This document shows positions 1 through 64,000 of a stretch of DNA of 64,000 nt, piece by piece. Each line of letters starts with the position of its first letter. The first letter of the stretch is position 1. The DNA is from Scatophagus argus. Its lineage: Eukaryota > Chordata > Actinopteri > Scatophagidae. Both the position numbers and the translations under genes were made by a program. Below the pieces are notes generated by a model. The model saw only the letters and a program-made list of their open reading frames with translations. It made no database searches and was not told the DNA's origin. Location: contig NC_058499.1 in NCBI RefSeq assembly GCF_020382885.2, positions 4,595,501-4,659,500 of the forward strand. The letters are read 5' to 3'.

Positions 1-1237
1 AGGTTAACGGTGTGTTCTGTCACCTCTTACTATAGCTTCCAGGTCAGTCGGGGAGTGACGCTAAACTTTAAAACGCCTGTGAACATTTAGTCCTGAGTCA
101 CGTCAATGAAGACAACAGCTCGAACAAAATACCAAATAACCAAAAACCAATGAGACGGGGCAGAAATGCAGCGAGAAGTGTTGCAAAAAGCTGTTAACAA
201 AAGGAAAAACGTTGGGATGGATTTTCCCTGTAAGATGTGTAAAATAATTCATTCACATTCACAGAGGCCCTACATTGCTTGGCTTCCTGAGGTCCGTCCC
301 CTCAGAGTCTGGGTGTGTCAGGTTCATCGGAGACACGCTGGCGTCCCTGTCAGCAGATCAGAGTGGCCAGAGGGACGGAGGTTGGGCCCTCTGGGAACAA
401 CTTCTGGTGGAGGAATCAATGCTTACTGCTGCTCTTCCACACTGATGGTGGAGGGGAACAACCCTGAAGCATTACCTCCACACTCCACCCAGTATGGCTG
501 CCATCGGCAGCTGTGTGGCTGCTCCATCTTGGTCCTGTCCTGTCCTGTTTGTCTGTCCGTCAGCCTGCCTGTTTTCAACATGTTTGTCATCTCATCTGCG
601 CTTTTCTCTCTTATTCAGACTGTTAATTTGTCATTATTATTATCAGACTCTTCAGTCTTTGTAGCTTTGGCTCAGTCTCCTTGTACTCCGTCTTGAAAAA
701 GCTGCATAATAATGTCCTTTACCCTCTTTCAGTTCTTACACTGTATCTTCCCATTGCTGCTCTCTAACCCTTAGGATGTAGAAAAAGAAAAGAGAGAAAC
801 TGAATGAAAACATTTGGATTTTAACTGTGTGCTCCCGATTCTCATCTCATCTACTGTTAAGTGGCTGCATGTTTAAGAGCCAGGGGATGTAGGTCACATG
901 GCTGCACCGGTCAGAAATTAAAAGACAACAAATGATTTTTTTTTCTTTTGCATTGGAGAGAAGGAGTCCTCCTGTAAAGAAATACATAGAGCTGGTCGAG
1001 GAGAGCGAAGCAGAGATAGAAACTGAACAAAGAGACTGTGAACAGTTTCTGCACCTTGAGATTTTCTTCCGGAAAACAGGGACTCTGATCTCCGCAGGGG
1101 GTATGTGTGGAGCGACGGGAGGGGCGGAGGGGTTTGTCGCATTGGTCTGTAGTAAGGAGTCCAAACAGTGTCTCTTTCACATAAATATGATACAAACACA
1201 GCATGGCTATTTTCTGCTTATCTGTACATTTTCTCTT

Positions 1238-1269
<32 letters not shown>

Positions 1270-2859
1270 CGCCAGCAGGGAGAGCTGGTTAAAGCAGCAG
1301 AGCAAACACTGCAAAGACTGCTCACTGCTGCATTCACCGAGCCAGAGCCTCCCCTCTTTTCTCTCCATTGTTGTCGACGAGTCCCGAGACTCTCGGCTCA
1401 GTACCCGGTCTTTCTGCACTCCTCCTTTGTCTCGTTAAATCTACCGAGGGTCTTCAGAAACAGACATAATATACACACATTTATGTTTCACACAGCGACG
1501 AGGGGTGACTTGTGCCCGGTTGTTATATGTTATATTGTGACAAATTACGCAGCTATAATCAAGAAGCATCTGCTTGGACAAACATACACCCTTGCAAAGG
1601 CTTGACCGACGACGCTTTATGAAAGTCAGTGCCAATATAACAATATAAGCCAATGTTTTGTGAGGATTTTATGCATGTTGCCAGCAACTTTCATGCCTCC
1701 TAAAATACAAGCGCCGTATTGAGTGTTTCCTCTAACCCAACAGGTAAACTGGGACTCGATTAAAACCTATGACAGGTTAGGCAGATCTGCTGGTTCTAAG
1801 GTGGGGTGACTCAATTTCAGAGGAGGGTCTATGATGCGTTACTGCTTCAAATTAACACCTAAAAAAAAAAAACGAATTTCATCAAATGTATGAACTGAAA
1901 CAAAGTAACATTTCAATACAGGTTTTACTGATTGCTTACGTATTGTAAGTCAGAGACCCCTACAGTGAACCCAAAGTCTTTATGATTGATCATGTGGGAA
2001 CCCCGATTGTCTGCAAAAGATTTATGGCAATGCACATGATAATAGCTAAGACACTTCAATCTTTCAGTAAAGTGAAACTGACAGACTGATGTTGCCATCC
2101 AACGAGCTGCTAGTGTGATCAAGCTTGGCTATTCAAGCTGCTATTTTTGGACTGTTTTCAAATTAATTTGCTTGTGAGGTTAAATTAAAAGTGACACAAA
2201 GCATCTGCAAAGGCACCAAAAAAATAGAAGAAATTTGTCCAAGAGAAATTTGTGTCTTGAGCATATTTAATCCAGTTCCACCTCTTCATCTTCCTTCCTC
2301 ATCTACAACGACACTGAAAATGGGTCAAATGTCATGTATGTAGAGAAAAAAAAAAACATGTACTGGAAATATATAGGCCATCCCTGGTACAAATAGTATA
2401 CATTAATTAACTGCAACTAAACTAAAAACAACTTTCAGTTTGCCAGTGATTGATGGATGAGCCAATAAAGTTAATTTTAGACACAGACTACACCAATCTG
2501 CAGACAGGTTTTCACAAGGCACTGAGCCAGCATCATGATGATGCCAGTTTCCTGGATTGGCTTCATAAGGTTCTTTCAGTCCATCTAACAACACACTCCC
2601 CACTTTTTCTGAACTGCATCTCAGCATTTGGCTGATGTTCTTATCTGAACTGAGCAGGTAAGGGTTCAGTGTCTGCCCGGCCCGTCCGTCCCACAAAAAA
2701 GGTTCCTGTTGATGGAAGTCGTGGCATCAAATCCACGACTTCTCGAACAACTCGACTACCCTGCAGGGCCTGTGGAGAGCAGATAATGGCAACTGGAAGA
2801 TTTGCTTTGTGAGACAGGTATGTGGAGGGGGGGGTGTTGCAGTGAGCAATGTTGTTGTT

Positions 2860-2932
2860 ATGTAAAGCCCTTTGGGACAAACTGCTTGTACAAATGGACT
2901 ACACAAATAAAGTTGTCTTGTCTTGTCTTGTC
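2860..2932 (+). repeat. Retroelement 3' tail with (TCTTG)n
   Basis: GTAAAGCCCTTTGGGACAAA, then CTACACAAATAAAGTTG, then TCTTG repeated four times is a common 3' end of teleost non-LTR retroposons. Only the tail is present; the body to the left is not recognisable. A (GAA)n tract follows at about 2943-2966. Confidence 0.55.
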
Positions 2933-3669
2933 AATGGTAGTAGAAGAAGAAGAAGAAGAAGAGGAAGTAAAGCAGTGGCCTGAAGCTGAATTAGCTAGTA
3001 GCTGGACTTTGCAACAGGTCTCGATCAAAGTCCGGCTGGTATGAAAGAGAAACTGGTTCAAGCCGATTTCAAGCTCTGCTCTCCAACTGCACTTACATAA
3101 TCAAGCTGGTCACTAATTGGAAAGCCATCTAATGGCCCCATTCGAGCATTTAGCCAGTGACATAAGAGGGCTAATACTTTAATGAGACGACCTAATGAAA
3201 TATGTCAACGATCACAGTGGCCTGCACCTTGGGATCTGTGAAGTGGTCCCGGGAGAGTCACAAGGCCTTGGGGGTGCTTTAGTGTGGTGCCATTTACAGA
3301 TATTAAATAGGATGGAGGTGTGTGTGCGCATGCAGTGTGCAGCTGTGAGTTTATGTGTGTCCCTGAGTATGATTTCAATCAATCAGCTTCATCTAAACGA
3401 GGTGTCTGCCTTGGCATGTGAGCCACTTCCCCAGACGCTCAGCTCCCCTCCGCCGCGTTAAGCTGGTCAGCAACTAATCTGAGAGCGAGTGTGGTTCATT
3501 GTCTCCACCACAATCCCAAATCCTTGCAGCTTAACAAATAAGTACCTTTTTGAGTTACAGAGTTAGTGATTGGAAAACATGCAGTTGAGACGGCTGAGGT
3601 AAATTCAAGTGAAGTCTGACCTAAAACTAAGATCATTTGTCATAATATAACTGGCAACTATTGTTAAAG

Positions 3670-3872
3670 TCATTTATAAACATTCCCTCGTTCCAGCTCC
3701 TCCACTGTGGGGACTAAACAAGTGACTTCAGGTTGTCACCTTGGACTTTAGGGGACTGTGTTGGACATTCAATTTTGTGGCATTTTGTAGGTCAAATAAC
3801 TGACCAATTAATCAAAAGGAAAAATGATCCTAATCAGCACACTGATTGTTAGTTGCAGCCTAACTCTGTGGT
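3670..3872 (+). repeat. Copy 1 of the GTTAGTTGCAGCC-ending interspersed repeat
   Basis: Carries CGTTCCAGCTCC, TCACCTTGGACTTT, CATTTTGTAGGTCAAATAAC and TGATTGTTAGTTGCAGCC in the order found in the other copies in this window. Noncoding, diverged. Confidence 0.55.
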
Positions 3873-5598
3873 TGGTACTTTAAATAGACTGAGGTCGGCT
3901 TACAGTGGATTTTTAATAACAACGGTTTGGAGCAGCAAAAAACCAATAGTCAGTTCATCTGTCAAACATCTGCACTGCTGAAGGGCAAAAAGACAAACAG
4001 CTGGAGGACAGCGGTTTTCCAGCTGACCCTGACCCTGGTACATGTTGATGAAACATAACAGCTCATTCATTTGTTTTTCCTTCTCCAATGAGCTTTACGT
4101 CTTGTGGTTTGAAATCTGCTCTCACCTTCGCTCTGCTGCTGCTGCTGCTCGATTGACTGGAACACCAGTCAATGTTTAAAGCTTTAGAGCCTACAGCTCT
4201 GCCGGCATTAGCACTCCCTCCATTGCTTTCGGAGGCATAACTGTTTCGAAATTGCATTATGATTTTTGTTGAATCAAAGAGAGGATTTATTAATGTCGAT
4301 GTGTCTGCTTTGTCATGTATGTGAGCCTAAGACTGGAAGCTTCAAAGGAAAACAGGTAGAAAACGGTGGATATTTTTTGCTGCATTTTGTACCTTTACAG
4401 TCCACAGCACTTTGTCTGGTTCACGCAGAAACCCTGTATTTATGTACAGTCGATGTGGGATGTGAGGAGTGAATCGTAGGAGGCAAATGTCAAAAAGTGA
4501 CTCAGCACTCTCACTGCGAATAACCGTTGGTTCACAGGAAGGCCACACGGCCAGGCTAACTGCATGTTAATGCTGAGTTGCTTTGCTCAGCGGTACTTCA
4601 GCAGTGCCTCTTTGTGAAGTGTCACTGCAACAGGGACTTTAACCTTGCAGATTTAAGCTTGCTTCTTCAACATTTATTCGGTGTACTGGCTGCTTGGCAG
4701 CGGAGAAATATCAGGGAGGCTGCAGCCTGGCAAAGAAAATGGAGCTAAAGACTCCCAGCATCCCACAGGGCCAAGCATTCTGCTATGGGAAGCATCAAAG
4801 ACGTCTCCAGATGTTCAGATTAACTGTGACATCTATTACTTCAGTACAAATAGTAGTTAAGTAGTAGTTTGTCAGCTGGACCAAGTTAGCCCCGTTCAGC
4901 TGAAGCGTCACGTTAAAGTACTCAGGCTCCAGAAGCTGCTTTCAAGTCATCAGAGAGTCTAACCTTACAGCACAAAACAAATTTCACTAAAATGATTATT
5001 TCTTTCAAACAAAACCATGGACTCACATGCAGCATCCCTCACCAACAAAAATCAAAGCAGCACATCAGAGGAAATCTGTTATGACACATGATTATGGAAT
5101 GTGATGGATCAATTTTACCCCAAAATTAAAGTTGGGATTAGCATTCTGCAAAGTAATTACGAAGAGACGGCCGTGCACGCAGACATTCAGAGTCCATATC
5201 ACGGAGCAAAAATAATCGTGCACGCAGACAGACACCCAATGAGATCAGTTACATACGCACACACAGTGGCTGGGTCGGACCACCTTTGCTGAGTCACTGG
5301 AAGCATCCAGTCCAAAGAAGCGTATACAGGAAACCAGAGGAGCCTATTACATGATGATAACTTGATAACACGGGACGAATACTGACTAATACTGAAAAAT
5401 AACAGCTTTTTTTGGCATCAGTCGTCATCTCACAGACAGCCCACCACACACACACATATACACACATTAACACACTCACAGACAAAGATGGTCTCTGCGA
5501 TGGCAACTTCCCCGGTATGAATGAATCATCACAAAACACAATTTGGAATATAAATGATGGCTGGTTGTTTCGCAACCAAAACTCATAGACCCTCACCC

Positions 5599-5627
5599 AG
5601 ACACACACACACACACACACACACACA
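5599..5627 (+). repeat. (AC)n microsatellite
   Basis: About 14 AC units after CACCCAGACAC. Confidence 0.9.
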
Positions 5628-5902
5628 GTCTACATCCCATTTTTGCGCACTCGAGTCTGAACCCGCACGGTCATTTGTCCTCCTCTGGACCAAAACACAG
5701 CCCAGAGTCTGACTTCATCCCATTACGTTACCAGCATGCCAACTAGAAACCATAGCAATGACACCATGAACACAGAACTGTTTTCTTTTCTTTGTTTTTC
5801 CTCATGTCTGTAGGGGGCACTGAGTTCATCTGCATCAACTGTATGTAAGGTATCTCTAATATTTATCCATATGACTCACAGTGACTCGGCAGAAAGAGGC
5901 TC

Positions 5903-5976
5903 ATTTTAGGGGATCAAACCGGTGCCCTTGCAGTTGCAGGACAATCTCTCAATCCATTACATCATCCTCAAACCTC
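5903..5976 (-). repeat. Possible SINE tRNA-head fragment
   Basis: The plus strand reads GGGATCAAACCGGTGCCC then a run ending in a CTCTCAATCCATTACATCATCC block. This parallels the plus-strand image of the SINE head at 12878-12940 (GAATCGAACCGGTGACCC, then CTCCAACCTCTAGGCC). It is probably a truncated relic of the same or a related SINE. Confidence 0.35.
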
Positions 5977-6604
5977 TTATCTTTTGGCAAGTTTTCTAAA
6001 CAAGAATTTCATTGAAAAAACAGGTACAGGCTGCAGGGATTTTTGCAAAAGCTTGTACACATTTGTTATTGATCTGCTGGCTGATGTGCAGAATATTTTC
6101 AGAGAAAATAGGTTAAACGGGCACCTACTGTTCTATCGCCTGCATTAATCCCGTTACTTTGGATAAAGAAAGGACTTGCCCAAATCCCCTGACTGAACCT
6201 TACATGGCTCCTCTTATGTCAAGGTAGATCTAGGAGGATTGATTGTTTAACGAGTTTATGCTGTCTCATGCCCTAATTTCCTCCAGCTATTTTTTCCCTT
6301 TACGCGCCATCAAAAACGCTGCGCATAAAAGTAAATGTTTCGTTCCTGAATGTCGGATTTTCTGATATTTCGCAGCAAAAACCGACCGAAACGCAGTTCT
6401 TTAACGGAAAACGTCACGTCTGTGTAGAGAGGAGACAGAAAAATCAGAGGTGGGAGTAAAGACAAAAAAACAGGCAAAATACGCAGCAGTCGCTCCACAG
6501 CATCCCACTCAAGAAACCTGCCGACGCAATCAACTCCGCGCAAAAAAGGCAGAAAAACACGCAGCAACACACCAGTTGGGCATTTCACAAACAGTTTACG
6601 TACC

Positions 6605-6900
6605 GTGGTGGATGATGAGCCACTTTGCCGGAGAGTTGTGTGTCTGTAGCCAGAGAGGAGCGTCGGCGGTGCGTGTGAATGTGCGTCAGGCGGAGACAGG
6701 AGAACAGAGGAGGAGATTTGGCACATTTGGAGAATAACGCAGCCTGGTGGTGGAGCGCAGCGCGCCGGGATGCGGCAACATCCGTCTGCAGACAGCCGAC
6801 CAGCGGCGTGCGGTCCAACCAGGGAGGGGCGCACCAGGCTCACACACTGCACCAGCAGTAACTCATTCACTGCCGAGGCGGTGTGGGTGGGTGGGTGGGT
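6605..6900 (-). promoter_or_regulatory. CpG-rich block, possible minus-strand promoter and first exon
   Basis: Between about 6430 and 6900 the sequence turns CpG-rich compared with its AT-rich surroundings. On the minus strand it ends in CCACCACG/GTACGTAA, a good splice donor (intron starting at 6604). This is the look of a TATA-less first exon or 5' UTR. Because the map1a gene should continue leftwards, an internal promoter for a shorter map1a transcript is one reading; a separate gene beyond the left edge is another. The open minus frame across it (6310-6870) resembles no protein that I know. Confidence 0.35.
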
Positions 6901-6944
6901 GCGCTGCTTTTGTACTCAACGGGAGAGAAACAGCAGCTCTGTGC

Positions 6945-6972
<28 letters not shown>
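6945..6972 (+). repeat. (TG)n microsatellite, 14 units
   Basis: A TG run just upstream (in minus orientation) of the CpG-rich block at 6430-6900. Confidence 0.9.
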
Positions 6973-6975
<3 letters not shown>

Positions 6976-7544
6976 GAGAGAGTAGTGTTATGCACCATAT
7001 CTCACAGTGCTGACTAAAAACATCTGTCGTCAACCACTCGTCAGTTTTACGACACCACGAGCACCAGTTTGTAAATCAAACAGCAACTGCGCGTCAAATA
7101 CGATCACACACAAACAGGATAACAGACTATTAGCTGACTGTAATGTGAACTCATAGGGACATTATAGTGGAGTACACACAGGATGAGCCCACAACTTCAC
7201 TATGGAATGTGGAATCCACCAGACACGTTAAAACCATGATAAACGATTTTTTTGCATTTCCGTAAATGATACAAGCACCCATGGGTCTTAATCTAGTCTG
7301 AAATGAACACAAAAGTTAGAAAATATTGCCCTGATAGTGGCGCAAGAGGAAAGATGAGGGAATCAGCAAACTCATTAGGAGAAACAGCATGACGGGAGCA
7401 AAATCATCAAAACCGATTTCCAACCAAAGTCCATGTCTATCAAGCGAGGAGGGACAACAAGACAGAAAACATCTCTGCAAGGTAAGAAACACCCATCGGC
7501 AGACTGGAGGCCCAAAAGCACATCTCGGTCCACGTATTGTTCTG

Positions 7545-7850
7545 TAGTTTTGGTCTGGAGCTGTTTGGGTGGGCCTAGCAGCCTTAATTCCAATTAAGTA
7601 AACTGTTAATGTTACAGCATACAATGAAGGATTCTTTAAACTGTGTGGGGACAACCTTCTCCTGGACCGTGTCCCCGTGCACAAAGCTGCATCGTTGAAC
7701 CCTGACCTCAACCGCGTCCAACCCCTTCGAGATGGAACTGGAACGCCACCTGTGAGCCCAACCAGTGTGGCCCCTGGTGCTCGTGTGGCTGAATGGTTCC
7801 ACAGCATGTTGTGGAGGCATTTATAGCAGCATGTTGAGGCCTGTGGGTTC
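7545..7850 (+). pseudogene. Degraded Tc1-like transposase fragment
   Basis: The sequence follows the 3' half of a teleost Tc1-like transposase. It reads TTAATGTTACAGCATACAA, then CCCCGTGCACAAAGC (the APVHKA motif), then NPDLNRV in the place of SPDLNPIE. A frame change follows, after which FEMELERHL matches the LWDELERRL segment, with an in-frame stop just after. It ends near TTATAGCAGCA. The 5' half, terminal inverted repeats and catalytic core cannot be recognised. It is an old, dead fragment of a cut-and-paste element. Confidence 0.75.
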
Positions 7851-8371
7851 AACAATCGCATAAAGGTCTAATGTTTGTGCGCCTTTGCACTTACAGTATC
7901 ATCCCGGTTCAAGATGGAAATGTAAACACACAAACCACAGAGCTGCAGTCTGACCTAAACAGGCCTAATCATAAAGCTGACACTTGGCGTGTGCATATTG
8001 TCCGCCCACGGCGCTGATGCGTTTGTGTTTAGTTGTTGACTTTGCGTTACGTGACGGGAGCAGCCCACCTCCTCTCTCGCACTTCTGCTAATCGTCCATA
8101 CCTCTCTGTACGAAGCTCTATAATAAAAACAGATTAAAATGAATCGTAAAAGTAAATGATGACAATGTTTACGCTCCAGCAAAGAGGATCGTGGGGTTTG
8201 TGTGTGTTTGCTGTGTGTGACCACGCTTGTATGTTGTGTGTTAAGTGTGTCAGGTTGGTCATTTTGCACCGTGTACTTGTGGATGCGTGAGTGTGAGACA
8301 GCATCTCTCCAGATCAGAAGACTGTTTGGTGCCACGAGTACACTGCACCAACTGCCCTCCTGTTCCATCTG

Positions 8372-8422
<51 letters not shown>
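8372..8422 (+). repeat. (AC)n microsatellite, about 25 units
   Basis: An uninterrupted AC run flanked by CCATCTGA and CCCCTCATC. Confidence 0.95.
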
Positions 8423-8424
<2 letters not shown>

Positions 8425-11400
8425 CTCATCTGTCCTCTTTGTCACTGGAATAAAACCTGTCAGCTGACCAGACCTCCAGAGCCCATTCAGCGGACATCGA
8501 GACCGCTCCCCTCCGCTCACTGTGCCCGCCCTGCCAGCTAAGCCACCAATCAGAAGAGCCAACAGAACGCCTGACGCTTCTGAGACAGACAAGGCTGCAG
8601 CTCCTACCCGAGGAAAAGATGTTCCTCCCTGGTCTTGGCAACAAAGCATCTTAGTCATGTCTGTAGATGGATAGTTAAGCTGTGTAGCCCCGTTCTAAAT
8701 TATCACCCCTATTATCACCCCGAGTTATGAAAGTTCTGGTGAAGTTCGCATGAATGGCTGAGGTTTTGCGGGATGGACAATAAAAGCTGAGTCACAGTGA
8801 ACAGTTAAAACATGCTCATATCAAACTGCATGTGCATCACCACAAATTCAATACAATTTAACGTGTTCATGATAGCTTTATTTTCTCTCTTTCAGTGCTA
8901 CAGTCTGACAGACGCCTAACATTTACGGCTAATCCTAAAATTAAGAGTTCAGCAAATGAGGCAACAATAAATTGGTTGTTATTTGAAATGAAAATATAAT
9001 ATAAACAAACGTTTTTGTATATAAAACGATGCACAACATTTGCTTATTAAACTGGCAATAGAGAAGTGTTTTTCTTAAACGAATCATTATGAATTAAATG
9101 CTGATTGTACAATGCAACGGCTATAGAATAATGACACAGTCAGTGTTTTGATTGGTTCCCTATGAACCTCACTTTCACCAAGCAATTTTGCTTACCATCG
9201 GGCACAAAATTGCCTTGGAAAATGAAGGCTGACTGTCGATCCAGTCAGGCTGGCAGTCTCTCGCCATTCCCTTCTGTTTTCATGTCTCCATTACAGACTG
9301 ATGAACAAATGAGTGAACAAACTCACACTTTTGTCCTGTGTCGTTGGTAGTGGATACTTTGATTGTCTTTGGGCCGGAGAAACGCTGGGGAAGCTGCCTA
9401 TTTCCATTTTAAATTGAACGATAGATATTGGGCTGATATATATAGTGCATCTTTATTTTCCTCACTTAGACCCCCTCTTCTTCACTCTCACTCACTTTCT
9501 AGGCCTCAGACTGCAGCGATGGCAAGCCCTGGGATCAATATCAAAGCTTTGCATAATTCAACAGCTGCCTCAATAATGTATGACACAATGAACCACTTTG
9601 GAAGGATGCCTCTCTCTCTCTCAATCTCCGTGTCTCCCTTTGTCGTCAGTCAGGTGAAGACAACCCGCAAAGCTATTTGCATTAGCAATAAATGAGTAGT
9701 GTTCAAACAATGAAGTGAAATTAGTTTTTGAATGCTGGCTGTCTTGACATTTGTTTCCAGCATGTCTCAGTTCCACATTAGGGAGGCAGTTCTGCTCTTA
9801 AAGTTTGTTCTTTCCGTTGCTACAATAACACAACTAAACGAATGGCACAGAGCTGCAAAAAAACAGGCTAAGAACAATACTTAACACGGCGACAATTAGC
9901 ATTGTTTTACTGAGGACTATCTTCACAATGGAGGAATTAATTCAAATCCAACAATGAGGAAGATTCTCAGTATGTGACGCTGGGATAATACAAATACAGT
10001 GTGACAGGGATCAAAATGTAGCCTGCAGAGCACTGACACCAGCACTTCAGTCTCCACAAATCAAAGACAGCTGAGCACTGATTCGATGTTTAAGGAGCAC
10101 ATAAATGTCTCACTTTTAAAGTAAAGCAAATATTAGATGGTTTACCTGAAAACGTGCTCCAGATTATCTCAGATGAACTCTGGAAATGAGCACTTCTCGG
10201 TTATTTTTCTCTAGGAGAGAAATTAAATTTGAAGATACCACCGTAAAACCTTACAGCGTAACAGATACACGTCGTCTCTTTCAGCCACATGGGAAGGGTT
10301 AGACCGGCGGACCATCTCAGGGAGATTACAGGGGAGCAGTCCATGATGACGCTGCACTTTAAGCGCTGTTGGATTAGCATTAGTGTGCACACGGTTGTAG
10401 ATGCACTCAGGTCCATTCAGCAGCTAAAGAGGCGGTTTAAAAACTGTCCCCAGAGATCTCATCACCGAAGATTTAACTGCAAGGAAAAGATGACATGTCA
10501 TCATCTTGATTTCACCACCTTGCTGGTCACATATTTGCTGCCTCATTGTCTTTATGAAGCTACAAGAGAAAGACTTTAATGTGTCTATTTGTCATAATGA
10601 ACACAATTCATTTGAGGTTCTTGCAGTAACATTTGTGTAGCAGTCAGTCTGAGTCCTCTCTTTATTCAGAGCTGTGTGGATTTATTTTCTGCTGCTGGCT
10701 CCCTGCTGTAAATTCTCATCTCAAAACTCTTTAACAGGGTTCCACAGAGTCTCCTGGATAACTTACTAACACTATAAGTTAATGTTGAGATATTTTTCCA
10801 TTAGCCGGAGTTGTTACCGATATGGAAACGGAACGAGAGCTTTGTTATTGCATCCGAAGTTTGCACAGAATATGAGAGGTTTCATCAGGTTTAAGGTGTT
10901 ATCTTCAGCTTTAGCTTGTCGTCAGTGATGTTAAGCTCTGTGGTTGGTCACTTCCTTCAGAAACGCGCCCTGAAGTTGTCAACAAAACAAAATATCCATA
11001 ATATGCAGCTATGCTCTTTTTTCTGTCACCTACAGATAATTCAGTCACAAGAACTGCAGGTCAAACTAATCCCTGAAAATGCAGAAAATAAAGTGGATTT
11101 ATACTCCTGAAACTGCAGACACTGACACTTCTGTTCACAGCCTGCTGAAATGAAGTGTCTGCAGCATTAGACAAGTTAGCATTTAGCTTCACGCTCTGCA
11201 TTTTGCAGTCAAAGGGAGGCGAATGAAGTGCTCCGTCGAAGAACACAACTTGGCGACACAAGTATCAAAAACAAACATGAAATTTTTATGCTCCCCTAAC
11301 CGATGGAAACACTCCAGAACTTGAGGGAATTTAAACTGCTCACCCCGCTCGCTGCCTGCAGGCACAGAGTAGTGTTTTACTAGAAAGCACAGGACAAGAC

Positions 11401-12571
11401 GATGTGCACAGAGGCGGAAAGACACGAGTCGACTAAGTGCAAACGGTCTCTCCACACTGGTTCAGCTCAGGGCCAGCGAAATGGAAACCGACGGCTCCTC
11501 AGATGTCGTTATAACGATAGCTGACGGTGTGTGTGCACGTGTGTGTGTGCATATGTGTGTGTTCTCAGCAGATCTGTTTAGAAAGGTTAAAGGGTCCCAG
11601 AAGTTAGTCATTTTGACCTTGGCCTGAATGAACGCAACAGCAAATCCCACTGAGAGTGATGACTCCTCCTCCCCACTCTTTCACCCACACCCACACACAA
11701 ACACACACACACACACACACACAGTCAGTCAGTCTCGTTCCTGCTGCGACAAGGTGAAAGAACAGTACTGCTGTGTCACACTGTGGGTCAGGACACCGTT
11801 ACACAGCAAACTGAAATGGTGGTTACCTTCAGTGCTGTAACAGCCAAGGATACTCAGCTGAGACGATGATGAAGACCCCGTTTGGTTTTATTAGTATAAT
11901 CCAAAACAAAAAAGGCACTAAATTGCACCAGCACTTTTGCTATTTATTTATTTTTTTGTGGCATTTCTTTTTGACTGCTTTATGTTTACCTTTTATGCTG
12001 TGCTTGTGTACATGTGAAAACTCAAAGTTTAAACAAAGCAGCTAATTCATTGCCAGACATAACTTACACAAAAGTAGGTCAGAAAAGGAAACCAGAAAGG
12101 AAATTATCCCTTCTTTCCAACATATTTAATCAAATCTTTGGAGCAAGCAGCTAGAGAACACACACTAAATGTGACTGTGGAATAAAAATTTCACATCTAA
12201 ATTTAAAGCTGCTTGCAGAGAAATCTGAAGCCGTTATGAAGGACATTGAGGATTACAAAGTTAATTGTGCAAAGAAAGCTTTGAGATCATATTTGTCCCG
12301 AGCACTCTCAGATCACTATCAATACTTTAGATCCAGCCTGCCGAATACCAGGAAATGAAAATGCATTTAGTTAAGAAATAATGAAATAATGCTGACTTAT
12401 TTACATGCAAAATGCTTTTCTTCAAACAAGATTTTCCAGAAATGTTAGGTGGAACAAATGTGCAGAATGTGTGAGCTGAATACCGACTGTGAGTTTAATA
12501 ACGAGGACCCTTTTTTTGTCATGAAAGTTTGCTCGCCTGGATCCTCCACAGCACAAGATTACTTTGTTTAA

Positions 12572-12575
<4 letters not shown>

Positions 12576-12602
<27 letters not shown>

Positions 12603-12944
12603 AATCAACTTTATTGGCAGTATATATATTTTTACATACACACACTGAATTCGTCTTCTGCATTTGACCCATCCTTAGTTGAACACACACATGCAACACC
12701 CGGCAAATTACATGCAGTGAAACACACACAGGAGCAGTGGGCAGCATCAGGCGCCCGGGGAGCATATTGGGGGGTTAAGTGCCTTGCTCAAGGGCACATC
12801 AGCCGGCTAATAGAGGGGGGGAGTATTTTTCGCATTAATCACTCCACCACACCCAAATTTTTCCTGCCCGTCCAGTGGGGGAATCGAACCGGTGACCCTC
12901 CGATCACAAGCCGCTTCTCCAACCTCTAGGCCACGGCTGCCCCC
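12576..12944 (-). mobile_element. tRNA-derived SINE with GAA/CTT tail and target-site duplication
   Basis: On the minus strand the element starts GGGGCAGCCGTGGCCTAGAG, a tRNA-like head with an A-box-like block near 12918-12932 and a B box GGTTCGATTCC at 12890-12880. It continues through a body containing CTTGAGCAAGGCACTTAACC and GCCCACTGCTCCTGTGTG, and ends in a (CTT)n tail beside AATAAAGTTGATTC. AATAAG at 12570-12575 and again at 12945-12950 is a likely 6-bp target-site duplication. Pol III transcription and LINE-mediated retroposition are family knowledge. The copy looks complete and fairly young. Confidence 0.8.
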
Positions 12945-15900
12945 AATAAGCCATTTGGGACTAAGTGAAAACCGCAAACTCGTGCAGTCTTGAAAGTGCA
13001 GATATGAGGAGTGTAACGTCGATTTTTATGACTAATTGCTAAGAGGAAAACACCAAGGAGTTAAAAAAGACTCTGAAACATCGGAAAGCAGTGGAAATGA
13101 AGAGCCGACACAGTATCCTGGTGCTGGGGAAAATAGCTTCCAGCTTCCCAACCATAACTTCTGCTGCCACCGTGCTCAATCGATTCCTTCAAGGCAATCT
13201 AGCAGAGCTTAACCGAGATGAAAACGTCTCCTTTCTCACCATCCAATGTAGGAGACTGACACAGAGATTGACACAGGAAGAAATAGGAGGTTGATTCGTG
13301 ATGGGAATAGCGAGGAACAGTGGCACCATAAACGTGGCAAACGGCAAAGTTATTATTCGAGCGTTCTGCTCTTTGTGCAACATGACAAACATCACAGGTC
13401 AGTGGAGAACATCTGGTTTAGTGTCAAGTGTGTGTTTGCACTTGTATGGCAGAAAATCAGGAGCTTTTTGTTTTCCAAAACTGACTGTCTGTCATATCAT
13501 TATTTAACAAAGAGACAGGAACCAAACACTCACATTCTCAACTGGGATACAACTGCAGTTTTGCAGCCTTCTACCATAGCGTTTGAATAAATTCATTTCC
13601 TGTTCCTCACCATCACCAGAGGGGTTCCCTGGTCTTTGTTTTCATCTTTGCTGCTCCTTCAAAATGTTTGATTTCACTGGGCTATGCTTCCGTCTCTGTA
13701 ACATCACATTAGATTTGTTTTTTGTGTCTGCCATCTTACTCGCCACAGGACAATGAGATTGCATGCGCAAATGAACTTTTTATTACCGAGTCATGCATAA
13801 CACTATGCCCAAGACACCAGATTCATATGAGCCAGACGCAGAGTCCTGCTACATTTTGAACAAAAACACTAACTAATCACCAACATTACCAATATTACAG
13901 TTCAATACTGGAGAAATACGAGTTGGCGAACAGTTCATCTTGCCATTTAGCAACCATTCCTACGCTATACCTCAGGTTTTTGTCGAAGCCATTTCATGGA
14001 AAATTACGATCTTTTATTGTTATTACCCCAGTAAAGAGAGGAAATGTTCCAATGTTTTTCCCAGTGAGAGGTAAACAGATGAGAGCATCATGTCAAGTTC
14101 ACATGACTCAGCAGACGCAGCGCATGCATACGAAAACAAAACAAAAAGGTTTAAATTGCAGAATATCATATGAGTCACACTTAGGGTTGATGATTGCCAT
14201 TGACTCGCACCTGTTTATCAGCTGTATCGCTGACAGAATGTGTTTTGTGCTTCACTCTGTCGAGGGCCATGAGACTATGATGAAATTTCATCATGAATAT
14301 CCAAATGGAAACAAACACATTTTAACCTACTTTGGATTGATGGTTTTGGATCAGTTTCATTATGATTATGAGACTTCACAGAGGACTCAAACCTGATTTA
14401 GAAATACCAGCCTTGCTTTTCAAGATACATCAAAGTAGGCTGGCGGTCAATCCCTGAAGTCAGATTAATTTTTTTCTGCAATTACAGCCGATATAACTGG
14501 TTCCAGTAATGTGACTAATTTGAGCCGATACCCCACACACCTTTTTTGTGTACAACAAGAGCAGCGAGTGGAGCCACAGCTGGGCCACAAATCAAATCCT
14601 CTCCCCCTCGCACATTTCTCTCAAGGCTGTTCTGCTGTCTGTGTGAACTAATAAAAATGGTGGGTGGGCTGCCAGTTGTCTGCCTGAGAAACAGGAGGAA
14701 GAAAAAAAAGATCAGACATGATCAAAAAATTTGCTGAGTAAGTAAAAATGCTGCCTAAATGATTTGTTGGTTGGATGCTGGGGACAGACGGGTGTCAGAG
14801 CCCACAGCTAAAGGTCGTGAGGGGCCGATGAGACCTGTTATTATTCATATGAGCTGTCCCTCTCACTTCCATATTTAAAACTGCCAAGTGCCTGTCAGCA
14901 TTTCTGAAATGGAATCTTTTCTAAGTCCAGAACAAATAGTGCTGCGACCTGGGAGCAAGCAGCCAGGAACAGAAATAATATAAGACCTGAAGAAAGAGAT
15001 CGGGGGGATTTTTTTAAACAATTAAAGCCACTGACTGCTCAGATTTAAGGTGTAAAAATATGCTTTTAAACCTAAAATAATGACGCGAGGAAGAGGCCGA
15101 AGGCTTTTCTTTACTTCCAGATAAGCACATATCTGGAAGTAATTTGAGAAGGAAAGATTTGGGCGAGGAGATATGACACAAAGGCAAGAGGAGAGAGAGT
15201 CTACTTCCTGATACACAGCACAGACATTTACAAAAAGAAGAGTTACAAATTCTTACAAATTCTTTCTACCTCAAAAGTTTTTTGGGGGGATTGACCACTT
15301 GAACTTTTACTTTAGTTATTAAAGTAATTATTTAAATCTCACTTTAGCTCACGTTGAGCGATAACAGTTGATTAGCATTAAAGTAAGAAGCCTGACATTT
15401 AAATTAAGTACTTCTAAGTTGATCTTATTCTGCTGAGCCATTAACAACAAAAAGTACTGCTGATATACAGTTTTTGCTGGCTGTTTCTAATAATCTGAAA
15501 ACTGAGTGCATTTTCACTCAGTAAATCCATGGTAAGTTAAAACAGTACGGGTCTTTATTTTACTACACGTTCAAACAAATATAATTGCAATTTCTTCCTG
15601 TCATTTACGCCTATGGATGGACCGATAGATAGGCAGATAGGCAGATAGACAGATAATGATAGCTTGCCTTCATGTAACACACTCTTAACAGAGGTGTTAG
15701 CATGCAGAGTTGAATCTAATGCTACACCTGCAGGTTTGCTTTGGTTATTTCAAAAGGTTAAAATTTAAAAAAAGAGAAAAAAAGGCTGCAACAGGCAGAA
15801 AATCCCAGGTGCCCACGTTTTATAAAATCAAGATTTACACTTTTTTTTCACCTAAAGCCACGCATTTAGTTGCTGCAGCTGCATGAATATTTGATATGAA

Positions 15901-16104
15901 CAAGATGCTGCGTAAACAGATGTAAACAGCAGGTTCTACTGTTTCTTTGAGAGAACGTTCATGAAATGTGTTCAAATTATTTTGCTTCTGCTGCCTTGCG
16001 TGATGCTGCTTTTTATTTATTACAGAAGAGAAGGTGAAGAATCAACACCAAACTCTGTAACCACAGTCACGCTAATGGGCTGACAGTGTCGGTCTGCTTT
16101 TCAG

Positions 16105-16170
16105 TCAGTTGGACGATTCGCCACTTTTAACTTTTCCTTTACTGCCACCATCAGGTCAGCATTTTACGTG
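16105..16170 (+). repeat. Fragment of a GCCACCATCAGGTCA-type teleost repeat
   Basis: CTTTTCCTTTACTGCCACCA followed by TCAGGTCAGCATTTT matches the inner part of a frequent fish repeat. The same family is also represented by ACTATTGGATGGATTT near 35790. Confidence 0.35.
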
Positions 16171-17227
16171 ACAGGTTTACATTTTTCTGTGGGCTGGGCT
16201 GTAATTTTTTGTTTCATTCTTTTTGTTTAACTTTTTTTCTCCATTTCCTGAACAAACTGCATCTAATCCGTTGTGTTAATGTTGACAGTTTGAATAATCC
16301 ACACAAACAAGCAGGATTTTTAGACATTTTAACCACAAATAAAGTAGATATTGCAATGATACCATCTAATATCCATCTAATATCCACCTAACAAACCAAC
16401 GGCTTATTCAATTCTAGTCATTTGTCTTTTAATGGGGAAAAATAGCTTTTGTGAAGGCATAGTTTCTTTAATCACTTGTATTTGCATCTTGAACGTGGTC
16501 TAAGATCCAGTACAAGAGAGGAAGAAGAGGAACAGAACTGCCAGCATGCTGACAAGCTAACGTAAGGCGGTGAACTTTTTTCACATTACGCCCACTAAAC
16601 ATCAGTATGTTGATGTCATCACTGGGAGCGTGTTAGCCTTGAGTTTTCACTCTGCCAAAGCACAGCCTCACAGACCCCCTTGCATGGCTGTAGACCTGAT
16701 CCTGTATGACTAGAGCTCACTGTTCACTTCTCAACATAAGGGCAATGCTGAAAATCAGCTTTTTGATACTGGCACACAGTCACTAAAGCCATAAATGTTC
16801 TAATCCTACACATTGGGTCTTTAAAAATAATACTTTTCAGTAACTTCACAGCATATCAGATAAAAATGTAAAAATATATGTTTTATCAGAACCTTCCAGC
16901 CTGACAGAAACAACGCCTCCATCCTCCTCCACCAGCCACTGCCTTCTTTGACCTCAGTCGTGATATCGCTCAAGGGCGCACAACCTCTTTAACCTTCCAC
17001 CTTTGACTCCTTCTGGGTTTTCCAAGTGTCATCCCACTCAGGTAGGGATGGAGAGGTCGCTACGGCAACAGCCATGAAAATGCACGGTCCCCAGGCACCG
17101 GAGCAAATTGGGTCCATCATCAAATGTGAATCTTCAATCACTCTGCGCCGCCCCCAGGCCAACTCTAACCTCCATCACATCCACCTCAGACAATGCCATG
17201 GAGATAACACACACACACACACAGAGG

Positions 17228-17230
<3 letters not shown>

Positions 17231-17283
<53 letters not shown>

Positions 17284-17294
17284 TGTGTGTGTGA

Positions 17295-17347
<53 letters not shown>
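17231..17347 (+). repeat. Compound microsatellite (GT)n-(GA)n
   Basis: About 25 GT units (17231-17281), a short GAGTGT transition, then 23 GA units (17301-17347). A short CA run precedes it at 17209-17222, giving a hairpin-capable CA/GT pair. Confidence 0.95.
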
Positions 17348-17348
<1 letters not shown>

Positions 17349-17538
17349 AAGAGTGAGTATGTGTGTATGTTTCCATAACTGCCACACACACGTCAGAGAG
17401 TGATTTAATTTTCTAATGCAATAAAAGAACACATTTCTTACATCTCCACCTACAAACTCGCAGCCGATGGTTTATGAAGGATTTGTCTAATTATCGAATG
17501 CAGAGTTGCAACCTGGAATTACTTTTCCAGAAAAGTAA

Positions 17539-17555
17539 CCCCCCCCCCCCCCCCC
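17539..17555 (+). repeat. Poly-C tract, 17 bases
   Basis: Seventeen consecutive C residues after AAAAGTAA. Confidence 0.95.
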
Positions 17556-17735
17556 TTATTCAGTAATTGGGTGCATGTGTATTTGTTTCCAGAGGTCCTG
17601 GAATCACATTGCAAAATCTGAAAAAGAAAGTCTTATCTCAGCAGCAGAATTTTAAGCCTCTCATTAGAGACTGGACATCTACAGACTTTCATGAGCTCCC
17701 TGGTTGACTAAGCCATCATACTGAGTTCAACCTGC

Positions 17736-17814
<79 letters not shown>
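17736..17814 (+). repeat. Compound microsatellite (GT)n-(GA)n
   Basis: GT units to about 17770 followed by GA units to about 17814, the same composition as the microsatellite 450 bp to the left. Confidence 0.95.
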
Positions 17815-17817
<3 letters not shown>

Positions 17818-17936
17818 AAGAGTCTCAGAGAGTCTCAGAGTGTGTGTAGGAGGGAGGATCCACACGTAATGATTACATCTAGTTTATTCCTACTGGTTCT
17901 TTTACTTTTCCCTTCCTCTCCACCCACATCTCCCTC

Positions 17937-18055
<119 letters not shown>

Positions 18056-21000
18056 AGAGAGCCGTGATGTTTCACAACTCACATCAAAGGATCTCTGGAC
18101 CTTTGGGACGTTAAAGCCTGATTCCCATCAAGCTAGTGCTGCTGTAGTACTGCTTAGCATTCTCAGTGCTTTGTTCAGTATGTCTCATAAACACCTTAAA
18201 GGAACACCTGCAGTGACAGGTCAGTGGTAGCCTGTGCACCGTGTGTTAGCGCTTCAGTTTCCATATACACTTGATAGTTTGTTAGGGAGCCAAACCCAAT
18301 GCTGTCTCATACAGCAGCCTTGCAGTAAGTCCTACCTTAATGAAGGTTATAATGTTCAGTTTGTGTTGGAACAGTTTTAAAAGGCTGTTAAGTCAACCTA
18401 ACGGTGAGTTTGGAGGCTGCAGCTTGTGGTGTTGTTGAATTGTTTAGTGTGATACAAAATATTTAGTATGTTGGCTGATATAAACAATGACGAAATATTT
18501 GAAATACGTCTCAGGAAGGCTTTTTTTAAGAATACTAATAATCTTCTTTCAACATGGGAACTCGACTAATTGTTCAGGACCTGCAATTTCACTATGAGCA
18601 TATACAATAAAGCTTTGTATGGAAAAAAAAAATCATAGGAGAAAACACTAACCATTGCAAGGAAGCTCAAGAGCAAACTACCACGCAAACAGTATGCTGA
18701 GTCATACCTAAAATACGAAATAAAGTACCAACAGTTGGGTCAGACAAATGATGTGTCCCATCCACGGTCCCATCTGCTAAGAATTCAAGGTAAGACCTGA
18801 TTTCCCAGAAACCTCGGTGCTTCCTGTCTGTTCTTTGATAAACATGAAAGTGATGTTTTTTCCATATCATACATTCCCTTTGTATTCAAGAAGAAAGCCA
18901 GGCTAAGAGCTAAGCTAACGCAGCTTGTGTGTGCCTGTGTCTCTTTCACTCACTTTCCAAACCAAATTCACATGCTTGAATTTGAACATCGAGATCTTCA
19001 CAACACGACTACAGAGGCCTCCAAAATCCATTAAGAATAACTACATAGAAATCTTCTATACAGCCAATCTTCTCCCTGATGGTTTCATATAGAGGCATCA
19101 GTACTAAACTGAGACTGCTGCATAATCAGTTTGAAAATTCCTTAAAGAACATTTAACCTAAAACTCCTTCTGCATGAAGGAATACTGCAATAAATTTCAA
19201 ACCCAAACCAGACAAAGGTGCTGCAGATTTCCGAGGAAAGAGACTCTGCGGCGTCCCTGTAAATGATTAGGAACCATTCATGTAAAACCACAGCAGTGAG
19301 ACAGGATTTTCAATAACTCTGACTCTCCATGTTTGAAATAAGGAAATCAAGAGGAAACTCTGATACTCGAGCACTTGCCTAAACTGCACAAAAGGCTGCA
19401 TGCACACAGGCAATTTTCAGTCACATAAACACACACACACACACACGTATGTGAGTTCAGTGTGCGAGGGTTAATCAGAGTAAATCGCTGACACTAATCC
19501 GTGGCCTGTCTCTCCCAGTCCTCATCGGGGTGTTTGTGTAGGCAGCCTGTGTGCATGTATGTTTTAGTTTTGTGTTTGAGCCTCAGTGTGAAGATGGCTG
19601 TTAAGTGCTGTCAGCTTTGTGAGCTGTATGTGTCTTTCTCTGTGAGGTCAGACAGACGGAGAGACAGACAGGCGGATTCCCTGTGCAAGAATAAAGTCAT
19701 GACTGCATTACACACTTTCAGCACTGGGGGCTGCTGTGTGATATTTGTATATGGGAGGATGTCTATAGGACGTTAGCTGAACCTTCCTGTAGCAAACTAT
19801 AATGTCAGCATGTACATGATGTATATGATGTTTGTGACAGATCTTAAATTAAAGTGAATTATTCATACAGTATTTCTGAGTATGTATGTCACACTCAGTC
19901 ACTGCCACGCTGTTTTGCTTTTTCAACTTGGCAGCCGAATGTTAGCAAGTGCGCTTGATCAGCCTTTTAAAAAAGGAAAAAGGGTCATCGTGTTTCTAAC
20001 TGATCATTCACTTGCTAAACGTAACCGTCAGATGGAAATTGATCACCATAGAAAGCTGACGGAGAATTTCAGATATTAGATCAATAGAGACAATCCGACA
20101 AGTTTCCCTGACTGTAACGTCTATATTCATTTTCAGTCATGTAAGGGCTTCATGGTGTCATCTGGATTAAAATCTACATTTTAAAAATATAAATCTACAA
20201 GGCATGTTACAAAATTAGTATTGAGGTCAGTCAGTGGGGCAAAATAACCCCAAACCATCAGTGTGACACTGCAGTAGGTCATGCATTTATTTGACATTAG
20301 ATTCGGTTTCTGATGGTCGAGTGAGATGCACAAAGAAACGAAGCTGTGCACAAACAACAGCAGTACTTTGGATGAAGCAGTAGTCATATCTTTCAGTATC
20401 AGTCAAACCACATCACTAAATCCAACTGATGACTCGCAGAGCATCAGTACTTTTGTGAACATTCACATGTGAAAAGAAAAGAAAATTCTTATTCTACGCA
20501 TGCACAGAGGGCCTTGGAAATGTTTATTAGAAACCAGTGTACTGTGAAATTTGAAGATGTTGTTACATTCCTGAAAAAGTCCAGGGGATGAATGGAGCAC
20601 CGATAAATTAACCCAAGGAAAACAGAAGGAGGGGAAACTGAAAGCATAAACTCAAAGTAAGATACTCATTAACAAACGAACAGGCTACCCTGCCTGAAAT
20701 GACCCACTCGCTCCTGACAATGGACGCTCCCCTCAGGCCTGTTAGCTTTTTGGAGGGCTCTGGGTGAGGGACAGGAAACAGCAAACAAAAAAAAAAAAAA
20801 AAAAGAAAACAAAACAACGTATTGTTTGAAAAACAAACAGACAGATAAACAAACGGATAGAAGATCAAAATGAAATCATCTCATCCATGAGTTGGTGCAT
20901 TAGCCACAACACTGCCTCCACCTTTCTTGTGCCTGAACTCCAGGTTGTAAAAAACAGACAACACTACACTCCACACACATGACAATATAATTAAACTATT

Positions 21001-22309
21001 CAGGTTGGGTGTGAACAGCTTTTGAATAATAACGACCCTTAGAAATGTTGAATTCTGTCCATTTAATGACACCCTGACAAGCGGAGATTAAACTGCTCTT
21101 AGTGCAGATAGTTCACATCAACACGAGGAGACTTCAAATCTCATCTTGAACAATAAACTGAGCTTCGTCCTTGTCAGTTGGCAGCACTTTAAGCTGAAAA
21201 CAAAAACCCAACACTGTTGGATGCTGCCATGACACAGCTAAAAAGTGATTTCAGTCAGCCCTGCAATTAAAATTATAAATTCAAAAACTACATATCCCTA
21301 AATACCCCAAGAAACAGAAGCGCCTTTCAGTTTACTGACAGCTGCCCTTGGAAAAAAACAAAACATTCATGAGTGGAAAGTTTTTATGCGCACTGAGAGA
21401 AATCAAGGTGTCGACAATAACGATTCCTTTATATTGCTTTAACACTGAATGGGTTTGTTGCAAAATGAGAAGTCCAAAAACAAATTACATTGGATGTTTT
21501 ACAAGGGACGAAAAGAAAGAAATTTGTAAACGAAAATCATTGGCCGGATGTGGAAGGTTGGAGATATGAAAAATAACCATCGATTAACCAACTAAATCTC
21601 TCTATTATTGAGACAATTATTCATGAAAATTGTCAGTAAAGCTGAATTTACTTTACTTATGCCATTGTTACCACAACACTGGGTCTATTTATTCATTCAA
21701 TAAAGTTTCCTGAGAAAACAGCCTGACTCACAGCCATGTAGCAGGGCCCATATGGTTACATTACTAAAACCTGAATTGGGTGCCCAAGAGCACCTCAGCT
21801 AACTGAGAGAGAACGTACAGCATAATCGATACACTCCATTCACTCAGGCCTCCCCAGACTTTATCAGTGAAACGATCTGCCCTCCCTCAACTCATCACCT
21901 CATCTTCAAAACCGAAGGTCTGCTGCTGCCATTTTCCCACAGTGGAAATTTTTCAGCCGAAAGCAACGTGATCCCCTTATCTATTTCTGCAGCGCAGCCA
22001 TTGGATTGCTCTCCATTGAAGTACTATTGATCTGCCTTGTGTGCTGTACTGAAAAAAAAGGGGGGTGTAATCAATACTAATACCAGCCTCCATCCTTGGT
22101 CCTCCACCCTCAGCTACCTCACAGTATTAAAAAGGGATGAGCCATTTACAATTATCTCCTGTATAAGTTTGGGAAAGCACACTGTAACTTTACAACATCA
22201 CGTACTGTAAATAAGTACACATGCAGAATATCAATATACGGTGCTCTGGTACAATACCATACTGCTGAGAATGATACATGAAGTTTATACATAAAGGATA
22301 AAGTTCAAG

Positions 22310-22500
22310 CAACAGAAGTCAGTTTTCTTTACATAGCCCAAAATCACAAATCACAAGGCCTCTGTGGTCTTTAAAAGCTGCACAGTCACTTAAATCCATA
22401 TTTGAGAGGAGGGGGAAAACAAACAAAAAAAAACTTATGAGGGGCAAAAAAAATGGAAGAAACCACTGTGTCATTTCTGAAAGAAGAAATAACATATTTT
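22310..22500 (+). repeat. Degraded teleost interspersed repeat (ATAGCCCAAAATCAC type)
   Basis: CTTTACATAGCCCAAAATCA, CACAAATCACAAGGCCTC, TGAGGGGCAAAAAAAATGG and AAGAAACC follow a common noncoding fish repeat. The copy is old with A-rich interruptions. Confidence 0.4.
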
Positions 22501-23591
22501 CCCTCTTGAAAAGTAGAATTCATGAGCATAAAAGGGCACCATAGCTCAATCAAATACATGCAGATGTTTAGTCACCACAGCCTTACTTGGTCTGGTATGA
22601 CCAGTAGCTCACAGTGGCACATGTTTAAGCCAAATTTGGGCAAAATCAAGATGGAAATTGCTGTGCAACCCGCATTACAAGGCCAGTTTCAGTTTCTACT
22701 TGGGCTGCGTGAGAACTACGCAGTAAGTATTAAAAGCCAAACCAACCATAATCACTGGAAAGATTAAGTCCATCTGAGGATAGTCAAACATCTACAGAAA
22801 ATCCAGAGACACAGATGATACTGACAGATGCAATGAAAAAGATGGGATACAACCAAGCAAACCCGCACCACAAAGTGTAGAAAACTGCATACATGTTTGT
22901 GTGGAATAACCTTTATCTCCACAAACACCAGCACGAATCAGATTACGAGAATGCATGGATTCAGCATCATGTCTGCAGCGAGGATGTTTAAGGTCACTGG
23001 ACGATGAAACGATGACACTCACAGGGCGTCCTGCCTCCCCACGACCAACACTGTGTCTTAGAAATCTAACATACCACTTAGAAATCAATACTTCTCATCT
23101 CAAAGCAAAACAAAGACGGTCAAATGCTGTCCTCATATCTGGATGTTTTATCAGCAGTTTTATCAATAAACAGCAGATGGAAGCACAAATGAAGGTGACT
23201 CACTTTTTGGTTCACAGGAGTGGAGGCCTGCGTCTTTTAAAAGGAACCCAGACGGACAGATTGGGTGACAGATGGACGACAGGATACTAATAATGTTTAC
23301 TGTTTGACAGGAACTCCTGTTTCCCTCTGAAGGTATTTGCTTCATTTAATACTTGGGTTGAAAAATTCTTTGTCATTTTCTGCTGACGACTGGCTGGTAC
23401 TTGCCACCAGTGCAGGAATAATCTACCCTGTGGTTGTCTGTTTATTTGTATTAGTGTGTGTGTGTGTGTGTGTTTTATATCCCATCACTCCCTTACCTGG
23501 CAGATGACTGAAATAATTCCCTATTCAGCATCTGTTGTACTTTCAAACTGGGCTCTGAGCCCTAAATAATCCCATCACATAGACACAAGAG

Positions 23592-23626
<35 letters not shown>
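23592..23626 (+). repeat. (CA)n microsatellite, about 17 units
   Basis: An uninterrupted CA run between AAGAGG and GAGCTGC. A (GT)n run lies 130 bp to the left at about 23455-23473, giving a potential CA/TG foldback. Confidence 0.9.
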
Positions 23627-23629
<3 letters not shown>

Positions 23630-24662
23630 CTGCAGGGCCACAGCTCTCTGAACAGTCACCATGGTGATTATACACACAGTTCAGCTTTGATGCAATGCAG
23701 CTGAATTAAATGTCCACTAAACTCAAAACTGTCAGTCATCCTACAACAATAAAAACAGGCTGACGTGATGTTTCTATTGGAAATAAATGAGTTTATCCTC
23801 TTGTTTTCTTAAACCTACATTTGTGCCTTTTATTGCAAATTAAAAATCCCAATAATTAACTATTTGCATGTGCTTAACAGGGTGTGTTAAGCACAACAGT
23901 GATGTGTGAGCAGAGATAACAACTCAGAGGATTTGATTTATGGTGGAAAAGATTGTGACGCATATAAACATGTGGACAGTGAGGGATTTCATGTGTGTCG
24001 TTAAAAACAAAAATTAAACTGAAAATTAAAATGAGAAAAAGACGTGCGTTTCATATATGAATGATTAATCAATTCTTGATTGTCACTGTGCTCAACTATC
24101 TGCTGGGAAAAATGGATGAAATTTGCCACACCAAGGAGGACAATAGATAATATCTTGTCTCATGCCACAATATTCATACACTGCATACACTCCGCATTGG
24201 AAATCTGTTGGCTTCCTGTCAGCTCCAAATGGCAGCAACTAACTCTGAGAAAACTGAAATTTAAAATCCAGAAATTGTGTGGTATAACAAAGCACGCTCA
24301 TAGTCAGAATCAGAAGATGATTCATTTGTTCCAAAGAATAATCAGGGGACGGGGGAAGATCTCCTGTAAAGTGCTGATTATTTGTAATTCATCACCTCTT
24401 GTAGCAGGAAAATAGCAGAATCTACCACCATCATCTTCACCTGGTGAGAATCAGCACATCTGCAGCATCTCAGGTAAAACATGACACTGATGTGCTGCAG
24501 CCAATAACACAGGTGTGGATTTACATCAAGTTCTTGCTGAACGCAGCTTTTCTGGATACTTAAAAATATCTTTCAAAGCGCCTCTTGGCAGCTGCTACAC
24601 CCAAATCTGTTCCAATCTACATCCCTGGTCCTCTGGCTCAGAGAGCACCGTATCACACTGAC

Positions 24663-27600
24663 CTCTGACCTCGGAGGAGAAGTGGGCAGAGTGGCGAGTT
24701 ATAAATAGCTGCAGCTGCTGATCAAGGTCGCAGCGCTTGAGGTCGACGTCCCAGGATCGAATTCCTGCCGGGAAAGAAGAGAAAGATTGCTTGAGAACAA
24801 CAAACACGGATCAGGGAAGGACAGACATCAGTGAAACTTGAGGTATCCGATGCACCTGAGATATAAACAGAGATTTAGCATGTAAGTTGGTAATGTCCCT
24901 TGCTCTGTTTGTGTGAATTTTAAGGTAACCTTTCACCAGACCAGATGTTGTTTTTTTTCTCACTCAGCTTGGTTTCTAGCTCTGTTTAAGCTGCAGGGAA
25001 GGTGGATAAGCAGAAAGCATTCTAGCATTCAAAATGTTTAGGGAACAACAGCACAACATGCATTTTCCACATTAGTGTTCCCATTAGTGTGCCGCAGCTC
25101 ACACTAATGTCGCACTGCTCACTATAATAATTTGTAATTTGTCATACGACAGTCCTTCTATACCACCACAGGCACAGCCTAATACCAGAGTATATTATTA
25201 AGCATATGTTTCTATTTATTATCATTTTTTTTATATACTATATTTTTTATACCATATATTTCAAAGAAATTGATTTTATTTTGCCCGGTCGCTGCTTACA
25301 AATGAACAAAAAGTAGGGATTTTATTTATGTTTTAAAACAATAACTTTAATTCTGTCTTTGAAGGAGAATGAAGAAAACTATTTTTTTAAAAGGTACCAT
25401 CGAATATTGTGCAATTACTTTTTAAAATACAATTAGCTAATACAGTTTTTTTAACCATGTGATCAGTCACTTATGAAGGTCTTTACAAATCAGTTCAAAA
25501 TGCACAAATTCTGAAAACAAAATCTGTTTGCCTTTTAAGTTGAAAGTACAGGCTTTTTGGCAACAGCTTTTTAATTCACATGACCCAGCAGATCAACATT
25601 AGCTTTTGGTTTTTAGTTGTGTTTGTATTGACTCTCCTTTCAGCTCTGTTTTGGTCTGCATCAGCTCCTGAGGGAAACATCCGTCACTTCACCACAGCCT
25701 GCTGGGTGGGAAAACAACTCAGAAGAGAGCGGTGACGCCGAATCAGAGCAGCGAAGCTAACTGAGGGCCAGCAAATCCAAACAATGAGCTGAAAGACAGA
25801 GCTGAGGCGTGCTGCTGGAGATGACTCTCTCTTTGGGTTGGTGACTACAAGCAACACCGTCCATATTACACATAATCATCACTGATGTCAAAATATTGAT
25901 TAGTACAGATAAAGTAAGTAAGAGATCCAACAGATTGGTGCACATCTTCTTACTATGTGTTTTTATTTCACAAATTATGAATAAACTGTCCCCATAAGCG
26001 TGTATGAAGGACTTCCTTATTTTTGTAACTGCAGGGTTGACGACATATTTTCACTGATAATATCAATATTATAAGACACTGAATAGTTACTACGTACATC
26101 AGGCTTGCAGCGCTGCATCATCACAAACAAACATAAGCACATGAAAACCAACTGGAGTTCACTGGATTAGTAGAAATTACTAAGTAATGAATTAATGAGC
26201 AGCACACGCACGCGCACACACACACACACACACACCAATTTTATCAGATCCTACTGAGCCACAGTGGATCAAACTTCATGAAGAACTTGTCAGAACTCAT
26301 CCAGCACACACACACCTCTCATCTTATACACTTGTGAATTCTTTCAGTGAGAGCAAGGAATTAGATTATTTTAATTTTTGACTCCATACCACTGCGCTAC
26401 AGTCTCCTCTTTCATAAAAAAAAAAAAAAAGACTTTGAAGACCTTGTTTTGCCCTTAAGTTGGGAGGAGACATTTCCTCACTGCAGACTGCAGTCTGTTC
26501 TCAGAAATGCTGTGTCACTGTTACTAACTTTTCGTTAGAATTCAGAGGCAAACGTCTTTCTTCTTGGACTGCCAGACGCATAAAAACTACAACCTCAGAT
26601 TCTAATGTTGATGCCTTCTCATCCCAAATCCTCATGATACAAAGAGCGTCCACAGAGGACAGAAGAAATGATGGGGGGGGGGGAGGCCCTCATGTTAATG
26701 CGTCTGAATCGGAGTCAATATGTTAAGAAAGTCAATGTTTCAAACACTGAAACGGAGCTCAAACATCACCGGAGAGATTCGGTCTATTTTTACTACTTTT
26801 TACTAAAGCAGCTTTGGGTCAGTGTATGTAAACAAGACAACAGTTTAGTGCCGAAATGATTCAGTCAATCAGTGAGCCCATCAGCACAGAAATAACTGAC
26901 AGCTATCTGAATAATCGGTTAATGATTTCACTTATTTTCTGAAGCAAAAAGCGAGACTTCTTGTGTGAGGATGTCCTGCTCTTCTCTTTTGTATTTTTGG
27001 GCCTTGGACTTTTGGTTGCACAAAACAACAATTTCTATTTTCTCTTATTTTCTGAAATTTAACGGACTAAATGATTAATTCATCAAAATAGGGTTAGGGT
27101 CAAATATAATCAACAGGCTAATCTTTTATGAAAATAATAACAAAAACTGCAGCTCTATACCAGCTACAACAAACCAATTAAACTCACTCTCTGTTGATAA
27201 TCAACGTGTTTCCACTGATTATTTACTAATTAATGTAGAGTAAAAACCTTTTTTGTCCTTTTACTTTGTCAGTATCTGCTCACAGTCTCCCAGACTTGCA
27301 CACCAACATGTACTCATAATGACGGCCCAGCTTGGGACCTTCTTATTCACTGTGCAGTGAATGCTTCCCATTGAGATGCTTGGGAAAGGAGCGGCACACT
27401 GCTGTTTACTGTGGGAGGGCTGATCTGTGCAGCCTTCTTACTTGTAAAACCAAAGCATGCCATTGAAAACATGTCCAATAAAGGGTAAATCTCAGCTTTG
27501 TGTGGCTTGTACATGTTTGTTCTGTAGTGTTGGACGGGCCCATTGCTGCACCCTGTGGCCACCAGTGGAAAATGCCCACAGCTCTCACCAACCACAGCTG

Positions 27601-29620
27601 CAGTGAATGTTTCCAGCTTCAGGGGGCAGTAACGAGCCCATTACAGCTTGGGGTAATAAGCGTACCTGTACAAGTGACACAAAGGTGAAATCTACTCCTT
27701 CCCAATGAATGACACACAACATTTTGAATTCAGCAACCCTCTACGCTGCAGTTGGACTGAAATCTTTTATCATTTATTGATTCATTTTAATAGGACCTGG
27801 AGCAGACTACAGCCAGTAAAGTGAGCTTTTTAGTCCGGCCATAAATGTCTGTAGTCTCCTCTGTAAAAGACCATTTATGTTCTGTTTGATATGAGCCTGT
27901 TACAATTGATTCAAACACATATGACAAAGACATGACTGTTTGGAACATACTAAGCATACAGAAGAAGCATGTGGGTGAATAACAGAGGAGTGAGTTATGA
28001 TGCAGGAGTGTTTTGACAAATTTCTGTTTGAAGGGCAAAACTATTCCGAACCTTCAAGAGACGGGCATCTGGATCTCCAAAGACAGGAGGACGAGAGCGA
28101 TGTGAAATATTAATAATGCTATTAATACAAATATGTTATTAATGCCTCATTGGTGAGTGAATGAGCCATTTACTGCACCGTGAGTTAAAATATTCCATAA
28201 TTCCCCACTGTGAGATGCAGCCAAAGGATTATGGCTGCTTAATGCTGCAGAACACCTACACCGAGTTGGTGTTATGGCATCATTTTAAAGTTTCATCCTA
28301 TATGAAATCTGAATTCAGGTTTGGGACGTGATGTCTTCACGCTGTCAGATGTGAGAGGAGAAGAACTCGAAGCTGAGTGTCAAAACCACAGTCGCACTAA
28401 TTTTCTATTTCGCTGCCTCTTGGTTCCAGATCTGCTAAACATAAAAGGTGCAGAGCCTGAAAGTGTTCCCCAGCACCTCTGGATCACAAGCTCATCATGT
28501 TTGTGATGTCTGATTAACCTCTTTTCTCAGGAACAATTCATTTTCTTTTGCAGGGTCAATAAAGAGGACCAGAGACTTGCATAACAAAACACACAGTGCT
28601 GAACTAATACCCAGCACAGGAAATGAGCTTCAAAATATATTAAGCTCTCCAAGTTTAGTTAGTTAGTTTAGTTCAGTAAGCTACCTTTAAAGCTGGAGGG
28701 GTTATACTCAGATTTTAGGATTAACCCCAAACACAGAGAGGAGAAGAAAACATGCTAAACATTCTAAAAAATATACAAAGTATTAATGGCTTGTTGTTTG
28801 CTGTGGCCTTAGACTGTTGAAAATAAGCAATTTCAAGAAATCACGTTATTCTTTTTGGAGTCCGAATGATTAAACAAAAACATTATTGCCACATTGATCA
28901 ATAATAAAAAGAGTTATTAGTTGAAACACTGGACAGATTTTAAGGAAATCAAATCTGTGCAAGCAGAAAGGTTTAACCTGATGTTTTGTCTTTGGCGACC
29001 GCAGTGAGGATGACTTGTTGCAGTCAAAAGGACCCTGCAGCTAACACATAATGAGAGTCAATGGCAGGTCATTCACACTGAGGCACACTTAAAACACAGA
29101 CCTGGGTGAACAGAATCGATGCTGTAATGAGCCGAAGGGCTGTGATACCGAGCTTGCCACAGAGCAGCAGAGCTGTCAAGTCCCGGTAACAGGAGGTCAG
29201 AGGGGATGGACGGGGTTGCCATGACGTCGGACTGGCATCTAAAAGTGTCATTGATCATCAAGACTGGGAACAGCTTAAGAGTGGCACCGGCACAGCAGAG
29301 AACTGCTGATCGGCACTCTCCTGAGTCCACGCATCTTTCACAGCTGCTCAACCTCGGCGGCCCACACCGACAGGATGACTGTGGCCTGCTGCAATCCCTC
29401 AAGAGGAGAAGCAGCGTTTCATCTCACACAATACTGAAATATTCAGCTGAGTAATGATGGCTGAGGGTGACAAAATATCAGTCCAGGAAGGGACAAAAAA
29501 GCTATGCGCTTTTCTTTGTAATGAAGTCGTTTTGTTCTTATTGTTGAAAACAGCCTGCAGATTTTGTTTGTTTACTGGTTTGATGGGTACATGACACCCT
29601 ATCCAGAAAACACCCATGTA

Positions 29621-29657
<37 letters not shown>

Positions 29658-30421
29658 CTGACTGCCTGAACTGCATTTTAAATCTTGTTGCAGCACAAAC
29701 AGGCACGCTATTCTGCAGGAGGGTGGAATTAAATGTTTTACTTGACTTATCCACACATGCTGGATGCAGGCATGTTAATGTATGTTTACTTAATAAATAT
29801 GAACTGACACTTTGATCAGCAGTCTTGAAATAGACGACAGCATTTGATTCGCGCTGACAAGGAGGCATAGTGCTTTATTAAAGTGAAAAGACCTCTGCTG
29901 CGTCTACAACTTCAGTCTGAATGTATACAGTCACTGAGTTCAGGTGAGGGAAATGCGTCGCGTCCCATGGTGCAATACTGCAGCAACTGCCTCTGGATAC
30001 TATGGCATCCATTGCGTCAAAACATTTCTGTCCTGTTGATGTTCAGAATGTTTTCAGCGACTTTACACCCTGAAGATGCAGACTGAAACACAGCTCGCAC
30101 ACAACCAGAACCCACAGATTCATACCGGCGGTTCGCCTATCACTCACCCCGCTCTATCTGCGCTTTGGCGGCGTCCAGCTGGTGCTCTGTGCTGATCTCG
30201 CCGATCACTATCAGCATGTAGTAGCTGCCCCGGTCGAACGGAACCCCGCGCCGCCTTCTCCCTCCTCCTCGGCGATACCGTAGTCGTTCCTCGGACCCCG
30301 GCGGCGGTGGTGGCGGCGCGCTGTAGCCCTCGTCTTCTTCCACCACCGGGAGCGCACCTCGCACCGGAATCTCCATGGCAACAACCCCGGGAGTCGACGC
30401 CGAGGCTGACTCCATCGCCAT
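24663..30421 (-). CDS. map1a: MAP1A-type microtubule-associated protein, N-terminal exons 1-2 (partial gene)
   Basis: Two coding exons join in frame. Exon 1 is 30421-30148, ending in phase 1 at a GTGAGT donor. Exon 2 is 24764-24663, preceded by CCCGGCAG and followed by donor GTCAGT, again in phase 1. The joined 125 codons begin with an acidic, Pro-rich, Arg-rich leader (six prolines near residue 35, RRRR near 58) and then give YYMLIVIGEIS, IERGIRSWDVDL, CDLDQQLQLF and ITRHSAHFSSEVRG. These are hallmarks of the extreme N-terminus shared by MAP1A (long form), MAP1B and MAP1S, microtubule-binding scaffolds of neurons. CDLDQQL plus chromosomal context favour MAP1A. The start at 30421 is chosen because it has G at -3 and G at +4; the frame is open upstream to 30595 but that part looks like 5' UTR. 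Intron 1 is 5.4 kb. The large body exon, light chain and stop are not seen and should lie left of the window. MAP1 family membership is firm; paralogue assignment is less so. Confidence 0.8.
26910..27165 (+). repeat. Copy 2 of the GTTAGTTGCAGCC-type interspersed repeat
   Basis: Carries GTGAGGATGTCCTGCTCTTC, TTGGACTTTTGGTTGCACAA, TTATTTTCTGAAATTTAACG and a degraded end GAAAATAATAACAAAAACTG CAGC. It shares block order with the copies at 3670, 46990 and 47460. Confidence 0.55.
29622..29656 (+). repeat. (AC)n microsatellite in map1a intron 1
   Basis: An uninterrupted AC run of about 17 units. Confidence 0.9.
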
Positions 30422-30600
30422 GACAACTACCGGTGTGAGCCAGAAGAGGAGTATGGTGGGGTGAGGGAGGGAGGAAGGGGGACGGTGGGTGAGGCGGATA
30501 TTGAGAGGGGAGGGGAGTGAGGACAGAGGAAAACCAAACCTCCCTGAATATATAAAAAGATTTATTTCCGGTTCAGCTTTCAGAATAAGAGCCATGTGCT
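30422..30600 (-). promoter_or_regulatory. map1a 5' UTR and proximal promoter, edge of a CpG-rich island
   Basis: The CpG-dense stretch covering exon 1 continues upstream of the chosen ATG. The minus strand here is pyrimidine-rich (CCCTCCC/CCTCCC blocks) and carries a TTTTTATATATT stretch near 30545-30557 that could act as a TATA-like element. The frame remains open through the region, so an upstream in-frame ATG at 30595 cannot be excluded. The transcription start was not determined. Confidence 0.4.
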
Positions 30601-30631
30601 GTCTTCAAAACTCTGAAAGATTGGTGGACTT

Positions 30632-30653
30632 TTTTTTTTTTTTTTTTTTTTTA
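30632..30653 (+). repeat. Poly-T tract
   Basis: About 22 T residues just upstream of the map1a 5' end; it could be a retroposon A-tail in minus orientation but no body is recognisable. Confidence 0.85.
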
Positions 30654-31124
30654 AGATAAAAACACCTTTTAAACAGAGCTGTAGAAACTAACTGAACCAC
30701 AAAAACAGACCTTTTAATTTTAATATTGTTTATCTGAATAAATAACAGCCTATCTTGTCCCATGTCACCATGTTAATTATCTGCGTTAATCAGTGGATTT
30801 AGTTTGGCTCACAACATTTACAAAAAATTCAGAGAAGCAAACCACAGTAGGGAGAAGTCAGAAATTTATTTCTTTTTACCTGTTATTCAGGATTGACTTC
30901 AGCATTGGATTTAAACGCTGGTGTCTCCCCGGCATTTTAGTGGAGAAATGAGAATAAAGTATTAAGGGATGTAACGGTACTTAACTGACAGAGATGAGAC
31001 TGGATAAATCAGCAGATAGTTAAGTACTCGCTACCCTACAAAAATGACAGTTTCAAACAGTCCACAATACAACATCCTTGGAAGAAAGCACTTTGCAGGA
31101 AAAAGAAGCTTATTTGAGTCAATA

Positions 31125-31165
31125 ACTTACACTCAGTTGCCAGTTTGTTAGGTATTATATCAACT
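31125..31165 (+). repeat. Fragment of a CACTCAGTGGCC...TTAGGTA-type repeat end
   Basis: TTACACTCAGTTGCCAGTTT followed by GTTAGGTATTAT resembles the terminal part of a frequent teleost repeat. Only about 35 bases match, so it is a weak call. Confidence 0.3.
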
Positions 31166-33639
31166 GATTGGTCATGGATGGGAGGATGTGGCATCCAGTA
31201 AGCAGCTCCCGTACAGTTAAATGTGTGCAACATACATGTTCCATACAGTATAAAAAGGCATAAACAGCCAGTGACTGATGGTGGTCCAGCAGCCCTCATT
31301 ATTTTTGTTGTAAATTTACAACAAAAACAATAGAACGAGGGCTCAAAATGTATTTAAGCCGGGATGTATATTCTTGCACAAAAGCAGCCTGTGCTCCACG
31401 TGGCCATTTAAACTAGTGAAAGCAAAAACAAGTGTTGGAAACTCACAAAAGTCAGATCGAGCACCTTGAGCTTGACAATAAACTGACAGTTTATGGAAAA
31501 GACTGTGCATGTAGTTTGGCAGGATTTATAAATAGAACACGATTAGATCGCTCTAAATGTCAATCGCTCACTAATGTTCCCCCTCAGTATCCATTTAATA
31601 TTCAGGTAATGTATTAATGTGGTCAACCCAGTGCAGTTGATGTGGAGGATTTACTAGAATAATCTGTAGAACATTAAAAGACTTTTAATGTTAGTGTTTC
31701 TTCAGAGCACAAGCATGTTTTACACACATACACATCAGGACACGCTGATAAAGGCAAGGGAGTGAATGCAGACCAGCCTTAAAATAACCTCTAACTTCTC
31801 AGAGAAATGTTCTTCATTCAGCTTTTCTCCTGCTTAACCTTGAGCTGGGCACATTTCAGTGTGTAGCAGAGGGCATCTCAGCATTAACTGTCAGCACCAC
31901 ACTGAGGGGATAACAAGGAGGTCCACACTGACTTCTGTTGGGCCTCACAAGCCAAACTGAACCTTCCTTTAACTGTAATTATCATTGGTTTAATACTCAG
32001 CAGGAGATAGCTGTCAATATCCATCCCAGTTATACATTTCACATTGTTGCAGATGGTGAATACATTCCTCATTAAAGCTATATTTTCATGTGTGGGTTTC
32101 CATTTGGATTTCTTATACAAAATCCTAACACCCCAACATGCCAAATTAAGGGCTCACATAATATCTCATATTAAAAAACAAAACATAATTTCTAATCTAG
32201 GATTCAAGCAAAATGGTCCTTGTCGGTGCAACATCCCACAGTAGAAGTGTGAAGATACCTCTTGTGTTTTAGCTGCAGGTTTCTCTGACAGTGAGTCAGC
32301 ACTTCACTCCATAGACGACCTGCACCACAGTCATACTGTCCTCTAGTGGTAATAAACAAGACTCCAACACACTGCAAGCTCATGTATGATGTAAACTACA
32401 ATACATCCGCAAGTTATGTCTAAAAAAAGAAACACAACTCACCAGAATGTACAATTTCAGTCTTTTTATTGTACAAAAAAGAAAACACAAACAAAGTAAA
32501 ATCATTTTAGAACCCAGTGCCACATGGTCAAGATTACTGTATCAAAATATGGCAACTGCAAAATTGGCCTCTTTTTCGCCATCTGCAGGACAACTGATGT
32601 TAAAACACCTTAAATCATCAATAAACACAATATCCCTCTACCATTGGCTCGATATGTTCTCCAATCATCAAAACCCTCTAAAGGCTGTACATAATATAAA
32701 CATGTACATTTGAACCCGATCTAGTGCATGAAAGTATGAAATGTCAGGTGTTACTCAAAACATGTGAACCAAAGAATAAACAAGAAAATGTATTTATTCC
32801 ACAGAAGTTGAATTCAGTAAGGTTTGTGAAACCAATCACATGAAATCACTTACTGTGGCTGGCTTGTTAGGAAAGCTCAGGTATTGGTAATTCAATCATT
32901 AGGTATTAATCAGTATGCTCAAGATAAGCCAGTGGTACGCGACCTTTCACTGTCTCTCATTATTAACACCATCTCATCAAAGGCTTTTCTGTGGTATTCA
33001 GATTATAGAACTGGCATTAATGAAGGGAAACCTCCATTGAAAAATAAAAGCAGATAATTAAGCACATTTATGTGTCGTAGTTTAAAAAAAAAAAAAAAAA
33101 AAGTTCACAGCAGTCACAGTTACAGTCAGGATGCAAAGAAGAGTGAAACAGTGCAGCTGCACTTCTGAAAGCTCAGGAAGAAAACCCGTGTGCACCAGAT
33201 GCTGATGGTCGTGTTTGATGGACAGTTATTCTGAGCTTCAGACACAGACCGAGGAAAGAAACAGTGACAGACAGATGGATGGACAGACAGACAGACAGGT
33301 AGAGGTAGCAGTCTGGGTTTCAGTGCAGATTCCTCACAGACTGTTGAGGTCACCGAGTGGTCACAAATGTCTTCCTCTCCTCTTTGTGTCCAGTCTCTTC
33401 TGTCCTTCTTGGAGAGAAGAGAGGAAACTGACAGAAAAGTGTCAGACTCTCAGTCACAAAAGAGAAAATGACCTGGAGCTCCTGATGCACATATGGTCTA
33501 CAGCATGATAGGTTTAGCTATTGTTTATGAATGAAGTTAAACATTATAGCTAAGAGCAGTTTAGTTCATTGATATCTGAGCAAGTTAGCAACAGTAAATC
33601 AGTCTCATACCAGGCATTGCTCTGAAACCCTCTGACCTA

Positions 33640-33840
33640 AAAGAAAGACAGAAAAAAGAATTCAAAAGACAACAGAAGAGGCAAGAACAAAGAGTGAAAG
33701 AGTAAGGATTAAAAGACAGAAAGAAGAATTTATAAAGACATGAGGAAGAAAGGAGAAGGAGAAAGCATAAGGAGGAAAAATAAAGAATAAAAAACAAGCT
33801 GAGAGGAAGAGTTAAGCAAGTTGAAAGACAAACATAAAAT
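33640..33840 (+). repeat. Purine-rich (A/G) low-complexity stretch
   Basis: About 200 bases consisting almost wholly of A and G in irregular GAAAGA/AGGAAGAA units. The minus frame across it (Phe/Leu/Ser-rich) is a composition artefact. Confidence 0.7.
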
Positions 33841-34199
33841 TCCAGCTAACATGGCAAACAGCAGTGTTAAAATAGAGAGCAGCAATGTTCACAGCAGAGC
33901 TTAATATTAGCAACATATTCTGAATTCTGAACATTTAAGAAGCCTAAGCAGTAATACCTCTGCCAAAGAACAGAATCAACTGGAACAAATCAGAGTGACA
34001 AAAGTTAAATTTGCTTCATTGAGTGGATCTCAGCCTGAGCCACCAGCCCTGACAACTGCTGCAGACTGTAAAACGCAACTGACACAGTGTGGTTTCACAC
34101 AGCAAAGATGGTCACCGGTCCAAGCAACAGCTACACATTACCAGCATTAATGGTCATAAAGTGTCAAACTGCCAAGCGCCAAAAACCAGCTTTGATGAA

Positions 34200-34250
34200 T
34201 GATGAGATTCATCTTCAATTTCCCTCGGGATCAATAAAGTATCTATCTAG
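34200..34250 (+). repeat. Short LINE-type 3' tail with ATCT repeats
   Basis: CCCTCGGGATCAATAAAGTA followed by TCTATCTAG matches the tails at 49832 and 63543 but only about 40 bases are recognisable. Confidence 0.5.
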
Positions 34251-34369
34251 TTTCAAATATTTACTTATTTAAATTACAAATTTGCTGGTCCTATGTTGTG
34301 TTTTAGTTAATTCTTGTGCAAAAGCTTACAAGACAAAAACCTCAGCTCAGTTTAATGCAACCAACCCAC

Positions 34370-35140
34370 AGCACAAGACCTTCCAGATTCATTTCATTTC
34401 AACACCATGTAGCAGCATTGAAGGATCACAAGGCACAAGCCACACACCAAATGGAAACAAATGAAAAGTTCAGCCACATAATTTGAACAACGATACCAAT
34501 GCAACAGCAGCAGAAGAGTGTATCAACCAGTGGACGCAGTGTTCAGAGCTTTCTGGTACAAGAGCACAGACACAATGAACACCAACCTGACAGCAAACAC
34601 CAACATCAAGAAATGAGGATTTGAAAACAAAACAAAACAAACAACAAAAAAAAAACAAAACTTCCATGTATCAGCATTTCCAAACAAACTAGGTAAGCAA
34701 GTATTATAATATGATAAATTTAAACCAAACAATTCACCCAATAAGCAGCAGAGAGTTACAGCACACCAAAGCCTCAGAAGCCACGAGAACACTCACATGC
34801 ACATTTCTAATATAAAACAATTGCTACAACTTAAAGGAAAATATGTACAAAACCAGCAAGGCCAAACCAAACCAGGAAAGACCAAACCTGGCAACACAAC
34901 AAGGCCTCCAAGACTCAGGCTTAAATATTCATATTTCAACACCATATCAAGAAACCACAAGTCACAAGCCAAACATCAGATGAAAACAACAAAGTTCAGC
35001 CACTCCAAGACATGACTGGAAGAACCAGTACCAATGCAGGAGCAGCAGCGTAAGAGCATATCAACCAGCAGACACTGAACACCAGACTGACATCAGCTCA
35101 GCATGCTAGAAAAAACATAAAGCAAGTACTTAGCTTGTTG
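34370..35140 (+). repeat. Diverged direct duplication, two copies about 535 bp apart
   Basis: Copy A (about 34370-34715) and copy B (about 34895-35135) share, in order: ATTTCAACACCAT, CACAAG-CACAAGCCA-ACA, AAAGTTCAGCCAC, ACCAATGCA-AGCAGCAG, TATCAACCAG and GAACACC. After these come TCAGCAT and AAGCAAGTA. No frame is shared, so this looks like an old local duplication of noncoding DNA or two copies of one unknown repeat. Confidence 0.55.
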
Positions 35141-35559
35141 AGGTGAAGCGAAGGTGATGTTCTGGTCCTCAGTGAAACTTGTCTGACGGAGTCTGGGTGG
35201 TCCAGAAGACATGGAACCCTTAAAGCTTCAGGCTTGGAGTGTGTGTTTGAGGCCTGAGCCTAATATGGCCGACAGCTAACAAATAGAGCAGCTAAATCTG
35301 GCCAGCGTGCAGCACAAACACCTGTCCTCCACCAAGCTATCTCAAAACAACAGTACTGACCTAACTTATATTATTCTTCAAAAGCATTTTCATAAAAACC
35401 CAGAAGCAAGCTAGCAAAGGAGCCATGACTAGCACCAGCACAGCACACCCACAGTGGGCAGACCATCAGTTTAAATAGCCCGCCTTGAAAAAAGGGTGCG
35501 TTTGTTACATCCACCAGCCAGAAGAGTATCTCATGTAGAATTTTAGCTAACAGTTGTCT

Positions 35560-35602
35560 GTCTGAACTAGCTTGCATGTTGAACTAGCTTGCAGGTTGAA
35601 AA
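35560..35602 (+). repeat. Short tandem duplication, unit about 19 bp
   Basis: GAACTAGCTTGCATGTT is followed directly by GAACTAGCTTGCAGGTT, two adjacent near-identical units with one mismatch. Confidence 0.6.
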
Positions 35603-35754
35603 GACTTGCAACTTTGATCCCATTTGTGTTTAGCCTAGTTATGCTTTTCTAACCACCACCATTATGGGCTGTCTACAACCATATTAGAAACTGACAGTGT
35701 AACCATATAACTAAGTTTAATGAAAACACACTGCACAATGATGCTTTGGTATGA

Positions 35755-35830
35755 TGCTCTGGTCCAGACTAAAATAACTTAACAACTATTGGATGGATTT
35801 ACATAAACAGATGTACAGATAGGTACAGAT
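35755..35830 (+). repeat. Fragment of an ACAACTATTGGATGGATT-type teleost repeat
   Basis: CTGGTCCAGACTAAAATAAC then TTAACAACTATTGGATGGAT and a (CAGATGTACAGATA)-like run match the 5' part of the same widespread fish repeat whose 3' motif is near 16140. Confidence 0.4.
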
Positions 35831-38384
35831 ACAGACATATATCGTTACTTCCAATTTCTGTATAACAGAATTTTCCATCAATTTCTTAAATGAGGAAGAA
35901 TGGCTCCCTTGCAAAAGACTCCAGTGAAAAGAAAACTTTTCAGAAGAAGGATCACTAAAAGCATAGTGCCATTGTAAAAATAAAATTAAAAAAAGGGCAT
36001 TTATGTGAAAATGCTGTCAATCCTAATTCAAGAGAAGATGTCTTTTTGTAAAGGTTCTCATCCACTTCGATCTGTTTCGTAAGACTGAAGCACTCAGTAC
36101 GTTGTAGTTTCGCATCATCCTGCTGTCACTCCTTTTAGATATTAGATATTGTCAAGAGAAAAATGATGGGCCTCAGACACTTTTTACTACTTTCATTTAT
36201 GCCGTGCAATGAGCAGAAACTAAGCTTGAGAGGGACGAATCGAAGCGACAGCCTTCCATTTTACCTTTCGTCCAGCAGATACAAATGAAAACCACAGATG
36301 ACAGAATGTCTAAACTCAAAGTGACAGGATATGAGACTCTCAGAGAGGAGTCTTAACATGTTCAGGTTTATATTCTTGAAATGTTTTTTCTGTATTCATT
36401 ATGCCATATATTTTCATTTGATAACACATGCAGCATTATGTGGGCACACTTAATAACCAAATGTAAAGGTAACCAAATCTTATGAGGGGCCATATAAGCC
36501 ATATTTCATTCTGGTCGCGATTGCCAAGTACCTTGTTCTTGATCAATAGTTCGATCAATCACCGATTTCAAAAATGTTTGTTCCTATCAGTCCTTTACAT
36601 GGGACAGTAAGGTCCCGCTTATCCTTTCAGTTGTGAACATGTTTTATTCGTCACACAATAACCTATTTAATTGGCATGTTTTCACTGGATGTTTTGGCCG
36701 TTTCACGTATTCATCTGCCGGACAACAATACATGACACTGGCCAGTAGCCGCTGGCTAACGTACACTCTGCTTGTCGCGTGTTTAACTTCCAGTTTTAAT
36801 AGATGGGTAGTAGATAATAGATAATTTACTCAAAAAAATTTCAGAACTGAATAAAAATTATATTCAAACTGAAAAAACTTTTTCTAAACTTATTTTTAGT
36901 TCAAGTACAATGTTGTATTTTTCAAAGTTCTAAATTGAAATTTCAACTTTCAAGTTCAAATCTTTTTTTCAAATTAATAAAACCTTTGGTGCTGATTTGG
37001 CTCCATACTATCCCACTGTTTTGGCCCCAACCCCCAAGTTTAGGAAACCTGCTAAATTGAAATGTGAGAGTTAGTGAGTTTCAGGCCAGTTTCAGGCCAT
37101 GATTCAATGGTAAAAAATAAGTGTTTATGATACAGTCAAGTTCAAGTAAGTCGCTCTAAATTCAAGATACACATACTGAATGTTTGTAAGGACTCAATAA
37201 TGGTGGACACTTGATGAAGTGGGTTCTGGATTTCCCACTTACATTATCAAAAAGGATGGTTTGTGTAAGAAAAAAATATTGACAGCTTTGAATCAAAGCA
37301 AAGCATTTTATTAGATTGCTATATTCAACATTGAAATACAAAAAGCATTGAATTCTGTTGCCCCAAAACAATGCATGAGATGTGTGAATGATCACTGAAT
37401 GATCAATGATTCAATGAATCATGATGTAAGATCAAACCTTAAATTAGACCAATACCTGTTGCAATAACATCACAAAAAATACTGTGAGTTTGCAGTCGTT
37501 CTTTTGAAATGCTAATATGTTACATCTAAGCTGATGTTTTAAAACAGGTCATCAGTTAAACACACATATGTTTTTTTCAATATTACAAATCACATAGAAA
37601 ATATACATCAGTACAAAGTAAATAATTTAGAACTTGGTCTTAGAAAGGTGCAAGGAAGACTTGGGGAAGGGAAGTGTTAGGAACATTTGCACCACTGTAG
37701 TAGAAATTAGAAGACACCCATCAAGGAAATCTGGGATTCAGGTCCTGCTTCTCCCGTTGAACATGTGAAAGCCTCATAAGACTGCCGTGAAATCTGAGCC
37801 TGAGAATCCAATTATTCCTAAAATTTAACACTCATTGACACTCAACAGGCTCAGCCCATCAAGGCAACTGTATTAACTGGTGCCAATCTGCTTGGAGAAA
37901 ATACCGTTTTGTTTGTTTTTTAGCAAAATTTTCCGTTTTACAGTTAGTATTGCTTTGGTGTCCTTAGTAACACCATTTGAGCAAAGCAGTGATCAAAGAT
38001 GTAGTTGAAGCTGCATCTAAACTTAGGTGGAAATTTAATTTGCTTGAAATTGATTGAAGCTAAACACTTTGATTTTTTTTCTCCCTCTGTGGATGTGGTC
38101 TTTATGTAGAAAGCATCATGTGATACCAAAATATACAGTATTTCCACTGATTTTCTGACAAGGACAACAAAAACTTTCCAGGCAAAAGCCAAAGGCACAC
38201 ATTTCAAAAACTGACAACCCCTGAAAGTGGTTGGGAGTATTTTCTTCATTAAATAGTTGTCCACAGATTGAAGATACAGTGACATGAATACCCAAAACAT
38301 CTAATCTACAGTTACTTTTCTTCCTTATTATTTGCAGCACACAAAAGAAATGATTCGCCAAAACAGGCTCAACAACATAAAACC

Positions 38385-38760
38385 CTGACTCCAAAAACAC
38401 TGAGACACTGTGTAAAACAAAACTAAAACAGTATGTGATCATTTATTTGTCCTTTTAAGACATAATCTCAATTGAACACAGTACAAAACAAGTTATTTAA
38501 TGTTTGAACTCATCAAAGTCACTGATTTTTGTAAATACATTCCTATTCTGTGACATGTTTCAAACATGGAAGAGCAACAAAAGTATGAGAACGTTGTGAA
38601 ATGCTCAAAAATCACCTGTATGGAACCTCAGGTATTATGACTGCTATGAAAGGCTGAGTGATTCACAAGGAAGGATTGGCTGAAGTTCACCACTTTGTGA
38701 AACACACGACTGTCTGAACCGTATTACTACATGAGCTCAGGAACACTTTCTGTTTTTTTT
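38385..38760 (+). repeat. Degraded DNA-transposon-like interspersed repeat
   Basis: The order ACACTGAGACACTGTGTAAA, ATTTAATGTTTGAACTCATC, AGAGCAACAAAAGTATGAGA, GTGAAATGCTCAAAAATCAC, TGAGTGATTCACAAGGAAGG and GTTCACCACTTTGTGAAACA follows a widespread fish repeat that I know to carry transposase remnants elsewhere. This copy has no open transposase frame. The family name is uncertain. It lies downstream of scamp2 and may be part of its 3' UTR or beyond. Confidence 0.5.
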
Positions 38761-39500
38761 ATTTACCGTTTTTACACATCGTCCAATTGTCTAAGGGATC
38801 AGGGTTGCGAAAGAAATGCTTTTGAGATGGAAAAAAAATGCCAATTAATGACCAGAAATACTTCATCGCTCCTATATTACAGGATCGGGGTCCACCATCA
38901 GTGTGGAGAAACAAAAGCATACTGCACCCACATGAATACATGTGATCAGCACACCAGTACACACACGCACACGCACACACACACAGTCACATATTACACC
39001 AAAGAGCATTGCCAAAAAAAAGTGCACACAAAATATACAAAGCCAGGACACACTGAAGTAGCAATCAGTGAGCTTCATTCATGCTTTCCACCAAATAATG
39101 CACTTGATGTGTGACTTTCCCCTCGTCTGCCTTTTAAACACCCAAACAGAGGCAGACGAAGTCACTCTGCAGGAGACACGCTGACTGAGTAAAGCAAAGT
39201 TAATACGGGGAATTACATGTGCATTGATGTTGGGGATGAAAGGAGGGAGGCCACTATTACAGCCTCACTGAGCTCAAGGTCTATACATTATTAGGTTAGA
39301 TTACAATTTGCAGCTGCTGGCTCCCAAGGATGAGAAATGTTCTGAGCATCACAATGACTTCCTGCTTCTTTGGCGGCAACCATGTACTCAATGAGCCTAA
39401 ACTTCCTGCGTTGTTCAGCTATGTTTTAGTTTATAATCTAGACCTGATAACATGTAGACCTTGACCTGCTAAATGGAGCTTAGCTTAGCTCCATCTACCA

Positions 39501-42500
39501 TTAGTTGTTTGCCTGGAAGCCTCCCTGGGCAGCAGAGGTTGCTGCACTGGCAGCAGCCGTTTGGAAGGTTTTACTGGTGAAGACGCCCTGTGAAAATTCC
39601 TGCTGGGCCTTCTGGAAACTGGCCCCAGTCCGGCGGTACATGCTGTGGACCTGAAGAGAAAGAATGACCGAGATTTGAATGCAAACTCCAGCATTGGGGG
39701 CACAATCCCTAATTTGTGTTTAAATTTCCACTGACAAATAAAAGCATGGAAAAGGGTAAAGCAGCTAACCCTCAAATTAATGTTAAAAAACATGAGAAAA
39801 GTCTCACCATCTTGAGCAGGATGACAGACAGCACAGCACAGATGGTGAACAAGATGGCCACTATGATCATGATGGCTCCCACTGCCTTGTTGCTGGTGAG
39901 ACTTGTGAAGGCAGCGATCCATCCACTGGAGTCAACAAACATCACAAATTTTAAGATGACCTCACAAACAACATAAACAAGTATTAAACATTTGCATACG
40001 GTACATACACGTACACACACGTAAATGTGTATTCTAGCTGCTGGCTTTTGTTTTTTGAGAGAAGAAGTCTGTTGAAGACGAAGCGTGAGAAGAAGAAGCA
40101 CAGTGAAAGTTGCAAATCATAAAATTTTGACTTTGCCTTGTGATTCATATCACTCTATAATGCACATAACAAAAGTGGTATTATTATAGCACGAATACAT
40201 GCTTTAAAAGATGAAATAAAACATGTCAAAATGAGGGTACATTTTCATATTTATATCCTAAAAGCATCTTTGTTGTTAAAATTGTGCTGCTTTGCTGCAA
40301 AACAATAGTATGTCCTCTGACTGTGTCTGTTTTGATGTTATGCAAAGTGCCTTGATGAAATGAGTGTCATTATAAAATAAAAGGGAGGTGAAGAGCCCTT
40401 TGGACAAGGTTCGTCCTGGAAAGTGCCATTTTGAAATCAAAGGGCTTTTACCAACTTGCACTTCACTTTATTTAAAATGTGCATCACCAAAAGAGTCTTT
40501 GCACACCTTACACGTTAATATACAATCTCAGGCAGAGAATTAAAAGACCTGTACTTTTCTCATTTGAGTCATCTGAGTGAAATCCACGCTGGGCCTCTTA
40601 CTACACCTCAGAACTCAGCACCCATTATGAGGACAAAGCCAGAAGAGAGCGAGTGTTGGCAGAACGTTGCAGAGACAGGAAGCAGCAGAAACTTACAGAT
40701 TTACCAGCAGACAGAGAGGCAGCAGGCTAAAGCCTGAAGGATGAAAAGTCTCTGTCAGAAGAGATGAAAAAATGCAGAAAGTGAGAAAAAGAGAAAAGAA
40801 GGAGGAGAGCAGCTTTTAGGCCGACTGACTGCTCATATGAACGCAAAGAACCACAAGTAAACAGAAAACCCCTTTAAATCAATCCCCAGGAAATACAGTT
40901 AATTTGTGCCATCAGCAATTTGTGATTCATATGTTCAGTTTAGCAATAATGGATCAATTTGATGTGAATAAATTCACAGTTACTTTTCATGTTTCATTCT
41001 AAGTGTTAATTATTCGTAACAGGATATGTTCAACAAAAAGTGTACCAGTACTGTTAATTACAAGGTAGTCAAATCTATAAATTAAGAGAATGGGATTTGG
41101 ACATTTTTCAGCTTTCTATCATTTCTATACACATTTTTTTAAGACATCACTGATCACTGAGGACACAATCTAAACCGTTATAAGCTTTTACTTCACAAAC
41201 CCTCCACATGTCAAAATGAAACCGGGTGACTCACCTGTTCCCCCAATTGGGGATGCCTACCGCCTGGATGATTAAGATCACCACTTGGAAGAAAAACACG
41301 AAGAAGAAGAAGAAGAAGCTGAAGGAGCTGTCAGTCCTAAAGATAAGAAAACATACGTGTCACGTTACATTTTTGAAAATATTCTCAAAGGATTGTTGTC
41401 AATTTCAAAATAAAAGTGTGTTGTGTATGGCTGACCAAGTCTTATAACAACTCATATTGCATGCAAGTCCATTATTTTCCATTTTTGGATGTTGCAGAGT
41501 GTATTATTGTCCTCACATTATGGCTAAATATGGAATTGTTTTAACTGTTAATGTCTGTAGTCTCTTTAACCCACTGTTAAGGTTAGTTTCAAGTTTTCCC
41601 CTCAGGGAATGCATAACATGGTAGTATATTTCATTGTGATATTTACCCTACAGTTTAATAAACCTTGAGCTCTGACTTAGAACAGTGGATGAACTACAGA
41701 GTGAAACCAGACAGAAAACAGTATTTCCAATGATCAAGTCAAAACGCATAAAGAGCACTACATTCTAGTTTGCATTTAATGCTAACACTAACACATAAGC
41801 TACCCATGCAGATAAGTAAAATGTATAAAGACAGTTGAATCTTCTTTGGCTTACTGTGCATTGTGGGATAAAACAATACAATATATATAATAATACAATA
41901 GTTGTTAGCAATGTGGAAAGTTAGAGTAATCCTAGGTAGCTATTTATGCACTATTTGATGTCCATTTCACCTGTATTTTTGTATAGCATAATATATCATC
42001 TGTACATTTCATCTTGTAAATTATGTCCATGGTTCCTGCCTATAGTCTACTACATCTAATGCACATATTCACCTGTATAATATGTTCATAGTACCCAATC
42101 TGTAAATCACTTGTAAATTATTGACATAATATACCATGTAAATACTGTTCATTTATTTATTATATCTGCACTTGCTGCTTTCTGCACTTTTGGTTCGATG
42201 TTAAACTGCATTTCGTTGCCCTGTACCTGTACATGCGTAACGACAATAAAGTTGAATCTAATCTAATCTAAAGTAAGTATTGTAACTTACTATAGATACG
42301 TAAAATCTAAGTGGATGTTGCAAAAGCCAGGCACACAGATTCTAACTAACACATTGTCAATAATGACAGGAGACTCACTTGAAGGCCTTGTAGATGGGCC
42401 GGTACCAGCACAGGAAGGAGCAGGGAGCGAAGAGGATGAGCCAGAGGATTGAGAGGCCGAAATCCACCCCTTGGGACGCAGCTGTTATGAAGTAAGCCAA

Positions 42501-45500
42501 GCACGCCAGCAGGTTGAGGAACAGAGTCACACAGTTGACTGCAAAAACAGCAGAAAAAAGAGTCAGTGTAATAATACGAATACTAACCATATGGGTGGAG
42601 ATTATTTAAACAGAAGGAGAAGAGAGGACATAAATTAAATGTCAGGGAAAACCAAAACTTTCCAAGTGAGGGAGGTGTAGACATGTAAGTCAAGCAGTAA
42701 ATCAAAGGAGCCAAAGGTGCAGGTGCAAACTGTATGCAGAGAGTTTATGTTTCCATAATGTGGCATTTTTTTTTACATAATAACTTATTACAGTGTCATC
42801 CCAATTAATACATGCACCATTACAAGTTACAAGTTGTCACCTTAATGCACTTACACATCCACAGATAGTACATCATCTTGCAGACTCTCTGGTACTCTGG
42901 AGGGATTTCCTCTGAGAAGTCCTGATAGAAACATGGCCTGATGGGGAAGCTCTTAGGGAGGGGAGGCCAGTTGTTCTCTTTACCTGTCAAGACAAGAAAC
43001 AACATCTACCCTGTTAGGCAGGATGAGCGCAACTCCAAAAAACAATGTTCACCACTGCAGGAGGAAAAAGACCAAATTCCATAAGGAAACACTGTGGATG
43101 CCATATTATATTAAGAGAAATAAATATATCACATGAAGCACAACAGCAATAATTTAAGTATCCATGCAGACAAACACAGATGGTCGATTTCCCACACACA
43201 GTTTACTTTAGGCAGCCCCTGCAGTAGTTAAAGGACATATCTGTTATATTTATTCATGTAAAGCATGTGTACGTATACATAAACAAATGCATGCAGAACG
43301 TACATGACCAACATACAAGGAGGCCTTCACTGCAAGTCAACATTAATGTTGAAAAATTGCTTAATATAAACCCAAGCTCAAAGGTGTAAAAAACCCGTGT
43401 GGTCCGAGGGTGTACAATACATATTAGCTGTTCACACTCAAAAATCATATGAGGCACCAACAGAAGATGAAAACATGAAAAACTTACAGTTATGTATGGG
43501 TTTCATGTTGCACTTATATCATCATGAAACACAGGGTCTGTATTTAAATTCAATTAAATTCAATTCAGTTATCTCATGACACTTTCCAATTAGAGCAGGT
43601 CTAAAACAAACTCTTTAATTAAATTGTAATACAGAGAGCCAAACATTCCCCCTTGAGCAAGCACTTGGTGACCGTGGCAAGGAAAAACTGCCTTTTAGAA
43701 GGCAGAAACCTCTGAGCAGACCCCGGCTCAAGATGGGCGGCCATCTGCCTTGACCGGTCGGGTTGAGAGAGAGAGGGAGATAGACAGACAAGGAGAGATG
43801 GCGTTAAAGATGGCATCTCTGAGAAAAAGCAAGAGCTTGAAATGTCACTTGTGACATTTTTTTTTCCCCGGGTTTTTCATGTCATCTAAGGGTGTGAGCA
43901 ACATTGCGTTTTGTGGTTTTTAATCTGATTGTGAGTTTAAAATTAATTATATATTCTGCCATGATATCATATCATGAGAAACCTGTTTGAATTGGGTGTG
44001 GAGTGTAGATTACAGAGTATCTTTCACAGCTTGGGTTCAGGAATGTTTTACATTCCTCTCTCTGATCCACACTGCGTATTGCATATTGTTTTCCTGTCTC
44101 AGTAAGATGTGCTGCAGGGAGGAGAGTTTTGTCTTTAAGGACCTGACGAGCCTCTGCTCTGTAGCTCCTGCTCTCTGCGGTCCAGCTCGGCAGCTTTTCT
44201 CTCCAGCTCCTCCTGCTGCCTCAGCAGATTGGCCTGAGCTGCAGCAGCAGTCGCCTGAAAAAAGGGAGAGTTAGAAACACTTTACTCACCAAACATATGG
44301 AAGGTATAGGAATTCATGTTGGAGACATCTGTGACGAGCAACTGTCAGCAGTTTCACATTACACACAAATTATACAGACAGAACAGGACCTTATACGCAT
44401 TGCCTGGCAACAACACAAAATTATTCACTGCACGTGCAGCTTGTATTAGATTTTATACACCTAAGTATTGGTGAGCCAATGTGAACCATTACAGAAGCTA
44501 GATGTAAACAGCCATTCTGTGCTTTGCAAATGTTTTCAAAATTATTTATAAAGCTGTGCATGTATTTTTAAAAGGCCACAATACTGTATGTATGATCTGA
44601 AACATATATCTATTGATGTTCATAGCCGATGTGTATGACTTGGCAGAAAAAAGGGAGGGACACATGTGATCTGTAGTGCAGTTCATGAATATTTAAAAGA
44701 TTACCAATGGAACAAGGAGACTCATTAGAATATTGTGTAAGCTGATTCCAGGTCTGTGTAGCCAACAAACACCCTCAAGTTACCCTCAGAGCAAGACCAA
44801 GCAGAATAGATGGTTAGCTCTTTAGCTACATTCACTTACCAAACATATTCCACCTAGGTGTCTAAAATAAGCAAACTGTTGGCCAAAAAATCAAATTCAG
44901 ACTGACTACATGCTGTACATCAAATGTTGCTGGGCTTTTCATTTTTATATGAAAACAGTTACAAAGCAAACATGACAACCTCATGAATGCAGTTGTGCCT
45001 TGAGCTAAATGGCGATACCATACACTGTATCACCAGGTTTCTTAAAAGCAGGATGGGGTTTGACCATCGTGCCTTTTAGAGGTTAACATTTGACCTTAAA
45101 TAATCAACTCTCTGTGCATTTATTTGAATGAAAGGCTCAGAGGGCAGCGCCGAGATACATCATCCTCTGAGTCGGATTTAAGTTGTTTTAGTAGCCTCTC
45201 AGATTTCACCTGTTAGACTCATTAGTGGGTTGTTAAGTGCTAGAATGCAGATTCTTATAGATTCTCAAATGTAATGTTTGGAAGGCTTGGACATTTCTTT
45301 TTGACAAACAAGCCACATCACTCTTTTATTTTATGTGCTATGGCATTTAACTCCCCTGAAAATTAAGGGAAGTAAAACACATTAATGAGTAACGAGAAGT
45401 AAATAAGAACTGGCAGATGATTAGTCCAGAGTGGCTACTGAATAGGGCAGTGACTTTATGTTTGCTTTGTTTCTGAATTTGGCTCATTTACTTTGTTTTC

Positions 45501-48500
45501 TTTTGATTTTTCTTTGTTTTCTCACTGTGTTCACTCCTTTGTGTATTCTTTGGGTTAATCATGTTGTGTTATTTTTTTTTTTGTAGTGGCTTTATTTTAT
45601 GGCTGCCTGAACAGAGCTGCAATAACATCTATATGACACAGACATAGCGGCGCTGTGCTGTCTTCCTGTCGACTTTTCCAGTGCAGCAGGTGAGAGGAGG
45701 GCTTGGCAGAACGAGTGAGATTCAGTACAGGTGACTCACCTGTGGACTGGGCTCTGTAGACGGCTGTAACACAGCAGGCTGATAGGGAGAGGTGGAGGCT
45801 GGAGTGGTGTGAACAGCCAGGCCGTCCTGAAAAGTTATAGTAAGAAAACAATTAAGCGATTGCGGGTAAAAGTACAAGATGAGACAAGAAAACCAACACA
45901 AACAGGAAAGTGGGCAAATGTGGCATATCCATAAAGATCCAACAAAAGGAGATGAAAGACAAGAAAAGATGATGGGGGGGGGGGGGGGGGGGGGGTTAAT
46001 ATGGGAAGCTGAGGACCAAGAGAAGAACAAGAAACCCAAATTAGGAAAGACTGTGGAGAAAAAAAAAGGAAAAAAAAAACAAGGCGATAATAACAGATGT
46101 CTTACTGTGGGATGGGCAGGAAAAGAGTTGTACTGGTCAGCTGTTTCTATGCTGGAGTTGGTCACTTGTGTGACTGAAGGATCCTGAAACAGAAACAAAA
46201 CGTGTGTCACTCAGTCGATCACCACAAATACACCTACAGACACCAAATCAACATCTGGTTTATCATTTCAACAAAATTAATTCTGAATCCACTTTTAACT
46301 GCTTGACTTCCATTATACTCGGTCGATTTCTTGGATGTGTTTCTTGTCTCAGGGCCAGAAAGGTCAGAGCTGCTGGAATGCGTAGAGGAGTACTGCCTTT
46401 TTCAAATACCCTCATATGAAAGAGGCTTGAATAAACTGCATATTGGTGGTTTATCATTGAATCTGGTACCTGCCATGCACAGAACAGCGTCTCTGTCAGT
46501 TCCAGGCAGGCTTTGGGGAGTACTGTGTTTATTTGTGGATGTAACTGTACAGCAAGACTCGTTGGTTTGTTCAAAGTTTCTCCATCTTTGAGTCTTGATG
46601 TTTAAACTCTGCAGACAGTCAAATCTGGCACCACGCTTTGACCAAGTCGTAAAATGAAGTACAATAACATTCAGCTTTTGTTGCAATAACCTCTGCCGGT
46701 CCTGATGAATCATTACCCTGGAAATCTGGGGAAAACTCATTTCTCAACAGGAGTCAGGCACGAACCACTGGTAAACATTAATTGACTCCAGTGGGTTCTG
46801 TACGATCAAACAGCTCACAGTCGGTTTGACTGGTTTGTTAAAGGCAGATTTCTACAAGGCTTTAGCCCTGATGAATTCCATGAATTTTGCAAGACATCCC
46901 ATGATTTAATCGAAGCGCTAATGCGACCTGAAAATCTGTGCACCTTGTTTGATTTTTAACACCATTTTAATAACTGATCAGTCGTTTTGAGTCACTTTGG
47001 ATGCAGCTTCTGCAATATGAGTAATTCCTGCTTTTCTCTGTTTTAATAACTGTAAACTGAATAGTTTGTGGTTTTGGACTGCTGGTTGGATAAAGCAAAA
47101 CAACTGAAGACGTCATTGTGGATTTTGGGTGTTTTCAACTATTTTCTGACATCTTATAGAGAAAACAATGAATCAATTGAGAAAATAATTAACAGATTAT
47201 TCAAATATGTTCCCCTCCCATTTTGCTATCAAGGAATCAGTGCAATTCATAGACCTCCAACCCTGGGAAGCCCTGCAGCTATGCAAAACATGCAGTTGTG
47301 TTATGTGGTAGTGACCCAAAAATCTCGAAAACAAATAAACTGCAGTCAGGAAAACAAATAAACTGCGCATGATATTCAATCATTTTCATGTCTGTTTTAC
47401 GACGAGTCAAAAAGCAAAAGCAAGAGAGTAGAGAAAATTAACATGGAACTAGTTTATTAATCAATCCATTATTTTAGTTTATTTTAATTTTTCAAGTTCC
47501 AAACATTTGCTCTTTCCAGCTTCTCATATGCGATCATTTCCATAATATCAGTTAATAAATTGACTGTCTTGAGGTTTGGGGATGTTGGTCAAATAAACAA
47601 GCGATGTGAATACATCACTTTTGGCTGTGGGAAATTATGCTGCAGGTTTCATTACTTTATTAGACTCAACAGACAAAATGATTCATTTGTAAATGTAGAA
47701 AATCAGCGGCAGATTAATGAATAATGAAAATAATCATTTGTTGTAGAGCTGCATCCGCCATATGTGCAGCTGTTTCAGGAGAGACGCAGCATGGATGGTG
47801 AGTACTGCAGGACTACTATAGATCTTAATTTCTGACAAAGCTAAACCCCACACACAACTTTCAAAACCGTCTGTTATATAATCTTTGTCAAATTCATTTT
47901 TTTTCTCTAACGGTGTGATGATCGAGCCTCACATGATAACCCGACACGTCACTCACTGGCCATGTGATTTCAAGTGCAACATTACTCACCAATACTTATC
48001 TCACGACGCACCTGTAAACATTCCCAGCAGAGAACAGAGGGACATCCGAGCAGTTTCACTCTTTAACACTTTTTTGGGGAGTCATTTGAAAAAGAATGTG
48101 GCTCAGTAAACAGTAAATCCTTTTACACTATTAACTGCCAACTTCAGACTGGTAATATTTTCAAAAATATAAGGTTTCCAGTATATGTTTTAAACGACAA
48201 TGTCATCTTTTCAGAGAGTGGGAGAAAAAAAACCTCTGAGCCTGGAAATATTCAAAACAGCTTGTTATGCAAAATGTTTCTACCTCATACCACAGTAACA
48301 GCAGAAAAAAAACTGCTGAGCCACGACTGAGAGACTGCTTGTGTATTGTGAAGCCCGTCTGAAATGAAGACTAAGCCAGGTCAGGCCAAAACAAGACAAC
48401 GTTCAAAGAACATCACAGGAGGGTGGGGATGGACACAAAAGTACCTCTCTGTTGATATTTGATATGTTATGTAAACTTCTGTACTGCTCATATCTGAGCC

Positions 48501-51087
48501 TTTTACTAATTTTAACCTAGAAGAGTGTGTAAATAAAGTTGGGATAAAATCAGCCCTATATTCTGACCTTAAAGTCTGTACTGGGAAACAAGACTTGCAG
48601 TGATAACCGTTGATTGCTGAGGTGTGGCTGTTGACGCATTTCATAACTGCAGTCGGATATTCCTACAGGATAGACTTAATCCACTTTTCATATTGCACAG
48701 CTCTACAAAGCTAACAGGTTATCAGAGGTAGCTGGTTATAAAAGCAGACTGTAGGTGAATGGCAATAAAAAAATTGCATGGAGATTGCATTGCTTTCAAT
48801 GTCGGTCCCTTGATATTTCATAAGCTGGCAACACGTTGCTTATTTAATGACACTACAGACTGCAGGCTTGCATAAATATATCGGCTAGTGGGATAGTGAA
48901 CTCCTGCACTACAGCATAGACAATATATTCCAGCTGCTGCTGGGTTATTTACTCAGCACTTCCCCACCCATCAAACAAACAGTGGTCCCCACTGACGTCA
49001 TGGACATTGTCCTCCTGATACAGTAAAGCGTGACTCTGCTCTACAGGAAAAGTGACTGCATTATTCATTTTTATATGTAGTCTGATATGAGTAATGTCCC
49101 CTCAACATGCTATACTGTATTTGAAGCCTGGTTATCTTTGAGTCATGAATTAAAGTCATGTTTTACCAACATTTTGGACTTTATTTAACTAAACTTTAAT
49201 TAGACGATCCTGAGCTTAAAAAGTACTAATAACAGCAAGTGTGTTTAATTAATATAAGATAGAAAAATTACAGCATACAGACCTCATGTGGTTGCTATAA
49301 ACTAGATTAAATCCTATCTGGTTCACTGCTCAACAGCACTGTAATCTGTGACCAAGACGCTCAGTGTCCTAAAGTCACATATTAGAAACTCTCCCCACTG
49401 ACTAATGTGTTAAAATTCAATTTACCTGCTATGCTGCATGTAAACCCCCATCCCATATTTATGAACAAGGTCCTTGTAACCAAAATGTCGCTAGTGCTTC
49501 TATACTCCTATCAAAGGAGAGGAAACTGTGCTTGTTGACCTATTTTTTTCATGCATATTTCCAACTTACAGCTTTGAGAGTATTGCCGAAAAGTAAGCTA
49601 ATGTGTTTCACAGCTACAAAGAAAATATAACCTTAAGAAAAAATACACCTGGAGTCTGCTGAGATTCCAAACGAGGAATTGTATATAGCTGTATATTATA
49701 CTGTGTTTACTGTACTGTAAATTGTTAATTTAATTTATTACCTCTATATTTTTTTTGTAACTGTTTTTGCACACTTTTTGCATTTTTCTTCTGTTCTTGT
49801 GAGCTGCCACAACAAGTAAATTTCCCCACTGCGGGATCAATAAAGTTCATCTTATCTTATCTTATCTTAAACAGACTCCAAAAATAAGAAGATTAAACCT
49901 GGGTGTCTATGTGTGTCTATGTGTGTGTGTGTGCGTGTGTGTGAATAATAATTATTAATATCACAAAAATGCTCAAGTATTGTTGATTAATAATTGGGAA
50001 TTTACCAGGCAAGGAAGGTCTAACAGAAATACACAGCAGGTGTTATAGAAATGTAAGATGCAGCATTATTGGACTTTCACTTAATTCAGGATATTTCACC
50101 ATTTGCTGCTTCTGTGTGGGCCATTGTTTTGTTTTTTGTTTTGCTTTTTGTCTTTTAATATGCTTTTCGTAAGCATCCAAATCATTTGAGTGCTTCTTTA
50201 AAGAATCATGTTGATAAGTAAACCATAATAAGTTACAATACAACTTGTGTCTAGTTTGTAACATCTGCCTTGTGTCCGTGCTCTGAAATGTGAGGATAAC
50301 AATACACCCCTTGGATCATTTGCCTTCCAGTACATTTCACACTAGTAAACCTCTAAGTCCACTTTTATATCACTCATCATTTTCCAGCTACTTTTGTCTG
50401 TAGGTCAGTCACTTTAACATGGGGGCAACAAGTGTTAGATGACCTACTTCTGAACATTTAGCTATTCTAACAGAACACAGAAGGCTAGCTTGTGTTTACA
50501 GGAAAGCTATCCAGATTCAGTAAATCTTTAGGACAACGTCAAAGTCAAATAGACAATGAAGAGATTTCTAGGCTAGGGCAGCACAAACACAAGTAGGGGA
50601 TAAGTTAACCTGAAACCGGCTGTCTTCTGGGTAATGCAGGTGACATTACAGAACTCAACTATATCAAATCACAATAACCATAAAGGTAAATCCACACAAT
50701 AGTACCAATTCCTTTTAAATGGGATTCTAACAGTTGTAATGCGGATAAAAACGGTTTTGATACACATTCCTAGTTGGTTTAACTTCCTGCAACTGATCTC
50801 GCAGGAAACCCCGCCCTCTTTCAACACCAAGCCCACCTATTGGTAGAAGGGTTGTCAATCACTCTATCGTTACCAAATGGCTTTCAAGACAGGAGAAGGA
50901 GATCCCGCCCCAACATCCACCCAACAAGTTTCCTGGCGTGCTGGCTACCTTTTAACGTATGATATGTCAGCACTCAGGCTCGGTTGTGCCTTAACTAGCT
51001 ACTTAACAAAAACTAAAACCACAAACTTACATTGAAAGGGTTGTCGCCGGCAGGATCCGCGAACGGGTTGTTGTCAAATCCCGACAT
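39501..51087 (-). CDS. scamp2: Secretory carrier-associated membrane protein 2 (SCAMP2), nine exons
   Basis: Exons: 51087-51031, 46183-46106, 45826-45740, 44254-44143, 42983-42855, 42538-42379, 41336-41235, 39925-39808 and 39650-39501 (TAA). All phases agree and the sum is 993 bp, 330 aa; human SCAMP2 is about the same. SCAMPs are tetraspanning proteins of recycling, trans-Golgi and secretory membranes that take part in endo- and exocytosis. Visible features: two NPF motifs (residues 7-9 and 16-18) for EH-domain partners; a coiled-coil [19 protein letters not shown] in exon 4; the conserved NNWPPLP...PCFYQDF segment (115-134); four membrane segments (about 155-173, 179-198, 211-235 and 265-290); and the [10 protein letters not shown] loop (198-207), the inhibitory E-peptide of the family. 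The C-terminus has [15 protein letters not shown], typical of NPF-containing SCAMPs. The start gives [12 protein letters not shown]. The exon 4 donor (CAG/GTCCTT) is weak. The paralogue call is SCAMP2 rather than SCAMP1 or 3, from the exon 2-3 sequence and from mpi next door. Confidence 0.95.
41880..42272 (+). mobile_element. Truncated LINE-type element, 3' end with (AATCT)n tail
   Basis: Inside scamp2 intron 6, antisense to the gene. The last 110 bases read CTGCACTTGCTGCTTTCTGC, AACTGCATTTCGTTGCCCTG, ACGACAATAAAGTTGAATCT and then ATCTA repeats. This is a familiar teleost non-LTR retrotransposon 3' end. AT-rich sequence upstream (to about 41880) is probably the rest of the truncated copy, but that boundary is a guess. 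Confidence 0.6.
43545..43805 (+). repeat. Teleost interspersed repeat (TTAGAGCAGGTCTA type), scamp2 intron 4
   Basis: Contains ATTAGAGCAGGTCTAAAA, CCCCCTTGAGCAAGCACTTG, GTGGCAAGGAAAAACTGCC, GGCAGAAACCTCTGAGCAG and GGGCGGCCATCTGCCTTGAC, followed by GAGAGAGAG. This is a widespread noncoding repeat in fish genomes that I know by sequence but cannot classify. It is about 250 bp and moderately diverged. Confidence 0.6.
45974..45995 (+). repeat. Poly-G tract, 22 bases, scamp2 intron 2
   Basis: Twenty-two consecutive G on the plus strand (C on the scamp2 transcript) in the middle of the 279-bp intron between exons 2 and 3. Confidence 0.95.
46990..47215 (+). repeat. Copy 3 of the GTTAGTTGCAGCC-type interspersed repeat, scamp2 intron 1
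   Basis: Carries CTGCTTTTCTCTGTTTTAAT, GTAAACTGAATAGTTTGTGG, TTTTGGACTGCTGGTTGGAT, TTTTCTGACATCTTATAGAG and GAGAAAATAATTAACAGATT. The terminal part is missing. Confidence 0.6.
47460..47758 (+). repeat. Copy 4 of the GTTAGTTGCAGCC-type interspersed repeat, scamp2 intron 1
   Basis: Carries TTCCAAACATTTGCTC, GGCTGTGGGAAATTATG, AGCGGCAGATTAATGAATAA and the end TGAAAATAATCATTTGTTGT AGAGCTGCATCC. It lies only 250 bp from copy 3 in the same orientation, so the two may have come from one disrupted element or from two insertions. Confidence 0.6.
49730..49870 (+). mobile_element. LINE-type 3' tail with (TTATC)n, scamp2 intron 1
   Basis: TTTCCCCACTGCGGGATCAA followed by TAAAGTTCATC and four TTATC units is the 3' end of a non-LTR retroposon, antisense to scamp2. 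It shares the core CGGGATCAATAAAGT with copies near 34226 and 63543. Confidence 0.6.
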
Positions 51088-52076
51088 TTTGGAAAGGATG
51101 TGTGATGTTTTGCCCCGAATAACAAACTCTTCTGTGTCGTTTGTTTGAGTTGCCTCTCCTGCTACTTCCTCGAATGAAGTTTACAGCGCAGGCGCACTGA
51201 ACCAGCTGGACGGTGACGTGTTTGTCAGTTGACATACGTAACGACGTTCACGAAGCTAAGCGCGCCACCTGTGGATTTCAGTCGTGTAATGACATTTTTA
51301 ATGTGAAGTTTGATTGCGTGAAAATGCTATAAATACGCCAAACAATATTGTCTCAGACAAGTTAAATAATATTGACGACGGTGTTTCAAATAAATAATCT
51401 GATGATTATTTAAACTAAACTAACTAAACCGTTTTTATCCAATTTATTTTAGATTAAAGGGGTAATCTGTATATTTTACACATGGAACTACTCAGTATGA
51501 GAAAGCAACCCTGTTGATGTTAGGAGCCCTATCCTGAAATCCTGCTGCCTAGATTTTGACTATTCTTTTCGAAAAACTGACCGTGATAAGTTTCTCAATT
51601 TAACGTGAGTGAAACAGTACATTGCGGGGAGCCGGTAATATAAATGAATTTTCGATTTTCAGCACTGAATTTCGTGATCACGGAAGCATATGGCATTTTT
51701 ATGATTTAGGATGACTCCTAAACAGATATCTGTGATATTCCCACAGATATATATATATTTAATTTCGTTGTTTTTTCTTCTCTTAGGACAGTGTGCAAAC
51801 AAGAGAAAGTAGCAGTTAGTAGGAGTAGTAATAATATGTTTTTAAAAAAGCCACTTGAAAAGTTAATAGGGGGCTGGGCTTACATACAAAAATAATAGCT
51901 ACGTCTTTTATGAGTCATAAATCAAACTTCAATACATATTTTTTTGCCATTTGAAAAACTGTTTAAAATTGTGCTGATTTATTTTTAACCAACATGTTAC
52001 GTTAACATTTTAAATTCGATGAAGCCGCCGCTCGAGCCGTGACGTCAGCAGCGGTCTGACAGCCGACGTCGCAGCC
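51088..52076. promoter_or_regulatory. Shared head-to-head scamp2/mpi intergenic promoter region
   Basis: Only 989 bp separate the scamp2 ATG (51087, minus) from the mpi ATG (52077, plus). On the mpi side, at 52040-52047, is a perfect palindromic cAMP-response element, TGACGTCA, followed by a related CGACGTCG at 52064-52071, both within 40 bp of the mpi ATG. Near scamp2 are CpG-rich sequence and a TGACGTG half-site (about 51212). No TATA box is evident at the correct distance for either gene. The centre (51280-52010) is AT-rich and contains nothing else that I recognise. Bidirectional use is inferred from geometry. Confidence 0.55.
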
Positions 52077-55000
52077 ATGGAGGAAGTGAGAGGTGAGTGA
52101 GATTTTTCTCCCTCTTAACTGTCTCAAATCACCTCTTCCATCGTTAAACATTTAGCTAGCTAGCGGCGCAGCGGTCTGTTTGTATTACATGATGGCTGAC
52201 ACGCGCTGTAGGTACGACGACTCGGCGTTTAAGGACGTTCAGTGAGCATCCCCATCTTTAAATTAGCCGGCGTTTCGTCTGTTTAATGGGAAGCGGGTAC
52301 TGTTTAAAGCTGCGCTGTTAGCGCTGCAGTGAAACAACGGGTAGCCTGGCCTCTGAGACCATGTCTGCGGCCATGGGCGCAGGGTACATTTCGTTCAAAC
52401 CGGCGAACGGAGTCTGCGCCCCATCGCGGATGTGAACCTGCTTACTTTGTGTTTCTGTCAATGAAACTGGCTGAATGCTGAAACGCTGCCTCCCCGGCCG
52501 AACCCGCGTCTCTGGTTTCACTGCTTTATAACTAAGGTATATAGGCAGGCTGTCAAAATATGTCACGATTTATTGAAGTATAAAGTTGGTCATACAATTG
52601 GACACGTCAGTTTATGGTCCAAACTGCAGGCAGGAAAACATGTTTTTCCGACTTGCTCTTTTATTATCGCTCGTTAACGTGGGCTTGCTGGTCGTAACAG
52701 AAAGAGACGCTGGACTCCCACGGTGCACACATGGAGAAACAACAGAGTGATATGAAATTTAGTGGACTCAGATCTGTAAATAATAATAAAAATGACACAC
52801 ACTTTATCTGGCTCCTCCTCAGTGTTTCCCCTGACCTGTGCCGTGCAAAACTATGCGTGGGGGAAGGTTGGTTTGGACAGCGAGGTGGCCAAACTGGTGG
52901 TTGGTGGAGACCCCCTGGCAGCCATAGAGGATGGAAAGCCCTATGCAGAGGTAAGGTTATTACAGGGAGGGCACTGGTTCAAATCATTGAAGTGGTCTTG
53001 GAGCATAATGATGAGATGGGGTTGTATTTTATCTGTGGGGTAACGTGAATGTAAAGGTTTAAAAAAAACAAAAAAAGACGTAATCCTTCAGAAGTGATGC
53101 AAGCTCATGTTAAGTCAGAAACAACATGTATCATCCTAAGTGTACATCGTTTGAGGGTGTAGTGTTTTAAATTGATGGACTTATAAAGCTTTGGCACCAA
53201 GTTGTGCACCAGAGATATCTGACTTTCATTTTATTGCAGACAGCAGTTTCGTGTCAATTCATGCAGTTCAGTTCAGTCAACACTGGACTGGATTGGAGAA
53301 TTGAAAAACTGATTTCCTTCCACTTTTCACATTAAATTGTAGGACTCCCATTGGACATGCATTGTAGTTTGTCTAAGCTAATTACAGTGGCAGTACCACT
53401 TAATATTGTTGGTATGACAGGATCTTTAAGACTTTTGATTTTGCTCCATGGTCTGCCCAGAGATGCATCATGTTGTTGCTCTGTGTCTTGGCAGGGAGCT
53501 TTGCTCTCTCCATGCCTTTCATAAGTCTTTCCTTATTTAGCTGCAGCAGCTCTGCAGGGTTTGTCATGACGGTCGTTCGTTCAGGTCGTGGCAGCGGTGA
53601 CATTTAACACATATTAATGTCACATGCCTTGGTTGGTGCTTTAATGCTTATAGTTGGAGGGTGACATGGAGGTTTCCTTCTACATCACAGCATGTGGCTC
53701 AGTGTGTAGCGCATCTGAGACACGTCAGTCCAATAATGTTAATGTAAGGACAGAAATGATCATAATCGTTGTCCATTTGTTTCTTGTTTTTATTATTAGA
53801 TTAAGGGACATAGTCATATTATCAAAATGTATATGTGCACCATTCATAATGATAATAATTTAGCTGCATACGTTGGAACTTTCCTTGAGACCTGAAACAA
53901 ATAATCTGTGAATATTTGAAATAAATAAACAAATTTTAAATATTTTATCAGTGTTTGTCCGCCAACAAGTGTGTGTGTCCTACAGAGACAGTATCCTTCA
54001 TTTATGTTTAAGTCATTAGAGTAACCCTCTTATCCAGAGAGATTTACACTGAGATGCTTAGGACTCCTCCTTTCTCACTGAGTAAATCACTTTGGATTCC
54101 AGCATTAGATAAATTGATTAAATGTAAGTTTATGATGCCAGGCCTTTTTGTCTGAGGGCCTGGGAACAACTGGGACTCTCTTAGGAAGCTTGTTAACAGA
54201 ACATAAGGGAGCAATGCAACAGAACTGCTGTGTCTACATTTTTCAGCTGTTATTATTATTATTCTGGGTTTAATCATACTGAGAATGGTGATAAGTTTGG
54301 ATTCAGCCCTCGCTGCGGTTTATGTCTCACATTCACTTTACCATCTTCATTTTTCCAGTTATACTAGGATCTTGACCCATCAGCCTTCCAGTAACAAACC
54401 CACAATCCAGTCTGGGACCTTTAGTGTACTGCTGCCTCGACTCACTAATGAAAGAGTACAGAAATTCCAGTATTGTGCAATGTTGAAGTCCTCTCTGCTG
54501 TCTCTTCCAGCTGTGGATGGGCGCTCACCCGAAAGGTGACGCCCAGATTAAAGACAACAGGATTGCACAGACCACGCTGGGCCAGTGGATCGCCCACTTC
54601 CCTGCCTGCCTGGGCTCCAAGGTCAAAGACACCTTCCAGGGACAGCTGCCCTTCCTCTTCAAAGTCCTCTCTGTCAACACAGCCTTGTCCATACAGGCCC
54701 ACCCCAACAGGGTGAGCACACGAACAAACACACACCCACACATTGTTCAAACCCTGCATGAGTCATTATTGTGAATTAGGAAATTGGTAAACATGGATCT
54801 GCAGTGAGCGTTACACACAGATCTACATGTACGATTAGAAATAACGCATCCAACATGGATCTGAAATATTTCAGGATGAACGATTGGCATACTAGTTTTT
54901 ACCATGTTTGGCACTCATCCTTTCCTCTTTAGTAACTCTCGTTCTTTAATGACTTTATGGTTTGATCAGGAGTTGGCCGCTCGTCTGCACGCTCAGTTTC

Positions 55001-57614
55001 CGGAGCACTATCCAGACAGCAACCACAAGCCGGAGATGGCCATCGCTCTCACCCGCTTCCAGGGCCTCTGCGGTTTCAGGCCAGTGGAGGAGATCCTGGG
55101 ATTTCTTAAATGTAAGAGCCCAAGGCCTACATGGTCAGAATTCTACATTATATAATGGATGGGGAGGTAAAGTGCTATACATTGAAGTTCATAAATGCAT
55201 GTGCGCTCCCTCCAGCTGTCCCGGAGTTTCGTGCTCTGGTGGGAAGTGAGACAGCGGAGGAGCTGCAGTCCAGCATGGGAGACGCCGTTCAAACGAGCCA
55301 GGTGCTGAAGAAGTGCTTCACCAGGATGATGAACTGCGAGAAGAAGGTGTTCGTAGATCAGCTCAACATGCTCGTCAAGAGAGTCACTGAAGAAGGTGAG
55401 GCTGAGGCTGAGGGGTGTAATGGAGCTCCAAACAACAGAAAAGAAATACAGACTTCATTGCTGATTTTGTTCAGTTAGTTTAGTTGGTTTGTCTTAAACA
55501 TTTACGAGTCATGATAGTGTGTGTAAACATGTTGCTTTTTAGACTGTGCTTTTCTTTGCTGCACGCTCTTCGTTTGATTACGAGAGGATTGCTCAATATG
55601 TGGAAACAAACCGTAGCCAGCAAACTGGTATCTGATGCAAGTGTGTCAGAGGGAGGGCCAGCATCCTCACAGGTTTACAAAAGACAGCAGCTGGCTAAAA
55701 CACTCAAGTTCGGTAACATTTCACTAAGCATATGTATTTTATTGTCATTATTAGCACCTCAGTGATCCTCACAGACCGCGATGTCCTGACCGTATTTCTG
55801 TCGTGCTGATATCAACGGTAAGCCACACCCTGTTGTGTGTTATTGCTTAACTCACACTCGTAGCTGTTTATGTCCCATGCAGGTGCAGCAGGGAAGGACA
55901 CATCAAGCAGCAACGGCGACCTGTTGCTCCGCCTTCACTCCCAGTACCCCGGGGACATCGGCTGCTTCTCCATCTACTTCCTTAACCACATGATCCTGGA
56001 TCCAGGCCAGGCCATGTTCCTGGGAGCCAACGAGCCTCACGCTTACCTTTATGGAGGTCAGATGACCGTGGTTTTGTTTATATTCAACAGATTTCGTGTT
56101 CCAGGTCTTATCCAGGCTGAGTGAAAACAGCAGCAGGATGTGTCTGACACTCCAGCGTCCCTCCAGCACTGCTGTATGAAAGACAAGCAGCAGATGAAGC
56201 ATTAGAGGACAACAGGCATTCTAGTTTTTAGCAAACATTACAAAAACATGAGTAAATGGTCCCTTAATTTGTGCCTATTTCCAGTTGCGGATGAAAACAC
56301 ATTTGGTGCTCTAGCAAGAATTGCCTGCAGCAGGACACTGCATGTGGGACTGAGTCGAAGAAACTGCCACAGGATAGGATCACATAGGATCAACTTATTT
56401 GGTTGGTTTCAGGATTTTCTGACAGTAAGAAAAATGCAGAATATCTTACAAGCTTCCTCAACAGACGAAGAAAGCAATGCAGCCATGAGAGGTGCGAGTG
56501 CAGCTTTATCTTTGGAAATACTGGCAGTTTTTCCTTAATATCACTATTCCTGTTCACCTGCATTCTCACACCCGCTGTCCAGAGGCATTGTGGGAAATCA
56601 CTAACTGTTAAAGTAGACACAGCAACTAGGGGGCGTTGACAGACGAAATAATTCCTGTAATGCAGTTAACATCGCTTTGTAAGAGCATCTGAGAATTGAT
56701 TTTTTCATTTGAAGGAGAGCCGACCGTCCGCTCTGCTTATTTAAAACTTGTTATCGTTTTCTGTCTGTTCATCCATCCAGACTGTATCGAGTGTATGGCC
56801 TGCTCAGACAACACGGTGAGGGCCGGTCTGACGCCAAAATACATTGATGTGAACACGCTGTGCGAGATGCTGGACTACAGCCCCGCCCCCGCCAGCTCCA
56901 AGATCTTCCCATGTGTGCAGGACGCTTCGGACCCGTGTGTGTCCCTGTACGACCCCCCAGTGCCAGACTTCACTGTCATGAGGATTCAGGTGAGAAAGCC
57001 TCAGCTGACTTCAGGAGGGATATATTTAGTAATGGATAACATAGTTTCTTTATGAAACACTTAATTTAAAAATGAGATTTGGTTAGGAGGTGGGTTACAA
57101 GTTTGGCCAGTGTGTCACTGTAGCTAGAGCATATTAGGAACAAATGGAAAATTCTCACCTTTTTTAAAAGTGTTGTATGACTTGAAAGAAATGGTTACAA
57201 TTTGGAGAAAAAAATAAGTTTAAAGCTTGAAATGTGATGCCTGCCTGAAGAACATCCTTCGTTGTGCTCCTTTGCTGTTTCGTCTCAGAGGAGGTCTTTC
57301 TCTGAATTTATTGTACATAAAAAACTAAGTCATGTAAGAGCAAAAATAAGCATACAGAAACATTCTCACCTTGTTCTGTCCCGTCCCTCCCGCAGATCCC
57401 AGCCTCCGTGAAGCAGTACACTGTCGCTCCAGTCGACAGCGCCAGCATCCTCCTGGTCATTGAAGGCGACGCCACGGCAACATCTGCCGCCGCCCTCTCT
57501 GACGTCGCACTGAGGCGGGGCGCCGTCCTCTTTGTCTCGGCCAACGAGAGCATCTCCCTGCACATCAGCTCTCAGGCGGGGATGACCATGTTCCGAGCCT
57601 GTTGCCTCCTGTAG
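52077..57614 (+). CDS. mpi: Mannose-6-phosphate isomerase (phosphomannose isomerase), eight exons
   Basis: Exons: 52077-52092, 52823-52950, 54511-54711, 54970-55111, 55216-55395, 55883-56056, 56781-56989 and 57396-57614 (TAG). Phases agree throughout; 1269 bp, 422 aa, against 423 in human. The cytosolic zinc enzyme interconverts fructose-6-phosphate and mannose-6-phosphate and so feeds mannose into GDP-mannose and N-glycosylation; human loss causes MPI-CDG. The sequence shows the type I PMI fold: [10 protein letters not shown] near the start, [17 protein letters not shown] with zinc ligands Q110 and H112, [10 protein letters not shown] with ligand E137, [10 protein letters not shown] with ligand H275, and the active-site arginine in [10 protein letters not shown] (R294). 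The C-terminus FRACCLL matches the human end. Exon 1 is tiny (16 bp, MEEVR). The start is fixed by CAGCCATGG, a strong Kozak context. The last sense codons CGA GCC TGT TGC CTC CTG precede TAG at 57612. Confidence 0.97.
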
Positions 57615-60165
57615 TTGTGAGTCCTGTGGCTGTGTGTGAAAGCTCATGCGACCTGTGTGTATTGTCCTCTGGTTTGACTCAGCAAGGTCTACATCGCGTC
57701 AAGGACTGAGCCCAAAGATTGCTGTGCTCATTTTAATCGGTAGCAAATTAAACAAGCTTTCAGATACGGTGCGCCGATACCCGTCTCTGCCCGCTGCCCC
57801 ACCCCCAACCTCCACCCTCAAACTCAACGTGCAGACTGCTGCACCCCCTCCAGCAGTGCTCTTTAGCTTTAAAATCCAGCAGTAAACCATTGCTGCTGGA
57901 TTTTAACTGGATCTAACTGTCTTTTTTACCTGTGGTGGTGCAGTTTCATCTTAACACTATAAGCAGAGGATGTGCACATCCCAATATTCTTCATGAGTGC
58001 TTGGCAGAGGAGGCGTATAAGGAATAAAGAGCAAAATATGTCCGTAACACTGAACTGGACCCGGTTTTAGAAAGTACACATCACACTGTTCCAATCCCTT
58101 GATCCTTGTTGGGTTTGTGGCTCATGATGAAGAACAAGTGATGCTGCATGAAAGTTTATTCTTGACCTTTGACACAGCAGTTGAGAAAACAAACCTCATC
58201 GTGTGCATTTACTTGCTGTTCTGGAGCCTGAAGTCCTTTTAAGTGCTCAGACAGTTCAACATGGCAACAGAGCAAACACTGTCTGCTGATGAAGGTCATA
58301 GCATAGCGGGAGAACAGCTGATAAATAAATTTCCGAAGGGGGAAGATAAAAGAGAGAAACTGGAGAACACTGCACACTCGCAGCCTTTGTGTTGCCTTGG
58401 GAATTTGCTGTCCTCAACCTGAGAGGCGCCTGATTCAGCTGCATATTGCAGGAAGGTGCACAGAGGACTGTTTCAGATAATAAAGAAACCTTTGGGTGCC
58501 CTTCAGTGTTACTGACATTTTTCCTCTTTTACTAACACACTGCAGAATGTTCTGATTTTCCAATCGAGATGCTGATAAAACACACTCACAGCGATTTAGT
58601 TATACACCACTGAAGCAGGGTAGGGGATATGTTTACACTGGTGCAGTACACCTTCACTTGTTGAGGACCGAGCATGTCTGTTATATGAGCCAGCAGTATG
58701 TCTTTCCCACCAGGATCACTGGTGCAACTACCTGTTTTGTCATTTTAGTTTAGCTTGAACAAGTAAAATCTCCTCCTCCTTGTCTGTTCGCATATGGACA
58801 GTTGAGAGTATTTCGTGTGCTACTGAGATGCCTGTGCATGTCTGATTCAGAGCAGTAATACTGCAGAGGACTGTGATGATGTTGCGAGCCACAGTTAACC
58901 CAGGAAATGAAGCGCATGTTTACGGTCTGGAAACTTCTCAAAAGTAGTGAGCGATCATAAAAATAAAACAAAAGGAAAAAAAACAACAAAAAAACCCTAA
59001 ATAGCAGTAAACAGAAATGGGCCTCTGAGTAACTTCATCATGGGAGTCAGGAATGCTCATCGATTCAAACGTTCTACTGCTGCTTGTTCCAAACTTCCCC
59101 AAGCCTGTTTACACCATCCACGTCTCGCACAGTCGTACAACAAGATGCTGCATTCAGTTATTATTACAGGAATAATCGTGTCAGTGTTTTGGAGTATTTG
59201 AAGCCAAATTTTTCAGACTCTTTGCATGTTTTGTTGATTCATCAATACATAACCTACTAAGAGAACCGATCCCTGAAAACACTCTGTATTATAAGGTTTA
59301 TTCTGCACATAATGACAACATGGTGCAAGTGTTTTATCTTTACAGTTACATCTTTTACGGTGACCACTTTCCGCCACGTCGGCACAATATTGCGACTAGA
59401 TGATTATTTCAGTAAGGCGCAAACTTGTGCGTGTGGCGTTCCAGTTCAGACCAGGGTCAGTCTGAACTCAATCAATCGTGACGTGGTCTTTTTATAGGTG
59501 ATCTTGAATCAAATATTTGAGAATGAACGCTCTATCAGCCTGCCAGCCTAGCGGTGAGTAAATATCTCTCTGAATAGTTTGATGTGAATGAATGACGCTT
59601 TTGCCTTCCGCGCTCGTCCCTAACACAGATGCAATAAAGCTTTAGTCGTTTGTTGTCGGGAAGAAAAAATATATACACGTGGAAGGAAGTTAATAGTTTA
59701 ATAATAGTTTAAAATCACTGCATCTTTTTGATTAATGAACCATTACCTCAGAGTCACCCTTTGGTATCTCTAGACTGTAGAGGCTCGTTTTGTTTGTCAA
59801 ACAACATATTTGCTATCGTTTTAAACTCTTTCTGTAGGGGTCAGTGATTCAAACAGTATCTGATTACGTATTCTTTAAATTTAACTATCACATCTCTGTT
59901 ACTGAACTTTTAAGTTCACTTTGCACAGAATTCATTTTGGATTTTTTTTTGTTTGTTTGTTTGTTTTTTTTTTTCATTTTTAACTCCTTCAAATGCACAC
60001 AAATCTGAAGGCCACGATGTTTTACGTTAATTATTTTATTTAACTAATGTGTGACTATTTCTTGGGGTGTTTCTCTAGTGAAGGCATGGTTTAGCATTTT
60101 GGATTATGGTGATGCTGTAGCCTGGGACTGCAGAGAACTTGTGTATGTAAAAGTGGTTTAATAAA
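57615..60165 (+). terminator. mpi 3' UTR with four candidate polyadenylation signals
   Basis: After the mpi stop there is no further coding sequence that I recognise up to the opposing gene. Canonical AATAAA hexamers occur at 58023, 58479, 59633 and 60160. The most distal one sits in GGTTTAATAAAGCC and is the best candidate for the longest 3' end; the first would give a UTR of about 430 bases. A T-rich tract lies at 59941-59974. Which site is used cannot be told from sequence. Confidence 0.4.
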
Positions 60166-60200
60166 GCCTTGTTCTCTTACTAAACTGTCTGAACTCCTCA

Positions 60201-60396
60201 TTTATTGTATCGCGTCTGTACAGTTTGTTGTTTAAACGTTGACTGACACAGTCAAAATGAGCCCGTCTGGGCCAGGCAGTAATTCAGCATTACAGCATTA
60301 TGGTATAATTTAGCCGATTTGAAAAATATTCACGTTTATCAAACTTTAACCAACCATGAAATCTACCATTTGAGAAAGTGTATAAATACATTTATT
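60201..60396 (-). terminator. Candidate plex9 polyadenylation signals
   Basis: On the minus strand AATAAA occurs at 60396-60391 and 60206-60201, about 550 and 740 bases beyond the plex9 stop. They face the distal mpi signal at 60160, so the two genes' 3' ends are within a few tens to hundreds of bases of one another. Confidence 0.35.
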
Positions 60397-60603
60397 AGCA
60401 GTTGTTTACCTCCAGTAAAACTTTCCTGTCATCAAAATAAGTAAATTCAAAATAAAAACATGTACACACTTAGGAGTTGAAAGTCTTACCACAGCTGCCA
60501 ACAGACCCTCACGTCTCCAATCTGCTCAGTATCGTCCAATAAATTAAAGTGCGTGTTTTTGGAGTAAGAGTGAGACTGAAGCTTAGAGATTTGAATGTGG
60601 AAA

Positions 60604-60662
60604 CAAAGCCAAACAAGGTTCCAGGCCCTCAAGGCCCTCCAGACCCTCCAGACCCTCCAGGC
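60604..60662 (-). repeat. Short CCCTCCAGA-type minisatellite, guanine-rich on the minus strand
   Basis: The plus strand repeats a roughly 9-base unit (CCCTCCAGA and variants CCCTCAAGG) about five times. On the plex9 transcript strand this gives at least four GGG runs separated by short loops, a pattern capable of forming a G-quadruplex in the 3' UTR. Confidence 0.55.
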
Positions 60663-60946
60663 TACTGCGTTACTTCCAGATGTGCACACATTGTCTCTCA
60701 CCCTTCAAAAGCTTCCACAAACTATTGCTGCTGGTATTCGTTTGCTCTGAAGTTTTTGTTTTGTTTTTTGCTTCACTGATTTTCTCCACTTAGTTTTTCA
60801 TTCGTTCCACCATCAGTCAGTAAAGGAATCCAGTGGATCCACTTGTGTTCGATGTTGATGAGGGCTGCCAGTCTTCTGTGTTATCGTCTCGTTTGTTAAC
60901 AGTATTCTTCTCTCAATCTGAAAATAATTTATAGATGTCAAAATTT

Positions 60947-62162
60947 TTATAATTCATTAAGTTCTCCTTCACGGCTGTCTGATGTGCTCTCTGTGACTTT
61001 CATCGTCTGCCTGAAGTGCTCCCACAGGGGGCGCTGTTCCATTAGTCTACAGGGAACTTCAGATTTAGCGGCTGGTTTGTTTTCCATGCTGTCCAAAGTG
61101 AACCTGTGCCTACAGATCAACTCTGGTGTGGGCCGAAGCACGCTGTACAGGGCCTGCAATGCCCGTACATCCTCCAAAGCATCGTGGGCCTTGTAGTCCA
61201 CACCCAGCAGCTCCCGGACCAGGTTCTCCTGACGAAAACTCTGCAGGGCGCGGTCCTTCAGCATCTCACGAGCCAGCGGCAGGGTGTCAACACAGCCCGA
61301 GACCGATGAGTCAAACTCTGCTCTGAGGTCCAGCTCGTCGAGGGCTCGAGCCAACAGCGGGCAGTCGAAGCGCCGGATGTTGTGGCCGATGACAAGCGGG
61401 CGTCCGAGCATCCGGAGGAAAGCTATGAAGGAGACCAGGACCTCTCGCAGGGAGTTGGTGAGGACAAGTTGTCGATGGAGGTACAGTCTCTGTCTGTGGA
61501 CCCTGAAGCCGGTCACTCTGGCTGCTCCTCGCTGCACCCGACACCGAGGGATGACGTACAGGTTGAGTGAGTGGCCTCCGCTCACTGCGGCCAGCTGGAC
61601 AATCTCACACCTGTGACCTGGACAAAGAAAACATGGAGAGAGCAGGCATCACCGCGTGTGCAGAAGATCTTCCACACAGAGGACGATAAGGCAGAAAATA
61701 TGAACACTTTGAGCAAATTATTTAATCATGTTATGAATTCATCGATGGCAATTAGGGAGACCGGAAGTGGATGATATCTAGAAAAGTTAATCCAGAACAA
61801 AGAAGTCTCAAATCACGGGGGGGACACACTGGAGACCCAGTCTCACAGTATTGTCATGACTGTATACCTAATGACAATTTTGATTCAGGACATATTTAAC
61901 TTAAGGGAAAAATCTGGTGAGGATTAAGCTTCAGGGCCGCCGTTTGTACGTGCAGTCTTTTTCACTCATTCATTCAACTTGCAGTGAGTGAATGAGATGA
62001 CACTGAAACTAAAATAAAAGGTGAAGTGGCGTGTCTGACCATGGCCATAAAGTTGTACCTGTCTTAAAACAACACAGAACAAGTGATCTTACCCAGTCCG
62101 GTGGTCTCCAAGTCAAAGAAAGCCAGCGGCTGATGAACGCCGTCCGGATGTGACTTTTGCAT
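60947..62162 (-). CDS. plex9: PML-like exon-9 DEDDh 3'-5' exonuclease (PLEX9 type), two exons
   Basis: Exon 1 is 62162-62093 (phase 1, donor GTAAGA) and exon 2 is 61617-60947 (acceptor TTTGTCCAG, stop TAA); 741 bp, 246 aa. The protein is essentially one RNase T/DnaQ-type exonuclease domain: ExoI FFDLETTGL with D17 and E19, ExoII IGHNIRRFDCPLLARAL with D108, ExoIII YKAHDALEDVRALQALY with H168 and D173. The full DEDDh set for two-metal 3'-5' cleavage is therefore intact. Scattered identities (EIVQLAAV, SVSGCVDTLPLARE, SFRQENLVREL) follow the exonuclease-like domain encoded by exon 9 of PML isoform I, which in human has lost most of these residues. There is no RING, B-box or coiled coil, so this is a stand-alone enzyme, fitting the fish genes I recall being called plex9. 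The TREX or PolC-epsilon-like label is an alternative. Substrate (DNA or RNA) is unknown. The last 50 residues are polar and unassigned. Confidence 0.8.
61618..62092 (-). other. plex9 intron
   Basis: The single intron of 475 bp has clean GTAAG and polypyrimidine-CAG ends and splits the gene just after the ExoI motif. It holds a short imperfect inverted sequence, CACTCATTCATTC against GAGTGAATGAG, near 61960-61996, and nothing else I recognise. Confidence 0.6.
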
Positions 62163-62534
62163 GACAGGAATGTTTTGTAAAATAAACGAAACAAAGACAC
62201 ACTAAAGATACTGGCAATACGTATTCTGACATATAAGGTCGTCGGTTAACACGCGTGTCCCTTGAAGATTTTTCCCTCCGTGTTTTTAAACACCGTTGTA
62301 CGAACCCGACGGAAGATTTTCAAAATAAAAATCCTCGTTATTGCTGAATTCATGTGAGAGAACAAGAGAAATTAGTTGTATGCCAGCACTAAAAACACGC
62401 AGTAACCGAAGGGTGTGTAGCGCTATATGATACAGTGTATGACTGTGGCAAATCAAATTATTTATCCGTCAAAATAACACTAAAATAAGAAAACTTCACC
62501 CTTCATTGGATTGGCGCAAGCGCAGAAATCCTTT

Positions 62535-62630
62535 CTTCCTCCTTCTTCTTCGCTGGGAGGTTTGGCGTGTTGCAATCAACTTGATAGGTGCATATCGCCA
62601 CCTACTGTACTGGAGTGTGTAACTCAGGAT
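62535..62630 (+). repeat. Teleost interspersed repeat (CGCCACCTACTG type)
   Basis: CTTCTTCTTCGCTGGGAGG, GTTGCAATCAACTTGATAGG and ATCGCCACCTACTGTACTGG form a frequent fish repeat lacking coding capacity. Its class is not determined here. It lies about 370 bp upstream of plex9, and a GGCGCAAGCGCAG sequence close to an NRF1-type site sits just before it (62512-62524). Confidence 0.5.
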
Positions 62631-62869
62631 GACTCGTTCCTTTCTTCCTCCTGTGGAAAATATGTAACAAACACAAGCGTCCCAGACACAATGCTGCCCT
62701 CTGGAGGAACTAAATGACGAGACAGTGGAAAATAAATTCAATGGACTACTGAATGACCAGTGTGTGTGTATGTGTGTGTACTTTACAAGTATTACCTTGC
62801 AAGTATTCTTTTAAAATGCATGGAAATTACTTTGCCAAATATAAATTACTTTGCAATATTTAAATTTAA

Positions 62870-62985
62870 ATTTAAATTTTTTATTTACCTATTTTTTGGT
62901 AGCGGGGACATAAAGAATTTCACTGCACATTGTACTGTGTATGATTGTGTGTGTGACAAATAAACCTCTTATATCTTGTATAACA
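62870..62985 (+). repeat. Retroelement 3' tail
   Basis: AAAGAATTTCACTGCACATT, GTACTGTGTATGATTGTGTG and GACAAATAAACCTCTTAT form a common teleost retroposon 3' end. An imperfect AATTTAAATTT palindromic run precedes it. Confidence 0.5.
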
Positions 62986-63510
62986 TAAAGTCTGTATCTG
63001 TTCTACATAAGGATCCTTTGGGTATGTTTTGTGTTATTTTGAATGCAGTTGAAGTGCTAGAAGGCAACCGGATATCTTTAGCGTCCACGAAGTGTTAAAA
63101 GTGACCCTATGATGTCTTTATATCATAAAGTTCCACTGACCATCCTGGACAAACTCTGCACTCAGGAAACAGACGCACTTCTTATCAAACAATGTTAAAA
63201 CATGCAGAAAGCGAAAGTGTTTTTGAAATATTTGAGAATTTATTTTACTATGCTGACACAAACATTTGTCATGCAAATTAGCATAAACCACATATAGTTC
63301 AAGGGGGTCAGCCAAATACTCTGAAGGGTCCTCTGCAGCTCATTTCTCTCTCTGTCTGTGTCATTCTAAATGAGCTCCTCCACTTCCAAAAAGGCTTTGC
63401 TATGAACCCTTACAAAATCTTCTATATTTGCAGCAGGTCATTTGACATTTGACACTACTATAAGGTAGAGCAGGTAATGAAAATAATGAGAACAGAAATG
63501 CTAAAAATAA

Positions 63511-63590
63511 AGATAGATAGATACTTTATTGATCCCGCGGGAAGTTCAAGCATCCAGTAGCCCATTACAGCAGTGTAGGTCAGTCAAGAG
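63511..63590 (-). mobile_element. LINE-type 3' tail, minus strand
   Basis: The plus strand reads AGATAGATAGATACTTTATT then GATCCCGCGGGAAGTTC, the reverse complement of a retroposon tail with CGGGATCAATAAAGTATC and ATCT repeats. The body would continue to the right, where sequence up to about 63600 is probably element-derived. Confidence 0.6.
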
Positions 63591-64000
63591 TAAAGCTTAT
63601 AGCATTGCATGCTAGTCAGTTGAGGTTGTTCCGAGGAAATCTTTTCTGACTGGAAGATTTGTGGAAGATGATTTAAAAACCAACTAATTATACAACAAAT
63701 AGAATTCAAATGGAAATTTAATGGTTCTTGTGGGAAAATTGTATTACAGTTCAATGGAAAACAGACAGCAGTTGTAAGTATGAGACATGTTACAATATAG
63801 CAGGATGACAAAATGAATGAAAATAAATCACCATACAGAGTGAAAATATTTATGAGTTTGGGGTGCAACATGCATTATTGTTTCCGGTCACAAGAAATTA
63901 AATACACATATCTTTCTTTTTTTCTGAATCAGCCTGTTCAAGCCCCTGAGGGTACATCATGAGAACAAAACTGCAAAAGAAATGTTCATTTTTTAAAATT

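What the first reader, a model, noticed from the sequence alone, without database searches (positions are those of the whole stretch)
60947..62162. Stand-alone PML-exon-9-like exonuclease with an intact DEDDh catalytic set
The 246-residue protein is just an exonuclease domain. It tracks the exonuclease-like domain of PML isoform I along its length (FFDLE, QLAAV, a CVDTLPLARE-like block, SF..ENL) yet keeps D17, E19, D108, H168 and D173. The mammalian PML domain, as I recall it, has lost most of these and is thought inactive. This gene therefore probably represents an active, possibly ancestral form of the PML domain. A role in degrading foreign or retroelement nucleic acid is plausible from what is reported for the family, but nothing in the sequence shows its substrate.
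Basis: partly seen in the sequence, partly recalled or inferred. Interest (0 to 1): 0.75.

Follow-up and report, generated by a model that had tools for sequence, protein, structure and literature searches.

The report
Fish PML-like nuclease with transposon kin
A fish gene makes a small DNA-trimming type of enzyme from a known group related to the human PML protein, and the same enzyme-plus-adapter part that ends human PML also ends the proteins of some jumping genes of shellfish, which hints that vertebrates may have borrowed it from a jumping gene.

Summary
The minus strand at 62162-60947 encodes, from two exons, a 246-residue stand-alone DEDDh exonuclease with D17, E19, D108, H168 and D173 intact. 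It is very probably spotted scat LOC124062065, a member of a known fish family: PML-like exonucleases (PLEX9; database names "three prime repair exonuclease 4", "protein PML-like"). Zebrafish Plex9.1 is solved with ssDNA. Activity is likely but untested here. "Ancestral form of the PML domain" is not shown: the fish protein lacks the SAM-like PML_C domain that follows the exonuclease fold in PML-I. New here: the exonuclease-then-PML_C order of PML-I occurs at the C-terminus of Mutator-like, Kolobok-signature DNA transposases (pearl oyster, mussels, unnamed sources). A 2022 paper describes KolobokD transposons with such an exonuclease; its main text does not mention PML. So PLEX and PML exon 9 may descend from a transposon-borne module; direction is unproven. 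An annotated second isoform lacks D17 and E19. The gene itself: new member of a known kind.

The parts
62093..62162 (-). Coding exon 1 (70 nt): residues 1-23 and the first base of codon 24; carries D17 (62114-62112) and E19 (62108-62106)
   Evidence: junction, frame; residues
61618..62092 (-). Intron, GT..AG
60947..61617 (-). Coding exon 2 (671 nt with stop): residues 24-246; D108 (61366-61364), H168 (61186-61184), D173 (61171-61169)
62500..62506 (-). Possible coding end of an alternative first exon (ATGAAGG, then donor GTGAAG) that would explain annotated isoform X2 (MKGHRC...), which lacks D17 and E19
   Evidence: P0001 sequence; only ATGAARGGT in the window, on the right strand about 340 bases upstream of exon 1 (one such match anywhere in the window is expected by chance, 1.59 on average, so the weight lies in place and strand). 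Exon inferred; no transcript seen; an exon beyond 64000 is not excluded
60947..61093 (-). C-terminal tail, residues 199-246, with Q-x-x-L-W-x-x-F (residues 218-225)
   Evidence: low confidence in the model of ortholog P0002 apart from a short helix; motif in 58 of 120 relatives

Best explanation
The gene encodes a spotted scat member of the fish PML-like exonucleases (PLEX9, database name TREX4). It most likely folds as a single DEDDh exonuclease domain and trims nucleic acid, probably DNA, from 3' ends with two metal ions held by D17, E19, D108 and D173 and with H168 as general base. By analogy with studied relatives it would remove cytoplasmic or retroelement-derived DNA. Shown here: gene structure, catalytic residues, family, fold of an 85% identical ortholog by prediction, clade with PML exon 9. 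Inferred: activity, substrate, cell location, retroelement restriction.
Against: No biochemical or expression data for this species. Annotated isoform X2 lacks D17 and E19. Tree support depends on the rows: with Exuperantia in and PML out, PLEX, transposase domains and TREX are not separated; with neither, PLEX + transposase domains have 86/96 and PLEX with TREX is not rejected (AU p 0.417); with PML in, PLEX + PML + TREX is not rejected (p 0.306).
Confidence: 0.85

Rival explanations
1. It is a true TREX (TREX1/2 co-ortholog), as the database name TREX4 and one review (zebrafish trex3 and trex4 co-orthologous with TREX1/TREX2) say.
Against: Plex9.1 matches at E 7e-51 against 2.5e-5 for TREX1; TREX1, TREX2 and the TREX-like chain 9l8a form a 100/100 clade without it.
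Confidence: 0.08
2. An important share of the gene's product is regulatory: the alternative first exon makes a protein without D17 and E19 that binds nucleic acid without cutting, much as human PML-I and Exuperantia do.
For: P0001 starts MKGHRC and a fitting exon end with donor lies upstream. Of the 6 entries whose shown (cut) name says isoform X2 (P0001, P0040, P0055, P0070, P0073) lack D17/E19 and 1 (P0099) keeps them. Human PXL is a binding pseudonuclease.
Against: D17 is present in 88 of 120 listed relatives; some short forms are fragments or read into the intron (P0055 may be one); predicted isoforms do not prove protein.
Confidence: 0.1
3. Origin, host to transposon: Kolobok-type transposons captured an animal PML-like nuclease with its SAM-like domain, rather than the reverse.
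For: The trees do not resolve direction.
Against: The module is found with a transposase domain in molluscs, a wasp (without a PML_C match) and unnamed sources, and in print KolobokD is in molluscs, arthropods and cnidarians, whereas PML/PLEX are reported for jawed vertebrates (title of the NAR paper, which I could not read). The same superfamily is argued to have donated a domain to P2X7 (passage in PMC9587614).
Confidence: 0.25

Closest known systems
PML-like exonucleases PLEX9 / TREX4 of fish (zebrafish Plex9.1, PDB 9mrc, 9mrd)
   Same: Stand-alone DEDDh exonuclease, all five catalytic residues, about 50% identity over the domain
   Different: Another paralog group: the window gene and 9 orthologs form their own 100/99 clade; it has a 48-residue tail
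PML isoform I, exon 9 domain (PXL)
   Same: Collinear exonuclease fold; same clade, 98/93
   Different: PML keeps only D614 and is inactive and has a SAM-like PML_C domain and RBCC; the window protein has neither
KolobokD-type (Pfam 'Mutator-like', PF20700) DNA transposases with C-terminal DEDDh exonuclease and PML_C
   Same: Exonuclease domain about 34-44% identical, DEDDh residues invariant in the 8 aligned
   Different: The window gene has no transposase domain and no PML_C; the KolobokD label is my inference from the signature
TREX1 / TREX2
   Same: DEDDh 3'-5' exonuclease fold
   Different: Separate 100/100 clade; weak sequence match
Exuperantia (Drosophila, PDB 5l7z, 5l80)
   Same: Next fold match after Plex9.1 for the P0002 model; next family after PLEX for the transposase profile
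   Different: Pseudonuclease with SAM-like domain; very long branch, 3.58

Membership tests
PLEX9 / TREX4 (fish PML-like exonucleases) | Full-domain sequence match to solved Plex9.1 and to fish proteins of that name | tested here: met
PLEX9 / TREX4 (fish PML-like exonucleases) | Complete DEDDh catalytic set | tested here: met
PLEX9 / TREX4 (fish PML-like exonucleases) | Stand-alone, without RING/B-box exons | tested here: met
   No such domain in the 10 longest of 25 minus-strand open frames from 62163 to 64000, only sub-threshold matches to other families; closest fish proteins are 243-261 aa. Beyond 64000 not seen
PLEX9 / TREX4 (fish PML-like exonucleases) | 3'-5' exonuclease activity and retroelement restriction | not testable with these tools
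   bench work
PML (TRIM19) | RING, B-boxes, coiled coil | tested here: not met
   Pfam on the protein and on upstream frames within the window
PML (TRIM19) | PML_C (SAM-like) domain after the exonuclease fold | tested here: not met
   No PML_C match listed up to E 10 (the program's filters drop most matches above about 0.1), while the recalled human PML segment gives E 1.6e-27
TREX1/TREX2 | Inside the TREX1/2 clade | tested here: not met
   TREX rows form 100/100 without it; a sister relation is not excluded (AU p 0.417)
KolobokD-type transposon | DDE transposase domain upstream of the exonuclease | tested here: not met
   tblastn of 8 module proteins, 5 of them with a transposase domain, matches the exonuclease exon alone at E<=1e-3
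Kolobok superfamily (for the six PF20700 relatives, not the window gene) | D ... CCHC ... D ... DxxH ... zinc finger ... E | tested here: met
   By pattern: DxxH, zinc-finger-like stretch and E in 6 of 6; first D in 5 of 6 (P0157 starts after it); second D in 5 of 6, in P0127 seen in the alignment; C..C..H.C in 6 of 6, in P0154 the reported one lies upstream and the proper one is seen. DxxH is shared with other superfamilies; a zinc finger between the second D and E is said to be absent from MuDR, P and hAT
Kolobok superfamily (for the six PF20700 relatives, not the window gene) | Terminal inverted repeats and TTAA target duplications | not testable with these tools
   no DNA of these elements at hand

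The most novel reading that the evidence does not exclude
The exonuclease + SAM-like module of PML-I exon 9, and the stand-alone PLEX nucleases such as this gene, descend from the C-terminal accessory module of a KolobokD-type DNA transposon taken up by an early jawed vertebrate; a transposon's own 3'-end trimming nuclease thus became a host enzyme against retroelements and, in mammals, a dead nucleic-acid-binding domain. Exuperantia may be a second, independent uptake in insects.
Probability: 0.45. Interest if true: 0.8.

Novelty: new member of a known kind. Interest (0 to 1): 0.5.

Why it matters
As a gene it extends a known, interesting family by one species. The transposon link would matter more: the 2026 preprint on the structure of PML-I's domain found the exonuclease + SAM arrangement only in Drosophila Exuperantia among its structural relatives. 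Finding the same order, with PML_C matches above the curated cut-off and an intact active site, in DNA transposases gives a testable origin for PML exon 9, PLEX and perhaps Exuperantia, and suggests what the active ancestor did: trim DNA 3' ends during transposition. It also points to PML_C-bearing proteins with a complete DEDDh set in which the role of the SAM-like domain could be assayed.

Full report
The gene. The minus strand of the window holds a two-exon gene: 62162-62093 joined to 61617-60947, with a GT..AG intron, gives 246 residues and a stop in frame. A protein search (256 matches at E<=1e-3, 120 listed) gives Scatophagus argus LOC124062065 isoform X2 at 100% identity over 91% of the query, so the window is very probably spotted scat DNA. 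The closest full-length fish proteins are 82-85% identical; listed relatives bear names such as "protein PML-like", "three prime repair exonuclease 4" and "exodeoxyribonuclease III".

Trees. Rows were chosen: the window, 9 of the 120 listed relatives, 5 further PLEX (3 PDB, pieces of P0121 and P0122), 9 of 9 module proteins, 3 TREX, 10 of 38 bacterial-type. With Exuperantia added and PML out, PLEX, module domains and TREX are not separated. Without Exuperantia and PML, PLEX + module domains form a clade with 86/96, and an AU test does not reject PLEX with TREX (p 0.417). With PML in, PLEX + module domains + PML form a clade with 98/93 and TREX is apart with 100/100; PML sits on a branch of 2.65. 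PLEX + PML alone is neither shown nor rejected (p 0.49), PML with TREX is nearly rejected (p 0.052), PLEX + PML + TREX is not (p 0.306).

Which transposon. The six transposases show D, C-x2-C..H-x-C, D, D-x-x-H, a zinc-finger-like stretch and E in order, with the gaps told in the membership test. That fits the description a 2022 Mobile DNA paper gives for Kolobok lineages (PMC9587614, found passages read). The same paper names a lineage KolobokD in molluscs, arthropods and cnidarians that carries a DEDDh exonuclease similar to Exuperantia, TREX and ERI1; the word PML does not occur in its main text. It also argues that P2X7 gained its ballast domain from another Kolobok protein, a close precedent. 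That my six are KolobokD is inference; Pfam calls them Mutator-like.

Strength of the PML-transposon link. A profile made from eight modules (six from proteins with a transposase domain, plus P0124 and P0125; no fish or PML row) scores the window protein 213.9 bits, PML 62.2, Exuperantia 66.4, TREX1 42.7, TREX2 37.6, 9l8a 34.8, and 38 of 38 bacterial-type sequences 37.3-84.0, three of them above PML and Exuperantia; the best of 2000 shuffled PML sequences reaches 6.2. The main PML alignment (profile 76-247) runs in order from exonuclease into PML_C. The SAM-like part alone gives 16.3 bits for PML against 8.8 for the best shuffle. Taken together, the shared domain order, the Pfam PML_C matches and the tree with PML make common descent of the module likely. 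Direction is inference: uptake from a transposon fits the wider animal spread of the transposon form and the P2X7 precedent, but the trees do not decide. Literature searches aimed at this link showed no paper that makes it: one search found 0 papers; 15 of 643, 20 of 23 and 10 of 1,205 papers were listed, and only open-licence PMC papers are searched.

Isoforms. The annotated isoform X2 begins MK-GHRC. ATGAAGG followed by a GTGAAG donor lies at 62506-62500, about 340 bases upstream of exon 1 on the right strand; it is the only ATGAARGGT in the window, though one match anywhere is expected by chance (mean 1.59). So X2 is probably another first exon spliced to exon 2. It lacks D17 and E19 and should be inactive. 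Five of six entries whose shown name says isoform X2 share this loss.

Judgement. The transposon kinship is the point worth a specialist's time.

Noticed in passing
window 55116-55478 and 56693-57055, + strand: Frames with phosphomannose isomerase domains (Pfam PMI_typeI_hel above cut-off, PMI_typeI_C below it), so an MPI gene probably lies tail to tail with the exonuclease gene. From memory, human MPI and SCAMP2 lie in 15q24.1 about 1 Mb from PML, so the locus may be the old PML neighbourhood.
   Followed up: partly
window 39772-40116, - strand: A frame of a SCAMP-family membrane protein (Pfam SCAMP, 27.1 bits, just at the cut-off).
   Followed up: no
window 30140-30604, - strand: Open frame ending in a MAP1-like N-terminal stretch (Pfam E 0.0066, below cut-off); gene not identified.
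   Followed up: no
window 62500-62506, - strand: Probable alternative first exon giving a form without D17 and E19; entries named isoform X2 without these residues are also listed for Perca, Betta, Melanotaenia and Cebidichthys.
   Followed up: partly
P0121, P0122, P0123: Annotated fish proteins with two or more exonuclease copies in a row (Merluccius, Siganus, Scleropages), suggesting tandem gene arrays or fused gene models.
   Followed up: no
P0155 (Homarus americanus): A glutathione-transferase-type N-terminus joined to exonuclease + PML_C: perhaps another host capture of the transposon module, or an assembly artefact.
   Followed up: no
window 63510-63550: A GATA run followed by TACTTTATTGATCCCGCGGGAAG, which from memory resembles a common fish interspersed repeat.
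   Followed up: no
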